From contig NZ_JACJRC010000019.1 in NCBI RefSeq assembly GCF_014697025.1, positions 1 to 64,000 on the forward strand: a DNA stretch of 64,000 bases. The letters run 5' to 3'. This document shows positions 1 through 64,000 of the stretch, in pieces. The stretch is from Alkalinema sp. FACHB-956. GTDB lineage: Bacteria; Cyanobacteriota; Cyanobacteriia; Leptolyngbyales; Leptolyngbyaceae. How positions within the stretch are numbered: the stretch's first letter is position 1; each line of letters opens with the position of its first letter. The notes beneath the pieces are model-generated. The model was not told where the DNA came from. It saw only the letters and a program-made list of their open reading frames with translations, and searched no databases. The translations under genes and the position numbers were made by a program.

Positions 1-114
1 GATCATCAGGACGCCGAACCAACCGACATAAATCCGGTTGTTGGTGCTGGTCACCCAGTTGCAGAATTGCTCCCACAGATTCGCGCTTTCGCGACGCTGT
101 AGTACTGTTGTCAT
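1..114 (-). CDS. psbA: Photosystem II D1 protein, N-terminal fragment (cut by window edge)
   Basis: The reverse strand from the ATG at 114 encodes 38 residues beginning [10 protein letters not shown] and running through [20 protein letters not shown], the highly conserved D1 N-terminus. D1 is the PSII reaction-centre subunit that, with D2, binds P680, pheophytin, QB and most Mn-cluster ligands in the thylakoid membrane. Only the stromal tail and the start of the first helix are inside the window; the rest lies beyond base 1. A good promoter lies about 60-90 bp upstream. Which psbA copy (high-light or standard D1 isoform) this is cannot be told from the fragment. Confidence 0.97.
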
Positions 115-171
115 GGTTCTGTAATGATTGCGGAAATCAAGTATGTATATGTGGTGTTAACCACACTTCAT

Positions 172-200
172 ATAGTAGCGGATTAATTAAGGAATGTAAA
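172..200 (-). promoter_or_regulatory. Probable psbA promoter (-35 TTTACA, 17 bp, -10 TACTAT)
   Basis: On the minus strand TTTACA (200-195) and TACTAT (177-172) are separated by exactly 17 bp, a sigma70-type arrangement as known for cyanobacterial psbA genes. Transcription would start near 165, giving a leader of about 50 nt. The leader contains a small GTGG/CCAC inverted repeat around 151-164, which might affect mRNA stability. Confidence 0.65.
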
Positions 201-436
201 GACTGTTAAGAAAGTTTTCTTAATTTGTTTCAAACCGCACCCAATCCGCCGCCAGCAAGTCTTTCACCCCTATCTAGGGCGTTGCTTCTGAAGAAGAGCG
301 ATCGTAATTCGCCCAAGCTAGCAACATATTTCTTAATAAATTAGTGCTTCTGTAATTGCCACAAAATATCCTGGAGCCCACTCTAGCAAGCACTTCAGCC
401 CAAGGATAATGAATTAAAGGAGGAAGGAATATTACG

Positions 437-490
437 CTTTGTAAACTTGTTGCTCTTTGTAAACTTGTTACCCTTCGTAAACTTTACCGT
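437..490. repeat. 18-bp tandem repeat x3 spanning a stop codon
   Basis: Three adjacent 18-bp units (437-454, 455-472, 473-490) share the core CTTYGTAAACTT. The unit at 473-490 encodes the last codons of the J-domain/pentapeptide protein, the middle one contains its stop codon (468-470), and the third lies beyond it. The gene end therefore appears to have been copied outwards. Confidence 0.85.
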
Positions 491-1673
491 GGGGCATGGT
501 GGCTCCTTGCAAGAGGGCTCCGGTCATCTTCACCATGACCCGATCGTCAAAGCCTACCTTCGCCCCTTCTAAATTCGCCCCTCGCAGATCGGATCCACTC
601 AAATCCGCTCCAATGAGGTTGGCTCCCCGCAGATCAGCATTTCTCAAATTGGCTTCCAAGAGATTGGCTCGAAAGAGATTGGCATTCTGAAGACTGGCCC
701 CCTCTAAATTCACCCGATGCAAAAAGGCATCACTTAGATTGGCTTGACTCAGATTCGCACGAGCTAAATTACGGTTGGACAAATCTTTTTCCCGCAAATC
801 TCTTCCCCGCAGATCAACACCGGATAGATCAGGCCCATGGGTTTTATAGGGGGTTTGGGGACTGCGGTAGTCCCGAGGAGAACCATAGGCACGGGCTGTA
901 TTTCCCGGTGGCGTATAGGCATGGGGGGGCTTTGGCGTCGGATCGACCGATCGTGCCTCGGAAGACTTGGCTTCAGACTGACGTGGATCAGACGCAGGGC
1001 GTTGATGCGACTGGTTAGTGCCAGCTTGGGATTGAGTCGATCGGTGATACTCAGCCCGGTAACGGGACTGTGCATAATAGTCCTGAGCTCTCGTAGCGCT
1101 GTTATTTGCCTCTTGACCCGACTGTCGCCCCTGGCCTCCAGCCGATCCTGTTCCGTGACCATTAGCTCCGTGACCATTAGCTCCGTGACCATTTGCGCCA
1201 TGACCATTAGCTCCGTGACCATTTGCGCCATAGCCGTTAGCGTGATGCCCATGGTGTTGTGCCCCTGTGCCATGACCGCCATGACTACCTGAGCTGTGGT
1301 GATGGGATTGGCCTTGACTGGATTTGCCGCTTTGGTAGTAGTAATAGGACTGATAGCCCGTATAGGACTGGTGATTCGGACGAGCTTGCCCTTCAGAACG
1401 ATGGGCCTGGTGGGAGGTCGCCGATCCAGAATGATGTTGCCCCGATGACGCAGCTCCCGATCGACCGCTTTTAGCCTGTTCTCGCAAAATATCGCGAGCG
1501 TGGTTCAATTCCTTAATTTTCTCTTCTGCCATTTGCAGAAGGCGCTGATTATCCTTAGGGAGCCGATCGGGATGCCAAACTAAGGCCAAATCTTTATAGG
1601 CTCGATTAATTTCTGCCAGGGTCGCGCTCGGCTTGATGCCCAAAAGTTGATAGCAGTGTTCTAGGTCACTCAT
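468..1673 (-). CDS. J-domain / pentapeptide-repeat fusion protein
   Basis: A 401-aa protein. Residues 4-60 form a J-domain with the HPD tripeptide at 34-36, the motif that stimulates DnaK ATPase. Residues about 70-280 are low-complexity and rich in Gly, His, Ser and Gln, including GHGAN repeats. Residues about 285-380 are pentapeptide repeats (A(D/N)Lxx pattern) that should fold as a right-handed quadrilateral beta-helix. The start at 1673 (MSDLEHCYQL) is preferred because the J-domain begins there; an in-frame start at 1694 adds seven residues. A plausible role is recruiting DnaK to something bound by the beta-helix, but the client is unknown. The His/Gly-rich linker might bind metal; this is inference only. 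It sits between psbA and a DUF2949 gene, with no clear operon. Confidence 0.85.
   Translation of the reverse strand: MSDLEHCYQLLGIKPSATLAEINRAYKDLALVWHPDRLPKDNQRLLQMAEEKIKELNHARDILREQAKSGRSGAASSGQHHSGSATSHQAHRSEGQARPNHQSYTGYQSYYYYQSGKSSQGQSHHHSSGSHGGHGTGAQHHGHHANGYGANGHGANGHGANGHGANGHGANGHGTGSAGGQGRQSGQEANNSATRAQDYYAQSRYRAEYHRSTQSQAGTNQSHQRPASDPRQSEAKSSEARSVDPTPKPPHAYTPPGNTARAYGSPRDYRSPQTPYKTHGPDLSGVDLRGRDLREKDLSNRNLARANLSQANLSDAFLHRVNLEGASLQNANLFRANLLEANLRNADLRGANLIGADLSGSDLRGANLEGAKVGFDDRVMVKMTGALLQGATMPHGKVYEG
1153..1242. repeat. 15-bp in-frame tandem repeat x6 within the J-domain/pentapeptide gene
   Basis: Six 15-bp units (1153, 1168, 1183, 1198, 1213, 1228) of the type CCGTGACCATTAGCT encode the GHGAN repeats in the linker. 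Two unit variants (ending TTAGCT or TTTGCG) partly alternate, which suggests expansion of a two-unit block. The unit length keeps the frame. Confidence 0.9.
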
Positions 1674-1874
1674 CCACTTCACCACTACTGCCAATGATCA
1701 TTCCAAAAACGCGCTCATGACCTCCCCGCTTGGTGTTGAAGTAGAGGTTGAACTTTTCTCAGTTTAAACGGAACTCTGGCGAAATGGCTGATAGCTAAAG
1801 AGTTAATTAACCCCTGCCCTTGTAAACTTGGCCGATCGGCTGCCTAGGCTACAAAATCAGCACAACGATGGCCA

Positions 1875-1910
1875 AAACTTAGGTGGATGCAGAAACTTAG
1901 GTGGATGCAG
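1875..1910. repeat. 18-bp perfect direct repeat x2
   Basis: The 18-mer AAACTTAGGTGGATGCAG occurs twice back to back, just downstream of the DUF2949 gene. It has no coding role that can be seen. Confidence 0.9.
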
Positions 1911-1925
1911 AGCCAGACCCTCGTC

Positions 1926-2120
1926 TTAGGCAGCCGCTTCTAACCAGTCGTAAATGCGATCTAACTGCTCCAGCGTGATTAAACCGTATTGCCACAAAAT
2001 CATCGGCAATGGGTCATAGTCGCCCTTGCGTTGCTTCAAGGCAAAGTCGATCGACGAGGCAGAGACCGACAAGTCTTCCTTTAAAAATTGAATCAAATCG
2101 GGATAGGTTGATGGAGACAT
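1926..2120 (-). CDS. DUF2949 family protein (64 aa)
   Basis: A compact 64-aa protein. Its core LPMILWQYGLITLEQLDRI, followed by a short acidic/aromatic tail, matches the cyanobacterium-specific DUF2949 family, whose members are about 60-70 aa. It contains two predicted helices and no signal peptide or membrane segment, so it is probably cytoplasmic. The function is unknown; the fold is likely a small helical bundle. The ATG at 2120 is the only sensible start. It is transcribed in the same direction as the J-domain gene, but 250 bp separates them and the gap holds an 18-bp repeat. Confidence 0.75.
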   Translation of the reverse strand: MSPSTYPDLIQFLKEDLSVSASSIDFALKQRKGDYDPLPMILWQYGLITLEQLDRIYDWLEAAA

Positions 2121-2753
2121 TGTTTGAGATCACCCCCGGAGTGTTATTAGAAATTCATTTGATATAAACGAAAGTCCAAGCTAATCAGGCTCCGACTCTC
2201 GCAAGAGATATTGTTGACAAAGAACGCTCGAAACGCACAGGTGATACAGGACAGTATTCGATTTGGCCGCCGATCGCCCTGAATTTGTAGGAACCTGAAT
2301 CGGTTTAGTCAAACTCACGAAATGAGCAGCATTTCCCGGAACTTTTACAAAATATTTTTGCAAAAGCGTTGAGTTCTAATGGTTGCAGCAATAGTAGCAC
2401 ATATGTTCTACTTTGGCTTGTTCTACTTTGTTGATTTAAATCAAGTTTCAAATAGGAGCGGATATTTGAAAAGGCGGACAAACAATGCTGACAAACAACT
2501 GAGTGTGAAGAAAATCAGGAAAAACGCTCAGAGCTTTAGGTCGCAGAGAACCGAAGACTCAATAGGACAACACACAACCGTTAAATTAATTACAATTTAT
2601 CCGGATTGAGGAGAGAGTATAACATGGCCTCTGCAAACTAGATCTAGAATAGCTATTTTTTTTATAATTGCCCTGACCGGATTGGGCTTCCTGGCTCCAG
2701 GCCCCCAGCTCTAGGACATTCTTCCTAACAAATGCCAAACAGATGCCAAATAT
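2121..2753. other. Intergenic region, no convincing gene
   Basis: This is 633 bp upstream of the DUF2949 gene and downstream of the DUF192 lipoprotein gene. Short open frames on both strands (60 and 76 codons) have no recognisable domain or good ribosome-binding site. A GGGCttCCTGGctCCAGGcCC inverted repeat around 2683-2704 could form an RNA hairpin, but it lacks a T-tract. Confidence 0.5.
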
Positions 2754-3284
2754 TTAGCCTTGTGGTTGTAAAAAGGTGACTGTGATCCGATCTCCCACTT
2801 GTAGGTTGAGCGTTTGGGCGCGGCCTGCCCGTAGTTCAATCACTTGGTCAACCAAATCGTTAGGACCATAGGTGGGGCAAGTCGATGCATCTGTCTCACA
2901 GGGGGGCACTTGATCCGCGATCGCAACCACTTTGCCCTGATACAAAAACACCATATCTAAGGGAACAGGGACGTTCTTCATCCAGAAATTCACGGTTCTA
3001 GCGGGCGAAAAGGGAAACAGCATCCCTTGGTCGTCGCTGAGTGCTGGACGATACATCAGTCCCATGGCCTGTTGTTGAGGGGTTGACGCCACCTCTAGCC
3101 GAATGATTTGATCGGCAATTTTGGCTTGGGCGGAGACTGGCAGATATTGCCCCACCTTGGCGGATGCAGCAACGGGGGCCGCAGAGGCAATGGGCACATT
3201 GACTGTAGACGAGGGAGCACAGCCTAGGAGAACCATGCTCAAGCCCAAACAGCTCAGACCGATCGTGGTTGAGCGTAGATTCAT
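2754..3284 (-). CDS. DUF192 family lipoprotein
   Basis: A 176-aa protein starting at 3284 (MNLRSTTIG). It has a short basic N-terminus, a hydrophobic stretch and the lipobox LLGC, so it is probably lipid-anchored and exported. The rest is the DUF192 beta-barrel domain, with QQAMGLMYR, GMLFPF, NFWMKNVPVPLDMVF and a C-terminal VIELRAG..L.LQVGD. The family is widespread in bacteria and archaea and has no firmly assigned activity. The longer frame reaches 3443, but its extra 53 codons overlap the 3' end of nblR and have no domain. The genes are co-directional and 16 bp apart, so they may be co-transcribed with nblR. Confidence 0.82.
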   Translation of the reverse strand: MNLRSTTIGLSCLGLSMVLLGCAPSSTVNVPIASAAPVAASAKVGQYLPVSAQAKIADQIIRLEVASTPQQQAMGLMYRPALSDDQGMLFPFSPARTVNFWMKNVPVPLDMVFLYQGKVVAIADQVPPCETDASTCPTYGPNDLVDQVIELRAGRAQTLNLQVGDRITVTFLQPQG

Positions 3285-3300
3285 CCTGGCTGAGCGGAGA

Positions 3301-3996
3301 CTAAACTTCCCGCAAAACATATCCCACACCCCGAACGGTTTGAATGAGTCGCTTTTCGCCCTCATCTTCAATTTTGAGCCGGAGGTAACGGATATAGACT
3401 TCAATAACATTGGACTCTCCCACAAAATCGTAGCCCCAGACATTTTCTAGGATTTGCTCACGAGTCAGGACTTCACGGGAGTTTTCCATGAGGAATTTCA
3501 AGAGATCGAATTCCTTCATGGTGAGATCAATGATGCGACCATTCCGAAAAGCCTGCCGTGTCCCTAAATCCAACATCAGGTTACTAAACCGCAACACCTC
3601 CTGCTGGGGAACGTCCGTGCGCAGGTAATGTTTGACCAGTCGCAAAAAGTCGTCACTGCGGTAGGGCTTCAAAAAATAATCATCAGCTCCAGACTCAAGA
3701 CAGGCAACTCGATCGTCCACAGTATCTTTATTCATCAGCAACAAGACAGGCATTCGCAGCCCCTGCTGACGTAACGATCGACAGAAATCCAGACCCGAAT
3801 CTCCCGTTAACATGCGATCGACAATCACAAGGGCAGGTTGAGCATCTAGGGTCGCTCGCAGTGCAGCGTGGGAATCATTCACCACGCGAGCATCATAGCC
3901 AGACTCCTGCAAATCAACCCTTACACTGTGGGCCAAGAGTTCATCGGGTTCCACGATCAGGACGCGGGGGGAAGAATCCAGAAGAGTACTACTCAT
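3301..3996 (-). CDS. nblR: OmpR-type response regulator, NblR-like
   Basis: A 231-aa protein with a receiver domain (about 10-122) and a C-terminal winged-helix DNA-binding domain (about 132-228, DLTMKEFDLLKFLMEN to VRGVGYVLREV). The signatures VDRMLTGDSGL, DTVDDRVACLESGADDY and MKEFDLLKFLMENSREVLT match NblR, the regulator needed for phycobilisome breakdown during nutrient stress. The phosphoacceptor Asp is kept (VIVDRML), but the N-terminal acidic cluster reads EPDE rather than EDD. This fits published evidence that NblR in Synechococcus works without classical phosphorylation. It sits downstream of nadK on the same strand and upstream of the DUF192 gene. A generic OmpR-family regulator is the alternative. 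Confidence 0.82.
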   Translation of the reverse strand: MSSTLLDSSPRVLIVEPDELLAHSVRVDLQESGYDARVVNDSHAALRATLDAQPALVIVDRMLTGDSGLDFCRSLRQQGLRMPVLLLMNKDTVDDRVACLESGADDYFLKPYRSDDFLRLVKHYLRTDVPQQEVLRFSNLMLDLGTRQAFRNGRIIDLTMKEFDLLKFLMENSREVLTREQILENVWGYDFVGESNVIEVYIRYLRLKIEDEGEKRLIQTVRGVGYVLREV

Positions 3997-4287
3997 AGGG
4001 CTTGTCCTAAGGGAGGGCCTCTGAGGTCACAGAGGAACTGGAAGAAATCACTAAGATCGCATGATTAAATACTGCATGACTAAACAACACATCACTAAAA
4101 GGATGCTCTGTTAAAGCAATTTTCAGAGCCCAAGAAAGCACGATCGCGGAACCTCACAACTCAACGGTTGCTGGGCTGGTGAAAAAGCTGCATTAGAAAA
4201 AATTGCATTGAATAAATGAACTCAATTTTTTCCTATTGTACGCAGTCTGCCTAATTTGTGTAGGTTTCCTTCCCCTCCCACCAGGAC

Positions 4288-5214
4288 TTACCGCCCAGAG
4301 GACTGATCGGCATTGAAGGGCTTTGCGACATGGGCTAACCCCCAACCTAATTTGTCTCGTAATAAATTAAAAAATTCTGGATTTTGCAGCCGGACAAATC
4401 GCGCTGGGTAATGGGATTTTTGAATACAAACTCGATCCTCAGGCATCACGTAACAGCCAGCGTTGCCATCGGCTACCAGCACCAAGCGATTGGGCGTCGC
4501 CGGAAAAATCGTCACTGGCTCGGTGTTACTAAACACTAAGGCACGGGAAGCCAAGGAGTGCGGGCAAATGGGAATCATACACATGACCGGAATCCCCGGC
4601 GTAATCACTGGGCCGCCAGCAGATAGGGAATAGGCCGTGGAGCCCGTTGGTGTCGATAAAATGATCCCATCAGCGGGAATATCAACGCGACTATTGCTGC
4701 CAATTTGTACTTCAAAGTGGCACATGCTAGTGAGCGGCTCTCGGTGGATCACCATTTCATTCAAACAGAGGGCTTCCCACATCAGGCTATTCTGACGATA
4801 GACCTGAATTCGCAGCATGGTACGTTCTTCGACATGGTAGCGATTACCTAAAACCTCTGCGATCGCGGTATCTAAGTCTGTCGCCAACACCTCCGTCAAA
4901 AAGCCCAAATGCCCCGTATTCACTGCTAATAGGGGAATTCCACAGGGTGCAACCTGGCGAAACGCTGACAGAACGGTTCCATCTCCCCCCAACACCACTG
5001 CAAATTCCACGGCTTTGTCAAACCCCGGCGGCACTAGGCGATCGATCGGGGTATGACAAACGGGAGCACTGGGATCGGAATACCCTAAAATGCCACCTTC
5101 ACCTGTGGCCGTCACCACTGTCCAACCCGCTTGGGTGAGCTTAGCCTGAAGCATATCTGCGGCTTGGCAGGCTGTTGGCTTTTGGTCGTTATAGATAATG
5201 CCAGCTTTCGGCAC
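4288..5214 (-). CDS. nadK: NAD kinase
   Basis: A 308-aa enzyme that phosphorylates NAD to NADP, with the diagnostic GGDGT motif at 76-80 and the second motif [15 protein letters not shown]. The GTG at 5214 gives the canonical N-terminus ([12 protein letters not shown]). A longer frame to 5289 adds 25 residues that do not resemble the family and hold no good ribosome-binding site, so the GTG start is preferred. It is cytoplasmic. Cyanobacteria usually carry two NAD kinases, and which paralogue this is remains open. The gene lies 128 bp downstream of ycf39 and about 290 bp upstream of nblR on the same strand. Confidence 0.93.
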
Positions 5215-5342
5215 AGGGATACCCGCATGAAAGGCTAAATGAACGAAAGAGGCCAACCGAAAGGATGACCCTAGACAGTAATCATCCATTTTTGACTAAT
5301 TTGGCAGCCTCAAGTTTTAAGTTCCGTTACTTTTTCAAGTGG

Positions 5343-6323
5343 TTAAAACCGAGGGTAGTTTTTTTTGTTGGCTTTTTTCTTTTTGGCCTGCTCTTGGGCG
5401 TACTCCACTTCCTTCAACTTCTTGAGAATACGGCTGAAGTACTCTTGCATGTACTCTTCCAAGGTGGACATCTCTTGGGGATCGAGACCAAAGACCTTAT
5501 AGACTGCTTCCATGGAAGTGGTCAGGGCTTGGCCAGTCGCGACAACTTCTGTAAACGCGAGGCGATCGGAAATGTTCCAACTCCACTGGAAGAATTTGGT
5601 CATTTGTCGGGCTGCCCGCAGAACTTGAATCGGCACCTTGGTGACCTTGGCGTCCTTCCCCGAAAGTCGTTCACACAGCTTAATAATTTCGTAGCCGTCC
5701 CACGCCCGTGGCCCCACCACTGGGAAGGATTGACCTTCCGTTTCTGGGACTTTCAACGCCTGGACTGCGAACTTCGCAATGTCGATCGTATCCATGAACG
5801 CCAAGGGAGAGGTTTCACCCACCACCCAGACCGCTTGATTTTCCAAGATGGGAATCGCGTACTGGCCGATCAGCCCTTGCATGAAGCCACAGGGCCGCAG
5901 AATTGTATAGTTCAGCCCAGATTCCTGAATAAATTTTTCCGTGCAGGTTTTAATTTGCATCAACGGCACATCGGGGTACTTCTCGCAATCCAAGATGGAG
6001 AAGAAGATTAACCGATCGCAGTCCGACTTCTGCATGGCTTGGATCAAGTTGACTTTGCCGTCCCAATCCACCTGTTTGATGCTCAGAGAATCAGTGGCGC
6101 GTGCAGTCGATGCATCAATGACAGCAGTCACTCCCTCCAGGGCTGCGGGTAGGGTGTCCGGTTCGCAAAGATTGCCATAGACCAACTCTGCCCCCCACTC
6201 TTTCAGAAAAGCGGCTCGCTTAAAGCTCCGAACCATACAGCGAACTGAGTACCCTTCATCCAGGGCACGGCGAGTCACCTGTCTTCCGAGAGTGCCCGTA
6301 GCACCGATAACTAAAATGCTCAT
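5343..6323 (-). CDS. ycf39: Ycf39-like NAD(P)-binding protein (PSII/chlorophyll assembly)
   Basis: A 326-aa atypical short-chain dehydrogenase-like (NmrA-type) protein. The N-terminal MSILVIGATGTLGRQV is the Rossmann dinucleotide-binding motif (GxxGxxG). The central DRLIFFSILDCEKYPDVPL and NYTILRPCGFMQGLIGQYA are typical of Ycf39 and plant HCF244. In Synechocystis, Ycf39 joins chlorophyll synthase and high-light-inducible proteins to deliver chlorophyll to newly made D1. The C-terminus is rich in Lys. The start at 6323 is chosen because it directly precedes the Rossmann motif; the frame stays open to 6425 without family resemblance. petM lies upstream on the same strand. Confidence 0.92.
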   Translation of the reverse strand: MSILVIGATGTLGRQVTRRALDEGYSVRCMVRSFKRAAFLKEWGAELVYGNLCEPDTLPAALEGVTAVIDASTARATDSLSIKQVDWDGKVNLIQAMQKSDCDRLIFFSILDCEKYPDVPLMQIKTCTEKFIQESGLNYTILRPCGFMQGLIGQYAIPILENQAVWVVGETSPLAFMDTIDIAKFAVQALKVPETEGQSFPVVGPRAWDGYEIIKLCERLSGKDAKVTKVPIQVLRAARQMTKFFQWSWNISDRLAFTEVVATGQALTTSMEAVYKVFGLDPQEMSTLEEYMQEYFSRILKKLKEVEYAQEQAKKKKANKKNYPRF

Positions 6324-6503
6324 GGAGGGTTCGTGACAAAATGTTAACTTTTCGTCAAATTCTATCAGAAATCCTGGGAGCTGTCTGAGGGGATACAAAA
6401 TCTCAGGGGATACAAAAAAGGGCAACGGCTCCAGAGCAGAAATTTCAAAGAAAGTTTCTACCGCCGATCGCCCTTGCCCCTTGAGATTGAGGATGAATTG
6501 AAT

Positions 6504-6605
6504 TTATTCTTCGCCGCCTTGTAATTTCAGCAGGGCAAAACCCACTGCTAGCCCAACCAGAATCAATGAAAATGCCAAAAACGCAGTATTAAATAGTTCG
6601 CCCAT
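6504..6605 (-). CDS. petM: Cytochrome b6f complex subunit PetM
   Basis: A tiny 33-aa protein starting MGELFNTAFLAF and ending LLKLQGGEE. It has one hydrophobic transmembrane helix (about residues 5-26) and the conserved PetM tail L-L-K-[LI]-Q-G-G-E. PetM is a single-pass small subunit of the thylakoid b6f complex. The length fits the family (about 32-37 aa). It lies about 180 bp upstream of ycf39 on the same strand and is divergent from pdxA. Confidence 0.9.
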   Translation of the reverse strand: MGELFNTAFLAFSLILVGLAVGFALLKLQGGEE

Positions 6606-6719
6606 TGCATGTTCTCCCAAGACCTACAAGTTCTCCCAAAACTAGGAGAGTGGCTTAGATAAACCAAGCCTGCATGAAGTATTTTAGACCAGTTGGGACT
6701 ACGCAATGGGGAATTCGGT

Positions 6720-7772
6720 ATGGGGCCAGGGGAAATTCGGCGACCAAGGTTAGTCATCAGTCTAGGGGATCCGGCAGGAATCGGCCCTGAAGTTGTCCTC
6801 AAAGCTTTAGCGGATCCTGAAATCGCAGCGGTGGCAGAAGTAACGATCGCGGGATCTCGATCGATTCTCGAAGCCACCTATCAGCGATTACAGCACCAGG
6901 GCGTGGCATTACCCGATTGGGCGGATTTGAATGACTGGGAAGTGCCGATCGATCCCACGACACTCACCCAGATTGAAATGGGCCTGGGCAATGCCGCCAG
7001 TGGAGCAGCTAGTTTTCGGTATTTAGACGCCGCGATCTCCGCAACCCTGGCAGGGCAATTTGACGGCGTGGTGACGGCTCCCATTGCCAAATCCGCGTGG
7101 AAAGCGGCGGGGCATTGCTATCCGGGGCAGACGGAGTTGCTGGCGGAACGGGCCGAGGTTGCACAATTTGCCATGGCGTTCGTCGGTCGATCGCCCCATA
7201 CAGGTTGGATCCTCCGGGCCTTACTGGCCACAACCCATATTCCCTTAGCTGAAGTTCCCAATGCCCTCACCCCAGAGCTGTTGGATCACAAGCTGGCTTT
7301 ACTAATTCAGTGTCTGCACCAGGATTTCGGGCTCTCTCAACCCAGAATCGCGATCGCGGGACTGAATCCCCACAGTGGCGAACAGGGGCAACTTGGCCGG
7401 GAAGAGGTCGATCGGTTGAACGCATGGTTCACCCAAGCGCAACAAAAATTTCCCCAAGCAACCTTAGAGGGGCTGCTCCCCCCGGATACGATGTGGGTCA
7501 AACCGGGACAGGCTTGGTTCAATCCTCAAGCAACGGTCAAGGCCCACGACGGTTACTTGGCGCTGTACCACGATCAGGGCTTGATTCCGGTGAAGCTGAT
7601 GGCCTTCGATCGGGCCGTTAACACCACGATCGGGCTGCCCTTTGTGCGCACTTCCCCCGACCATGGAACGGCCTTTGATATTGCAGGCCAGGGAATTGCT
7701 GATGCCACTAGTATGAAGGAGGCTATCTGGTGGGGCGCGCAGCTCGCCCAAGCTCGATTTTTCAAGTCTTAG
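6720..7772 (+). CDS. pdxA: 4-hydroxythreonine-4-phosphate dehydrogenase
   Basis: A 350-aa enzyme of the DXP-dependent pyridoxal-5'-phosphate pathway that oxidises 4-phosphohydroxy-threonine. Seen here are the N-terminal [12 protein letters not shown] motif and the metal-binding histidines in [19 protein letters not shown] and [12 protein letters not shown]. The substrate-loop motif, usually GHTE, reads PGQTE, a Gln variant I believe recurs in cyanobacterial PdxA. The ATG at 6720 is preferred; an in-frame TTG at 6693 would add nine residues without a clear ribosome-binding site. The following TPR gene is 66 bp downstream on the same strand. Confidence 0.94.
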
Positions 7773-7838
7773 TTTAAGCACCAGGTCAGGTATTGGTTCA
7801 ATCGTTAGTTCAAGCATCAATCGCTTTGGGGGCCAGGG

Positions 7839-8522
7839 ATGAAAGGGGAATTTTACCTGTGGGGCAGCTTTGTTTTATTAACCATCGCGCTCTCGGCTTG
7901 GGTGTTTCCTGCGATCGCGAATTCGGCGAGTGAATTGCGGCAGCGGGGGTTAGCCCTACGCGCCCAAGGAGACTACGGCGGTGCGATCGGAGCCTTTGAG
8001 CAAGCGATACAACTGGAGCCCCAGAATTTAGACAATCAACTGCTGCTGGGCTGGACGGTGTATAAGGCAGGCGATCGCGAGCGGGCTGCCCAGGTGCTCT
8101 CCCAGGTGACGACTAAAAATCCCTTTGCGGTCAATGCGTGGAATGCGCTGGGAATTGTGGATTTGGTATCCGGCAATGTCCATAGTTCCGTGGGATCCCA
8201 TCTTTGGGCGACGATGCTGAATCCCAAAAATGAAGTTGCTCATTACAATCTCAGTTTGGCCTTGACTCGTTTACAAGCCTTCGATCGGGCGATCGCCCAT
8301 GGCGAAGTAGCCACCCGCTTGGAACCGGACAATCCCCACACCTGGCTTGCCCTGGCGATCGCCCTGGCGGCCACCGATTCTAACCAAGCCAAGCAACATT
8401 ACCGTAAAGCCATGGCCTTAAACCCAGGGCTAGAGAATCCGGAAAATCGCGCGATCGACCTACAAGAGGCTGGTTTCAGTCCAGAACAAATTCAACAGGT
8501 TCAAGCCTTAACCCAGCGGTAA
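7839..8522 (+). CDS. Exported TPR-repeat protein
   Basis: A 227-aa protein with an N-terminal signal sequence (hydrophobic residues 7-25, ending AIANSAS), so it is probably periplasmic or membrane-tethered. It then has about four to five TPR units: QRGLALRAQGDYGGAIGAFE, LLLGWTVYKAGDRERAA, AWNALGIVDLVSG, AHYNLSLALTRLQAFDRAI and TWLALAIALAATDSNQAKQH. TPRs are protein-protein interaction scaffolds; the partner is unknown. It is 66 bp downstream of pdxA and may be co-transcribed. No catalytic domain is seen. Confidence 0.82.
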   Translation: MKGEFYLWGSFVLLTIALSAWVFPAIANSASELRQRGLALRAQGDYGGAIGAFEQAIQLEPQNLDNQLLLGWTVYKAGDRERAAQVLSQVTTKNPFAVNAWNALGIVDLVSGNVHSSVGSHLWATMLNPKNEVAHYNLSLALTRLQAFDRAIAHGEVATRLEPDNPHTWLALAIALAATDSNQAKQHYRKAMALNPGLENPENRAIDLQEAGFSPEQIQQVQALTQR

Positions 8523-8581
8523 TCCCTCACTAATCCTTCATTCCACTGTTCCTGGATCCCGCCCCCCTTACACAGAAGTCA

Positions 8582-9415
8582 TCAGCCTTTGGGTAACGGG
8601 GCCGCCCACCCCAAACGAGTCGGCTGTTCATAAACACGCTTGAGGGTGTTGATGTCACGCGGGGAAATTTTGGGTGGCTGCTTGACCTGGGAGAAATACA
8701 GCACATCCGTTTCCTGGGGACTATGCCCCCAAATCCCCAATGCATGACCCAATTCATGGCGGGCAGCGGCGAGTAACGTCTCCTTGGGCTGGCCCGATCG
8801 AAGGGCGATCGTGCAGCGATGGCGCAGCTTCGGTTGATTAATCACTTGGCTAGAGGAAGATTGGCTAGACTCCGGTTGCTGCCAGTACAGCTCGTAGCGG
8901 GTTTCCGCCATGCGTACCCGAGGAATCTCACGGGTTCCCGGGGTCCATTTCAGCGGCAAGCTAGACCGTTGAATTTGAATATCTGCCTGGGTTCGATCGT
9001 CCGTCAACGCCAGCGGTAGATAGGCCGTCCAGTCGCGAATGGCTTGGTCAACCTGGTCTTGCCAAACCTGTTCAGCCTTTGATTGGGCGGACTCCACATA
9101 AACTTGCACGGGAAATCTAGACCAAATTAGAGCCCCCACAGGTAACGCCTGCACTTGATCAAAATAATCCCCCGATCGATCTTCCCACTGAGCCAAGGCA
9201 GGGGGTAATGGGTGAATTTGTAATTCCGGTAACGATTTAGGAGTCAATGCAGGCGTCGCGATCGAGTGAGATCCCGGAGACCCGACCATTGCAACACACA
9301 ACAAAACGATCGTAGTGACAATCAACCACGATCGTTTTAGCCGTAGGACTTTTCTAGGCCAATTTTTTTGAGTCCAAAAGGTCTGTGGTTTCAGCGCTTC
9401 TCGTTGCCGAGCCAT
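8582..9415 (-). CDS. Matrixin-like zinc metalloprotease
   Basis: A 277-aa protein with an N-terminal basic segment followed by a hydrophobic helix (about 29-48), making it a membrane-anchored or exported enzyme. The C-terminal part has HELGHALGIWGHSPQETDVLY, which fits HExxHxxGxxGH, the zinc site of metzincins (M10/matrixin group), with the catalytic Glu. A Met-turn is not obvious further down, so activity is inferred. Its ATG follows directly after the secG stop codon, so it is probably translated from the same mRNA as secG and gpmI. Confidence 0.8.
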   Translation of the reverse strand: MARQREALKPQTFWTQKNWPRKVLRLKRSWLIVTTIVLLCVAMVGSPGSHSIATPALTPKSLPELQIHPLPPALAQWEDRSGDYFDQVQALPVGALIWSRFPVQVYVESAQSKAEQVWQDQVDQAIRDWTAYLPLALTDDRTQADIQIQRSSLPLKWTPGTREIPRVRMAETRYELYWQQPESSQSSSSQVINQPKLRHRCTIALRSGQPKETLLAAARHELGHALGIWGHSPQETDVLYFSQVKQPPKISPRDINTLKRVYEQPTRLGWAAPLPKG

Positions 9416-9649
9416 TTATGCTTTGAGCCACCCCGCGCTCAGCACGATCGTCAACCCCATAAACATAACGAATAGCGTCCAAGTCACCCGATTCAGGGTC
9501 ACTTCAGCACTCTTGGTACTGGTGAACAGTTGAGCCTGTCCCCCAAGTCCGCCTAGCCCATCGCCCTTGGGGCTGTGAAGCAGCACTAAAACAGACAGTC
9601 CAACGGCGGAGAACATCCAAAGGACTTTGATGACATTGATAAGGTTCAT
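9416..9649 (-). CDS. secG: Protein translocase subunit SecG
   Basis: A 77-aa membrane protein with two hydrophobic helices (about 3-25 and 53-73), separated by the conserved cytoplasmic loop HSPKGDGLGGLGGQAQLF. SecG is the auxiliary subunit of the SecYEG translocon. It lies 52 bp downstream of gpmI on the same strand, an arrangement found in many cyanobacteria. The metalloprotease begins at the next base after its stop. Confidence 0.95.
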   Translation of the reverse strand: MNLINVIKVLWMFSAVGLSVLVLLHSPKGDGLGGLGGQAQLFTSTKSAEVTLNRVTWTLFVMFMGLTIVLSAGWLKA

Positions 9650-9690
9650 GGAGATAACGCTGAAAAAATGAAACAGAAACTAAAGCGACT

Positions 9691-9710
9691 ACTAACCGCT
9701 ACTAACGGCT
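9691..9710. repeat. 10-bp direct repeat x2 across the gpmI stop codon
   Basis: ACTAACCGCT and ACTAACGGCT are adjacent and differ at one base. The second copy carries the final Arg codon and TAG of gpmI; the first repeats it downstream. Confidence 0.7.
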
Positions 9711-11300
9711 AATTTTAACCGGGGTTCGATTGGCACGCACATCAAAGTCAGCGGACTGAATCATCGATCGACCGGTCATTTCCTCCGGCTGGGGTAGCTT
9801 GAGGATTTCTAAAATGGTCGGTGCAATGTCAGACAAGCGACCATCCGATCGTAGGGACACATCGGTTCCATGGCCAGGAATCTTCAGACCTTCCCCTTCC
9901 ACCAAAATAAAGGGCACCAGGTTACTAGTATGGGCCGTCCAAGGATTGCCCTCTTCATCCCACATCATTTCCGCATTCCCGTGGTCAGCAGTGATGATTG
10001 CAGTGCCTCCTGCCCCATTGACCGCTGACAGCAGGTGCCCCAGGTAGTGATCCACTGTTTCTAGGGCTTTTACCGTCGGTTCCATTTGGCCCGTATGCCC
10101 CACCATATCGGGGTTTGCATAATTGATCACAATCAGCGAATAGATTCGCTTTGCGATCGCCTGAATGGCCGTTTGGGTCACCGCATCGGCGGACATCGTA
10201 GGAGCCATATCGTAGGTCGGCACCATGGGACTCGGCACCAATTCCCGATCTTCCCCAGTGAAGGGTTGCTCTAAGCCACCGTTAAAGAAATAGGTGACGT
10301 GGGCGTACTTCTCAGTTTCTGCAGTACGGAACTGCTTCAGACCTTGTTTGGCAATGACTTCGCCCAGAATATTGGTCATACTCATGGGTTCAAAGGCCAC
10401 TAGAACAGGCAAGGAGCCGTCGTACTGTGTCATCGTGGCAAAGGTCAGCGGCTGAATCAATTCCCGCTCAAACCCGTTAAACTTCGGATCCACGAAAGCT
10501 TGGGTCAACTGGCGGGCTCGATCGGGGCGGTAATTGAAGAAAATCACGCCATCACCCGGATCGACGGTGCCGGGGGCAACTCGGGTTGGCAGGATAAACT
10601 CATCGGTTTTGCCGTTGGCATAGGCCGCTTTCAGAATTTCCGAGGCCGATCGGCCATCAACTTCACTGGCCTGGGTCATCACATCGTAGGCCAACTGCAC
10701 TCGATCCCAGCGCCGATCGCGATCCATGGCATAGTAGCGTCCACTGATCGTGACAATTTTGCCAATACCACATTCATCGATGTAGGACTGCAAGCGATTG
10801 ATCGAAGCAATACCATCCGTTGGCAGCGTATCCCGGCCATCGGTAATGGCGTGGATACACACCTCAGAGATGCCTTGAGCTTTGGCCAAATCCAAGAGAC
10901 CCAACAGGTGATCTAAATGGGAATGGACTCCCCCTTCAGAGCAAAGACCGACAAAATGCAACTTGCCTTGGCTCGCTTGAACCGCTTCACAAACTTTAAC
11001 CAGTGCAGCATTGCGGAGGTGGGCACCCGTTTCAACCGCATCAGAAATTCTGACAAGTTCCTGGGGAACAACACGGCCTGCACCAATGTTAAGATGGCCT
11101 ACCTCTGAGTTTCCCATTTGCCCATCAGGCAAGCCCACATCTTTCCCAGAAGTCCGAATGAGTGTATGTGGATAGACCTTCGTAAGACTGTCCATGACCG
11201 GGGTTTTTGCTGCGGCGACTGCGTTACCGTCCAAGGCTTCGCGATGCCCCCAGCCATCTAAGATGATCAGCACCACAGGAGAAACAGGCACCTGTGCCAT
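9702..11300 (-). CDS. gpmI: 2,3-bisphosphoglycerate-independent phosphoglycerate mutase
   Basis: A 532-aa enzyme interconverting 3- and 2-phosphoglycerate in central metabolism, cytoplasmic and Mn-dependent. It belongs to the alkaline phosphatase superfamily: VVLIILDGWGHRE holds the first metal-binding Asp, GNSEVGHLNIGAGR the phospho-Ser (S of GNSEVG), and ADHGNAEMM a second metal site. AITDGRDT and YFFNGG are further family motifs. Length is typical. It is the first gene of an apparent gpmI-secG-metalloprotease transcription unit. Confidence 0.97.
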   Translation of the reverse strand: MAQVPVSPVVLIILDGWGHREALDGNAVAAAKTPVMDSLTKVYPHTLIRTSGKDVGLPDGQMGNSEVGHLNIGAGRVVPQELVRISDAVETGAHLRNAALVKVCEAVQASQGKLHFVGLCSEGGVHSHLDHLLGLLDLAKAQGISEVCIHAITDGRDTLPTDGIASINRLQSYIDECGIGKIVTISGRYYAMDRDRRWDRVQLAYDVMTQASEVDGRSASEILKAAYANGKTDEFILPTRVAPGTVDPGDGVIFFNYRPDRARQLTQAFVDPKFNGFERELIQPLTFATMTQYDGSLPVLVAFEPMSMTNILGEVIAKQGLKQFRTAETEKYAHVTYFFNGGLEQPFTGEDRELVPSPMVPTYDMAPTMSADAVTQTAIQAIAKRIYSLIVINYANPDMVGHTGQMEPTVKALETVDHYLGHLLSAVNGAGGTAIITADHGNAEMMWDEEGNPWTAHTSNLVPFILVEGEGLKIPGHGTDVSLRSDGRLSDIAPTILEILKLPQPEEMTGRSMIQSADFDVRANRTPVKISR

Positions 11301-11846
11301 ATAATTTTCGCCCTTTTATCTACTATCCTCCGGCGATCATACCACTGGAACTTAATTGCACAGTCGGTTGAGTGGATTAGAAAATCAAGGGCAGAGTTTA
11401 CAAAACTAAATATTTATCTTAAAAATTTCTAAACATTTTTCCGTTCAGTCGTGGCTTGCTCCTAGGCGAAAATCGTTGTGAGTTCCCACCACAGGGGGAA
11501 CCCTAATTGTTAGTCGATCGCATGACTGCCCCACCTCAAGATGAATTATTGAAGTCAATCTATAGTTAACTTAAGAATTGATCAAGATTCACGGGGCCGT
11601 CGTCAATCAACGAGGATGCAGTCTGTTCAGCACGAGTTCATCCAGCAGGGCGATGGGTGTTCATCGGATGAAAGAGGTATCTTGATTAGACTGGCGGGGT
11701 TAGGCTGCAATCGTTAAGAACCGCAAGATTGGCGATTGGCTGCTCGTTCGTTGGTATCCGTTGTGGCCGAGATCGAGACTCTGCACAATTCCTGACGCCC
11801 GTTTGCCGTAATCTCAAATGGAGAACGCTTTCGCGATCGTGCACTG
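11301..11846. other. Intergenic region between divergent gpmI and ktrB
   Basis: This 546-bp stretch carries the promoters of two divergent genes. It is AT-rich around 11380-11450. I see no RNA gene, no riboswitch and no open frame with a recognisable product. Confidence 0.5.
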
Positions 11847-13247
11847 ATGACTGTTGCTAGAACCGTTTGCTTAGGCTTTTTAGCGGTAATTTTTATCGGA
11901 GCCCTTTTGTTAGCCATGCCATTTTCCTTGGCAGGCGGATACCCAGAAGGTTGGCTCAAGGCATTTCACATTGGGTTATTCACATCGACGTCTGCTGTCT
12001 GTGTAACGGGGTTATCCGTTGTAGATGTGGGGAAATATTTCACGATTTTTGGTCAAATTATCCTGGCGCTCTTAGCTCAAATCGGCGGCCTTGGGTATAT
12101 GACCGCCACAACGGTCTTACTGCTACTCCTGCGCAAGCGTTTAGGACTGCGAGACAAAATTGCGATTCAACAGTCCCTGGATGTCGCCGGACTCTCAGGT
12201 TTGCCAGCGTTAATTAAATCCATCATTGCCACTACCTTAGTCTTTGAGGTGGCAGGGACGCTATTGATGCTGCCCACCTTTTCGGATCCCAGCCAGTTAC
12301 CCCCCAATCCGGCCATGTGGCCAACCTTTATTCAGCAGGGAGGCTTGACCCCCCTCAAGTCACTCTGGCTGGCCCTATTTCATAGTGTCAGTGCATTTAA
12401 TAATGCGGGTTTTGGGCTGTTTGCCGATAACTTGATGGGCTATGTCCGTTCCGTTCCCATCAGTCTTGCGATTTCCGGTCTGATCATTTTCGGTGGGATT
12501 GGCTATCAGGTGATTATGGAAGCCTTCTTTTGGCTCCGCAATCGCACTAAAGGAGAATCCCGTAGAACGGTTTTTTCTTTGAACTTCAAAATTGCAATTA
12601 GCACTACAATCGCCCTTCTTGGGATTGGCACGATCGCCTTTTTACTCACGGAACTCACCAACAGCCAGACCCTTGCGCCCTTACCGCTCTGGGATAAAGT
12701 GCTGGCAGCTTGGTTCCAGTCGGTTACCCCTCGTACAGCGGGATTTAACACGATCGACATTGGCAAAATGACGGCGACGGGACTATTCATCACCATCATT
12801 TTGATGTTTATTGGAGCCAATCCTGGGGGAACCGGGGGAGGCATTAAAACGACAACCTTTCGCATTCTGGTCAGTTGTACCACAACGGTTTTGAAGGGCA
12901 AAGAGGAAGTCCTGTGCTTCCAACGCCAGATCCCGATCGCGCTGATTCTCAAGGCCGTGGCTGTTGCCCTTGGCTCCGCTCTGACTGTGGCCCTCTCTAC
13001 AACATTGCTGACTCTCACCGACCCTCAGCAACCCTTTATGCATCTCTTTTTTGAAGCGATGTCTGCCTTCGGCACTGTGGGGTTGTCCGCCGTGGGAACG
13101 GCTAACTTAACGCTGCTGGGTCAACTGATCCTGATTCCCACGATGTACATCGGTCGTGTCGGGGTTCTACTTCTGATGAGTGCAATTTTGGGAGATCCCA
13201 AACCCAGTTTCGTGAAGTACCCTGAGGAAAATTTGTTAGTGGGCTAG
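11847..13247 (+). CDS. ktrB: K+ uptake channel subunit KtrB (TrkH family)
   Basis: A 466-aa polytopic protein with four degenerate selectivity-filter loops of the TrkH/KtrB superfamily: SAVCVTGLSV, AFNNAGFGLF, TPRTAGFNTID and FGTVGLSAVG, each followed by a helix. In cyanobacteria KtrB forms the Na+-dependent K+ transporter with the RCK subunit KtrA, used in osmotic and salt response. The start at 11847 gives a short N-terminus leading into the first membrane helix. ktrA follows about 290 bp downstream on the same strand; repeated sequence fills part of the gap. TrkG/NtpJ is a naming alternative. Confidence 0.9.
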   Translation: MTVARTVCLGFLAVIFIGALLLAMPFSLAGGYPEGWLKAFHIGLFTSTSAVCVTGLSVVDVGKYFTIFGQIILALLAQIGGLGYMTATTVLLLLLRKRLGLRDKIAIQQSLDVAGLSGLPALIKSIIATTLVFEVAGTLLMLPTFSDPSQLPPNPAMWPTFIQQGGLTPLKSLWLALFHSVSAFNNAGFGLFADNLMGYVRSVPISLAISGLIIFGGIGYQVIMEAFFWLRNRTKGESRRTVFSLNFKIAISTTIALLGIGTIAFLLTELTNSQTLAPLPLWDKVLAAWFQSVTPRTAGFNTIDIGKMTATGLFITIILMFIGANPGGTGGGIKTTTFRILVSCTTTVLKGKEEVLCFQRQIPIALILKAVAVALGSALTVALSTTLLTLTDPQQPFMHLFFEAMSAFGTVGLSAVGTANLTLLGQLILIPTMYIGRVGVLLLMSAILGDPKPSFVKYPEENLLVG

Positions 13248-13303
13248 GAATTTTATAGTGGGCTAGGAATAGTGGGCTAAGAATTTATAGTGGGCTAGGA
13301 ATT
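13237..13303. repeat. TAGTGGGCTAGGAATT repeat x4 starting in the ktrB stop region
   Basis: Four imperfect copies begin at 13237, 13256, 13270 and 13288 (spacings 19, 14 and 18 bp). The first copy contains the last ktrB codons and its TAG stop. A second family of GGAATCCC-type repeats follows at about 13377-13455. Confidence 0.8.
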
Positions 13304-13535
13304 GACCCGTTTTTTGGGCAATTATGCTAATTTCTGGGCTAATTTTGATGTTGCCTCTGCATATTGAATTATTTCTGGAATCCCCACCATTTGGAATCCC
13401 TACCCATTGCTGACATCCCCACCACTTGGAATCCCTACAATCTGGAATCCCTGCAACGTCGTTTGGCTCGATCGAGATTTTTCTGTTTCATTGATCCTAC
13501 ATTTACCCATCCCTAGATTCTTTTGAGGCTCACCT

Positions 13536-14237
13536 GTGGATCTTTCTTCTCTTGGTTTTTTTAATACCCTCCGCTTCGATCGCAAAAATCGTCAGTTCGC
13601 TGTGATTGGCCTCGGTCGGTTTGGCCGTGCTGTCTGTAGTACCCTCCATAGCCAGGGCTATGATGTTCTGGCGATCGACTCCGATGAAGGCCGAGTGTCC
13701 CAAGCGCTGAACGATCGCATTGTTGCCCATGCCCGCGCCATCGATTCCACCCAGCCCAGTGCCCTTGCTGAAGCCGGTATTTTTGAGCAGGATACGGTGA
13801 TTGTTGCCATTGGCAACTACATCCAGGAAAGCATTATTACCACCCTGAATGTCAAAGAGGGGGGAGTGACCCATGTTGTGGCCAAGGCGTCCTCAGAAAT
13901 TCATGTGACCCTGCTGAAAAAAGTGGGGGCTGATCATGTGATCTTTCCCGAACATGATGCCGGCTGCTCCCTGGCGCGATCGTTAACTAAACCTGGCATT
14001 TTGGAACGCTTTGAGCTGGATCCAGACAGCAGTATCGTGGAAGTAATTACGCCGGAAGAATTTGATGGTAAAACGATCGCCGAACTACAACTGCGATCGC
14101 GCTACGGAGTCAACCTAGTTGCTTTTAGCAAAGATAAGAAATTTGTGGTCAATCCCGACCCGACGACCCCCCTTCGGAAGGGAACCGCCATTGTTGTCAT
14201 TGGGGCAAATAAGGATATCGATCGTTTGCCCATTTAG
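13536..14237 (+). CDS. ktrA: RCK regulatory subunit KtrA (TrkA-N family)
   Basis: A 233-aa cytoplasmic protein with an RCK_N Rossmann domain (residues about 22-140; VIGLGRFGRAV is the nucleotide-binding GxGxxG) and an RCK_C domain (about 150-230). It gates KtrB in response to ATP/ADP or NAD(H); in other bacteria RCK_C domains also bind c-di-AMP. The start is GTG (13536), preceded by GAGG at a good distance. It pairs with ktrB upstream. It ends before a strong terminator. Confidence 0.9.
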   Translation: MDLSSLGFFNTLRFDRKNRQFAVIGLGRFGRAVCSTLHSQGYDVLAIDSDEGRVSQALNDRIVAHARAIDSTQPSALAEAGIFEQDTVIVAIGNYIQESIITTLNVKEGGVTHVVAKASSEIHVTLLKKVGADHVIFPEHDAGCSLARSLTKPGILERFELDPDSSIVEVITPEEFDGKTIAELQLRSRYGVNLVAFSKDKKFVVNPDPTTPLRKGTAIVVIGANKDIDRLPI

Positions 14238-14250
14238 CTTAAAACCGGCA

Positions 14251-14286
14251 ACCCAATCTCCGAAACACACCCAATCTCCGAAACAA
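14251..14286. repeat. 18-bp direct repeat x2 after ktrA
   Basis: ACCCAATCTCCGAAACAC (14251) and ACCCAATCTCCGAAACAA (14269) are adjacent and differ only in the last base. They lie between the ktrA stop and the terminator hairpin. Confidence 0.88.
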
Positions 14287-14287
14287 A

Positions 14288-14335
14288 AAAGGGAGGAAAT
14301 GTTGTACAGACATTTCCTCCCTTTCCAAGTTTTTG
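14288..14335. terminator. Bidirectional intrinsic terminator
   Basis: A perfect 15-bp stem (14288-14302 with 14310-14324; core GGGAGGAAATGT) has a 7-nt loop. On the minus strand it is followed at once by TTTTTTGTTT; on the plus strand a TTTTT run follows after a short spacer. It sits between the convergent ktrA (+) and glycosyltransferase (-) genes and can serve both. Confidence 0.88.
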
Positions 14336-14405
14336 CTTCTAATAACTGAACGGTTCTAGTCACAACTAATGCGGTAGTAGCTGACCCGGCAAGAACTGGA
14401 CAGGA

Positions 14406-15911
14406 TTAGCTAGCCCGATCGCTTACCTTACCCGCATAGGATAGGGACTGCATAGTTGCAGGCAATGCCTCCCGTAGGCCGCGCTTAGTCACCACCCATT
14501 CCGTATTGCCAACCAGGTGGTCATAGATAGCAATGATGGCAATCATATTTTTAAACACGCAGTAGGCCGGAATAAAGAGACAGTAGGCGATGTAAGCCAC
14601 AACCGATTGCCGACTCGATCGCGATCGCAGATGCCAAGCTGTCAAAGTTTGGAATGGGCCACTCATTAAGGTCAACAGCGTGGTTGACCAGAAAAAGACA
14701 TCGGAAATCGGGGGGGCTTCGGTCTCGGCCAAGGAAAATCCCAGCAAAAGGGGAAAAATTTGGAGAGCCACAAAATGAAACGCCGCACTGTAAATCAAGA
14801 GCATGGTCCAGTAGGCTTTCTGCCAACCGTCCAACTTATTCGATCGCAGCAACGGCATTTGATAGCGCAAGGCAACTTCTAGCCAACCCTGGGCCCATCG
14901 TTTGCGTTGGAACCAAAACGATCGCAAATCCACCGGAGCCAACTCAGTCGTGATAATCCTTGGATCGTGAACCAGCTGATGACCACGAAGCAAGGTTCGC
15001 AAGGTGGCATCAATATCCTCGGTCATCATTTCCGGCTGAAACTTAGTCCGGCGCAGAACCGAAGTTCGCCAATACCCGTTGGATCCACAGAACATCCCCG
15101 TATCCACCAGCAGTGATTTAGCAGGATGGCTGACCCCATACATGCACTCAAACTCGACTGCAATCATCTGGGTCAGAAAATTGCTGCCGTAGTTGCGGAT
15201 GACATTGCGGCCTTGAACCACAGAATATTCACCACTCTGCAACCAGCCCCAAGCACGCTCTAGGCAGTCGGGTTCCGGACGATGATCGGCATCCAAAATT
15301 CCTGTAATCTCGCCCTTCAAGGTTTTGATCACAGCGTTCAAATTCTCCGCCTTCGATCGACTGCCTTCGACAGACACAAGGCGCAATTCAGGATACTGAT
15401 CTGCAAGACGCTCCAATTCATCTTCCACGGGCAAGCGAGTTGGCGTGTTGTAGGCCAAAACCAACTCCAAGCCACCGCCAGGACGATGCAAAGTCGCCAA
15501 AATATATTTCAGCGTATCTAGAATAATGTGTTGCTCATTCGGCAAATAGGCAACAACCACTAAAGAACAGCGTGGCATTTCCTGTAGGTTGACAGGAGTG
15601 GGTAATACGCCCTCTGGCCTTCGCCGACGAAATCTTAGAATCTGCTGAATAATGCCTAGTTTCGGCTTCCTTCTCGGAAGCTTTGCAGAATAGGCCACGG
15701 CGGTTGCGATCGCTTCACCAATCACCACCCCAGAGGTCAGCAAATACAACACTGGCATAACCCAATGGAGGGCTTGCAGGTTGCCTTCATTTTTCAAAAC
15801 CCAGTAGTAAAAGACCGTTGGCAAACCAATCACTACCACATGGGTAAAGACGATTTTGTCAACAACGTCACCAAACAGTACAAACGGCTTTTGCAGCAGT
15901 CCCTTCCTCAT
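14406..15911 (-). CDS. Membrane glycosyltransferase family 2 (cellulose-synthase-like)
   Basis: A 501-aa processive-type GT2. It has N-terminal membrane helices (about 22-70), then a GT-A catalytic domain with the UDP-sugar site around SLVVVAYLPNE, the DxD motif in GILDADHRPEP, MMTEDIDATLR (the TED region) and QRKRWAQGW (QxxRW), and then four to five C-terminal helices. This architecture makes an inner-membrane beta-glycan or exopolysaccharide; cellulose, mixed-linkage glucan, or a glycolipid product cannot be told apart. No PilZ domain or BcsB neighbour is seen. The ATG at 15911 (MRKGLLQK) is chosen; the longer frame to 16073 has an unlikely extension. It converges on ktrA across a shared terminator. 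Confidence 0.82.
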   Translation of the reverse strand: MRKGLLQKPFVLFGDVVDKIVFTHVVVIGLPTVFYYWVLKNEGNLQALHWVMPVLYLLTSGVVIGEAIATAVAYSAKLPRRKPKLGIIQQILRFRRRRPEGVLPTPVNLQEMPRCSLVVVAYLPNEQHIILDTLKYILATLHRPGGGLELVLAYNTPTRLPVEDELERLADQYPELRLVSVEGSRSKAENLNAVIKTLKGEITGILDADHRPEPDCLERAWGWLQSGEYSVVQGRNVIRNYGSNFLTQMIAVEFECMYGVSHPAKSLLVDTGMFCGSNGYWRTSVLRRTKFQPEMMTEDIDATLRTLLRGHQLVHDPRIITTELAPVDLRSFWFQRKRWAQGWLEVALRYQMPLLRSNKLDGWQKAYWTMLLIYSAAFHFVALQIFPLLLGFSLAETEAPPISDVFFWSTTLLTLMSGPFQTLTAWHLRSRSSRQSVVAYIAYCLFIPAYCVFKNMIAIIAIYDHLVGNTEWVVTKRGLREALPATMQSLSYAGKVSDRAS

Positions 15912-16459
15912 AGTTTTATAAGCATCAAGGGTTCTTATAGAGAGAAACCATGCACAAGCGGCCCTGTCAAACCATAGTGAGCAGAAACCTATAGCGAAGG
16001 GAAAACTTAGCTGGTTAAGGCTTGCGCTTAACCCAACTGCTCCGAGGAGATGGGCACGGCAGCTAGCAGCCAAGGATCAAAATACTTAGACTTATCGATA
16101 CGTTGCGATCGATGATCTAACACTTGTTTGACCAAGGCTCCCAAAAGCTTTGTGTAGCATACTCCATAACGCGATAGGTAAGATCACTCAGGCTAATAAA
16201 ATCTTGGTACTCGTGGACGAGCAGGAAATTATTAGCGATGGTGAGGCCGTTGTACAAGGGAACGCTGTCGAGCGAAGACAGCGCGTGTGAGGAGGGAATG
16301 TGAGATGCAAGGGTGTGGTTCTGACAACCACCCCTGACGATACAAAAAACCAATCACTAAAACTACTAAAACAGTAACCAATAATTGGCAAGAAATATCT
16401 GTTAACAAGTAACTGAATTAACGGAATTTCTGAAATTGACCTCGATCGCCCCCAAAATA
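15912..16459. other. Intergenic region upstream of two divergent genes
   Basis: A 548-bp stretch. A minus-strand frame (16117-16353) ends in a protein-like segment (LLVHEYQDFISLSDLTYR), loosely like the end of a HEPN/HepT-type protein, but its first 30 residues are not protein-like and no start site is convincing. It may be a gene remnant. Nothing else can be supported. Confidence 0.3.
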
Positions 16460-17967
16460 ATGATGCAAACCGATGTTCTCGTGATTGGTAGTGGGATTGG
16501 GGGGTTGGTAGCAGCAGCCCTCTTGGCACGTTACGGCAAGCGTGTCGTCGTCTGTGAGAGCCATAGTACGCCCGGTGGAGCTGCCCATAGCTTCTCTCGA
16601 CAGGGGTTTCACTTTGATTCAGGCCCCTCATTCTACTGTGGATTAGGGGAGCCTGCCTCTCTCAATCCGCTTCAGCAAGTGCTGAATCGCTTGGGAGAAG
16701 CGATTCCAACTACCCCCTATGATCCATTAGGACATTATCATTTTCCGGAAATGACGGTGCCAATTTACGGCAGTTGGGAGCGTTATCGATCGGAAATTGC
16801 TCAAATTACGCCTCAGGGCGCACAGGAACTCGATCGATTTCAGCAGCAATTACTCAAACTCTATGATGGACTCCGGAACATTCCAACCCTAGCCCTGCGA
16901 TCGGACTGGCAACTATTTCCCACCTTGTTCACCCAGTATCCCAAGGGCTGTCTACAACTCCTGCATCGATTGCCACTGCTTGGCTTGTCCGCAGGACAAA
17001 TCCTGGATCAAACGGTGCAAGATCCCTGGGTACGGCGTCTAGTGGATTTGGAATGCTTTCTGTTATCTGGCTTAAAAGCCCACGGTACGGTTGCTCCAGA
17101 AATGGCGTTTATGTTTGGCGAACGGGGACAATGGCCGATCGATTATCCCGTGGGGGCAGCCAAGCGATCGTGAACGCATTAGTCCGCGGTTTAACCAAGC
17201 ATGGTGGCCAATTACGCCTGAATGCCCACGTGGAAAAAATTCTTGTGCAGAATCGCCAGGTGCAAGGGGTTCAACTACGCAATGGGGAACGCATCCAAGC
17301 GGCCACTGTCATTTCCAACGCCACCCGTTGGGACACCTTTGGTCAGCTATTACCGCCCGATCGTTTACCCGATCGTTTGCGGCAACCCATTTTGCGAACC
17401 CCGGCGATCGCGAGTTTTATGCACTTGCACCTCGGGATTCGGGCAGATGGCTTAGAGGAGCTAACAGGTCACCACGTGGTCGTTCATGATGATCGACAAG
17501 ATATTACCGTTCCCGGCAATACCTGTATGATCTCCATTCCTTCCATCTGGGATCCGACCCTTGCACCACCGGGACACCACGGGATCCATGCCTATACGCT
17601 GGAATCCTACCCGCCTTGGCAGCAAACCGCAGATTATGTAACCCAAAAACGGCACAAAGCGGAAACCCTGTATCGTGCACTGGAACGGGTGATTCCTGAC
17701 CTGCGATCGCGGGTGGTTCTTGAACTGATTGGCACCCCATTAACCCATGCCCGCTACCTGCGACGATATCAGGGAACCTATGGCCCTGCGATCGCAGCGG
17801 GTGTAGGTCAATTCCCCAGTTGTCACACACCGATCCAGGGGCTGTACTGTGTCGGCGACAGTACCATGCCCGGAATTGGTGTCCCTGCCGTCGCTGCATC
17901 GGGCATCCTCTGCGCCAATACGTTGGTCTCTCCTACTCAAACCATGGCGCTTCTGCGAGAGTGCTAG
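16460..17967 (+). pseudogene. CrtISO/phytoene-desaturase-like FAD oxidoreductase, frameshifted
   Basis: Two overlapping frames together give a complete protein of about 500 aa. The first part (from ATG 16460) has the FAD dinucleotide motif VLVIGSGIGGLVAAALLARYG and PGGAAHSFSRQGFHFDSGPS; it stops at 17173 after WPIDYPVGAAKRS. The second part continues in the +1 frame with GGSQAIVNALVRGL and ends with the family C-terminal motif YCVGDSTMPGIGVPAVAASG. The join falls on a run of five G (17152-17156); six G would restore the frame. The family includes carotenoid isomerase CrtISO and desaturases acting on membrane carotenoids. It may be a decaying paralogue, a phase-variable gene, or a sequencing error in a homopolymer. 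The two halves show no other damage. Confidence 0.85.
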
Positions 17968-18061
17968 CGATAGGTCAATTGAACAGTAATTTGTCCAGTC
18001 TGGGCTTGCATCCTTGGGTCACCCTGGACAATGGGTTTGTCGTAACATTCTGGGTACGCTT

Positions 18062-18967
18062 ATGGCGGCTATTTTGCTGGAATTTCGGGGGGAGTTAGCT
18101 GCTTTAGGCTCGGCGCTAATTTGGTCGATCGCCGCGATCGTCTATACCACCCTGGGACAACAGTTTTCTCCCTTGATCCTCAACTTTACGAAAGGCTGGC
18201 TAGCCTTGGGGATGCTCATTTTGACGCTGTTGCCTCAACTAATCCTGGGCCACACTCTACCGCCCCAAGCCATGACTTTGCTGATCTTCAGTGGAGCCAT
18301 GGGCATTGGTTTAGGAGATACCGCCTATTTTGCAGCCCTGAACTGTATTGGCCCCCGCCGTAGTTTACTGATTACCAGTCTCTCTCCAGGGCTAACTGCG
18401 CTTTTATCCTGGCAATTTTTGCAGGAAGCCCTGTCCCTTGCTGCATGGCTGGGAATTGCTCTCACATTAGGCGGGGTTGTCTGGGTCACCCTAGAACGCA
18501 GCCAACCGGAGGAAACGCGCAACCTTCGGTATCGCCGTGGGGTGATTATGGCCATCCTGGCAGCCGTTGGACAGGCGATCGGGGCTGTACTCTCCCGCGC
18601 TGCACTGTTAAATAGCTCTGTTGACCCGCTGTGGAGCACCTTGCTCCGTTTAGGGGGTGGCACGATCGTTTTATTTGGGTGGATCCTGATCCAGCGACAG
18701 GCTCGGGAAATCACTAAACCGCTCCATCCCCGGCGCATCTTTGCAACGATCGCCATCACAGCCTTTTTCAGTACCTATATTGGGATCTGGCTCCAACAAG
18801 TTGCCTTTAAACACACCGCCGCAGGCATTGCGCAAGCACTCAATAGCACCAGTCCTCTCTTTATCCTACCGTTTGCGCTATTTTTGGGCGATCGTCTCTC
18901 CCTCCGGGCCATTTTAGGAGCGCTGACCGCTTGTGGGGGAGTTTGGCTCCTCTTCCAAGGCCGATGA
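18062..18967 (+). CDS. EamA/DMT-family transporter
   Basis: A 301-aa protein with about ten hydrophobic helices in two homologous halves, the EamA (drug/metabolite transporter) design. The first half begins ELAALGSALIWSIAAIVY and contains FSGAMGIGLGDTAYFAAL; the second begins RGVIMAILAAVGQAIGAVLSR and ends ALTACGGVWLLFQGR. Such permeases export metabolites or amino-acid-like compounds; the substrate is unknown. The ATG at 18062 is chosen; a longer frame to 18014 adds non-conserved residues. It is 94 bp downstream of the CrtISO-like gene on the same strand. Confidence 0.85.
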   Translation: MAAILLEFRGELAALGSALIWSIAAIVYTTLGQQFSPLILNFTKGWLALGMLILTLLPQLILGHTLPPQAMTLLIFSGAMGIGLGDTAYFAALNCIGPRRSLLITSLSPGLTALLSWQFLQEALSLAAWLGIALTLGGVVWVTLERSQPEETRNLRYRRGVIMAILAAVGQAIGAVLSRAALLNSSVDPLWSTLLRLGGGTIVLFGWILIQRQAREITKPLHPRRIFATIAITAFFSTYIGIWLQQVAFKHTAAGIAQALNSTSPLFILPFALFLGDRLSLRAILGALTACGGVWLLFQGR

Positions 18968-19427
18968 TTCACTTTACTTTTAAAAAATCAAACAGTAAGT
19001 TTTATACAATAAGGAGGATGCCAAAATAAACATCAACCTAATTTCTCGGTATCTAGTCGATCAGTTCTTACTCGAACAAAAATAAGTGCCGTTGAGGTTG
19101 AATTTTGGTCTAGTTGATGAAGTGGCACAGGGAAAACGAAGAACTCATTTAGCAAGCCTTAGGCTGAGAGCGATTACTTTTCCAGGTATACCACTCTGTG
19201 AATTTTCGGAAGCTACACAACCTATAGCTAGCAAAATTCCGTATTCATCCGAGGTCGTTATGGGTTAACCCTCAGCACAATAATGCCAAGGAGAGGTTAT
19301 CTCCAGAGCACTCAGGATGATGATGGTTTATTGCCAGGAAAACCTAACATAGCAACTCTATTTGCTTTAGTTAAGGTTGCCTCTACCACTCAGTTGTTAT
19401 TCATCCGCACTTCAGGAGACTGTATCC
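18968..19427. other. Intergenic region with a small hairpin
   Basis: A 460-bp region with short frames that have no recognisable product. A GGAGA-GGTTA-TCTCC hairpin lies at 19290-19304, upstream of the small membrane protein gene, and might affect its mRNA. No RNA gene was recognised. Confidence 0.45.
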
Positions 19428-19697
19428 ATGGAAATGTTGGCCTTTGCGATACTCACTTGCTACTTCCTGGTCATGCCAATCCTATTTCTGAAATGGTTAG
19501 GCTTCTTTATGCAGGATCAGAACATGTCCAAAACTGAGAGAAAATTATCCTGGGCTGTTCTGACCATTGCGACGCTATTTTGGCCACTGACACTCCCCCT
19601 CGCCTATTTGGAACTTTTAGACAAGGTCAAGCGCTACGAACGGAGAGCCAAAATGGTGGGCGTGTCTCTCAAAACCCTATCTGACCCAACATTTTAA
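19428..19697 (+). CDS. Small two-helix membrane protein, unknown function
   Basis: An 89-aa protein starting at ATG 19428, with AGGAGA about 10 bp upstream. It has two hydrophobic segments (about residues 3-22 and 38-60, the second being LTIATLFWPLTLPLAYLELL) and a basic C-terminus (KVKRYERRAKMVG). It resembles the small conserved membrane proteins of cyanobacteria but I cannot name a family. A good terminator follows 40 bp downstream, which supports a real monocistronic gene. Confidence 0.6.
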   Translation: MEMLAFAILTCYFLVMPILFLKWLGFFMQDQNMSKTERKLSWAVLTIATLFWPLTLPLAYLELLDKVKRYERRAKMVGVSLKTLSDPTF

Positions 19698-19737
19698 GTT
19701 TGATAAGTTTGAAGAGGGTAACAAGATTTCTATTTAG

Positions 19738-19776
19738 ACTGCAACTGTGTCTAAGTGCACCTTTGCAGTTTTTTTG
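19738..19776 (+). terminator. Intrinsic terminator of the small membrane protein gene
   Basis: ACTGCAA (19738) pairs with TTGCAGT (ending 19769), enclosing a shorter GTG/CAC inner pairing, and is followed by TTTTTTT. It lies 40 bp after the stop codon. Confidence 0.75.
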
Positions 19777-20269
19777 TCAATTCCAACAGCCATAGGATGC
19801 CATACCTCTCGATATCACCCAGCCCTATCCTGTAATCCAAACCTCTCTCCAAATAGATGAATAATTGTAAACTACAGTTGCAAAGAAGTGTGAATTCAAA
19901 CGTTAATTCGAACTTAAGTTATACTGATCAACGATAGTTAACGGTTATTCTCTGTAAGTACGATTTATTTTTGTTGTTCAGTTAGCAGATTTAAAAACCT
20001 AGTCTGCACTAAAGTGTCAGATATTATCGGTGTGTTTCGGAGTGGATGTCTTAAATTGCGTCACAGGCCACTGAATGCGTGATTTAGGATTGTTGGTTAA
20101 AATTGTTTGAGTTGGTATCAATTTAGCTGCTTGACTGAATCATCGGATTGATTTGGATTGATTTGACTACCAGGAACTCTAGAGAGCTGTCGCATTTTTT
20201 GTAGAGATTGTCGAAACTAGCAACTAAAGCTAGTGTGCAATTGTGGGTAGCCTAATTTGAATCGTTTTT

Positions 20270-20402
20270 CCGCATGGAGACCCCATCGCATCACGATTCG
20301 GAACGGAGGAACCATTTATCCTTGGGGCTAATTCCAAGCTGCTTGGAAGAGACACCTTCCCGTCTTAGCCCGTCAGCTAACTCCGTCGGCCAAGGGAGGA
20401 GT
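20270..20402 (+). promoter_or_regulatory. Cyclic-di-AMP riboswitch (ydaO/yuaA type)
   Basis: The leader of the UspA-like gene has the conserved blocks of the ydaO class in order: ACGGAGGAACC (20303-), TTGGGGCTAATTCC (20322-), CTTCCCGTC, then CCGTCAGCTAACTCCGTCGG (20370-20389). ACGGAG (20303-20308) is complementary to CTCCGT (20381-20386), and TTCCAAG/CTTGGAA (20332-20348) forms an internal hairpin. The arrangement closely follows the Bacillus subtilis ydaO aptamer. In known cases c-di-AMP binding turns expression off. The aptamer ends about 60 bp before the start codon. The 20403-20464 segment probably holds the expression platform, but I see no clear terminator, so translational control is possible. 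The exact aptamer ends are approximate. Confidence 0.88.
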
Positions 20403-20464
20403 ACTCAGGACTCATCTTTCGACCCACCTCTCATCAGTCTGAAAATTTCGGAGAGGTTTAAGCT

Positions 20465-21133
20465 GTGAATATTTTATCGATGCTCGCTCGCCTTCAAGGC
20501 ACTCTGACGCAAACGGATGTAGAGCAAATGATTTTGCTGTCATCCGATCGCCGATCTAGCGTTGAAGGCAAGGATATCAACCTCGTGGTTGGTTATTCCA
20601 ATTCACCTAAAAGTCAGGCTGCGCTTGATCTGACCCTGTGGATTGCCCACCAAACGCGCTTAGCAACTAGTCAGTTGGTAACGGTGCAAGTTGTCTATGT
20701 GGTTGAAGATACACTGACGACTCCTTTCACTTCAGCGTCCGACTGGCGAACCATCAGTCGTGTTGATGCTAGGCGTGGTCAGGGCCTGCGTACTTCTGAA
20801 GCGGTTTTGAGTACATTGGGGGGAGACTCATCTTCCAGCCAGCGCCGCAGTAATGTTGCTGTCCTCGAAGCCCCCACCGATCGCATCCATCAATTTGAGC
20901 AAGCCGACCATATCCTTTGGCAAGCTCGATGTCTTGCAGATGAGTGGCGCGGCTCCCTGAAGACCCATCTTCGCTTTGGTCAAGTGGCTCAAGAACTCCG
21001 TCATGTCGTAACTGACGAAGAAGCAACGCTACTAATTGTGGGGTGTCAATCTACAAAAGCACCGCTCATTCGCCAATTAGGTAAAACGTTCCCTTGTCCC
21101 GTTTTAGGGGTTCCTGAGCTTGAGAATGAGTAG
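20465..21133 (+). CDS. UspA-like universal stress protein under c-di-AMP riboswitch
   Basis: A 222-aa cytoplasmic protein. INLVVGYSNSPKSQAALDL is the N-terminal beta-strand and loop of the Usp fold, and ATLLIVGCQSTKAPLIRQLG..CPVLGVPEL is the C-terminal part. The ATP-binding G-x9-G-S motif is not intact. The middle (about 80-140) is a longer, low-conservation insert. The start is GTG (20465), with GGAGAGG upstream. It follows a c-di-AMP riboswitch, so it probably answers cell-wall, osmotic or potassium stress. Universal stress proteins are themselves known c-di-AMP or ATP binders in some bacteria. The last codons are duplicated after the stop. Confidence 0.8.
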   Translation: MNILSMLARLQGTLTQTDVEQMILLSSDRRSSVEGKDINLVVGYSNSPKSQAALDLTLWIAHQTRLATSQLVTVQVVYVVEDTLTTPFTSASDWRTISRVDARRGQGLRTSEAVLSTLGGDSSSSQRRSNVAVLEAPTDRIHQFEQADHILWQARCLADEWRGSLKTHLRFGQVAQELRHVVTDEEATLLIVGCQSTKAPLIRQLGKTFPCPVLGVPELENE

Positions 21134-21148
21134 CTTGAGAAGGAGTAA
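21119..21148. repeat. 15-bp direct repeat x2 across the stop codon of the UspA-like gene
   Basis: CTTGAGAATGAGTAG (21119-21133) is followed by CTTGAGAAGGAGTAA (21134-21148). The first copy encodes the last four residues and the stop; the second repeats them in the same frame with a second stop. Confidence 0.88.
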
Positions 21149-21338
21149 TTAGCAAGTGAGCCCCCAGTGGATTGGAGCAACCCACTTCTACCATCCCGCT
21201 TCCAGCCAGCATCTCACTGCCATACTCACTACCCTTCCATACTCACTAACCTAAAGTGCTAGAGGCCGTAATCAGGCCCAGTTATTGGGCCGATTATGCC
21301 GCAATATTCAAACCACCTAGGCTCAAAAGACTCAGGCT

Positions 21339-21372
21339 TCAAGCGCCCTAGTATTTCAAGCGCCCTAGTATT
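21339..21372. repeat. 17-bp perfect direct repeat x2
   Basis: TCAAGCGCCCTAGTATT occurs twice without a gap between the Usp-like and large TPR genes, just beyond the 3' end of the TPR gene. Confidence 0.9.
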
Positions 21373-21383
21373 TATTTTGCAAT

Positions 21384-23567
21384 TTAAATTTGTTGCATCA
21401 CCTGAGGCAGTAAGGTCGCAGGTAGTTTAGATATTGCTATGTTTTGCCCAGGTAAGCCCAGTTGTTCGTGATAGGTGCGAACGACTTGTACAATACCGTC
21501 CAGTGCGGCCTCTTGGAGGTCTGCGTTGCTTCGCCAGCCGCTCCATGCCTGGAGGTGGTGATGGAGTGCGGCAGCTAAATATTCCGATCGCGTTGCCGTT
21601 TCCAAAGGTGCACGGTATTGGGTTACTGCTTGGTGATAAGCCGATGCGAGGTTGTGATGGGTTGCCCAAGGATCAAAATTGAGGCTGGTGCCGCCGGATT
21701 GATTTAGGCTTTCAACGGTATCCAGAGCAGCTAAATAAGCCACGATCGCGTCTTGGAGATAGGTCATTACATGATCGGGATGGGTGGTCGGATCGTTGGC
21801 TAGATGCCAGTAGGCCGTTCCCAAATTGTTTTGTGTAGCTGCATAGCCTGTAGGAACTACATCCGGTGTCCGATAGAGCAGGGCAACCCGATAGGCAGAA
21901 ATCGCTAACTGGAGCAAATTTTGGGAAGTTTGCTCGATCGTTGAATTAAGGTTTTCACATTGCGACAAATTCCAGTAAGCCGTCCCGAGATTGTTCTGAA
22001 TCATGGCATAGGGCAATGGCTGTTGTTCTGGATCATAAAAAGGTAAAGCAGCACTGTAAGCTGCAATTGCCTGCTGAAGGTTCGCAATGGGCTGTTGACA
22101 CTGGGCCAAGCTCCAGTAAGTAGTGCCTAAATTATTTTGAATGGCAGCATAGCGTTGGGGATCCTGGTCCGCAGTACGATGCTGAATGGCAGCTATATAG
22201 GCATAAATCGATCGCTGGAGATTTGCAGCGGGATCTCGGTATTGTGCTAAGTCTCCATAGGCTGCACCGAGGTTATTTTGCACCATGGCGTAGTGCAAGG
22301 GGGTGTCTACCGGGTTAATTAAGGCGATCGCGGATTCATAGGTTGCAATTGCTTGAACTAGGGGTTCCTCCGGTGAGACTGAGGCAGAACTCAAGCGGCT
22401 CAGTAACCAATATAGGTTGGCTTGATCATTCAGCACTTCTGAACTGGTCTGGGGATCCTCAGACAAATGTTCAAGGGCTTGGGCGTAGGCTTGAATGCCC
22501 AAGGTGAAGTGATCTAGGGACGGATCTTGGTCGGCTCGATCGCGATACCAATCCCCCAAATGGCGATAGGCAGCGGCTAGATCGGAATGCCTCAACGGCT
22601 GTTGGTGACGCAAATATTCGATTTGCTGGATCCAACAGTTGGGCTGTAGGGGGAGTTCTTCCTGGGAACTGACCTCCGTTTCGGTCTCGGTCTCGCCCGA
22701 GGGAGCTGTTAAGTAATCCGTTGTCGGTTCTCCCAGCCCATTGTCCGAACCTATTTCTTCCCTGGCGATGGCAGCACTCATGTCAGAGCTTTGCACAACG
22801 GCAGCAAGCACGTAATCCGCTAAATCGTTTTCTGCGCAGGTGAGCGAGGTCTGTGACGGGACTGCCGGGGTTCCTAGGCGGGGGGAATGGGTCGCGAAGG
22901 TGGCGGGGGGCGGTGGCGCAACCGTATCAACTGCGGAACCTGTTTCAGCCAGTTGGGGGAATGGATCCCCTTCAAATTCAAAAATCCCCGTATGCCAGCG
23001 CCAAAATTCGGGGGCAGATTGTTGAATCGATCGAATCCAGGGCCGAGAAACCCAGACCACTAGGCTCCAAGGCGTTTCGCCATAGCCACGACCAAAGGCC
23101 CGCAGATGGTTTAAAAACGCGCGCTGGATGTGGGCGGGTTGGCGCGTCAATTTTTCAATGCCCAGAATTTGGAAGACAGGATGGATCGGCCGAGTTGGCT
23201 GATGCTGTAACCATTGAGCGATTTGACCGCGTAAGTCGGGGTGGGCGGTTTTGAGGTTTAAGCTCACAAAAGAGATTGGCTCTACGGAAATCGCCAATTG
23301 ACTAGTCGCAGCCAATTCAGAAGAGTCCGAATGGGTGGGAATACATAAAAACTGACTCCCTGCATGGCGGGATTCCTGCTCTAGGAGGGCTGCCGTGCGA
23401 TCGCGCAATGCCATATCATCGCAAACGGCTATCAGAAGCTGACGACGCAAGCGTAACCCCAACGTCATCCGAAGACGCGCATACACCTGTCGATTGCGGC
23501 TGGATAGGGAATGGGCAATCTCAGTCACAGAAAGACCAGAATTAGAGTGGCGGTCAGCGAGTAGCAT
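21384..23567 (-). CDS. Large TPR protein with unknown N-terminal domain
   Basis: A 727-aa protein. Residues about 1-210 form a conserved-looking region (LGLRLRRQLLIAVCDD, PVFQILGIEKLTRQPAHIQRAFLNHLR, SLVVWVSRPWIRSIQQSAPEFW) that resembles an AAA-type fold without a visible P-loop. Residues 215-310 are low-complexity. Residues about 315-690 hold some seven TPR-like units of the AMVQNNLGAAYGDLAQY type, each about 55-60 residues, longer than the usual 34, so they resemble the extended cyanobacterial variety. No signal peptide or membrane segment is seen. It is probably a cytoplasmic scaffold. The start at 23567 is the only long choice. Confidence 0.7.
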   Translation of the reverse strand: MLLADRHSNSGLSVTEIAHSLSSRNRQVYARLRMTLGLRLRRQLLIAVCDDMALRDRTAALLEQESRHAGSQFLCIPTHSDSSELAATSQLAISVEPISFVSLNLKTAHPDLRGQIAQWLQHQPTRPIHPVFQILGIEKLTRQPAHIQRAFLNHLRAFGRGYGETPWSLVVWVSRPWIRSIQQSAPEFWRWHTGIFEFEGDPFPQLAETGSAVDTVAPPPPATFATHSPRLGTPAVPSQTSLTCAENDLADYVLAAVVQSSDMSAAIAREEIGSDNGLGEPTTDYLTAPSGETETETEVSSQEELPLQPNCWIQQIEYLRHQQPLRHSDLAAAYRHLGDWYRDRADQDPSLDHFTLGIQAYAQALEHLSEDPQTSSEVLNDQANLYWLLSRLSSASVSPEEPLVQAIATYESAIALINPVDTPLHYAMVQNNLGAAYGDLAQYRDPAANLQRSIYAYIAAIQHRTADQDPQRYAAIQNNLGTTYWSLAQCQQPIANLQQAIAAYSAALPFYDPEQQPLPYAMIQNNLGTAYWNLSQCENLNSTIEQTSQNLLQLAISAYRVALLYRTPDVVPTGYAATQNNLGTAYWHLANDPTTHPDHVMTYLQDAIVAYLAALDTVESLNQSGGTSLNFDPWATHHNLASAYHQAVTQYRAPLETATRSEYLAAALHHHLQAWSGWRSNADLQEAALDGIVQVVRTYHEQLGLPGQNIAISKLPATLLPQVMQQI

Positions 23568-23669
23568 TCAAGATAACCTAAGAGAGAAGCGATTGATCCA
23601 TTTTGGAGGCAGGATTACTCTATAGTTCAGAGAACCCCATGGATTCTCAGGATGAAACCTGACAAACGG

Positions 23670-23781
23670 TACAGCCATCAAACGGTACAGCTATCAAAGG
23701 CTACGGCTATCAAACACTACGGCTATCAAACACTACGGCTATCAAACACTACGGCTATCAAACGCTACGGCCATAAAAAAC
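23670..23781. repeat. 16-bp tandem repeat x7
   Basis: Seven adjacent 16-bp units (23670, 23686, 23702, 23718, 23734, 23750, 23766) of the form TACGGCTATCAAACAC. Three middle units are identical. The period is not a multiple of three, and the array lies about 100 bp upstream of the large TPR gene start. Confidence 0.92.
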
Positions 23782-23885
23782 CAGGCTCTGAATCTGTCAT
23801 GCAGTCTGTTCACACAGTCCGTCAATCCAGAATTCACCTGCCTGGTTTAATTTAGCCACACAAAAGCTTTTTGAGTGCATCGACC

Positions 23886-23940
23886 CTGGAGCCACCCCAC
23901 CAGTGATTTGCAGAGATGGGGTGTGGGATCTCGGCTCCAG
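23886..23940. other. Long imperfect hairpin downstream of psb34
   Basis: CTGGAGCC (23886-23893) pairs with GGCTCCAG (23933-23940), with an inner ACCCCA/TGGGGT pairing. On the minus strand it lies 22 bp after the psb34 stop. It has no adjacent T-tract, so it is more likely a 3' stabilising structure than a terminator. Confidence 0.5.
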
Positions 23941-23962
23941 TCCTCCTAGGACTCTTCACCGA

Positions 23963-24133
23963 TCAGGAGACGATCGCAGCAACGGCAATCAAGCCACCTA
24001 CTAGAACTGCGGTACCAATCCCCAGGATGAGGTACGTCCGTTTTTGGCTATCCGTCATCGGATCCGCTTGATACATTTTGGGCTCACGCGCAAAATTATT
24101 CAAACGTCCGTCATCATCCTTAACGTAAGGCAT
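23963..24133 (-). CDS. psb34: Photosystem II assembly protein Psb34
   Basis: A 56-aa protein starting MPYVKDDDGRLNNFAREPKM, with a cytosolic N-terminal arm and a single C-terminal helix (TYLILGIGTAVLVGGLIAVAAI). The NNFAREPKMY motif is that of the Ssl1498 family, renamed Psb34, which binds near CP47 during late PSII assembly and occupies the site used by high-light-inducible proteins. The ATG at 24133 is the only start. It is transcribed alone, with a long leader upstream. Confidence 0.88.
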   Translation of the reverse strand: MPYVKDDDGRLNNFAREPKMYQADPMTDSQKRTYLILGIGTAVLVGGLIAVAAIVS

Positions 24134-24434
24134 GTATTCTCCTCAATCTTTTCGGTCAACTGTAACAAGTTAGTGGGAATTACCCAGAAGATTTTTGCAA
24201 AACTCAGTAGTTCTTCACAGAAGTTTAGAGAACTTGCTAAATCTTAAGATTTGACCAATCTTTTTGACTAATCTTGAGGCTTGATAAATTCTTAGACCTC
24301 TTTGTTCAGAAGATCTAACACCAATGGAACGGTGGGTCTTCAGCAGAATGACGATCGGTGATTTCCCGTTGCCTGCGCCAGTGAACGACTGAACAAAGCG
24401 ATCTCCTGATTACAGTCACCGCCTAATCAGTTAG
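24134..24434. other. Intergenic region between thiG (upstream) and psb34
   Basis: About 300 bp, AT-rich and with repeated AATCTT/TTGA motifs at 24240-24300. It presumably holds the psb34 promoter and leader. No RNA gene or terminator stands out. Confidence 0.4.
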
Positions 24435-25286
24435 TTATCCAGTAATGGTTCCTGTCAAGGGAGAGCTAGCGCTGGCATAGGCTTTCACAGGAATACGACC
24501 GGCTTGGTAGGCGAGTCGTCCGGCTCGAGTGGCTAATCCCATCGCCGCACCCATGGCTGCGGGATCCTGCGCCTGAGCGATCGCGGTATTGATCAGCAAC
24601 GCCGAAGCGCCCAGTTCCATGGCCTGCGCTGCTTCACTGGGGGTGCCAATGCCCGCATCGACGACCACGGGCACCTGCGCATTCTCGATAATGATTTGGA
24701 TATTGGCCAGGTTCCGAATGCCTTGTCCAGAGCCGATCGGAGACCCCAGCGGCATCACCGTGGCACAGCCGACTTCTTCTAATCGTTTCGCGAGTAAGGG
24801 ATCGGCATTGATGTAAGGCAGCACTGCAAACCCTTCTTTAACCAATTGTTCCGCCGCTTGTAGAGTTCCGATCGGATCCGGCAACAGGTATTTCGAGTCG
24901 GGGATGACTTCCAGCTTGACAAAATTATTATCCTCTTGACCAAGCAATTTTGCCATTTCGCGCCCCAAGCGAGCCACTCGAATCGCGTCTTCCGCCGTTT
25001 GGCACCCTGCGGTATTGGGTAACATCCAAATTTTTTGCCAGTCGATCGCCTCCGCTAACCCTTCATGGCCCGGTGCATTGGTTTGGACACGGCGGACGGC
25101 AACGGTCACAATTTCGCAACCACTGGCGGCAATACTGGCCCGCATTTCCTCAAAGTTGCGATATTTCCCCGTTCCCGTCATCAAGCGAGAGCGAAAGGTG
25201 CGCCCTGCGATCGTCAAAGAATCTTCCGTCGATGCGGCTGCCAAGGATTCTGGGGCAAATGAAATAGGCTGATCTACAGTCTGCAT
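24435..25286 (-). CDS. thiG: Thiazole synthase
   Basis: A 283-aa enzyme that builds the thiazole phosphate of thiamine from DXP, dehydroglycine and ThiS-thiocarboxylate. Seen are [15 protein letters not shown], the Schiff-base region [14 protein letters not shown], and [14 protein letters not shown]. The first 25 residues are a variable extension. It is cytoplasmic. thiO lies about 700 bp upstream on the same strand, with a GNAT gene on the opposite strand in between. No TPP riboswitch was seen in the leader. Confidence 0.95.
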
Positions 25287-25494
25287 GGCCTCTGCCTCAA
25301 TTCAAGATATCTCAAGTCCTTCAGGAGAACCCCAGGACTCAGGACTCTGATCATACTGCTGTGGCTGAACCGATCGTGGGATTAGACTAGAGTTTTCTAA
25401 GATTTTAGTGATCCAATCAGCATGGCTGAATTTCCAGGGAATCTGCGGTTCTTAGGATTTTCAGAACTCTGGCCTCAAGTTTTCAGGACGCTCT

Positions 25495-26025
25495 GTGATT
25501 GAAAGCCCCCGCTTAATTTTGCGCCCGTTGACGGAAGACGATTTCATTCCGCTTTGTGTGTTGTTTGCTGATCCGGAAGTCATGCAATATATCGGTGACG
25601 GGAAACCCCGATCGCCCCAATCCACTGCCACCTATTTACAATGGGTCATCGAGCACCAGCAGCGCTATGGCTTTAGCCTTTGGGCGGTGATTCGTAAAGC
25701 CGACGATCGTTGGATTGGGCAATGTGGTCTCTGGCATGTAGAACACACAGAAGAAATTGAGTTGGGCTATAAGTTGATGCAAGATTGCTGGGGACAGGGT
25801 TACGCCACGGAAGCTGGTTGGGCAACCCTCCGCTACGGCTTTGAAACCCTGGGATTAATGCGAATTTGCGCGATCGCCCAACCGGCGAATCGGGCCTCCC
25901 AACGGGTCATGGAAAAGGTTGGGATGCACTATGAGAAAACGGGGGAATTTGACGGCCAATCCTGTTTTTACTACGCCGTCAATCGCGACCAGTGGAATGC
26001 CTTCAGTAAGGCATCGGCTTCTTGA
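25495..26025 (+). CDS. GNAT acetyltransferase (RimJ/RimL-like)
   Basis: A 176-aa protein with the GNAT fold: ESPRLILRPLTEDDF at the N-terminus, LGYKLMQDCWGQGYATEA (motif A, acetyl-CoA pyrophosphate loop Q/GxGxA) and RVMEKVGMHYEKTG. It resembles the N-terminal-amine or ribosomal-protein acetyltransferase group; the substrate is unknown. The start is GTG at 25495. It lies between thiG and thiO on the opposite strand, and its last 55 bp overlap the 3' end of thiO. Confidence 0.85.
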   Translation: MIESPRLILRPLTEDDFIPLCVLFADPEVMQYIGDGKPRSPQSTATYLQWVIEHQQRYGFSLWAVIRKADDRWIGQCGLWHVEHTEEIELGYKLMQDCWGQGYATEAGWATLRYGFETLGLMRICAIAQPANRASQRVMEKVGMHYEKTGEFDGQSCFYYAVNRDQWNAFSKASAS

Positions 26026-27038
26026 TGCAGTACCCAGTTCGCAATGATGTGACCGGTAATGGGTGTGAGCAGAATGCCATTGCGGTAATGGCCGGTCGCT
26101 AACGTGAGATTTTCATAGGGACTAGCACCCAGGAATGGCAATTCATCGGGGGTAGCCGGACGATAGCCATACCAAAATTCTTCGATCGTATAGTTGGCGA
26201 TCGCGGGCACAAGGCGAGTGGCCCGTCCCATCAACTGCTGCATTCCCGCTGGCGTATTCCCCGGCAGAAAGCCCACATTTTCGCTAGTCGCTCCAATGAC
26301 AATCTGACCATTCCGGCGTGGCACAATATAGCTTTCGGATCCAAATAGTACTGTTTGCAACGGTAATTGCGTGGGATCGGGTACCCGCACCGCTAACATT
26401 TGACCTTTGCGCGGCACCACCGGAATTGGCAACAAGTCCTGACTCCAGGCCCCCGTCGCCAAAATATAATGCCCTGCTTGATACTCACCATCACTGGTAC
26501 GCAGATGGGTCACCCGATCGGCCTGATGGACAACCTCCTGAACAGTTATGCCATGGTAGATCGGAACATCAAGTTCTTGAACAGCTAACCAGAGCGATCG
26601 AGCTAACTTCCGACTATCGACCTGAGCATCCTCGGGAAACCACCAGCCACCAATGACTTCATCACTTAAATTCGGTTGCCGTGCATGAATTTCAGAAGCC
26701 CTTTGCCATTGAGTCACTTCATGGGGAAAATCTGCTTGGCAATAGGCCGGAGCCATAATACCGCAGGCCCAGTAATCCGTGGATTGGCCAGAAATGGATT
26801 CCAGCTTTTGGATCCATTCAGGGTATAGATCGCGGCTCCGGATGCAAAGATCTCGCAGGGCTCCGGGGGGAATGCCCTCCGCCTGGGGAGCCAACATGCC
26901 TGCTGCTGCTTGACTGGCTGCTTCTTCAAATTGACGACAGAAAATCGCAACCGAAGCTCCTTGAAGCTTGAGTTCCAGCGCGATCGCGAGGCCAATGACA
27001 CCGCCACCCAGAATTAAAATATCCGCTGTCGTTTTCAT
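25971..27038 (-). CDS. thiO: Glycine oxidase ThiO
   Basis: A 355-aa FAD-dependent enzyme that makes dehydroglycine for ThiG. The FAD motif ILILGGGVIGLAIALEL is at the N-terminus, followed by QAAAGMLAPQAEG, and the C-terminal part has TPDELPFLGASPYENLTLATGHYRNGILLTP. It is cytoplasmic or membrane-associated. In several cyanobacteria ThiO and ThiG are fused in one polypeptide; here they are separate, with a GNAT gene on the other strand in between. The 3' end overlaps the GNAT 3' end by 55 bp. Confidence 0.9.
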   Translation of the reverse strand: MKTTADILILGGGVIGLAIALELKLQGASVAIFCRQFEEAASQAAAGMLAPQAEGIPPGALRDLCIRSRDLYPEWIQKLESISGQSTDYWACGIMAPAYCQADFPHEVTQWQRASEIHARQPNLSDEVIGGWWFPEDAQVDSRKLARSLWLAVQELDVPIYHGITVQEVVHQADRVTHLRTSDGEYQAGHYILATGAWSQDLLPIPVVPRKGQMLAVRVPDPTQLPLQTVLFGSESYIVPRRNGQIVIGATSENVGFLPGNTPAGMQQLMGRATRLVPAIANYTIEEFWYGYRPATPDELPFLGASPYENLTLATGHYRNGILLTPITGHIIANWVLHQEADALLKAFHWSRLTA

Positions 27039-27159
27039 ACTAAAAAATCGGAGCCAACCATAAAGCCAGCCCCGATCCTAACATCAACAATTTCCTGAAA
27101 AATATCCGATCCTATGTTGAGTCAGTGCTGATTCTGAAATCAATGCCCAGCAAATCAGG

Positions 27160-27591
27160 TTACCAGCCTGCCGGAACCGGCGTGGTAGCGGCTGGTTGGT
27201 TGGTTGCATTGCTTCCAGTTGTATTGCTTCCAGTTGCATTGCTTCCAGTCGCATTAGTTCCAGTTGCATTGCCTGACGTAGCAGTCTTACCCGCTGTTGT
27301 TCCTGTATTAGCAGATTGTTGCTTTTGCCCCGGTTGAGATTGTTGAGCATCCCGAGGATTCGCTTCCACTGTGGAAGTGTTGGCTGGAGCTTGTTTATTC
27401 GCTGGAGCGTTGGCAGTGGTGGTTCCAGTCCGAGTTTGACCTGCATTATTGGTCGAAACAGGAATAGCTTTGTTCGACTGTAATTGATTCGTTCCACTGA
27501 AGGGACGTATTCCTACGATCGAGGCTAACCAAGCAAAGGACAGCAGAATGAGGACGCCCCCCGCCACTCTACCGATAATATTCATACCCAT
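27160..27591 (-). CDS. Low-complexity membrane-anchored protein
   Basis: About 143 aa. A hydrophobic N-terminal helix (RVAGGVLILLSFAWLASIVGI) is followed by a Thr/Asn/Ala/Gln-rich tail that includes four-to-five-residue NATGS-type repeats. No catalytic domain is present. The start could be at 27591 or 27585 (both ATG). It is probably a small single-pass inner-membrane protein with a disordered exported or cytoplasmic tail. It is a weakly supported gene; the low-complexity tail is encoded by 15-bp repeats. Confidence 0.5.
   Translation of the reverse strand: MGMNIIGRVAGGVLILLSFAWLASIVGIRPFSGTNQLQSNKAIPVSTNNAGQTRTGTTTANAPANKQAPANTSTVEANPRDAQQSQPGQKQQSANTGTTAGKTATSGNATGTNATGSNATGSNTTGSNATNQPAATTPVPAGW
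27203..27277. repeat. 15-bp in-frame tandem repeat x5
   Basis: Units at 27203, 27218, 27233, 27248 and 27263 of the form GTTGCATTGCTTCCA encode the NATGS repeats of the small low-complexity protein on the minus strand. Confidence 0.9.
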
Positions 27592-27722
27592 AAAATCTAG
27601 ATGAAATGAGTGAACAGCAAAATTTTCATGCTCTAACCCATTGTATTGGGGCTGCCCAAAATAGTGACATGATTTCACGAACTTTCAGGATCTGTGGAGA
27701 TTTTGAGGCTTAGACGATCAAC

Positions 27723-27783
27723 TCTAGAAGCCAAGTCTAGAGGCCAAGTCTAGAGGCCAAGTCTAGAGGTCAAGTCTACAGGC
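27723..27783. repeat. 13-bp tandem repeat x4-5
   Basis: Four copies of TCTAGAGGCCAAG-like units (27723, 27736, 27749, 27762), with a fifth partial copy, lie directly before the ndhD terminator on the map. Confidence 0.9.
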
Positions 27784-27830
27784 ACCAAAAACAAGACACC
27801 TGAAGAAGCGAGTCCTCAAGTGTCTTGGTG
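27783..27830 (-). terminator. Probable intrinsic terminator of ndhD
   Basis: AAGACAC (27793) pairs with GTGTCTT (ending 27826), extended by a CACC/GGTG outer pairing. On the minus strand the stem is followed by GTTTTTGG. It lies about 60 bp after the ndhD stop. Confidence 0.6.
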
Positions 27831-27888
27831 CTTATCAGAATGGTCTCAATCGCTAGCGCAATGCTGGGAAACCGATGATGGAATCCAT

Positions 27889-29481
27889 TTATTTCACGAT
27901 CGAGACAAGTTTAGGTGCAGTCAGCTCAGGAGCGATGGAAACTTGGGGGAATTGCATCGGTTGGCCTGCTAGGGTGGGCAATGCATTCCGGGCATGACTC
28001 GCAATTTGCACCGTTTTTACATCGTAGGTCTGGGTCACCAGCTTGGGATACAGACCAATCCCGATGATGGGGAGCAAAAAGCTGGCAGCAATAAACAACT
28101 CGCGGGGCTTCACATCCAAGAAAATCTGCCCTTCCACAGCTTTGCCTTCCTTGCCGTAGAACATTTCCCGCAGCATCGAGAGTAGGTAAATCGGCGTGAT
28201 GATTAAACCGACCGCCGCAAGAACCACCACAACGGTTTTGAATTCCGTGCTGTAAATATCACTGTTGCTGAAGCCCAGGAAGACCATCAATTCTCCTACG
28301 AAGCCGCTCATTCCCGGCAGGGCGAGGGAGGCCATCGACGCAGTCGTAAACAGGGCAAATGCTGAAGGCATTTTCTTGCCCAAACCGCCCATTTCATCCA
28401 AGTTCAAGGTGTGGGTGCGATCGTAGGTGACCCCCGCTAGGAAGAAGAGCGCTGCGGCAATCAAACCGTGGGAAACCATTTGCAGAACTGCGCCACTCAT
28501 GCCCAATTCCGTGTAGGACGCAACACCGAGCAACACAAACCCCATGTGGGAAATGGAGGAATAGGCCATCCGCCGCTTGAGATTGCGCTGGGCAAAGGAA
28601 GCTAGCGATCCGTAGACAATGTTGACCACACCCAGCACTGCTAGCACCGGAGCAAAGTAAACATGGGCATGGGGCAGCATTTCCACGTTCATGCGGATCA
28701 GGGCATAGCCACCCATTTTCAGAAGCACCCCGGCCAAAATCATGGAAACTGGCGCAGAGGCTTCCCCGTGGGCATCGGGCAACCAAGTGTGCAGGGGAAA
28801 TACGGAAAGCTTGACACCATAGGCAATCAGCAATCCTGCATAAACCAAGAGTTCAAATCCCAGCTTGTAATCTTTGAGGCCCAGTTCCGTCAGATTAAAG
28901 GTGACATTGCCGCCGTAGAAGGCCATGGCCAGCGCGGCGACTAGAATGAAAATCGACGCGATTGCGGTGTAGAGAATAAACTTAGTCGCAGCATAACGGC
29001 GTTTGGGGCCACCCCAAATCGCGATGAGGATGTAAACCGGAACCAGTTCCAGTTCCCAAATGCAGAAGAATTGCAACAAATCCTGAGCACAAAACACCCC
29101 AATCTGGGCGCTATACATCAACAGCATCAGGAAATAAAAAAGCCGGGGCTTTTCCTTCACTTGCCAGCCGGCCAGGATCGACAGCGTGGTTACCAGTCCC
29201 GTCAGAACCACCAATGGCATGGAGATGCCATCGATCGCGAGGGACCAATTCAGCCCCAGTTGCGGAATCCAGGAATAGTTTTCAACGAGTTGGTAGGCGG
29301 ACTGAGTGAAGTCGTAGTGCTTCCACAGCGCATAGATAATGAGTGCAAAATTAGTCAGACCCACACCGAGGGCATAGGAACGGACGGTTTTACCTTCTTT
29401 GTCGGGTAGGAAAGGGATGAGAAGCGACGCCACGATCGGCAGGAGGATAATGGCGCTTAGCCAAGGAAATGCAGTGCTCAC
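27889..29481 (-). CDS. ndhD: NAD(P)H-quinone oxidoreductase subunit 4 (NdhD)
   Basis: A 530-aa polytopic protein with about 14 helices of the complex I Mrp-antiporter family (NuoM/NdhD). Seen are [21 protein letters not shown] (the family's central E-x-x-L-x-P motif), [36 protein letters not shown], and [14 protein letters not shown]. It is a proton-pumping subunit of thylakoid NDH-1, used in cyclic electron flow and respiration. It sounds like the NdhD1/2 group by its N-terminus, but the subtype is not certain. No ndhF neighbour is present. Confidence 0.95.
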
Positions 29482-30118
29482 GACGAGAACCTGTAGAGAA
29501 TCATCAGTGAAGTGGACAGTGGGCTATCACCGGAATTAACCGAACCCAGAGATTCAATCCGCAAAGAAAAGTCATCAACTTTGGAGAGATCAAACTCACT
29601 GTTTGGGTGGGTTTGCAAACGTTGCAGGACTGTGACCGGATCGGAGTCTCATAGGTGAGGCGCTGACCATCCACGCATCCCACGGGAGTTTATTAGCTAT
29701 CTTTGCGAATCAAATTGGTGCATCGAATGGTTTAGTAACCGTGATGAGAGTAATTACCTACCTAATTATAGTGCCCATATGTAAAGTTAGATAAACTTCA
29801 TCAAAACAATATGACGGTTTGTAAATCGTCTTCGACTTAGGTGAAGGCCAAGCAGACAGGCTGCGCTTTATGGGCTTTTTGACTCACCCAGGGAAGACAG
29901 CTTAAAAAAGACGTACAGAAGGGTTCAACACAAAGCACCTTGAATATTCAAGATGTTCGTAACATATGTTTACAATTCTAGGCGGATGACTCCGTGTTTT
30001 TCAAAAACTTAATAATTGAGTCAAATTGGTGTAAAACTTGACAATTTAAATTGATGCGGATCCAAAAGAGCTGCTCTGCAAGGATTTTGCATCTAGGATT
30101 CTGTATGCCGCCCAAGCC
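29482..30118. other. Intergenic region upstream of ndhD
   Basis: About 640 bp that presumably contains the ndhD promoter and the 3' region of the PilT-like gene. It is AT-rich at 29740-29830 and 29990-30060. I saw no conserved small ORF or structured RNA. Confidence 0.4.
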
Positions 30119-31612
30119 TTAACTCAAAATTTGCTCACGGTAGTCCTTGCTATGCAAGCCCGATCGACTCGATCGACGGGTCACGTTCTTCAGCATGTAG
30201 TGCAGATCATCGGGGTTCATGGATGCAGCTAGGGCCTCTTCCTCGGTAATGTGTCCCTGATGGTGAAGGTCATACAGGGCTTGGTTCAGTGTTTGGGCTC
30301 CATCTTTGCCCTCTTCCATAACCCGGCTGACCGCTTCGAGATCTCCCTTTTGCAGGTAATCGCGGATGGTTTCTGTATTCAACATGATTTCCAACGCAGC
30401 GATTCTTGCCCCAGAGGGTGTCGGTACCAGCACTTGGGAAAGCACCGCCTGCATGGCTTCGACAATCTGGTGGCGAACCGTTTCCTGTTCCTCCGGCGTA
30501 TAGAAATTGAGAATTCGCTTCAGGGCATTGACCGTCCCCTTAGTGTGCAGAGTCCCCAGAACTAAATGTCCGGTTAGGGCTGCTCGAATCGCGGTATCCA
30601 CCGTTTCCCGATCGCGCATTTCTCCAACCAGCAAAATATCCGGATCCTGGCGCAGGGCAGATCGCAGGGCTTCTTTAAATTCATGGGTGTGCAGTCCCAC
30701 TTCCCGCTGGGTAATCAGGGATTGATTGGAGGTGTGGATATATTCGATCGGGTCTTCGATCGTGACAATTTTTCTACAAAAAGAATCATTTACATGGCGT
30801 AACATGGCCGCCAAAGTTGTTGATTTACCCGTATTGACTGGCCCGGTCACCAGAACTAAGCCCTGGCGCTCTTCCGCAAGGCGGCCTAGGATTTCAGGGA
30901 GACTCAGATCGGCGATCGTGGGTACATGGAGGGAAATCAACCGCAACACCATCACCCCACCCATAATCGATTGGGCACAGTTCAGCCGACACCGCACTAG
31001 GTTCGGGTAATAGATCGCGGTATCCAGTTCCCAATGCTGGTGGAAGTAGGTGCGCTGTTCTGGAGATAGGACTTCCTCCAAAAACGTATCAAATTGGCGC
31101 GCAGTAATGATGCCATAGCTGGGTTGGGGCTGAATTTGGCCTTGAATTCGAAAGCGCGGTAACTCTCCCACTTGCAAATGTATATCAGATGCCCCTTGTT
31201 GGTGGGCATCCTGTACCAAGCTTAAAACGGTCGTGGGCTGATGTTCCGGCGCAGTTTCCAGTTGGATGTTACTAATACTCAGGGATTGGATCCCTTGCGT
31301 AGTCGGGCCACAGTTAATCCGAGCGGTCACAAACCCAGGAATCGTGAGTAACGTATCTAATTTTTGTTGAGTGCGATAAATCTGAACGCAATCCGGAGGT
31401 AGCAGATCCTGAACATATTGGCTAAAGCGTTCCGGTGTCACGATCGGCAGTTGTGCCTGGGGCATGAGCTTGCCATGGAGGCGATAGAACGGCGATCGAC
31501 CAATTTGGATATACAGTGCCGTTGCGCCCTGGTGATAAGCCGTATAGATCAGTTGCCGAAATTCGGAGGGCTGATCCGTTGCCGAACGAGAATTGGCTTG
31601 GATGGCAGTCAT
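30119..31612 (-). CDS. PilT-like retraction ATPase with duplicated N-terminal domain
   Basis: A 497-aa secretion-type ATPase. Walker A GPVNTGKST lies at 257-265, the Asp box VTIEDPIEYIH follows, then Walker B DPDILLVGEMRD and the His box GHLVLGTLHT. Residues 129-226 match the normal PilT N-terminal domain (SLVQDAHQQGASDIHLQVGELPRFRIQGQI). Residues 18-117 look like a second, degenerate copy (LIYTAYHQGATALYIQIGRSPFYRLHGKL). PilT normally has one such domain and about 340-380 residues, so this is a longer paralogue. It probably drives type IV pilus dynamics for motility or DNA uptake; PilB and PilT proper are not in the window. Confidence 0.9.
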   Translation of the reverse strand: MTAIQANSRSATDQPSEFRQLIYTAYHQGATALYIQIGRSPFYRLHGKLMPQAQLPIVTPERFSQYVQDLLPPDCVQIYRTQQKLDTLLTIPGFVTARINCGPTTQGIQSLSISNIQLETAPEHQPTTVLSLVQDAHQQGASDIHLQVGELPRFRIQGQIQPQPSYGIITARQFDTFLEEVLSPEQRTYFHQHWELDTAIYYPNLVRCRLNCAQSIMGGVMVLRLISLHVPTIADLSLPEILGRLAEERQGLVLVTGPVNTGKSTTLAAMLRHVNDSFCRKIVTIEDPIEYIHTSNQSLITQREVGLHTHEFKEALRSALRQDPDILLVGEMRDRETVDTAIRAALTGHLVLGTLHTKGTVNALKRILNFYTPEEQETVRHQIVEAMQAVLSQVLVPTPSGARIAALEIMLNTETIRDYLQKGDLEAVSRVMEEGKDGAQTLNQALYDLHHQGHITEEEALAASMNPDDLHYMLKNVTRRSSRSGLHSKDYREQILS

Positions 31613-31662
31613 GGCGAATGTGACAGCAAATGTGACGATTTGTGGGGTCGGGAATTTTTAGT

Positions 31663-31795
31663 AACTGAGCTTGTAGCAATTGAGCTTGTAGCAATTGAGC
31701 TTGTAGCAATTGAGCTTGTAGCAACTGAGCTTGTAACAACTGAGCTTGTAGCAGCTGATGTAGTCACTGAACTTATAGTCACTGAACTTATAGTC
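31663..31795. repeat. 15-bp tandem array, about nine units
   Basis: Units of AATTGAGCTTGTAGC type start at 31663 and recur every 15 bp to 31752. One unit (31753-31765) is shortened to 13 bp, and two more copies of ACTGAACTTATAGTC follow (31766, 31781). The array ends about 50 bp upstream of the PilT-like ATG at 31612. Confidence 0.92.
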
Positions 31796-31839
31796 ACTGA
31801 AAAAGACCATCAGTCTAGCTAGGACTTTTGCAAGGGCTT

Positions 31840-31884
31840 TGACGACCAGCGATCTGACGACCAGCGATCCGACGACAAGCGGTC
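31840..31884. repeat. 15-bp tandem repeat x3
   Basis: TGACGACCAGCGATC occurs at 31840 and 31855, with a variant at 31870. Confidence 0.88.
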
Positions 31885-31943
31885 TGAGGACAAAGAATGA
31901 ACACACAGAAAATGAACAGACAGGGTGCTTTTGGGGCAGGGGA

Positions 31944-32930
31944 TTAATGGACAGGGGGCTTTTGGGCAGTCCCTAACGGGGACGCTTCTAACCAACCTTG
32001 AACCGCTTTACTGAGATAACCAATTTGGCCATAACTATAAACCCAATTTTCAAAGGATTCTGCTGGTTTCCGCCAAAATTTGATCGCTTTATAACAACCG
32101 CGCAGCAGCCGCTCGCCACCCCGCACCAACTGGCCCAGTCCCGCTTCTCCCACCAATTGCTCTCGATAGCATTCACTAATCCCCTGCCACCAACCGCGTT
32201 CCAGGAACCAACGCCGCTGTACCCGTTCCGGAGCGACATGGTGCGCAACGATCGCTGTGGGTAAATAGGCCACCCGCCAGCCCGTTTGCAGTGCCAAGTT
32301 GGTCATGTGTAACTCTTCATTGGAGAGCAAGTTTTTGCCCACCCGTCCTAGGTTGAGGTCAAAGCCCCCCACTTGGTCAAGAAATGTACGACGCAAAGAA
32401 TAATTGAGTCCCCGAGGGGTGAGTCCCGGTACTTGAATCTCAACCACTTGATCACCCAAGTCGTAGGCTCCTAAATTCCCTGCCAAACCCGCCGAAAGCC
32501 AGCGTGGAGCCGTCAGTCCATCCGTCCAGAGCAGGGTGACCTTGCCCCCCGCGATCGCCAATTTGGGATCCTCTGCATAGGCATCCACTAAAATTTGTAG
32601 CCATTCTGGGCTGGCGATCGCATCATCATCAAGGTAGGCCAAAATCTCCGCTTGCGCCAATTTGGCTCCGGTATTCCGAGCAACCGACAGACCCACTTGG
32701 GGTTCGTACACATAGCGGATGCGAGGGCGGATGTGAGGATCGACCAAGTATGGCTCCACAACCTCTCTTGTGCGATCGGTGGAGGCATTATCCACCACAA
32801 TCACTTCAAAGGCGGCACAGGTCTGATTGAGCAGACTCTCGATCGATTTACCGAGGTAGCGATCGCGATTGTGGGTGCAAATGATCGCCGAAATTTGTGG
32901 GCTCGGTGGATTAGGACAGGGTGAACTCAT
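31944..32930 (-). CDS. Family 2 glycosyltransferase (cytoplasmic)
   Basis: A 328-aa GT2 enzyme. The N-terminal SAIICTHNRDRYLGKSIESL, VIVVDNASTDRTREVV and ILAYLDDDAIASPEWL (DDD = DxD metal site) are the GT-A signatures. A later EELHMTNLALQTGW fits the acceptor helix. No membrane segment is seen, so it is peripheral. It probably transfers a sugar to a polysaccharide or glycolipid; donor and acceptor are unknown. The ATG at 32930 is chosen because it precedes the GT domain. The last codons are imperfectly repeated after the stop. Confidence 0.88.
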   Translation of the reverse strand: MSSPCPNPPSPQISAIICTHNRDRYLGKSIESLLNQTCAAFEVIVVDNASTDRTREVVEPYLVDPHIRPRIRYVYEPQVGLSVARNTGAKLAQAEILAYLDDDAIASPEWLQILVDAYAEDPKLAIAGGKVTLLWTDGLTAPRWLSAGLAGNLGAYDLGDQVVEIQVPGLTPRGLNYSLRRTFLDQVGGFDLNLGRVGKNLLSNEELHMTNLALQTGWRVAYLPTAIVAHHVAPERVQRRWFLERGWWQGISECYREQLVGEAGLGQLVRGGERLLRGCYKAIKFWRKPAESFENWVYSYGQIGYLSKAVQGWLEASPLGTAQKPPVH

Positions 32931-32961
32931 AGAAAGAAAAGGAAAAGCCGTTGTTGTCTGG

Positions 32962-33014
32962 GTTAAAACTGTCAACCAAGTTAAAACTATCAACAAGTTA
33001 AAACTATCAACCAA
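32962..33014. repeat. 17-18-bp tandem repeat x3
   Basis: GTTAAAACTATCAACCAA-type units at 32962, 32980 and 32997 (18, 17 and 18 bp) lie in the leader of the GT2 gene. Confidence 0.85.
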
Positions 33015-33034
33015 CGGGGGATAACGCCACTATG

Positions 33035-34060
33035 CTATTGCTTCAGGCGGCTATGTAGCATCACGAGATCCTCGGATAGTTGCCCTAACCGACTTTCTAA
33101 CTCCTGTTGGCGACTGAGCAATTGGCGGAGACGGTGGTGACGGGCGATCGCGAGACTCACCGTGGGCACTTGGTCAGCGGGACAGGGACAAGACCAAACC
33201 CGACCATCGGCATTCAAGCCACACAGCCGATAGCCCGCACCGTTGACTAAGACTCGCTCCGGCTGAATTTCCCCAGACTGTAACTTTTCAACAAATTGAA
33301 TCAATTGGGAAATTTCTGCATGTTTGAAGGCCACGGTTTCTGCATGGGGCAGATCGCCGGTGGATTCTAGCCAGCCATCCACGATCGGCCCTTCGATGTA
33401 GAGATCTTGAATATGTCGTACCACTTGGGCGAGTTCCGCCTGCCAACCTTCAGCAATGCCTAACATTTCTCGGAGCAGGCTAGCCGCCAAACCTGGATTC
33501 GCACCATTGCGGTGGCTGGAAAAGTGCACCGATTTCATTTTGGGCAGGTGCAGTGCCTTGGACGTTGGGATTGTTTGAGTCGCGTCGGACACCGTAGAAG
33601 CGGGCATCTCTGGCGTGGCCAACTGGAACGATGCAGAGAGGGGAGCCGGTGGATTCGCAGGCAGATCGATCGAGGTGAGATCCGCAATGGGGGGCACCCG
33701 GTGGGGCGTCGGTAAATGCAACCCACTTAATGGCGTGATCGGTTCAGACTTGTCCGATAGCTCGGGCTTATCCAATAGCTCGGGCTTATCCGATAGCTCA
33801 GATGTTTCGGGTTGGGCGATCGGCTGAGATTGACCAGGATTTGCCGTAGGGATTGCCGCAGATAAGTTTATCGAAGAGGGGGACGAAACACTAACCGCAG
33901 AGGATAGCCCAGACTTGGAACTGACTTCAAAGGACACCGATCGGCCTGACGAATTTGGCTGACGCACCGTACTGGCATTGGCGGAACCGGACGCGATCGC
34001 AGTGGGCTGCTCAAGGCGATGCAGGGTTTGCTCAATGCGTTTGAGGTTTGCTTTCATCAT
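33035..34060 (-). CDS. Conserved hypothetical protein with disordered linker
   Basis: A 341-aa protein of unrecognised family. Residues about 1-25 form an amphipathic helix (KANLKRIEQTLHRLEQ). Residues about 25-165 are Ser/Pro-rich and disordered, with a three-fold ELSDKPELLDKPE repeat. Residues about 180-341 form a helical, more conserved-looking domain (LLREMLGIAEGWQAELAQVV, AEISQLIQFVEKLQSGEI, LAIARHHRLRQLLSRQQEL). No motif points to a reaction. It sits between a GT2 gene and the divergent cobU. Two ATGs (34060 and 34057) are equally possible starts. Confidence 0.6.
   Translation of the reverse strand: MMKANLKRIEQTLHRLEQPTAIASGSANASTVRQPNSSGRSVSFEVSSKSGLSSAVSVSSPSSINLSAAIPTANPGQSQPIAQPETSELSDKPELLDKPELSDKSEPITPLSGLHLPTPHRVPPIADLTSIDLPANPPAPLSASFQLATPEMPASTVSDATQTIPTSKALHLPKMKSVHFSSHRNGANPGLAASLLREMLGIAEGWQAELAQVVRHIQDLYIEGPIVDGWLESTGDLPHAETVAFKHAEISQLIQFVEKLQSGEIQPERVLVNGAGYRLCGLNADGRVWSCPCPADQVPTVSLAIARHHRLRQLLSRQQELESRLGQLSEDLVMLHSRLKQ
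33752..33805. repeat. 18-bp in-frame tandem repeat x3
   Basis: TCCGATAGCTCGGGCTTA occurs at 33752, with near-copies at 33770 and 33788. It encodes the Pro-Glu-Leu-Ser-Asp-Lys repeats of the hypothetical protein. Confidence 0.85.
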
Positions 34061-34155
34061 GTCCAACTCGGAGGTGATTGGCCCAATTCCCGATCTGGCG
34101 GGCTTTGGAATGACCTATTGTATACGTCGATATCTAAATGGTGCAGATTTTAAAG

Positions 34156-34701
34156 ATGATTATTTTAGTGACTGGCCCTGCCCGATCGGGCAAAAGTGAA
34201 TGGGCAGAACAGCTCGCTCAGCAGTCGGGACAAGCAGTGGTGTACCTGGCCACCGCCCAAACTGACCCCACGGATCAGGAATGGCAGGCCCGGATTATCC
34301 AACATCAACAGCGCCGTCCAGATGACTGGCAAACCTGGGCAGAACCGATCGCTCTGGCCGATCGCCTGCGCCAGTTAACGCCGGGGCATTGTTGCTTGGT
34401 GGATTCCCTCGGGACTTGGCTGGCCAATCTGTTGGAGCAGGATGAAACCACTTGGCAGCATACCGTTGATGACTTACTGCAAGTCCTGCAAACTCTACCC
34501 ATTACCGTGATTTTCGTCAGTGAGGAAACCGGCTGGGGTGTGGTTCCGGCCTATCCCATAGGACGCCTATTTCGCGATCGCCTCGGTAGCCTCACCCGCC
34601 AAATTGCCGCGATCGCTGATGTAACCTATCTTGTCACGGGAGGCCATGTGCTGAATCTGAGTCAGATCGGCCAGAAACTTAATCTAGATAGGGTTACCTG
34701 A
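34156..34701 (+). CDS. cobU: Adenosylcobinamide kinase/guanylyltransferase
   Basis: A 181-aa bifunctional enzyme of cobalamin salvage and nucleotide-loop assembly; it phosphorylates adenosylcobinamide and converts it to the GDP derivative. Seen are the P-loop IILVTGPARSGKS, the VYLATAQ strand, HQQRRPDDWQTW and VDSLGTWLANLL. The ATG at 34156 gives the canonical N-terminus; an ATG at 34138 would add six residues. It stands alone here; no other cob gene lies nearby, and I saw no cobalamin riboswitch upstream. Confidence 0.92.
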   Translation: MIILVTGPARSGKSEWAEQLAQQSGQAVVYLATAQTDPTDQEWQARIIQHQQRRPDDWQTWAEPIALADRLRQLTPGHCCLVDSLGTWLANLLEQDETTWQHTVDDLLQVLQTLPITVIFVSEETGWGVVPAYPIGRLFRDRLGSLTRQIAAIADVTYLVTGGHVLNLSQIGQKLNLDRVT

Positions 34702-34916
34702 GTTTTCCACTGCGATCGCAGCGCAAACTTCAGACTTTATTTACATTTCTCATTAGGTGACCACACTAGCATGGAGGTAAGACATGCCTCTCCATAAATT
34801 CTTTCTGTTTAATACCTGCACTTAATAGCTCCACAGAGATCCACAATTTTTTGCTTGCATCCGACCCAAGCCTGCCATCTTTTCACTTCGGTTAAAACCC
34901 TAGAGTTTTGTCACTT

Positions 34917-35357
34917 ATGGCTTCCGCATCCCATGTCAAACACTACATTGCCTACTGGTTACAGTTGGGTAAGTCATTGGTGATTCATTCCCATCGCAAC
35001 GTTCTTAAAAGTCCTCTTATTATTAGTGGCGAGAACTATAGTGCAGAATTTGAGGCTTACTGGCAACAAGCCTTAACCCATGCGAGGACAAGTTACCTAG
35101 AAGGAACCTCCCAAACGATCGAGGAACTGCTCACCCCGGAGTGGGAGGTTGTTATGTGTGCCCGCTGTCCCATGCCGATCCCCCTCAAAGTGGCAGGAAT
35201 TTCCGCAAATAACTGTCCCTGTCAAGATCTCAACATTTGGCCCAATGCGGAAACCCTCCCCCCTCGTGCTCCCGTTGTTTCCCAAGCCGTTTTGCTAGAT
35301 ATTTGTGAAAACTTAAAACGGAATGAGCACAATTACCCGCGATCGGCCCCTGCCTAG
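34917..35357 (+). CDS. Small cysteine-containing hypothetical protein
   Basis: A 146-aa protein starting at ATG 34917 (a TTG at 34908 is in frame). It has CARCPMPI (CxxC) and NCPCQDLNIW (CxC), which could bind zinc or be redox-active. Two aromatic N-terminal segments (VKHYIAYWLQLGKSLVI, AEFEAYWQQAL) precede it. It looks like a cyanobacterial conserved family, but I cannot name it. It follows cobU by about 215 bp on the same strand. Confidence 0.6.
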   Translation: MASASHVKHYIAYWLQLGKSLVIHSHRNVLKSPLIISGENYSAEFEAYWQQALTHARTSYLEGTSQTIEELLTPEWEVVMCARCPMPIPLKVAGISANNCPCQDLNIWPNAETLPPRAPVVSQAVLLDICENLKRNEHNYPRSAPA

Positions 35358-35435
35358 GATTCTATGCTGGGTGGATCAGAAAAGAGCACTAACCAGAGAG
35401 AACAAGCAGATTTGGATCCCTACGGTAGCCTGATT

Positions 35436-35466
35436 CCTAGGATGACTTGCCCCCTAGGATGACTTG
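35436..35466. repeat. 14-bp direct repeat x2 across the rnz stop codon
   Basis: CCTAGGATGACTTG occurs at 35436-35449 and 35453-35466. The second copy contains the rnz stop (35454-35456) and its last codons; the first copies them downstream, separated by three C. Confidence 0.85.
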
Positions 35467-36494
35467 GGAGATGACTTGGGGGTGGTTTTTCGAGAAACGC
35501 TGCGACTTTTTTTCGGAGGCTGCATCTCCGTGGGTTGTACAACAGGCGCACTAGATGCTGTGTCACGCCGTCGAGGCACTTCATAGGTCCAGAAATCGTG
35601 AGCCATTTCTGTTTTTGGAAAAATCGCCCGAGCTTCTGCCAACAAATCCTTCAATTCAATGTCATTTCCAGGGGCATAGCGGGGACTGAAGTGGGTCATG
35701 ATCAGCGTTTTGACCTGTGCCGCTAGGGCCACCTGGGCTGCCATGGTGGTAGTGGAGTGCAGCCGTTGGAAGGCCATCTCCGCCTCTTGATGGGCAAAGG
35801 TCGCCTCGTGAATTAACACATCCGCATCCTGGGACAGTTCGATCGCGGATTCGCAAAAGACCGTGTCAGTACAGTAAACCACCTTACGCCCCAGTTCCGT
35901 CGGGCCCACAAAATCGTGGCCATTGAAGGTGCGCCCATCCTCTAAAGTGACGGTTTCCCCCCGTTTGAGACGCCCATAGACTGGCCCAAAGGGGATGCCC
36001 AACTCTTGGGCCTTGGCAACGTTGAATTCCCCCGATCGATCGTGCTCAATGATGCGATAGCCGTAGGCTGGAACCCGGTGTTTCAGTAATGTACATTGCA
36101 CCGAAAAGGTTTCATCTTGAAACACCATCCCAGGCCGCACCGTATGCACGCGAACAGGATAGGAAAAATGGGTCTGGGAATAGCGCCGACAGGCTCTGAT
36201 GTACTCGTCCAAATCCGGAGGGCCATAGATATCGATTTCCTGGGCATTTCCGGCGAGGCCACAACTGGCCAACAGTCCCATGAGGCCAAAGATATGATCC
36301 CCATGCATATGGGTGATGAAAATGCGACGGATCTGACTCACCCGGAGATCGCTGCGGAGAAATTGGTGCTGGGTGCCTTCACCGCAGTCAAACAGCCAAA
36401 TTTCCGATCGTTGGGGCAGCTTGAGAGCAACCCCCGACACATTACGGGCGCGGGTGGGGACGCCAGAACTGGTTCCAAGAAATGTAATCTGCAA
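35454..36494 (-). CDS. rnz: Ribonuclease Z
   Basis: A 346-aa metallo-beta-lactamase-fold nuclease that cuts tRNA precursors after the discriminator. Seen are FLGTSSGVPT, DCGEGTQHQFL, THMHGDHIFGL (HxHxDH, the zinc site), VYCTDT and ALAAQVKTLIMTHFSPRY. The canonical enzyme is about 305-310 aa; this one carries about 35 extra C-terminal residues rich in Ser, Lys and Pro (KKSRSVSRKTTPKSSPKSS), probably disordered. It is cytoplasmic and stands alone. Confidence 0.95.
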   Translation of the reverse strand: MQITFLGTSSGVPTRARNVSGVALKLPQRSEIWLFDCGEGTQHQFLRSDLRVSQIRRIFITHMHGDHIFGLMGLLASCGLAGNAQEIDIYGPPDLDEYIRACRRYSQTHFSYPVRVHTVRPGMVFQDETFSVQCTLLKHRVPAYGYRIIEHDRSGEFNVAKAQELGIPFGPVYGRLKRGETVTLEDGRTFNGHDFVGPTELGRKVVYCTDTVFCESAIELSQDADVLIHEATFAHQEAEMAFQRLHSTTTMAAQVALAAQVKTLIMTHFSPRYAPGNDIELKDLLAEARAIFPKTEMAHDFWTYEVPRRRDTASSAPVVQPTEMQPPKKSRSVSRKTTPKSSPKSS

Positions 36495-37306
36495 GGCTGT
36501 CTTTGCTCAATACACAGAATTTTGCAAGCCAAGTTCTATAGTGACACAGGAACTTCATACCCTGGTCAAAGTTCGTTAAAACTGGCCAGGTAAGTTGATA
36601 AAGAATTTTATTCTGTAGTTCTGAAAATGTAGCTTTGAAAGCGCTGCCCCAAGAATCCAAGGGGTTACACTGGGCTTTGCTCACTAGAGCATTGCAAGGT
36701 TTGGCTCAAAAGATTAGCTCAAAGGATTGGCTAGGATGATGAGTCCGCAGCAGGATAGTTAGCTCGCTATAGGTTGAGGCAAAAATTAGGTTTAGGAAAA
36801 CTTTATGTTCTATCTGGAAAATTTAGAAACACTTAATGACGCTATGCCTGATGCTACCTGCTGAAGATTCCCCACTCTGCCTCCATTGGTGGAGTGATCC
36901 GTCGCAAAATCAGACGGACGATCGCCCATATTTTTGAACTGGCCTCGATCGTCTATGGCCCGAACTTAGCCAAATTCGTCTATCCTAGCAACGAGATTGG
37001 GTGCCGATAACGAATAATGCATCCGGATGAATCCATAGACAGCGTGCTATAGGAAACGATGGCAACCTGAAGCATGGCTTACCTTGGGTAAACTTCCTCA
37101 GTGTCACTCCTGAAATTCCTAAACTCACACTTAAAAGATTGATCGATAAGATTGATCGATTCTGAGGGATAGTGGTGAATCCTGTTGGAATTCTCCCGCG
37201 CAATTTCCAGCTCAGTTTCCAGCTCAGTTGCTCAATGTTGACCGTTCCTCGTTAACCGTTCCTCCCATTTATCTTGTTCCTCACACCCCAAAGGAGACCT
37301 GAAATC
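36495..37306. other. Long intergenic region with hairpins
   Basis: An 812-bp stretch between divergent rnz and the SpoIID-like gene. It contains two adjacent hairpins: CACTC/GAGTG (36873-36896) and TCCGTC/GACGGA (36898-36918), the second followed by ATTTTTG. There are short repeats (TTCCAGCTCAGT and ACCGTTCCTC at 37205-37265, GATTGATCGAT at 37138-37160). No protein-coding frame can be supported. A small RNA is possible but unproven. Confidence 0.4.
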
Positions 37307-38491
37307 ATGACCCCGCGAACCGCCCTTCCTTTCCTAGCCTCAGCGCTGAAAATGGCAGGACGGCACGGGTGGCTGACTGCCCTACTGTGGTTAGTCGTCA
37401 TTGCCCCGGCCCAAGCAGCCCTCGAACTCCGTGTCGCGATCGAAGAAAACGTCCCCAGTGTGAAGGTCGGCAGTTCCGTGGATGCCGTTGTTCGTGACGC
37501 CGCCTCTGGCCAAGTCCTAGGGAATATCCAAGGCATGAACGGCTTTGAAGCCCAGCGAGGCGGACGGGGCATTGCGCTGGATAAGTGGACAGGCAATAGC
37601 ATCTCGATCGAACCCAAGGATCCCAACGGTGTTGTCTGGATTGGCTCCCGTTGGTACCGGGGCAAAGCGGTCTTGGTGCCCACAGGGTCGGGTCTGACCG
37701 CAGTCAATCGGGTGGATTTGGAACAATATCTGTACAGCGTCCTCGGTGGCGAAATGAACGGAAATTGGAACCAGGAAGCACTCAAAGCCCAGGCGGTGGC
37801 CGCTCGCTCCTATGCCCTTTACCGTCGTAACCGGGATGGCAATGGCGTCTTTGACCTGTGTGATACAGCCCAGTGTCAGGTGTATCGCGGGGTACAGGAT
37901 GAATCTGCGGGTACCCAAGCAGCGGTGAATGCAACGGCAGGACAAGTCTTGACCTATAAAGGCAAAATTATTGAAGCGCTCTTTCACTCCTCCTCTGGTG
38001 GTGCAACGGAAAATGTGGAGGATGTTTGGGGTTCCTATGTGCCCTACCTGCGGGCCGTCACAGATTACGATGAAACCGCTCCCGTCTTTCAGTGGAGCAA
38101 AACCTATAGCCAGAATGAGCTGAGCAATTTAATTAGCGGCGTCGGTCAAGTGCGGGATGTGCAACCCGTGGGTAAGCCAACGGCAGGTGGACGCTATCGC
38201 AAAATGCGCATTGTGGGCGATCGGGGCCAGCGAGACATCAGCACGGAAGATCTGCGGGATGCGTTGAGCCTGCGGAGTTCCAAATTCACGATCGTTTCTC
38301 AGTTCAATCAAACCAAGAGCAATAGCAAGCAGTCCAATCCCACTTTTGTGATTCAGGGGCGGGGGTTTGGTCACGGTCTCGGCATGAGCCAGTATGGGGC
38401 CCTGGGATTAGCCAATCGCGGATTAAACTACCAACAAATTGTTTTGCATTACTACCAAGGCACCCAGCTCGCCAAAATTGACGTGCGTTAA
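37307..38491 (+). CDS. SpoIID/LytB-domain protein, exported
   Basis: A 394-aa protein with an N-terminal signal region (LTALLWLVVIAPAQAALE, cut after AQA). The SpoIID domain spans about 120-390: VDLEQYLYSVLGGEMNGNWNQEALKAQAVAARSYAL, CDTAQCQVYRGVQDES, ATAGQVLTYKGKIIEALFHSSSGG and GRGFGHGLGMSQYGA. SpoIID enzymes are lytic transglycosylases that trim peptidoglycan during engulfment in Firmicutes; cyanobacterial members act in cell-wall processing. AAGGAGA lies 9 bp before the ATG at 37307. The last codons are repeated after the stop. Confidence 0.9.
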   Translation: MTPRTALPFLASALKMAGRHGWLTALLWLVVIAPAQAALELRVAIEENVPSVKVGSSVDAVVRDAASGQVLGNIQGMNGFEAQRGGRGIALDKWTGNSISIEPKDPNGVVWIGSRWYRGKAVLVPTGSGLTAVNRVDLEQYLYSVLGGEMNGNWNQEALKAQAVAARSYALYRRNRDGNGVFDLCDTAQCQVYRGVQDESAGTQAAVNATAGQVLTYKGKIIEALFHSSSGGATENVEDVWGSYVPYLRAVTDYDETAPVFQWSKTYSQNELSNLISGVGQVRDVQPVGKPTAGGRYRKMRIVGDRGQRDISTEDLRDALSLRSSKFTIVSQFNQTKSNSKQSNPTFVIQGRGFGHGLGMSQYGALGLANRGLNYQQIVLHYYQGTQLAKIDVR

Positions 38492-38503
38492 TTGACGGGT
38501 GTT
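38476..38503. repeat. 14-bp direct repeat x2 across the SpoIID-like gene's stop codon
   Basis: AATTGACGTGCGTT (38476-38489) is followed by AATTGACGGGTGTT (38490-38503), 12 of 14 identical. The stop TAA spans the junction. Confidence 0.75.
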
Positions 38504-39132
38504 ATCCGTATGGGGTGGCGGGTCAAACCAGCGATGGCGGCACCTTCAACTGCGATCGTACGAACGAAGCAACAGCCCTGCCTGCATACCGGAATCAAAC
38601 CCTAGCGAACTTCTACAGTTCCCAAGGGAGGATCCTGTGCGATGCCTTTCTCGCCGCCCATTGAGTCGGTAGAACCCCAACCGCTCGGCCATCGGCCAGA
38701 GGATAGGGCAACATCTAGGGCGTCACTGACATGTCCACAGGTCTTCACAACGGGTTCGAAGTGGGGGCTGCGGGCAAAGTGACCGAGATTAGCCACGCCC
38801 AGGCGGGGAACGTGTCCAATTACGTCGGCATTTTCGGCAATAACTAGCTGTTCTATAGTCCCCTCAAGGGCCCATATGCCGCTCAAGTGGTGCGCTTTGC
38901 CTATGGGCCACCCCGTTGCGAGATAACTGGCCCAACCTTAACCTTCCGTCATTGGGGTGCGGCCTAAAAAGCCACGGGCGAAATTTATCTAGACGAAATT
39001 CATCTAGACGAAATTCATCTAGACGAAATTTATCTACTCGGAGAGACCACCCCGATCGGATTCCGCCAAACGACTGAACTTTGGTCGATCGGCGGAATTG
39101 CCTCTACTTTTGGCTTAACTTGGGCAACTTAA
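38500..39132 (+). pseudogene. Decayed reading frame with internal stops
   Basis: One continuous frame from about 38500 to a TAA at 39130 reads like protein (GQTSDGGTFNCDRTNE, TGLHNGFEVGAAGKVTEISH, GNVSNYVGIFG, AAQVVRFAYGPP) but is broken by stops at 38662, 38704, 38716, 38845 and 38965. It has no start with a ribosome-binding site. It looks like the remains of an exported or surface protein. The family was not recognised. The 3' part contains a four-fold 15-bp in-frame repeat. Confidence 0.4.
38980..39039. repeat. 15-bp tandem repeat x4 within the decayed frame
   Basis: GAAATTTATCTAGAC-type units at 38980, 38995, 39010 and 39025, in phase with the decayed reading frame, encode EI(Y/H)LD repeats. 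Confidence 0.9.
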
Positions 39133-39464
39133 ACTTAAGACTCCTGCAAGTGGGGTTGCCATCACAACCATTGCACGGGGTTCATATCACTTGCTCAATC
39201 ACATGGGATGGGTGCCAGTGGCACTTATCCCTCTTTTTTTGCGTCTGGGGGCACGGAAGGAAAGCGCGATTGTAGAATATTAGCGACTGTATCGTTACAA
39301 TCATCCCAATCATCTCAGGATTCTCTGAATCAATTTTCTACAGACTGGTTAAATTATTGGTGAAGTTTTAAATTATTGGTGAAATTATTGGTGGAATTTT
39401 TGTGGAATTCCCCACAATTTGGATTGAAGGTAAGAGTAAGTATTGCGAGCCGAAGCAGGATGTA

Positions 39465-41597
39465 ATGGGTGTGTGGTCAAGCGTGGGTGCGGGTGAATGG
39501 GCAGTCGTCTTATCACAGATAAGCGTCCATTTGCTGGCGAGTACAGAAAATTCTTTACCCGCTTGGTTGGAGCAACTGTTACAAAACTCTCCGTTGGGAT
39601 CCTTGGTGGGAACCTTTGTGGCGCTGGCGGGCGCACTCACCTTTATCTCAACTCAGACAGAAACCATCCAAAAGCTCATTGAGTCCTGGCGCACGATCGC
39701 GGGATTTTTTCGATCGCCCACACAAACCACCACCCCGATCGACACGACGGAAAATCGTCGCCGTTTTCTGCGGGTGCTGAAAAGTGAGATTGCCCGTCGT
39801 CGCCAAGACTCACTCCATAAATTGGTCGTGATTGACTTGATGTTGCAGGATCAGCCGGAGCAGGTGGGTCGTCTTCAACTGCCGGAATTATCGGTTCCCC
39901 AAGAATCTCAGGTGGAGCGGACGTTACAGATCGGGAATCAACCCGCTGTCGCGATCGCCAATGTGCGGACGTTATTTGATGTGTTTAATCAGGTCGATAT
40001 CGATGGGAAATTGCTCATTCTAGGCAAACCCGGTGCTGGCAAAACCACGGAGATTCTCAAGTTTGCAGCGGAATTGATCGATCGGGCCGAAGCCGATGGC
40101 AATGCTGCGATTCCTGTCATCCTAGAACTCTCTTCCTGGCGTGATGATGGCAAACCGATCGCCCACTGGGTCATTGGCCAACTGAAAAAACAATATAACG
40201 TCCCCCTACCCGTTGCCCAGCAATGGTTACAAGACGAGCAATTGGTTTTGTTGCTCGATGGGCTGAATGAATTGGGACTCGGACAGCAAGTTAAATGTAT
40301 CCGAGCCATTAATCAATTTTTGTCTGAAACAGCCTATCCCCATTTTATTGTTTGCTGCCGGGAGGAGGAATATCAAGCCGGGGATGTGAAACTCTCTCGC
40401 TTAAACGGTGCCATTTATTTACAGCCATTAACCGATCTGCAAATTTATCAATATTTACAGCAGGTCAATCGTCTGACGTTGTGGGGAAACATTCAAAATT
40501 CCCAGGAATTAAAGGAACTCGCCAGAATTCCCTTATTGCTAACCATGATGGTGGCAGTATACCAAGGACGCATGATTCATAAACCCCAGGAGTTATTTGA
40601 TTTATATATTGAACAACGGTTTAGTCAAGCCCTGGAGGAATCCCAATACCCACTGGGAAAGGAGCCATCCCGCGCCCAAACTCGACAATATTTAATTTGG
40701 CTAGCACGGCAACTCAAAGCCCAGGCAAAACCGGAATTATTAATTGAGCGAATTCAGCCCAGTTGGTTGGGCAATCCCCGCGCACGGTTATTCTATCGAT
40801 TAGGCTGTGGTGCGATCATTGGGCTGCTCTATTTGCTGATTACTTGGCTGGTACTGTGGCAGTTGGGATTCGGCTCCACAAGTCGAGTTTTTGGGGTGCT
40901 GGTTTCCGGGATGGTTGGATTTCTATATGGGGTGTATAGCCGTGAAGATCTGAGCCATTGGTTACTACGGTTTCAGGCTTTGCAACCCCTGATAGAGTTG
41001 TTGGACAACGAAGAAATTGAACCGATTCAACTGGGCTGGTCATGGGAGCGGGCAAAGTCAGGCGCGATCGCGGGCTCGATGATCGGTTTATTATTAGGCG
41101 CGATCGTCATTGGGTTCTTTTCCCATCAGGGCGTCCTGATCCAAGGCTTAGTTTGGGGACTTTCCTTTGCCTTGAGTTATGGGTTACTGATTGGCCTGGT
41201 TTCCGGTTTGCAAGCGGGTATTCACACCAGTAACGAACCCAATCAGGGAATGCGCGAATCGGCCAGAAACGCCCTGATGATGTTTGCGATCGGCACTCCG
41301 ATGGGCATAATTTTAGCCACGATCGGATTATTTTTGCCCACGTCGCGAGTCGATTTCTACCTGAACTTTTGGTTAGGGATAGGCTGTGGACTGTTCTCAG
41401 CGGTTCTGACGGGGGGATTACCCTGTATTCAACATTTTGTGTTGCGAGTGCTGCTGTGGCGTGGTGGCGGGATCCCGTGGAACTATGCTCGCTTCCTCAA
41501 CTATGCCCACGATTTACGATTAATGCAGCGGGTTGGAGGACGTTATCGATTTATCCATGAACTGTTACGAGAACACTTTGCCCAAATGAACTCCTAA
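39465..41597 (+). CDS. Membrane NACHT-family NTPase
   Basis: A 710-aa protein. An N-terminal hydrophobic helix (about 44-62) precedes a linker, then a NACHT domain: Walker A GKPGAGKTT at about 187-195 and Walker B LVLLLDGLNEL at about 260-270, followed by the family's helical region. The C-terminal third (about 440-680) has six or more membrane helices, ending with the cyanobacterial tail RYRFIHELLREHFAQM. NACHT NTPases act in signalling and in some bacterial antiphage systems, but the effector end here is a membrane domain, not a known nuclease. The start could also be GTG at 39402. It converges on the giant kinase, overlapping its 3' end by 4 bp. Confidence 0.85.
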   Translation: MGVWSSVGAGEWAVVLSQISVHLLASTENSLPAWLEQLLQNSPLGSLVGTFVALAGALTFISTQTETIQKLIESWRTIAGFFRSPTQTTTPIDTTENRRRFLRVLKSEIARRRQDSLHKLVVIDLMLQDQPEQVGRLQLPELSVPQESQVERTLQIGNQPAVAIANVRTLFDVFNQVDIDGKLLILGKPGAGKTTEILKFAAELIDRAEADGNAAIPVILELSSWRDDGKPIAHWVIGQLKKQYNVPLPVAQQWLQDEQLVLLLDGLNELGLGQQVKCIRAINQFLSETAYPHFIVCCREEEYQAGDVKLSRLNGAIYLQPLTDLQIYQYLQQVNRLTLWGNIQNSQELKELARIPLLLTMMVAVYQGRMIHKPQELFDLYIEQRFSQALEESQYPLGKEPSRAQTRQYLIWLARQLKAQAKPELLIERIQPSWLGNPRARLFYRLGCGAIIGLLYLLITWLVLWQLGFGSTSRVFGVLVSGMVGFLYGVYSREDLSHWLLRFQALQPLIELLDNEEIEPIQLGWSWERAKSGAIAGSMIGLLLGAIVIGFFSHQGVLIQGLVWGLSFALSYGLLIGLVSGLQAGIHTSNEPNQGMRESARNALMMFAIGTPMGIILATIGLFLPTSRVDFYLNFWLGIGCGLFSAVLTGGLPCIQHFVLRVLLWRGGGIPWNYARFLNYAHDLRLMQRVGGRYRFIHELLREHFAQMNS

Positions 41598-44500
41598 TGA
41601 CTCTCCTGGACAAGATGATACACGCTGTACAATAGGCTTTCTAAGGTATAAGGCTTTTCTAAAAATAGCCGAGCACCTGCTGCTAATGCAGCTTCTCGGT
41701 GGGCTGACAATCCGCTTACAGCAATGATGACAGCCTGTGGGTTCATGCTTTTCAGAACTCGAATCGTTGTGATTCCGTCCACATCCGGCATCATGATGTC
41801 AATAATAATAACTTTTACTTCATTACGATGTTGCGTATAAAGTTCGATCGCAGCTATTCCGTTGTTAGCGACTAATGTTGTGTATTGATAATGTTCTAGT
41901 GAAACTCGAGTGGCTTGCTGTACGGGAATATCGTCTTCTACAATTAGCACCCATTCTCCCTCGCCTTGTGGGCAAACTTCCAAGGGAGCCTGGGGTTCCA
42001 GGGTAAATTCAATGGCAGGCAGATACAGCTTAAACTGACTTCCTTGGCCAACTTGACTGGTCAGTTGCAAAAAACCACCATGGTTTTTGATAATTCCCAA
42101 CACGGTTGACAGACCCAGACCCGTACCCGATCCCGGCTCTTTGGTTGTAAAAAAAGGATCAAAGATTCGATCGCGAATTTCAGACGGAATCCCCATTCCC
42201 GTATCTGTTACTGTGAACAGAACATAATTCCCTACCTGACTCTCCAAGGTCATCCGAGCAAAGATTTCATCCACATAAAAATTTTCCACGGATAGGGTAA
42301 GCACACCGCCCTGAGACATGGCATCCCGCGCATTAACGCACAAATTCAGCAAGACCTGATGCAGTTGGGTCGCATTGGCAGAAATAAGCGCTAACGGTGT
42401 ATCGGGAATCTGCTGGTAAATCTCGATCGATTTTGGGAAGGTCGGTCGGATCACATTAATCACATCCTGCACAAGCGACGTAACTTCAACGGGACTCTGT
42501 TCTCCGCTCGTGCTGCGGGTAAAGGCCAGAATTTGTTGAATCATGTCGGCTCCCCGCTTCGCACTGTTTTCAATAATCTTTAGCATTTGCTGCGATTTTT
42601 CTTCCTGAAGTTTTAACGGTTTCAACTGCAAAAGCTTAGAAATGGCTAGCACTGGCGTGAGTACATTATTTAAATCGTGGGCAATCCCACTCGCCAGCGT
42701 GCCTAAACTTTCTAGTCGTTGAGTTTGATAAAACTGTGCTTCTAGCAATTTCTTTTCAGTAATATCTGTGTTTACTGCAAGAATTGATTGTGGTTGTCCT
42801 AAATCATCTCGGATGAGTGTCCAGCGCGCTTCAATCATAACTTGCTTACCCTGTTTAGTCATGTTGAAAATCTCTCCCTGCCAATGACCTGTATCCATTA
42901 GCCGCTGCATGATGATTTCAATTGAAGCCTCATAGTTTTGGAGAAGCCGATCGGCGGGCTGCCCAATCGCCTCTGCCTTAGTCCAGCCATACAGTTGCTC
43001 CGCTGCCGGGTTCCAATAGAGAATACAGTTATTTAAATCACGGACAAAAATAGCATCGGATGCAATCTCCAATAATGCTGCCTGTTCCCGGATTGTTTGT
43101 TCAGCTAACTTACGATCGGTAATGTCCGTATGGGTACCCATCACTCGCAATGGTTTCCCATCGGCAGCCCATTCAATGACCTTACCGCGATCGAGAATCC
43201 ATTTATAGCTACCATCTTTGCAACGCATACGATGCTCATTTTTATAAATGGGAGTTTCGCCCCGAAAATGCTGGTTCAGATCGGCATAGCATTGTTCTCG
43301 ATCCTCCGGATGCACCCGACTATCCCACTCATCCAGGGTATTGCCAATTTCAGAGTCCGCATAGCCGATCATCGCTTTCCATTGAGGGGAAAAGAAAACG
43401 AGATTGGTCTGAGCATTCCAATCCCAGATACCATCCCCCGATCCTTCTAGGGCAAATTGCCAACGGGCTTCACTTTCTCGCAGGGCCTCTTCCGCCAGTT
43501 TACGATCGGTGATGTCGATCGCAGTTCCCACAATTCGCACAATTTCGCCTTGGTCATTGCGAATGGGTGAGAGGGTTGTCAAGGTCCAGATCATCCGCCC
43601 ATCAAAGAACAGTTGTTCTTCATAGGACATGCTGGCATCGGCTTGTAGACAACGTTGATAGTTCTGACGAAAGAATGATCCAATTTGACTGCCATAGGCG
43701 TCTTCTGGCGTTTTTCCCTGGGAGTCCTGGCTACTCACACCCCCATACTGTTCTGCTAAATGATTAAAGCCAGCGTAGTAAAAATTATTGTCCCGTACAT
43801 CAATGGCAAAGATTGCTTCATTCGCACCATTGTAAACACTGCTGAGAAAAGCTTCCCGCTGTTGCAGTTCAATTTCTATCTGTTTGCGATCGGTAATATT
43901 GCGGCTAAGGGTTGCAAGGGCGATCGGTTCTTCTTTTTCATCTCGAATACAAACCACGTTGTAAATCATCCACAGCGCTTCGCCGGTTTGGAAGTGACGA
44001 AATCGAATTTCCGTCTCTGCCCGTCCATCCCGCAAGACCTGGGGAAACAATTCATTAATAATAAAATCTTGATCTTCAGGAAAAAAGCAGTCTCGCACAG
44101 AGATGTTAGCAAGGAAGGCATCATCAGGAATTCCAATCATTTGTTTGGCTGCGGTATTGACATAAAACGGAACCCCATCCATTCTGCAGATGCCAATAAA
44201 TTCTGAACTGTTTTCAGCCAGCGCCACGAATTTGCGGATTTCAAGCTCCGCTTGTTTTCGATCGGTGATATCTTCAGCAATGCCACCGTAGAGGTAAACT
44301 TCTCCCAAGTCATTGCGAATCGCAAAGCCCCAGTCCCAAATCCAGCGAACTGCACCATTGGGCTGAACAATGCGATATTCCACAGCGCTAGAGGCTCCTT
44401 GGCGCTGCTGTTGCAGTTTCGATTGAACTCGATCGCGATCGTCGGGATGGATGGATTCCAACCAGGAATCAGGCTGATCGATGAGGCTTTGGCGCGATCG

Positions 44501-45913
44501 GCCCCAAACCATTTCGTAGGATGGACTCACGTAGAGATTGTCGAGGGTGGTGGAATGGGCAATCCAGATCACCGCATGGCTATTTTCAGCAAACTGGCGA
44601 AATATTTCCTCACTTTTTTGGAGTTCTGTCTCCATCCGTTTACAATCGCTCACATCTCGCAAAATTGACAGATAGCGACCGGGAATAAAATTCGCGATCG
44701 CATTAAATTCTGTATCTCGGGTTGTACCATCTGGACGGTGCAAGCGAAAGTGTCCCGATAGTTGTCCAACTTGCAAAAACTGTTGCCAAACTTGAGCAAT
44801 ATCCAAGGTGGGATCGGCAAAGTTAGCAATACTGGAGCATAACAATTCGTCCTTAGGAACCCCAAATAATTGACAAGCCGCTGGATTGGCATCCAGATAT
44901 TGTCCTTCATCATTAGCAATGACAATTGCATTCAAGGCATGATTAAACAATGCTTGCCATTGATCCCGTTGTTGTTGCAGCGATCGATTCACTTCAATCA
45001 GTTTGGTGGTTCGTTCAACGACTTTTTTGTCCAAATCATCACGGGCAATTTGCAATTTTTGTCTTTCCTGTTCGATCGTCTGATAAGCCCTTTCTAATTC
45101 TTGTTTTTTTTGATGTAGTTCAGCTTCTATCGATCGTAATTGTTCTAAGGTTATCTGAAGTTCTGCATTAACGGCCTTCAACTCGGCAATTTGAGGCATT
45201 GTCAATTGCTCGATCGGTTGAGATTCCAAGGCCGATGCATAGAGTGGATTGAACTGATAGCCCTCTCTAGGTTTTGTTTTAATAAAATCCTTCGGTGCCC
45301 CCACAGCACCCAACTTTTTGCGCAGATCCTTAATATGCACCCGCACCGCTTCTTCCCCCGGAGAATCTACCGAATTCCAAGCATGATCTAAAATTGATCT
45401 TGAATGAAAGATTTTCTCCGGTTCCCGCAGTAAGAGTTCTAGAATGGAATATTCCTTGGGAGTGACTGACAGAAGCTGAGTTCCATAGGCAACCCGGCGA
45501 CTGCTAGGGTCAAGGGATAATTTCCCAAAGACGAGAATAGGTTGATTCGTTACGTTACCTCGTCGCAGTAAGGCTTGAATCCGTGCAATCAATTCTGCAA
45601 CATCAAAGGGCTTAACAACATAGTCATCCGCTCCGGCATTGAGGGCGATCGCTTTCTGTTGCACATCCGTTTGGCCAGTCAGCAACAAAATCGGCTGCTG
45701 AAATCCCTTAGCCCGGAGCTGCTGGCACACACTCACACCATCCAACCGAGGCAGCCCCACATCCAGCAGGATTAAATCGTATTCAAAGGCATCAGCCATC
45801 GCTAAGGCAGCTTCACCATCGGTGGCCAAATCGACTGCATAATGATGACTTGCCAATAGTAGGTTTAAAGCTTGGGCAATGGTGTATTCATCTTCAACCA
45901 CTAGAATTTTCAT
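41594..45913 (-). CDS. REC-wHTH-PAS(x6)-histidine kinase-REC fusion
   Basis: A 1439-aa soluble protein starting at ATG 45913. In order: receiver domain 1 (about 2-118, phospho-Asp 51 in ILLDVGLP); OmpR/PhoB-type winged helix (about 125-225, [21 protein letters not shown] to [10 protein letters not shown]); a coiled coil (about 240-320); six PAS domains, each ending in a (D/N)ITxRKxxE-like PAC tail; HisKA with [15 protein letters not shown] (His about 1079); HATPase_c with N, G1 and G2 boxes ([25 protein letters not shown]); and a second receiver (phospho-Asp about 1372, [12 protein letters not shown]). All catalytic residues appear intact. The 5' half is an entire OmpR-family regulator. No start that would split it is seen. 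Confidence 0.9.
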
Positions 45914-46322
45914 AATCCACTCCAGACCCAATACTCTAGAGCATTTGTTCTATAAAGCTTTTCCCTGATACCGTCGTAATTGCTCCCGCTCAAATTCTTT
46001 TCTGAAGCCCTTATTTTTAGAATAACTTAGTTTTTCTAGATTATTGTGTAGGTTGATTTTCGCGCTCCTCACAGTTTCTTTACAACTCATCTTCCATACT
46101 ACTGAAGAAAGTTCAGTCTGAATTTGGAATTCTGAGCCTTCTGGAAAACCAGATGTTGGCTGAATTTGACTCCCCTAGCTCCAGAGCTTCTCCTAGATTG
46201 GTAAAAGTCTCACTTGATCTAATTATGCTCTTGCGAATTAGGAGAAGTTTATTCTTGTAGGAATCGTTAGGGTATTCCCCTCATTTGGTAAATAGTTATA
46301 GTGAAATCAAGGGATTCAAACA
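45914..46322. other. Intergenic region between divergent sensor genes
   Basis: 409 bp between the giant kinase (-) and the stand-alone PAS gene (+); it must hold both promoters. It is AT-rich around 46000-46080. No RNA or open frame was recognised. Confidence 0.45.
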
Positions 46323-46886
46323 ATGGTCAATACTTGCAAGAAATTTTTCTCACAAAATTTCATACCATTGCCCAAGCATATCCTCGAAATTCTTAGAGGA
46401 CTGCAACCGAGTCAACCTGAATCTATTCCAAGCAGTTTTTACATTTATGACCTCGTTGAGCAACGCACTCTCTGCTCAAGTTCTTCGATCGCAGTACTCT
46501 TAGGCTACACTGCCGAGGAAATTGATGCCATGGGTCATACTGGGTTAGCACACCTGATTCATTCTGATGATTTGCAGCACGTTGCCAAACACTATCAACG
46601 CTTTACATCACTACATTGTGGAGACGTGATTTACAGTGAGTATCGTATGAAACATTCAAACGGTTCATGGTGTTGGATACGATCGCAGGAAACACCTTTA
46701 GTGACGGCCAGCGATGGCTATCCATTACAAATTTTGGGCCTGATTCAAGCGCCAATACACCCTGTCACCTCACCTGTCACCTCACCTGTCACCTCACCTG
46801 TCACCTCACCTGTCACCTCACCTGTCACAAAATATTCAGAAATCAAGAAAGTGGTGTTAGTAGATAACCAGGGCTTTGTTGCATAA
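46323..46886 (+). CDS. Stand-alone PAS-domain protein, C-terminus altered by a MITE
   Basis: A 187-aa protein with one PAS_3-type domain (about 38-140: SSFYIYDLVEQRTLCSSSSI, MGHTGLAHLIHSDDLQHVAKHY, YRMKHSNGSWCWIRSQETPL). It then has a six-fold Pro-Val-Thr-Ser tail encoded by 12-bp repeats. No kinase or output domain. It may be a diffusible sensor partner for one of the nearby kinases. A 124-bp MITE inserted at codon 183 replaced the original end (MNFNEPSMVEACLTQ, still readable after the element) by GFVA. The gene is divergent from the giant kinase. Confidence 0.8.
   Translation: MVNTCKKFFSQNFIPLPKHILEILRGLQPSQPESIPSSFYIYDLVEQRTLCSSSSIAVLLGYTAEEIDAMGHTGLAHLIHSDDLQHVAKHYQRFTSLHCGDVIYSEYRMKHSNGSWCWIRSQETPLVTASDGYPLQILGLIQAPIHPVTSPVTSPVTSPVTSPVTSPVTKYSEIKKVVLVDNQGFVA
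46761..46829. repeat. 12-bp in-frame tandem repeat x5-6
   Basis: CCTGTCACCTCA is repeated from 46761 every 12 bp, ending in a partial sixth copy; it encodes the PVTS repeats of the PAS protein. Confidence 0.95.
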
Positions 46887-46995
46887 ATAGTCCGACTTCC
46901 GCCTGAAAGTCTTGCTAGAGAAGTTTTTCTCAATAAGAGTACCCAATTAACGATCCTTGCTGCGCTAGGGTTTGAGGTATTCATGCAACAAAGCC
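46872..46995. mobile_element. 124-bp IS903-like MITE with 9-bp target duplication
   Basis: The ends are 18-bp terminal inverted repeats, GGCTTTGTTGCATAAATA on the left and its complement with one mismatch on the right. The flanks are perfect 9-bp direct repeats GATAACCAG (46863-46871 and 46996-47004). IS903 (IS5 family) has an 18-bp end GGCTTTGTTGAATAAATC and a 9-bp target duplication, so the match is close. There is no transposase; it would need one in trans. Confidence 0.9.
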
Positions 46996-47185
46996 GATAA
47001 CCAGATGAATTTCAATGAACCGTCTATGGTTGAAGCCTGCTTAACCCAGTAGGGGATTGAGAGACGGTTGTCACCTCTGTAGGGAAAAATGCTGTAGTAA
47101 TCTCTTCAGCTATCCCTGTCTTGTTGAAAATTTAATAGCTTGCCTTTAATGAACGGTTGAATTTATTTTTAAAAGTGAGTTTGCT

Positions 47186-47413
47186 ATGAACTATTGTCCT
47201 TGTTGTACAAATCCAGTACTCCTCCATATTCGCGATCGTCAATCTTACTGGTTTTGTCGGCATTGCTGGCAGGAAGTTTTCATACTGCAACGGGATTTTC
47301 CAACCTTAGGCAGCTCTCCCGACATCAATCAGAGCCACAATCCGCTTCGTCAGAATTTGATGCATCAGAGATCGCTTGACTGGATGCCTCAGCAGTCCTC
47401 TCTATCGGCATAA
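47186..47413 (+). CDS. Small zinc-ribbon protein
   Basis: A 75-aa protein with two CxxC knuckles, CPCC (residues 4-7) and CRHC about 17 residues later (FCRHCWQEV), a treble-clef-like zinc site. The rest is a polar tail without a recognised domain. Proteins of this type (N-terminal YCPCC..YWFCxxC) recur in cyanobacteria and are often near signalling genes. Function unknown; a protein- or RNA-binding role is possible. It lies 300 bp downstream of the PAS gene on the same strand. Confidence 0.7.
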   Translation: MNYCPCCTNPVLLHIRDRQSYWFCRHCWQEVFILQRDFPTLGSSPDINQSHNPLRQNLMHQRSLDWMPQQSSLSA

Positions 47414-47575
47414 CTCAAACCCAGGTTTGTTAAGAATTGTTGCTGCCGATCGCCCCAGACCGTGATCTCACCTTTGGGCGAGTTTGGGCCATGCTCCTGA
47501 GTTCAGGCTACTTCCTAAAAACGGTATGCTGGATAACAGGAATCCCCGCAGGTCAGTTACAACAGGACAAACACT

Positions 47576-50305
47576 TTGGGCCACTGGTACCAATTAGATA
47601 CCATTGACGTTTTGCAGCAACTGGACACGGATGCCACCAAGGGGTTAAGCCGTGAAGCCGTAAACCGTCGGCGAGAACAGTGGGGCAGCAACGAACTCGC
47701 AGACCACCGCAGCAAAAGTCCCTGGCTGATCCTCTGGGAACAACTCACCGCTTCCACGATCGTTGTCCTGTTGTTGGCGGCACTGGCAGCGATCGCCCTG
47801 GGGGATTCTAAAGATGCGATCGCGATCGTAGCGATCGTGGCGCTGACAGTCCTCCTCGGTTGGAGCCAGGAATATCGTGCAGAAAAGGCATTAGTCGCCC
47901 TTAAGCAACTCGCCGTTCCCAGTGTGCGCGTCTATCGGGCAGGCACCTGGATGGATATTTCTGCTCGGGACTTGGTGCCGGGGGATATCGTGCATCTGGA
48001 AGCCGGAAATCGGATCCCTGCCGATGGCCGTCTTCTGGAAACGGCGCATCTGCAAGTCCAGGAAGCGGCTTTGACCGGGGAATCGGCTCCCGTGGAAAAA
48101 TCCAGTCCCGCCCTCACGGATGAGGCGATTCTGGCGGAGTCTGCGTTTTATCCCAATATGGTCTATATGGGGACGACGGTGACCGCTGGCCGGGGCAAGG
48201 CTGTGATTACCGCCACGGGGATGCAGACGGAACTGGGGAATGTGGCAAATCTGATGCAGCGGGTGGGCTGGGAAGCTACTCCTTTGCAACAACGCTTGGA
48301 TCAACTGAGCCAGAAGTTGGTACTCGCGATTTTGGCACTCGTTGCAATTATTTTTGCGTTGGGCGTTTTGCGAGGAGAATCCCTACCGTTAATGTTCCTC
48401 ACGGCGGTGAGTGTAGCCGTGGGGTTAATTCCAGAGGGGTTACCCGCGATCGTGACGATTTCCCTAGCCTTGGGATCCCAGCGAATGCTGAAACAGCAGG
48501 CCCTCATCCGCAGACTGCCCGCAGTGGAAACGTTAGGGTCTGTGACGGTCATCTGTTCGGATAAAACGGGAACGCTAACGGAAAATCGGATGACGGTAAC
48601 GACGCTGGAAGTTGCAGAACAACGGGTTTCGTTGCCATCAGCTTCAGAATCCCCTTTCGCTTCAGAGTCTCCTTTAGCGCCTAGTTTGCAATTCCTATTA
48701 CTCGGTGCCGCCCTTTGCAATGATGCGATCGTGCCGATGGGTCAGGAATCCGTTGTGCAGAATGAAGCAAATCCTTTGGGCGATCCGACTGAGGTTGCTT
48801 TAGTCATTGCCGCGAGTCTTGCTGGTTTATCCAAATCTGATTTAGATATGCAATATCCCCGTATTGCTGAAATTGGATTTGAGGCCGATCGCCGTTGCAT
48901 GACAACTATTCATAAGTGGAATGGCGATGGTAATTCCTTTAGTGATGATTTTAAGGGTACTCCTTATATTGCCTTTACCAAGGGAGCGGTGACTCAGTTG
49001 CTGGATGTAACGAGTCATATTTGGGTGAAGGATCACATTCAGGTATTCGATGCAACCTGGCGCGATCGGGTGTTGAAGGCGCAGCAGGAGCTGGCGCAAA
49101 CGGGCGCACGGGTGTTGGGGGTGGCGTTTCGCCTGTGGAACGATCGACCGGATGTCCGTGATGCGCAAACCGTGGAGCAGAACCTGGTTTTGGTGGGCTG
49201 GGTGGGGCTGCGTGACCCAGCGCGTCCGGAAGTCAAGCAGGCGGTACAGGATTGTCAGAGGGCGGGCATTCGGCCTGTGATGATTACGGGGGATCATCCG
49301 TTGACGGCCTTGCATTTGGCGCGGGAATTAGGTATTGCAGATAACGATCGCTATCTGACGGGCCATGACCTGAATCAGCTCTCGCTGGCGGAGTTGATGG
49401 AGAAAGTGGAGTCGATCGCGGTGTATGCGCGGGTGTCCCCGGAGCAAAAGCTGAAAATTGTGCAGGCGTTCCAGCAACGTCAACACATTGTTGCGATGAC
49501 GGGGGATGGGATTAATGATGCCCCAGCGCTGCGGAAGGCAGACATTGGGGTGGCCATGGGAAAATCGGGAACGGATGTGGCCAAGGAAGCGGCGGATATG
49601 GTGCTGCTGGATGATCATTTTGCGACGATCGTGGCGGCGGTGCAGGAAGGTCGGGTGATTTATGACAATATTCGCAAGTCGATTAAGTATTTGCTGAGTG
49701 GCAATTCCGGTGAGATTTGGGTGATGTTTCTTGCGCCGTTTTTGGGTATGCCGTTGCCACTGCTACCGATCCAAATTCTTTGGATTAATTTGATGTCGGA
49801 TGGGTTGCCAGCCTTGGCGCTGAGCGTGGAGCCGGCGGAGCGGGATACAATGCAGCGTCCCCCGCATCAGTCCCATGGGCCAATTTTTAGCCGGGGGATG
49901 GGGTGGGATATTGTCTGGATTGGGTTGCTGACGGGGCTGGCGAGTTTGGGGACGGGCTATGTTTACTGGCAGGGCGATCGACTTAGCCATTGGCAAACGA
50001 TGTTATTTACGATTCTGACGTTTTCGGAAACGGTGATTGCGTTGGCGGTGCGATCGGAGCGGTATTCGCTATTTCAAATTGGCTTATTGTCCAATAAACC
50101 GTTGCTGGGCGCGATCGTGTTGACGCTGGGGTTTCATTTGGCGATCTTGTATGTTCCACTGTTGCAAACGTTGTTCCAAACGACGGCATTATCGATCTCT
50201 GAGCTGGTGTTTTGTTTAGGGATGAGTAGTTTGGTCTTTTGGGCGATCGAGTTACAAAAATGGCTGCGGCGAAAACAGTCTCCTATCCATACTCATAAGC
50301 CATAA
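47576..50305 (+). CDS. P2-type cation-transporting ATPase
   Basis: A 909-aa pump with the actuator motif TGESAPV, the membrane motif GLIPEGLPAIVTISLALG, the phosphorylation site CSDKTGTLTENRMTV, the ATP-binding region around KGAVTQLL, and the hinge MTGDGINDAPALRKADIGVAMG. The PEGLP motif and length place it in the P2 group (PacL/SERCA-like, Ca2+ or possibly Na+/K+). The start is TTG at 47576, supported by AGGA 8 bp upstream and a stop just before in the same frame. No regulator is adjacent. Confidence 0.92.
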   Translation: MGHWYQLDTIDVLQQLDTDATKGLSREAVNRRREQWGSNELADHRSKSPWLILWEQLTASTIVVLLLAALAAIALGDSKDAIAIVAIVALTVLLGWSQEYRAEKALVALKQLAVPSVRVYRAGTWMDISARDLVPGDIVHLEAGNRIPADGRLLETAHLQVQEAALTGESAPVEKSSPALTDEAILAESAFYPNMVYMGTTVTAGRGKAVITATGMQTELGNVANLMQRVGWEATPLQQRLDQLSQKLVLAILALVAIIFALGVLRGESLPLMFLTAVSVAVGLIPEGLPAIVTISLALGSQRMLKQQALIRRLPAVETLGSVTVICSDKTGTLTENRMTVTTLEVAEQRVSLPSASESPFASESPLAPSLQFLLLGAALCNDAIVPMGQESVVQNEANPLGDPTEVALVIAASLAGLSKSDLDMQYPRIAEIGFEADRRCMTTIHKWNGDGNSFSDDFKGTPYIAFTKGAVTQLLDVTSHIWVKDHIQVFDATWRDRVLKAQQELAQTGARVLGVAFRLWNDRPDVRDAQTVEQNLVLVGWVGLRDPARPEVKQAVQDCQRAGIRPVMITGDHPLTALHLARELGIADNDRYLTGHDLNQLSLAELMEKVESIAVYARVSPEQKLKIVQAFQQRQHIVAMTGDGINDAPALRKADIGVAMGKSGTDVAKEAADMVLLDDHFATIVAAVQEGRVIYDNIRKSIKYLLSGNSGEIWVMFLAPFLGMPLPLLPIQILWINLMSDGLPALALSVEPAERDTMQRPPHQSHGPIFSRGMGWDIVWIGLLTGLASLGTGYVYWQGDRLSHWQTMLFTILTFSETVIALAVRSERYSLFQIGLLSNKPLLGAIVLTLGFHLAILYVPLLQTLFQTTALSISELVFCLGMSSLVFWAIELQKWLRRKQSPIHTHKP

Positions 50306-50433
50306 AGTCTTCAGTCTAGGGTAAGGCTAACTAGGGAAAGAACTGGAAATTCCATGCACCCTAGATGGCAACAGGGTGTGAGATTTAGACAAAAATATTA
50401 CAGAATTTTTACGAACTCTTCTTATTTGCTTGG

Positions 50434-50463
50434 TTGACAATAAGCTACCTTGAACATTATTAG
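50434..50463 (+). promoter_or_regulatory. Probable promoter of the J-domain/HNH cassette
   Basis: A perfect -35 TTGACA (50434-50439) is followed 18 bp later by TATTAG (50458-50463). The start codon is 50 bp downstream with AAGGA upstream of it. Confidence 0.5.
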
Positions 50464-50512
50464 GTGAGAAAAGACAATCCTCACGCATTAACGCACTCAT
50501 AAGGATTGAACC

Positions 50513-51103
50513 ATGGCTACTGCTACCCAGTCTCGCAAGAAAAAAGCACCTAGCAAAACCGAGAAATCTCTCAATAGCTTGATCCAGAATGAGATTGCTC
50601 GTCTCTCAGAAATGCACGGCATTAGCCAATCTGAGCTAGAAAGTTTTGCACAGTTTGTCATTGCCAACTATCGCAAGATCGACAAGCGACCAAAGCCGTT
50701 AAAAATGACAGAGCTTAAGCAGGCTATTTTCAACCAGTTCAGTGTCACTAATTTAACGGAACTCCGAAAATCAGGGTCTTTTCAACTGGCAACCAGTAGT
50801 TTAGGTAAACTGGATCTCTCTAAAATTGCAGGCTGGGAAATCTTATATCGGAAACTCATTGGTGTGCTCCCCCATGAAGTGAATGAACAGGGTTATGGGT
50901 GCATCAACGGAATCAATATTTTCAACTATGACATGCCCTGGCAAGCCTTTGGTTTAAATCCCCAAACAGCCACTACGGAACAAATCAAATCTGCATATCG
51001 AGATCTCAGCAGAATTTACCATCCTGATAATCGGGAAACGGGGGATGCCAAGATTTTCGATAGACTCACTATTTTCTATAAGAGCCTCACGGAGACTTTC
51101 TAG
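50513..51103 (+). CDS. C-terminal J-domain protein (first gene of a two-gene cassette)
   Basis: A 196-aa protein. Residues 1-20 are basic and disordered. Residues about 20-140 form a helical region without a recognised family (LIQNEIARLSEMHGISQSEL, LKMTELKQAIFNQF). Residues 144-196 form a J-domain-like segment (AFGLNPQTATTEQIKSAYRD, HPD at 170-172), cut short at its last helix. HPD is the DnaK-activating tripeptide. The next gene starts 2 bp after its stop, so the two are surely co-translated. The J-domain may bring Hsp70 to its partner, the HNH-like protein. Its placement at the C-terminus is unusual for a small J-protein. Confidence 0.8.
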   Translation: MATATQSRKKKAPSKTEKSLNSLIQNEIARLSEMHGISQSELESFAQFVIANYRKIDKRPKPLKMTELKQAIFNQFSVTNLTELRKSGSFQLATSSLGKLDLSKIAGWEILYRKLIGVLPHEVNEQGYGCINGINIFNYDMPWQAFGLNPQTATTEQIKSAYRDLSRIYHPDNRETGDAKIFDRLTIFYKSLTETF

Positions 51104-51105
51104 AC

Positions 51106-52152
51106 ATGGCAGAAGTTTATATTACCGCTCAAGAACTCCTCAAAGCGCTTCAAGAGATCTCACCTAAGTTCAGTAGTCAAGACTTGATTGCACTTGAGGA
51201 ATTTATTGATTCCGATCCTGATGACGAATGGGAGTTAAAGGAAGGCAAGGATTATCGAATTGTCATACAAGCAACTGGTAAACGGGAATATACTGCATCA
51301 GGAGCTTACACGATCGCACGGTGCTTAGAAGCTCGGCAAAAACCAGGATTTTGGGCAAGGATTAAGGAACTGGTTTTGCATACTAAACGCAAAGTTCGCA
51401 GGGCATTTATCAATAAAAAAATTCTGGATAATTGTTCTTCTCTCGTCAAACGCAGAAGCCATTTTTGGATTTCCCGTGCTGACTTAGTTTCCATTTTGGG
51501 TACTAACTCCCAGACATTGACTCGAATGCTCGACAAGGCTCAACAAATGCAATCTCCTCTGATTCAAGGGCAAGATTATGAAGATTTTGCAGATGGATCA
51601 GGGATCTATTTTTCTTTAGGTGGGATCTACAAAATTTCTCAAGTCTTCGGCAAAAGCTTGACACAGAAAAATCGTCGAGAATGGTGTGAAGAAGTTGGTA
51701 ATACAATTCAGCCACAGGTGAACGACATTGTTGATACCATCAAAAATCGTGAAAACGAAATAGAAAGAGCGATGAGATACGTTCGAGAAAAGCGGGATAA
51801 GAAAACCTGTCAAGTGACCAAGACGAAGCAAGATAAAATTAATGGTCTGAAATTAGCTGTTCATCACTTGTATTCTCGGAATGCTTATCCTGCGATCGCG
51901 AGTAACCATGCAAACTTGATTACTATTTCCTGTGACGTTCATGATCAGTTTCATCAGGACTACATGGGTGGAACCAATAAACCTTGCACAATTGACGATT
52001 TTATTGATTTTGTGCAGCGTTACTATCCAGACAATACCTCTCTCGTGAATCAGCTGACCAGTTGGCGTGTCAGCTTGAATAATCCTCAACCGATCGATCT
52101 CTCAAAGCCTCCCCATGTTTTATACCTCCCAGCCTCTCGACTAACTGGCTGA
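51106..52152 (+). CDS. HNH-like nuclease with duplicated N-terminal domain
   Basis: A 348-aa protein. The C-terminal part has HHLYSRNAYP (His 253-254), N270 in SNHANLI and VHDQFHQDYMGG (His 279 and 283), which fits an HNH/treble-clef endonuclease core. The N-terminal part appears to hold two related segments, about 4-72 (YITAQELLKALQ..EGKDY..GAYTIARC) and about 120-182 (WISRADLVSIL..QGQDYEDF..GGIYKISQVFG), loosely like the DNA-recognition modules of phage antirepressors. A coiled region (about 195-240) joins them to the HNH core. It begins 2 bp after the J-domain gene. Cleavage of DNA is inferred; substrate unknown. Confidence 0.75.
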   Translation: MAEVYITAQELLKALQEISPKFSSQDLIALEEFIDSDPDDEWELKEGKDYRIVIQATGKREYTASGAYTIARCLEARQKPGFWARIKELVLHTKRKVRRAFINKKILDNCSSLVKRRSHFWISRADLVSILGTNSQTLTRMLDKAQQMQSPLIQGQDYEDFADGSGIYFSLGGIYKISQVFGKSLTQKNRREWCEEVGNTIQPQVNDIVDTIKNRENEIERAMRYVREKRDKKTCQVTKTKQDKINGLKLAVHHLYSRNAYPAIASNHANLITISCDVHDQFHQDYMGGTNKPCTIDDFIDFVQRYYPDNTSLVNQLTSWRVSLNNPQPIDLSKPPHVLYLPASRLTG

Positions 52153-52286
52153 TTTCTAGCATTTTCAGCTGATTTCTACCATTTTCAATCACCAACTTCA
52201 TGGGATGTTCTAGCCCCAAGCGTTCCGCCGATCGGGTAATGACTGGCCAACCTGCGGAACACCCACACTGGCGGATACTTGAGCGG

Positions 52287-52499
52287 TTACCAACGGCGAT
52301 TCAGGATGCTCACCCATTCGCCTTCGGTGCCCGGAACCGGCGTGGGACGGCCCCAGTAAATCCGATCGATCATCCCGATCGCATGTAATTGGTCAATAAA
52401 TGCCTGCACCGTTTCCTTTGTGCCAAAAAGCTGTAACCGAATGTAGGGTCGAAACCGTTCGATCGAGAAATCGCGATCGTTGCCAGAATCTTGAGCCAT
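52287..52499 (-). CDS. Small conserved-looking hypothetical protein (70 aa)
   Basis: A 70-aa basic protein with the segment RFRPYIRLQLFGTKETVQAF and later RIYWGRPTPVPGTEGEWVS, a mix of strand and helix that reads like a real small domain. No family recognised. It begins at ATG 52499 and is on the strand opposite to the J-domain/HNH cassette. It may be a stand-alone cytoplasmic protein. It converges on the cassette, with about 130 bp between the two 3' ends. Confidence 0.5.
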   Translation of the reverse strand: MAQDSGNDRDFSIERFRPYIRLQLFGTKETVQAFIDQLHAIGMIDRIYWGRPTPVPGTEGEWVSILNRRW

Positions 52500-52580
52500 T
52501 TTGAGCTTCTCCTAGTTGTAGTGACTCCCCACCCGCATTCCCCCCTTTTTCCACAGGAAAAGGAACGATGCAGGCAAGTA

Positions 52581-52603
52581 CCCTCTCCCAACTTGGGAGA
52601 GGG
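52581..52603. repeat. Palindromic CCCTCTCCC element
   Basis: CCCTCTCCCAA-C-TTGGGAGAGGG is a perfect inverted repeat with 11-bp arms and a one-base centre. Elements of this form are dispersed in many cyanobacterial genomes; only one copy is seen in the window. Confidence 0.8.
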
Positions 52604-52631
52604 AGAGGTTGGAAAGAAGCCCAAAAACTTA

Positions 52632-52669
52632 GAGCCACCCCCGTTTGACATCACAAACAAGGGTGGCTC
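52632..52669 (-). terminator. Terminator-like hairpin, better on the minus strand
   Basis: GAGCCACCC..GTTTG pairs with CAAAC..GGGTGGCTC. The two bases between the pairings are TT opposite GG on the minus strand (G-U pairs) but C opposite A on the plus strand. On the minus strand a TTTTT run follows after a short spacer. Confidence 0.6.
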
Positions 52670-53249
52670 GATCGAATGTTAAAATCCAATGCAAGCCTCC
52701 TCGCTGTGCACGCAGCTTGGGGGAATAGCTGCTCAGGCTTGGTTCCAACAACCCTGAGTAGCGCGCTAAATTTTTGGGAATCTAGCCGCTCCATGTTCCA
52801 TGCCCGATCGTCAACCGTCAAGTTAACCCAGGGATGTCCCACAGAAACTGCTATGAGAAACAAGCCTACGGACAAACCTAGCGCTAGTCAACTATCTAGC
52901 GTCAATAAATATAAAGCTTCCTCTGTTGGCGGAAAAATCGTCTTAAAATTTGCATCGTAGAAAATCCTCGATCGCCCCATCTATCGCCCCACTCCCAGTC
53001 ACCCACCCCCCTCCGCCACGTCCCAAAAACCGGAGGTTTAAAATTTTATGACAACTATGTCAAATCCAGGGCGTTGCGTGTAGATCCCATGAAGCTTCAG
53101 CAATTTCACCCGATCTTTTAAGAACCGTTCGGTAAGATCGGCAACAAGATACGCGATCGATAAAATTTCCCCGCTCAACTAGCTCAATAGCCAGCCTAGT
53201 CGAGCAATTTGTCAGCATATTGTGACTGTTTAGAAGAGATTGAATTACC

Positions 53250-54668
53250 ATGTCAGGCCGCAAAATCGTTCTGTTTGAGTTGAATGAAGTCCCCTACAAA
53301 CTGGTCGATCATTTTTGCCAAACCCATCCCCAATCCCATTTGGCAAAAATGTTGGGTAAGTCCCAGCAATATAAGACCTACGCAGCCGACTCCGGAGAAC
53401 TTTCACCAACCAAAACTTGGCCCACAGTGCACCGTGGCGTCAACAACGATCTGCATGGCTTAACCAACTTTGGGCAAGAATTGGATGAAGTCAACCAAGC
53501 CTATCCCCCCCTGTGGCAAATCCTCGCATCCCAGGGCGTCAAAGTGGGGGTATGCGGTTCCTTCTTCACCTTCCCTGTAACTGACAAAATTCAAGACTAC
53601 GCTTTTTATCTGCCCGATGTCTTCGCGGCTGAAAGCACCGCCCATCCCCAACCCCTCGAAGCGTTCCAGTCGTTTAACCTAGCCATGTCCCGCGCATCGG
53701 CCCGCAACGTCTCGAAAAAAATTGATGTATCCGGTGCCCTCAAGTTACTCCCTGCATTACCCCAACTGGGCCTGACCTCCACCACGATCGGGCAAATTGG
53801 GCAACAACTGCTAGCCGAACGGCAAGATCCCACCGTCAAAACCCGCCGTCGCACCTACCAAACCCTGCTCAGCTTCGATATTTTCATGAAGCAATTGCAG
53901 AAGACCAAGCCAGACTTCGCCACCTTTTTCACCAACCACGTAGCTGCAAACATGCACCGTTACTGGGCTGCAGCCTTTCCCGACGACTATAAGGTCTTCA
54001 ACCTTAAGGACGAATGGGTCAATCAATTTCGTGGTGAAATTGACTTTGCGATGCAAAAAGCCGATGAACTGCTGGGACGCTTAATTGCCTTCGTCGATCG
54101 TAATCCCGAATACGTTCTATTGGTCGTTTCCAGCATGGGACAAGCGGCTTTCAAAGCAGAACATGTTTCCTCCTGCGTGGGCATTGTGAACTTTGAGCGC
54201 TTCATGGGGCAGCTTGGCATTGCCGCCGGGGACTACGAAGAACGACCCGCAATGGCTCCCATTTTTAACGTGATGGTGAACCCTGATAAACAAGATTGTC
54301 TGCGGCAAAAGATTGGAACCTTAGAGATCAACGGCCAACCCTTTGCCCAGGAATTAGAAGAAGGCTTCTTTGAATTCTGCTTCAAGTATTTCCAAAACTA
54401 CAGTGGCCCGGAAGTGATTCATGTAGAAGGTCAGGCACGCTCCTTTGTAGAGATGGGATTAGCCAGCGTCCCCCACGAAGATGGCGTTTACCTCACCGGC
54501 GATCATATTCCTGAAGGAATCCTGTTCAACTACGATCCCCAAAAGGCATCCCCCAGCAATGCCCAGCGGACTAAGATTTCCACCCTAGACATTGCACCCA
54601 GCATTTTGGAAAACTACTCCGTATCCATTCCAACTTACATGAATTCTCCATTCCAACTTGTGGCCTAG
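53250..54668 (+). CDS. Alkaline-phosphatase-superfamily protein
   Basis: A 472-aa protein without a signal peptide. It begins KIVLFELNEVPYKLVDHF and has SPTKTWPTVHRGVNND in the nucleophile region and DHIPEG near the end, the layout of type I phosphodiesterase/nucleotide pyrophosphatase relatives. Two canonical sites deviate: the first acidic metal ligand is Glu rather than Asp, and the late metal motif reads VVSSMGQAA instead of SDHG. It may have lost phosphatase activity or act on an unusual substrate such as a phosphoglycolipid. The next gene is on the opposite strand and convergent. Confidence 0.75.
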   Translation: MSGRKIVLFELNEVPYKLVDHFCQTHPQSHLAKMLGKSQQYKTYAADSGELSPTKTWPTVHRGVNNDLHGLTNFGQELDEVNQAYPPLWQILASQGVKVGVCGSFFTFPVTDKIQDYAFYLPDVFAAESTAHPQPLEAFQSFNLAMSRASARNVSKKIDVSGALKLLPALPQLGLTSTTIGQIGQQLLAERQDPTVKTRRRTYQTLLSFDIFMKQLQKTKPDFATFFTNHVAANMHRYWAAAFPDDYKVFNLKDEWVNQFRGEIDFAMQKADELLGRLIAFVDRNPEYVLLVVSSMGQAAFKAEHVSSCVGIVNFERFMGQLGIAAGDYEERPAMAPIFNVMVNPDKQDCLRQKIGTLEINGQPFAQELEEGFFEFCFKYFQNYSGPEVIHVEGQARSFVEMGLASVPHEDGVYLTGDHIPEGILFNYDPQKASPSNAQRTKISTLDIAPSILENYSVSIPTYMNSPFQLVA

Positions 54669-54732
54669 GGCGTTATCTAACGCCATTCTTCCGAGGTTAT
54701 TCTAAAGTTGAGTGACAATTGTTCCCTGAAGG

Positions 54733-54764
54733 TGCCCCTGCCAATTGACAGGGGCATTGGTTTT
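54733..54764 (+). terminator. Intrinsic terminator of the phosphatase-superfamily gene
   Basis: TGCCCCTG (54733-54740) pairs with CAGGGGCA (54749-54756), followed by TTGGTTTT. It lies 65 bp after the stop and touches the 3' end of the convergent flavoprotein gene. Confidence 0.85.
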
Positions 54765-55983
54765 AGGACTCATTCCAAGCTGGGAAAAAGTGATTGCCCA
54801 CCGATCGCTTCAGACGGTTCATAGCCCGTTCTGTCATTTCTGTGAAGTGCAGATCATCACAGAGCAGTTGCGTTGCAAGGCGCGTACTGCGTTCATATTT
54901 CACGCCATACTTATAGCAAATTCCTGGCCATTGATAAAAGACCTTAGCCAAGGCCAAGGCCGCATCAAAATTCCCCGCAAATTCTCGATGGATGCGCTGG
55001 GTATACGCTTGTGCCGCATCTTCGGCCAAACATTGACCCGCAATATGTCCACTTTTGACCGCGTGCAAAATGCCATCCCCAAAGAGGGGATTCACCAAAC
55101 CTGCGGCATCGCCCACCAAGAGAATCCGGCCTTCATGCAGTGGCTCCTTGCCTGACCAAGTGGGCAACGGATGACCGTGGAAGCGCAATTGGGATCGATC
55201 GTAGGCAACCCCCATCGTGGTTAGATAGTCACAAATCGTCTGCTGCAATTCTGCCCGGACTGTGGGGTCTTTGCGAGGATCCAGCTTACCCGGTCGAAAT
55301 AACCCCGCCCCTACATTGAGGTGATCTCCCTTCGGAAAAATCCAGGCATAGCCCTGTTTCACCGCCCCATATTCCAAATGCACCACCTCAGGCCGCAGAT
55401 CGGCATGACCAGTGCCCCACGTGTGGGGATGCTCGACCTCTAGGGCGATCGCGATCGATCGTTTTTGGCGCAGTTGGGTGGCTTTGACCACAACGCCATT
55501 GGCTCCATCGGCTCCAATCACATAGCGGGCCTTGGCTGTAAATTCCGCCCCCGTTTTAATCCCCTGGGCTCGAACCACGACGCCATCGGCCTCTGGAATC
55601 AGCGATCGTACCGCCAAGCCATCGCGCAGCTCCGCCCCAGCCCGCACAGCCCGTTGCGCCAAAGCCTGGTCAAAAATCGATCGTTGCACCATCCAGAGCG
55701 ATAGTTGGTGGGAAACGCCTTCTGGATTGATAGCCCCCAGGTAGGGATCATCAAACTCCCAGGTGTGGCGCATATGGGTCACATTTGATTCCACAAACGC
55801 TTCCGGTGCCAGATCCCACAGAAACTGTTGGATCGTCATCGGCATTCCGCCCCCACAGGTTTTGTGACGCGGTAAGACTTGTTTTTCCAGCAGAGCCACC
55901 TTGAGACCCGATCGGGCCGCTTCCGCTGCGGCCATGGCCCCCGCAGGCCCAGCACCACACACCACCACGTCATAGGTTTGCAT
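54763..55983 (-). CDS. Geranylgeranyl-reductase-family flavoprotein
   Basis: A 406-aa FAD enzyme beginning MQTYDVVVCGAGPAGAMAA, with the FAD motif GxGxxG; RHKTCGGGMP is the family's Cys-Gly signature and GRILLVGDAAGLVNPLFGDGI the second FAD motif. The family reduces geranylgeranyl groups in chlorophyll (ChlP), quinones, tocopherol or archaeal lipids. Sequence motifs alone do not tell whether this is ChlP or a paralogue; the rather short C-terminus and the absence of chlorophyll genes nearby argue for a paralogue. The ATG at 55983 is chosen; an upstream one adds five residues. Confidence 0.88.
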   Translation of the reverse strand: MQTYDVVVCGAGPAGAMAAAEAARSGLKVALLEKQVLPRHKTCGGGMPMTIQQFLWDLAPEAFVESNVTHMRHTWEFDDPYLGAINPEGVSHQLSLWMVQRSIFDQALAQRAVRAGAELRDGLAVRSLIPEADGVVVRAQGIKTGAEFTAKARYVIGADGANGVVVKATQLRQKRSIAIALEVEHPHTWGTGHADLRPEVVHLEYGAVKQGYAWIFPKGDHLNVGAGLFRPGKLDPRKDPTVRAELQQTICDYLTTMGVAYDRSQLRFHGHPLPTWSGKEPLHEGRILLVGDAAGLVNPLFGDGILHAVKSGHIAGQCLAEDAAQAYTQRIHREFAGNFDAALALAKVFYQWPGICYKYGVKYERSTRLATQLLCDDLHFTEMTERAMNRLKRSVGNHFFPAWNES

Positions 55984-56148
55984 GTTTATCTCCATCAAAT
56001 GATCTAGGTCAGCCAGTGATTCAGGTCAGCCAGTATCCAGGTCAGACCCTAGTTTCGACCGTCAGTTCCAGCGAGCCAGTTCAATAATTTCCTGACAAGC
56101 CAATATTCCCTGACAAGGGCGAGGACTTTCCTAGGAAATTAGCCCATC

Positions 56149-56433
56149 TTATGAATTTTGTAACAATTTTTGAATACTTGTCTGTTGCCGCCAGTCTTGC
56201 CCTTGCACAGCGGTCCCGACAATATAGTTGTCTTTTGTTTTAACAATTACAACTGAGTACTCTTGATCTGACAATTCGCTACCTAATTCATAGGCTTGGT
56301 CTTTTCTTTGACTTGAAAAGACTTGTAGCTGGACAAAAATTTCCCCTTGACAGTTAACGCCGTCATACGCGCGATCGTCCAGCCAAAACTGAAAAAATAT
56401 GCAATCCGAATCGTTTGCTAATCTCAAAGCCAT
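56149..56433 (-). CDS. Small hypothetical protein (94 aa)
   Basis: A 94-aa acidic protein starting ATG 56433. It contains strands typical of a small mixed fold (DCIFFQFWLDD, GEIFVQLQVFSSQ, YSVVIVKTKDNYIVGTAVQG) and no signal peptide or membrane segment. No family recognised. It stands alone between the flavoprotein gene and a gene-poor region. Confidence 0.5.
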   Translation of the reverse strand: MALRLANDSDCIFFQFWLDDRAYDGVNCQGEIFVQLQVFSSQRKDQAYELGSELSDQEYSVVIVKTKDNYIVGTAVQGQDWRQQTSIQKLLQNS

Positions 56434-57726
56434 AATCTTAATGGGCGAATTCTCAAATCTTGACAAAACACAGTTACTTTCACTTTTTCCGAAACAGAGA
56501 AAATTAGGCTTTCAGCCCAGCCTGCTAAGTGCTAGGTGCCCCCCTTGACCTAAACCCAAGAAATTCCCTAGGCTGAACGCCTCAAACCACGCTTAGGCCA
56601 CTAATCCTTGCTGATCCTTAGGAACTTATTTGTAGAAACTTACCTTAAGAAGCTGACCTTAAGAAACTTACCCTTAGAAACTTACCTTCTAGAATAGACA
56701 CAGTTTCCCCTGAATTACCATTGGATTAACACAGAAAAAAGGACGTACCCAAAGATTTGACACAAACCCTATGGTTACTCCCACTTTTACCAACCTTAAA
56801 GAAACTGTTAAGTTGTCAACTTCATTCAGAAGAGATTGATGCAATCCCCAGTTTGCCCTGTACCAGACCTTCACGATCGAGTCCTCGCTCCCCACGATCG
56901 AACAATCCCTAATCCTACTGTTTCCTCAATATCATTTCATCCACTAGAGTACTCCCTAGCCAAACTTCATCCACTAACTCCACTAATATCGATAAACCAT
57001 ACATGAATCCACAATGGATTAGATAAACGAATTTACTCTCAAAAAATGTATTCTATGTAATATTTGCAGCGACCAAAAGTGGATTAGACCTTACACATTT
57101 CTTACAATGAGCCGAAGAATCTTAGTGCTTTCCCTACAAGTTAACTTCTATTTCCATTTATAATTTAATGAGTATTGAATGAAAGGTTAACTCAAAAGAA
57201 TTGCTAGGTGATTTGGGCAGCCATTTATATAGTGGTTAACAAGCTAATAGTTAAGGAGCTAATGGTTGACAAGGTAATACTTGAATAAGGTAATACTCGA
57301 GAAAACCATGGCGTAGCATTTAACGCCAAGCCCTTAAAGTTTATTCCATTCAATATTCCTAGAATTCTTATTGAGATGCAACGACTGTCTTGATTCAATC
57401 CTTCCATTTTAGTTAGCCTGTCTAAAAATATGTCATAACCTAAGAAATGCATAACTATGTTTATTTGTTGCAAAGATATAAATATCTGCGAGACCTTAAG
57501 TTGTGCCTCCACAATTTTAGCGTTGCTTGTAGGGGGTAATTAGAAAGATATTGATGAATAGGTGGTCGGGAAATTACGATCGTTGAGGATCCTAACATCA
57601 CTCTCCTTGCAACCCTATCCCGGATGGGCAGCAAGCTAATCACTAGAGTGCTAGAAGCTACTTAGGATCGCCAGCAATGAGAGGGAGCAACGTCACAAGG
57701 TCTGGAATCATAGGTTTGGAATCATT
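56434..57726. other. Gene-poor AT-rich region
   Basis: About 1.3 kb, AT-rich compared with its neighbours. Short frames on both strands (up to 95 codons, 57225-57512 minus) have no family match I can see and are probably not genes. The stretch contains repeats (56632-56692) and TTGACAAGGTAATAC-like sequence at 57260-57300. It lies directly upstream of the REC-kinase gene and may hold its promoter and control elements. Confidence 0.5.
56632..56692. repeat. Imperfect 14-16-bp tandem repeats
   Basis: Four units of GAAACTTACCTTA type (starting near 56634, 56648, 56663 and 56679) lie head to tail with slight variation. Confidence 0.7.
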
Positions 57727-58878
57727 ATGCGGATTGTAGTAATTGAAGACGAAGAAGATGTGCGATCGAATATCGTAGAGATTCTCGACTCCGGGGGATT
57801 TGAATCGATCGATGCCAATAATGGTGCGACAGGACTACAAATGATTCGCCAATACCACCCAGACTTAGTTCTGTGTGATATCAAAATGGGGAATGGCGAT
57901 GGGTATGCCGTTTTACAGGAAATTCGTCGCGATCCCTCCACCGCTGCCATCCCTTTTGTTTTTCTGAGCGCTAAGACCGATCATTCCGACGTGCGTCATG
58001 GGATGAATCTCGGCGCAGACGACTACCTCACCAAACCCTTTCGGCGCGTTGAGCTATTGGAAACCATCACCGCACGACTGAAAAAGCACCAAGCTTGTAG
58101 CCAATCTTCACTGGTTGAATCCGCGTCCGGTGAATCTGCTAGCTGCGAAAACACCGATATGGCTGCTTCAGCCCCCCAGGAATGGGTTAGCGCCATTAGT
58201 CATGACCTGCGTGCACCTCTCACCACGATTCGCATGGCGCTGCGCATGATGGAAATGATTCCCGATCGCTGGCGGCAGTATCTCAGCGTGGCGCAGTTGG
58301 CCTGTGAACAGGGCGATCGTTTGATTGAACAGTTGCTAGATCAGTATGTTTCCAGCACTGCCGAAACAGATTCCTCGACCACGATTCTGGACTTACAGCC
58401 CTGGGTTGAACAAAGAATTGCCGCGTTTGAAGTCCAAGCCCAAGTCAATCAACAATCTCTCACCTTCGAGCTATCAACCTCCATCGATCGCATTGAAGTG
58501 AGTGAGATTACACTCCATCGGGTCCTGGTAGAACTGCTACACAATGCCTGCAAATATACCCCCCCAGGAGGAGCTATCCGGCTGACACTGGAGATTCCCG
58601 CAACCAAACCGACCACCCTGCGCATCACGTTGCGGAACTCTGCGGAAATTCCAACCGCCGATCTGACTAGGATTTTCGATCGCTTCTACCGGGCTGCACC
58701 TGCCACCGTGGGTCTTCATAGCCCCCACAATGACTATGCCCCTAAAGGCTCTGGACTAGGATTGGCCTTAGTGCAATCACTGGTTAAACAGGCCCAGGGA
58801 GAAATTTCAGTCCAGAGCAACCAAGGATGGACAACTTTTTACGTCAGTTTACCCTGCACCATTGTGGCAAACCCATAA
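57727..58878 (+). CDS. REC-histidine kinase hybrid (receiver at N-terminus)
   Basis: A 383-aa cytoplasmic protein. An N-terminal receiver (2-118; phospho-Asp 51 in LVLCDIKMGNGDG) is followed by a short linker, a HisKA-like segment (SAISHDLRAPLTTIRM, His 159) and HATPase_c (N box LLHNACKYTPPG, G box GSGLGLALVQ). No PAS or membrane region. This REC-first layout is common in cyanobacterial phosphorelays, where the receiver controls the attached kinase. No cognate regulator is adjacent. A 1.3-kb gene-poor region lies upstream. Confidence 0.9.
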   Translation: MRIVVIEDEEDVRSNIVEILDSGGFESIDANNGATGLQMIRQYHPDLVLCDIKMGNGDGYAVLQEIRRDPSTAAIPFVFLSAKTDHSDVRHGMNLGADDYLTKPFRRVELLETITARLKKHQACSQSSLVESASGESASCENTDMAASAPQEWVSAISHDLRAPLTTIRMALRMMEMIPDRWRQYLSVAQLACEQGDRLIEQLLDQYVSSTAETDSSTTILDLQPWVEQRIAAFEVQAQVNQQSLTFELSTSIDRIEVSEITLHRVLVELLHNACKYTPPGGAIRLTLEIPATKPTTLRITLRNSAEIPTADLTRIFDRFYRAAPATVGLHSPHNDYAPKGSGLGLALVQSLVKQAQGEISVQSNQGWTTFYVSLPCTIVANP

Positions 58879-58985
58879 ACCCTGCACAATAGAGCCAGGT
58901 TCTATCTTTGCCAGGTTCTATCTTTGATAGTCTCGATACTGTCAAAAGAGGCATGGTTCTCTAAGGTAGACCAGTTGGAACAATT

Positions 58986-59033
58986 AATCCCTAGGTGAAG
59001 TAATTCTTAGGTGAAGTAATCCCTAGGTGAAGT
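58986..59033. repeat. 16-bp tandem repeat x3
   Basis: AATCCCTAGGTGAAGT (58986, 59018) with a middle variant AATTCTTAGGTGAAGT (59002). A further repeat GTTCTATCTTTG occurs twice at 58900-58930. All lie between the two kinase genes. Confidence 0.9.
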
Positions 59034-59200
59034 GGCTCGATCGGCTAGCTTGGCCTAGCTGTATCCTTCCTACTTGTATCCTTCTAAGTGTGGTGACTCT
59101 GGTTCCACGATATCCGCACCCTTGTTGTTGCACTCTAGCTTTCGCACCCTAGCTTTTGCACCTTACCAGTCAGCCTTTTGATGAAATTGTTGCTCTCCCT

Positions 59201-61723
59201 ATGATGCAAGATGAGGTTAGGCTTGTTTCCCCATCCAATACGCCATTGCAGAATACATCACAGGTGGATGCAGCGCGCTACCAAGCTTTCGTCCATAACA
59301 GTCCTGACTTGGTCGGGTGTTGTCTGCCAGATGGGACTCTAACCTTTGTCAACCCTGCTTTAGGGACTTTCCTACAGGTTGCCCCAGAAGCGGTCATCGG
59401 CCACAACCTACCACTGCTATTACAGCAAGCCAACAAACCGACCTTAGCCGAGCGGTTTCAAGCCATCCTAGCCCAGCTGGGGCCTCAATGTTGGATTGTA
59501 GAAACAGAATGGACTGATCCGATTCAGCTTGATCCGATTCAGCCTGATCCGATGCATGGCGAGGCCGTCACCGACGAGCAATCAATGGCCCTCACTGACC
59601 TGCACCAGCCATTGCAACATTCAGGGTTGCCCCCTCAGAGCGGCTTATCACCGCAGACTTGGCATTGGAGAATCCAAGGCATTCGAGACCCCTTAGGCAC
59701 GATCGCAGAAATTCAATGGGTAGGTAGGCTAATCACTGTTCAGAATACCCAGAATGTCCAGAATACCCAGACTTCGACCGATCGACTCACCCAGAGGATG
59801 CAACGACGGCCCTTAGGGGCTCCCTCGCCTCAGACCTCAAATATCCTTCCTGAACTCCCGCAGGGTCAAATTACTCACTTTTTGCAGAGTATTACGGATG
59901 GCGTGGTGACCCTCGATCGGCAGTGGCAGCTGACCTATCTCAACCCAGCAGCCCTGGGGATTTTGGGGCAGCCAGCTTCGCTAGTGGTTGGGCAAGTCCT
60001 TTGGACAGTCTGTCCTGCCATGGATCAAACGCCGGTGGGCGCTTGTTTGCGGCGGGCCATGGAGACGGGAATCCCCCAGTATGGTGTTGAGTATGCAATC
60101 GACGATCGCTGCTATACGGTACAGGTTTATCCTTCCGAGCTAGGATTATCTGTCTATTTCCGCAATATGACAGAGATGGCAAAAACCGTGCAAGCCCGCA
60201 ACCAAGCCGAAGCCGGTTTGCGAGAAAGCGAAGAACGGTTCCGCCAACTGGCAGAAAACATTCAACAATTATTTTGGATGTACTCCATTGAAGACAAGCG
60301 GCTGATTTACATCAGTCCCACCTGTGAGTCAGTCCTGGGGGAAACGAGTCAAGCGTGCTATCGCAAACAGTGGCATGATTGGTTAGACCATGTGGCATTA
60401 CCCGATCGGGCGGCAGTCCTACAGGCCAGTAAGCAATCCCGTCGAGGTCAAATCACGGAGGTGGTTTGTCGGATCCTGCGGCCCGATGGCACGGAGCGAG
60501 ACTTGCTAACTCGGGCCTTTCCCGTCCGCAATGCAGCGGGTAAAGTCTATCGCGTGGCAGGAATTGCTGAAGACATTACCGATCGTCAGAAACAGGAAAG
60601 CTGGCTGCGTCTGTTGGAGTCGGTAATTGTCAACGCGAACGATGCGGTGGTGATCACAGAAGCAGAACCTGTACAACTCCCCGGCCCCCACATCATCTAC
60701 GTCAATCGGGCCTTTACCCGCATGATGGGTTACGAACCGGAAGATGTGATTGGCAAAACACCCCGCATTCTCCAAGGCCCGAAAACGGATCTGCACACGC
60801 TGGAACATATTCGATCGGCATTGCACCAGTGGAAGTCTGTGCTGGTGGAAGTGATCAACTATCGCAAAGATGGATCGGAAATTTGGGTAGAGTTAAGCAT
60901 TTTCCCCGTGGCGGATCAAACCGGGCGTTACCACTACTGGGTCGGGATCCAACGGGATATTACTGAACGAAAACGGGCTGAGGCGGACATGAAGATCGCC
61001 CTCGTGAAGGAACGGGAACTCAGCGAATTGAAATCTCGCTTTGTATCCACCACCTCCCACGAATTTCGCACGCCCTTAAGCACCATTCTCTCGTCGGCGG
61101 ATTTGCTGGAATACTATGCCGCTGATGGGTCGCCCAAAAAACAACTGGAACACATTAACCGAATTCAAAATGCTGCGCTTAACATGAATCATTTGCTCAA
61201 TGACATTTTGATTATTGAGCGAGCGGAAGCCAAAAAATTGAAATTTGATCCGATCGAATTGGAACTCCGCAGTTTCTGCCAAGCCCTGATCGAAGAAACC
61301 CAATTGAACGATCGCCATCAGCATCCCCTACGATTTATGGTCACCCCCGATGCTGCCACGCTCCCTGCCTATATGGATGAGCGACTCTTCAGTCAAATCC
61401 TGAATAACCTGCTATCCAATGCACTGAAGTATTCCCCTGCCAATCAACCAGTGTCTGTTAACCTGGGTTGGACGACCAGCCAGATTATCTTGCGCATCCA
61501 AGACGAAGGCATTGGCATTCCGCTAGAAGATCAAGGTCGGTTATTTGAGCCGTTTCACCGAGCAACCAACGTTGGATCCGTTTCAGGGAATGGTTTGGGG
61601 TTGGCGATCGTCAAGCAATCCGTAGACATTCACCGAGGCCAGATTCAAATTCACAGCCAGGTCAACGTTGGCACAACAATTCAAGTCACCTTGCCACGCT
61701 TTGCGCCCCGATCGTCTCCCTAG
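59201..61723 (+). CDS. PAS-rich sensor histidine kinase
   Basis: An 840-aa soluble kinase. PAS regions: about 30-120 (YQAFVHNSPDLVGCCLPDGT), a linker of repeats, about 220-330 (ITHFLQSITDGVVTLDRQW), about 350-465 (FRQLAENIQQLFWMYSIEDK, ending [10 protein letters not shown]), and about 470-595 (VIVNANDAVVITEAEPVQL, NYRKDGSEIWVELS, ending DITERKRAE). Then HisKA with STTSHEFRTPLST (His about 620) and HATPase_c (NLLSNALKYSP, GIGIPLEDQGRLFEPF, GNGLGLAIVK). The start could be the ATG at 59201 or a TTG at 59156. No transmembrane segment, so it senses cytoplasmic signals. The adjacent REC-kinase gene may be a partner. Confidence 0.88.
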   Translation: MMQDEVRLVSPSNTPLQNTSQVDAARYQAFVHNSPDLVGCCLPDGTLTFVNPALGTFLQVAPEAVIGHNLPLLLQQANKPTLAERFQAILAQLGPQCWIVETEWTDPIQLDPIQPDPMHGEAVTDEQSMALTDLHQPLQHSGLPPQSGLSPQTWHWRIQGIRDPLGTIAEIQWVGRLITVQNTQNVQNTQTSTDRLTQRMQRRPLGAPSPQTSNILPELPQGQITHFLQSITDGVVTLDRQWQLTYLNPAALGILGQPASLVVGQVLWTVCPAMDQTPVGACLRRAMETGIPQYGVEYAIDDRCYTVQVYPSELGLSVYFRNMTEMAKTVQARNQAEAGLRESEERFRQLAENIQQLFWMYSIEDKRLIYISPTCESVLGETSQACYRKQWHDWLDHVALPDRAAVLQASKQSRRGQITEVVCRILRPDGTERDLLTRAFPVRNAAGKVYRVAGIAEDITDRQKQESWLRLLESVIVNANDAVVITEAEPVQLPGPHIIYVNRAFTRMMGYEPEDVIGKTPRILQGPKTDLHTLEHIRSALHQWKSVLVEVINYRKDGSEIWVELSIFPVADQTGRYHYWVGIQRDITERKRAEADMKIALVKERELSELKSRFVSTTSHEFRTPLSTILSSADLLEYYAADGSPKKQLEHINRIQNAALNMNHLLNDILIIERAEAKKLKFDPIELELRSFCQALIEETQLNDRHQHPLRFMVTPDAATLPAYMDERLFSQILNNLLSNALKYSPANQPVSVNLGWTTSQIILRIQDEGIGIPLEDQGRLFEPFHRATNVGSVSGNGLGLAIVKQSVDIHRGQIQIHSQVNVGTTIQVTLPRFAPRSSP
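59516..59560. repeat. 15-bp in-frame repeat x3 in the PAS kinase gene
   Basis: GATCCGATTCAGCTT-type units at 59516, 59531 and 59546 encode a DPIQ(L/P) repeat in the linker after PAS 1. A second repeat CAGAATACCCAG lies at 59743-59771. Confidence 0.85.
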
Positions 61724-61756
61724 GGAACAGTGTACAAATAAAATTCCAACTGAATA

Positions 61757-61788
61757 GATGGGTCGGTGGGTGGATGGGTCGGTGGGTG
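61757..61788. repeat. 16-bp perfect direct repeat x2
   Basis: GATGGGTCGGTGGGTG occurs at 61757 and 61773, between the convergent PAS kinase and the small beta-rich protein gene. Confidence 0.92.
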
Positions 61789-61801
61789 ACTGAATCAGGG
61801 A

Positions 61802-62248
61802 CTAGCTGACTTGGCGTTCTAGGACAGCTTCCATGGAGCTGGTCATGTAATGGCCCGACAGAATACCGCTGGACATATAGTACTGGGTGTCCCCAAACCG
61901 ATACATCGTTTCAAAGCCACTGCGTCGTTGCTTGTCGCCGATCGCCCGGTAATGCTGCACGATCGATTCTGGAGCCAGCCAACCTTCGCCTTCGACGTGA
62001 CCCATATCGCTATGTTGCAGGACGAAGGTATAGCGCCGATCGCCCATGTCAAAGCGGCCTCGATACTGAAAATCGATGGGTTCGCGATCGCTATCCACAA
62101 AGATCAGTCTCATCACCATGTTGAACCACTCATCCCGGCTCCAACTGACAAGAACCTTTCCTTTAACTGTAATGGGGAGGCTATTCCGCTCTGTCCAGCT
62201 ACCCTGCAACAGCCAGACCCCAGGCTCCATAAGAAATGTGTGGTTCAC
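61802..62248 (-). CDS. Small lipocalin-like conserved protein
   Basis: A 148-aa protein with alternating strands (GVWLLQGSWTERNSLPITV, KGKVLVSWSRDEWFNMVMRL, YRGRFDMGDRRYTFVLQH, GHVEGEGWLAPESIVQHYR) typical of a small beta-barrel. No signal peptide. I cannot name a characterised family; lipocalin-like or chromophore-lyase-like folds are possible. The start may be GTG at 62248 or ATG at 62230. It is 45 bp downstream of anmK on the same strand and may be co-transcribed. Confidence 0.65.
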   Translation of the reverse strand: MNHTFLMEPGVWLLQGSWTERNSLPITVKGKVLVSWSRDEWFNMVMRLIFVDSDREPIDFQYRGRFDMGDRRYTFVLQHSDMGHVEGEGWLAPESIVQHYRAIGDKQRRSGFETMYRFGDTQYYMSSGILSGHYMTSSMEAVLERQVS

Positions 62249-62293
62249 AATGACAAATTTGCTATAAGGATGAATTGATCTCCCAATGGGAAC

Positions 62294-63460
62294 CTATGCT
62301 ATCACGCAAATTTTCTCAGTAACTTGGTGAATTTCCCCTAAAAGCACAGGGTACTTGGCTCCCGTCACCTCCGGAAGATTACCAGGAAGCTTCAGAACAT
62401 GCCAGTAGGCTAACACCGCAAAGGCGATCGCTTCCTTGGCATCTCCATTCAGGCCCACGTCATCGGTGGTCATGACCTGACTCTCCGGTAGGTGTACTTG
62501 AATACGAGCCTTCAGGTAAGTATTCCGGCTCCCCCCTCCACAGAGTAAAACTTCCTGGGGAACGCTGGGCAGGAATGTCCGGTAATTGAGGGCGATCGAG
62601 GCGGCAGTCAGCTCCGTCAGACTGGCCAAAAAGTCGGCATCGGATAGGTGGGCTAACTGGGCATCGGCCCAACACTGCTGGAAATACTCGGGGCCAAACA
62701 GTTCTCGACCTGTCGATTTGGGCGGCGGTTCGCAGAAAAACGGTTGGGTCAGCCAGCGATCGACCAATTCCTGGCAAGGCGTTCCCTGGGCGGCCCAGGA
62801 TCCGTTGCGATCGTAGGTTTGTTGACCTTGAGATAACTGCGTCACCGCTAGGTCGATCAGCACGTTCGCAGGCCCCGTATCCCAGCCCTGGAGTTTCAGG
62901 TTGGGATGCTGCACCTTGGACTGCACCGAGGGCAAATAGGTGACGTTCCCGATCCCCCCGAGGTTTTGCACCGCTCGATCGCGGGTGGGATGGGTCAGCA
63001 ATGCGGCATCCACGGGGGGCACCACCGGCGCACCTTGGCCCCCCACCGCAATATCCGCCGCCCGAAAGTTGCTGACCGTCGGCACTCCCGTTTTGTGGGC
63101 AATCACTTCACCCCGCCCCAGTTGCAAGCTGTAACCGAGGCGATCGGGGGTGGGAGGACGATGGAACACCGTTTGACCATGGGAGCCAATCAGTTGGGCC
63201 GGTGGGTGATCCTGGTTGATGGCGATCGCTGCTTCGGCAAAACAGGTGGCGATCGCATCGTCCAGTTCCGCCAGTTCGGCCATGGATAGGGGTGACCCAG
63301 CGCATACTGCCAGGATGCGATCGCGCAGATCCACTGGATAGGGATAGGTGGCAAAGGATAGCAGTTCCGCTTGCAGGTCATCCTGTTGGCCGGACAAGTT
63401 GACCAATGCTGCATCAATGCCATCAACCGATGTTCCACTGATCAACCCAATGACTCGCAT
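62294..63460 (-). CDS. anmK: Anhydro-N-acetylmuramic acid kinase
   Basis: A 388-aa cytoplasmic kinase that recycles peptidoglycan by converting 1,6-anhydro-MurNAc to MurNAc-6-phosphate. Seen are [55 protein letters not shown] (catalytic Asp in the D-A motif), [11 protein letters not shown], and [10 protein letters not shown]. Length is typical. The start at 63460 gives [11 protein letters not shown]. It is 49 bp downstream of thrS on the same strand. Confidence 0.96.
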
Positions 63461-63493
63461 GGTAGCCCCCTTACTCAGTCCTCAAAGTTGCCC

Positions 63494-63525
63494 TTAAAAA
63501 TTGCCATGGTTAAAAATTGCCATGG
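63494..63525. repeat. 16-bp direct repeat x2 across the thrS stop codon
   Basis: TTAAAAATTGCCATGG occurs at 63494-63509 and 63510-63525. The second copy contains the thrS stop (63510-63512) and its last codons; the first is an exact copy downstream of it. Confidence 0.93.
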
Positions 63526-64000
63526 TCTGCGTTGGCGGCCTGTAGACGATCGCAGACTTCAGCCACTGGAATGGATCCCAATTCCCCAGCGGCACGGGTG
63601 CGGATGCTCAAGGCGTTGGATTCCACTTCCTTAGCTCCCACCACCGCCATGACCGGAATTTTCTCCTTCTCGGCATTGCGGATGAGTTTGCCCAGGCGAT
63701 CGCCACTGAGATCCACCTCCGCCCGGATACCCAGCATCTGCATCTTCGCCACCGTTTCCTTGGCAAAGGGGACAAAATCATCCCCTACGGGCAGCAGACG
63801 AATTTGCACTGGCGCTAACCAGGTGGGGAAATCCCCTGCATACTCCTCGATCAGAATGCCAATCAACCGTTCCAGGGAACCAAAGGGAGCCCGGTGCAGC
63901 ATCACAGGTCGTTTGCGCGTCCCATCTTCCGCCACGTATTCCAAATCAAACCGCTCCGGCAAGTTGTAGTCCACCTGCACAGTCCCTAACTGCCACTCCC
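63510..64000 (-). CDS. thrS: Threonyl-tRNA synthetase, C-terminal fragment (cut by window edge)
   Basis: The reading frame is open to the window end (base 64000), so only about the last 163 residues are present. It contains QLGTVQVDYNLPERFDLEY, HRAPFGSLERLIGILIEEY (motif 3 with its Arg is in the GSLERLIG segment), and the anticodon-binding domain (WLAPVQIRLLPVGD to PVMAVVGAKEVE). It charges tRNA-Thr in the cytoplasm. A shorter GTG start at 63980 is only internal. The extreme C-terminus is duplicated after the stop. Confidence 0.97.
   Translation of the reverse strand, partial: EWQLGTVQVDYNLPERFDLEYVAEDGTRKRPVMLHRAPFGSLERLIGILIEEYAGDFPTWLAPVQIRLLPVGDDFVPFAKETVAKMQMLGIRAEVDLSGDRLGKLIRNAEKEKIPVMAVVGAKEVESNALSIRTRAAGELGSIPVAEVCDRLQAANADHGNF

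Follow-up and report, generated by a model that had tools for sequence, protein, structure and literature searches.

A Predicted c-di-AMP Riboswitch Upstream of a Stand-Alone Universal Stress Protein Gene in Cyanobacteria

Introduction

The ydaO/yuaA riboswitch class (RF00379) is already known, and several described systems bear on the locus reported here. In Synechocystis, slr0753, which encodes a putative chloride efflux transporter, is a verified target of a c-di-AMP riboswitch (Mantovani et al., 2022, as cited in PMC10117731). A ydaO-yuaA element has been reported before a gene for a universal stress family protein in Leptospira licerasiae (PMC3493377); we found no covariation or platform analysis of it in the passages of that paper that deal with the element. 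The kdp leader of B. thuringiensis, which carries an element of the same class, ends in an intrinsic terminator (PMC6488665). On the protein side, the universal stress protein (USP) domain of KdpD is a c-di-AMP receptor, and its binding motif has been given as (A/G/C)XSXSX2N plus (Y/F) (PMC8214093).

Here we describe an RF00379 element directly ahead of a usp gene in a window of 64 kb, the whole stretch of DNA analyzed, from a genome of 6.16 Mb in 59 contigs. The element has the helices and conserved blocks of the ydaO/yuaA class and scores over the curated cut-off, but differs from the class as described in its target, a stand-alone Usp, and in having a ribosome-site hairpin and a proposed long-range helix (P0) specific to Usp leaders. 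It shares class and phylum with the Synechocystis riboswitch, and slr0753-like genes are also a main target in our survey; the slr0753-like gene of the present genome, however, has no detectable riboswitch. The Leptospira element is an earlier case of this class beside a USP-type gene, although its protein is homologous to both USPs and Na+/H+ exchangers, whereas the protein here is a stand-alone cyanobacterial Usp. In contrast to the kdp leader, the usp leader has no terminator. Our search found no prior description of a cyanobacterial Usp target or of its platform; it was made outside the gene lists of Nelson et al. (2013) and Block et al. (2010), in which a Usp target may be listed.

Results

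Identity and Boundaries of the Aptamer

RF00379 was the sole RNA family above threshold in the window (Rfam cmscan), matching positions 20269–20403 of the forward strand with 61.3 bits (E = 9.3e-12) against a gathering score of 38 bits. This match bears out an earlier note on the same DNA, which had proposed a c-di-AMP riboswitch from ydaO-type sequence blocks. All three blocks are present (ACGGAGGAACC from 20303, TTGGGG from 20322, and CAGCTAACTCCGTCGG from 20374), as is the complementary ACGGAG/CTCCGT pair to which the note had pointed; this pair is P2, and it shows compensating changes relative to the Rfam consensus gCGgGG/CCuCGc. With P1, P2, and the inner GGG/CCC helix all present, the RNA is by sequence an RF00379 aptamer, and c-di-AMP binding is predicted. 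A whole-genome search gave no second copy at E ≤ 1.

The 5′ end assigned by Rfam, and likewise by the earlier note, lies too far 3′. Relatives have in common the string GTGGGTxGCCTAAT just 5′ of the aptamer, which here occupies 20243–20256, entirely ahead of the Rfam start, and includes the conserved cyanobacterial block GGGTAGCCTAAT (20245–20256). The Rfam start itself sits in the loop of an inserted hairpin formed by GAATCG (20259–20264) and CGATTC (20294–20299). Of 156 scored hits, 46 have the block in the form GGGTnGCYTAA no more than 150 nt from P2, compared to a shuffle-based expectation of 0.5; in 33 of 46 block-carrying Usp-class hits, Rfam places the start 3′ of the block. By comparison, the true 5′ end would be at about 20243. 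Once the 5′ end is corrected to include the conserved block, P1 becomes GCC/GGC. Corrected boundaries and all other features are listed in Table 1.

Table 1. Coordinates of aptamer, expression platform, and gene features at the usp locus, with pairing partners and the basis of each assignment.
Feature	Coordinates	Strand	Partner or remark	Basis
GUGGGU 5′ flank block	20243–20248	+	Proposed helix P0 with ACCCAC (20422–20427)	
c-di-AMP (ydaO-type, RF00379) aptamer	20249–20392	+	Comparison-corrected boundaries	cmscan; GCCTAAT 20250–20256 conserved
P1, 5′ strand GCC	20250–20252	+	GGC (20388–20390)	Sequence; kept in relatives
P2, 5′ strand ACGGAG	20303–20308	+	CUCCGU (20381–20386)	Rfam alignment, compensating changes
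Aptamer inner helix GGG	20325–20327	+	CCC (20369–20371)	Rfam structure line
Small post-aptamer hairpin	20394–20419	+	GGGAGGAGU / ACUCAUCUUU; shortened form of relatives' longer hairpin	Alignments, by eye
Two-faced strand ACCCACCUCUC	20422–20432	+	ACCCAC (20422–20427) to 5′ block; ACCUCUC (20426–20432) to ribosome-binding site	
Shine-Dalgarno stretch GAGAGGU	20451–20457	+	Buried by hairpin with 20426–20432	
usp gene	20465–21133	+	222 aa, GTG start; stand-alone Usp without ATP Walker A motif	

Gene Context

The GTG start of usp lies 61 bases past the Rfam-called end of the aptamer. Since the preceding forward-strand open reading frame stops at 19697 and the next large one 3′ (21384–23567) runs on the opposite strand, usp looks like a single-gene transcript. 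Judged by Usp, the nearest named relatives are Leptolyngbyaceae and related filamentous cyanobacteria. Farther upstream, a forward-strand FAD-dependent oxidoreductase (CrtISO/CrtO-like by eye, 16436–17967) is spread over two overlapping frames, with the change of frame at a run of five Gs (about 17152–17156); the gene is either broken or affected by a sequencing error.

Recurrence of usp as a Riboswitch Target

A Usp alignment searched against 386 cyanobacterial genomes found the protein in 51. The riboswitch is directly upstream on the same strand for 40 of the 51 orthologues, and for six more it is upstream on the same strand within 0.9–8 kb (3.5–5.3 kb), in a gene string led by the riboswitch; the other five have none within 8 kb. 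At the level of genomes, the riboswitch is present in 50 of the 51 that carry Usp and in 43 of the 335 that do not (Fisher p = 1e-35, kinship ignored). Six Usp loci without a match in the Rfam gathering search (L069, L073, L076, L080, L095, and L110) gave no overlooked riboswitch at E ≤ 10 in the stretch of upstream DNA searched, so some orthologues probably lack one.

We also classed 169 readable cyanobacterial hits (99 from a phylum sample and 70 from the organism's own family) by the first recognized downstream gene, meaning one with relatives in the set. The commonest targets fall into three kinds: an NrtA/CmpA-like substrate-binding protein, Usp, and an slr0753-like transporter (labels other than Usp were given by eye from sequence). 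The usp gene comes first in 37 of the 70 family hits and 20 of the 99 phylum hits. Longer strings also occur. In four loci (L075, L088, L090, and L103) the riboswitch is followed by a 0.85-kb gene, the substrate-binding protein, a 0.84-kb gene, and lastly usp; the two genes of about 0.85 kb are assumed from their position to encode other ABC subunits. Elsewhere usp comes after an slr0753-like gene (L067) or ahead of a Kef-type antiporter (L106 and L109). Three loci (L098, L099, and L100) have two RF00379 elements in one string, one ahead of the transporter genes and the other directly before usp. Separately, RF00379 was seen before a sucrose-synthesis-like glycosyltransferase, so labeled by eye, in two genomes (G385:C1:1388245-1388423 and G191:C1:792353-792504).

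Because the pairing of riboswitch and usp recurs so widely, and because the leader has a conserved ribosome-site hairpin (see below), the Usp gene is, on this comparative evidence, very probably the riboswitch's target, as the earlier note had supposed; by the same recurrence across many cyanobacteria, Usp very likely belongs to the cell's c-di-AMP response.

Expression Platform

No terminator-like site was found in 19700–21450, and an intrinsic terminator was thus rejected for this leader. In an alignment of 53 distinct Usp leaders, 94.6% of 371 cells retain the pairing of ACCUCUC with GAGAGGU that covers the ribosome-binding site, compared to 35–58% for slid registers. Both sides have changed in 15 cells, one pair has U-A in place of C-G in 12 sequences, and the covariation score exceeds those of all 500 shuffles and of every slid control. 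For the Shine-Dalgarno (SD) core, the mean unpaired probability in Usp leaders is 0.13, vs. 0.22 when the upstream sequence is shuffled, 0.34 in the substrate-binding class, and 0.39 in the slr0753-like class. The purine tail 3′ of the aptamer was considered as the competing strand and rejected, with a mean of −7.2 kcal/mol vs. −10.1 for the ribosome site; it is also poorly paired in predicted folds.

The second element, P0, would join the block 5′ of the aptamer to the strand that also covers the ribosome site; the two helices overlap by two bases, the A and C at 20426–20427. Motifs were counted by pattern search in 57 Usp-class leaders and 104 other cyanobacterial RF00379 leaders. The GUGGGU block is present in 44 of the 57 and the blocking strand in 50, both together in 43; neither was found in the 104 leaders of other classes. 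In five further Usp leaders, the block could be recognized by eye with extra bases before GCC. Within the 43 leaders that have both motifs, 252 of 258 P0 cells are paired, a number that is not independent evidence because the leaders were chosen by motif. P0 varies little, and its covariation support is thus thin; class specificity and two compensated variants, GUGGGC/GCCCAC (G394) and GCGGGU/ACCC(U)GC (G352), are its better support.

Equilibrium folding of 40 leaders with the aptamer forced raised the mean probability of P0 from 0.25 to 0.43. In both states the ribosome site stayed largely buried, its mean unpaired probability being 0.22 without and 0.25 with the forced aptamer, and this folding did not settle the direction of regulation. 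For the leader in the window, forcing P1, P2, and P5 raised P0 from 0.18 to 0.77 and lowered pairing between the blocking strand and the SD from 0.52 to 0.33.

The Usp Protein

The usp reading frame matches Pfam PF00582 with 28.3 bits (cut-off 24). Its AlphaFold2 model has a pLDDT of 78, with low confidence at residues 92–129, and the top fold matches are USP structures. Motifs were checked on 43 aligned orthologues. The Walker A motif G-X2-G-X9-G-(S/T) is absent from all 43, G193-C194 being followed by no second Gly at the needed spacing, and the protein is accordingly outside the ATP-binding Usp subfamily as defined by that motif.

The USP domain of KdpD (PDB 7ji4) resembles this protein in fold (Foldseek rank 15, E = 2.4e-4) and likewise has no ATP Walker A motif; in Usp, A/G/C at 43, S or N at 45, S47, and an invariant Tyr at 78 correspond to positions of the KdpD motif. 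Differences are that the motif Asn is replaced by an invariant Ser (S50), that position 45 is more often Asn than Ser, and that Usp here stands alone and is not part of a kinase. Taken strictly, the KdpD-type motif, which was defined on Firmicutes KdpD, has its A/G/C43, S45, S47, and Tyr78 in 18 of the 43 orthologues and its Asn in none. The partly kept motif and the USP fold make c-di-AMP binding by Usp worth testing, no more.

Other c-di-AMP Components in the Genome

Two domains related to c-di-AMP turnover are encoded in the genome, one of diadenylate cyclase (PF02457, E = 1.6e-37) and one of the 7TM-HD phosphodiesterase type (PF07698, E = 1.7e-19). Usp of the riboswitch-linked type is present once, and the riboswitch-linked substrate-binding protein has only distant relatives here (27–38% identity). 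There is one slr0753-like gene, 69% identical to the copy in a relative; a hidden second riboswitch ahead of it was rejected, as RF00379 gave no match there even at E ≤ 10. The locus of this gene also has a sub-threshold match to the NsiR1 RNA (L253, 1441–1490; 31.3 bits, cut-off 39).

The suggestion in the earlier note that KtrAB, about 6 kb away, takes part with Usp in the c-di-AMP response is not supported: there is no RF00379 at KtrAB, and KtrAB and usp are not neighbors in relatives. KtrA matches were found in 42 of 42 family genomes, weak ones counted. In relatives, the KtrA orthologue and the Usp riboswitch are on separate contigs or lie hundreds of kilobases apart, and they are not close in the complete genomes checked (e.g., 5.46 vs. 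5.18 Mb in G403, 0.81 vs. 1.34 in G400, and 4.12 vs. 6.42 in G409). With this distance in relatives and no conserved synteny, we rejected KtrAB as a regulon neighbor and regard its closeness to usp as local chance; c-di-AMP may still target the KtrAB proteins themselves.

Discussion

We consider it probable that this RF00379 riboswitch controls translation of usp, and we infer that the platform works by translational control. For the sign, we lean toward c-di-AMP turning usp off. In this model, c-di-AMP would fill the aptamer and hold helix P1 shut, and closed P1 would favor the adjacent P0 helix (GUGGGU with ACCCAC). P0 runs directly into the ribosome-site hairpin, so that the two could stack and keep translation low. 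When the ligand is absent, P1 and P0 would open and the hairpin could yield, and Usp would be made at low c-di-AMP. It is class precedent that places ligand-off ahead of ligand-on; the coupling and its sign are inferential, since the ribosome site is predicted to be mostly buried in both states.

The opposite sign, in which c-di-AMP turns usp on, fits the same leader anatomy and is a less probable but credible alternative. Ligand-stabilized P1 would nucleate P0, which would draw 20426–20427 and the neighboring strand off the hairpin, the two helices having those bases in common. Folding of the window leader, with its rise in P0 and loss of SD blocking, goes in this direction, as do some relatives (e.g., G197). 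However, mean SD accessibility is nearly constant over the 40 leaders, and with P0 formed the hairpin can retain five of its seven pairs.

Action of the aptamer on transcription or RNA stability instead of translation appears improbable. The terminator of the B. thuringiensis kdp element and the long hairpin found 3′ of the aptamer in relatives would be in keeping with it, but the region around usp has no terminator-like site, and the conserved element sits at, and covaries with, the ribosome-binding site. Still more remote is a decaying remnant that has lost ligand binding: the element is a single copy, with a bit score in the lower half of cyanobacterial hits, a leader of 61 nt where most of the family has 100–180 and nearly all relatives have longer ones, and a non-standard P1 pair in Rfam's alignment, but once the 5′ end is corrected P1 reads GCC/GGC, and nothing is missing from the conserved blocks, the ribosome-site hairpin, or either P0 strand.

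A further, rather doubtful idea concerns the protein. Usp might itself act as a receptor for c-di-AMP and dock onto transporters of the same regulon, namely those adjoining usp in other cyanobacteria (the NrtA/CmpA-like ABC system, the slr0753-like transporter, and the Kef-type antiporter). If this were true, c-di-AMP would act on both the synthesis of Usp and the Usp protein, a closed loop.

The ribosome-site hairpin and the long-range helix are concrete targets for mutation and make translational action by this class directly testable. With the recurrence described here, a stand-alone Usp joins transporters among the few cyanobacterial targets of c-di-AMP riboswitches, and the locus offers a candidate for a role of Usp proteins in c-di-AMP signaling.
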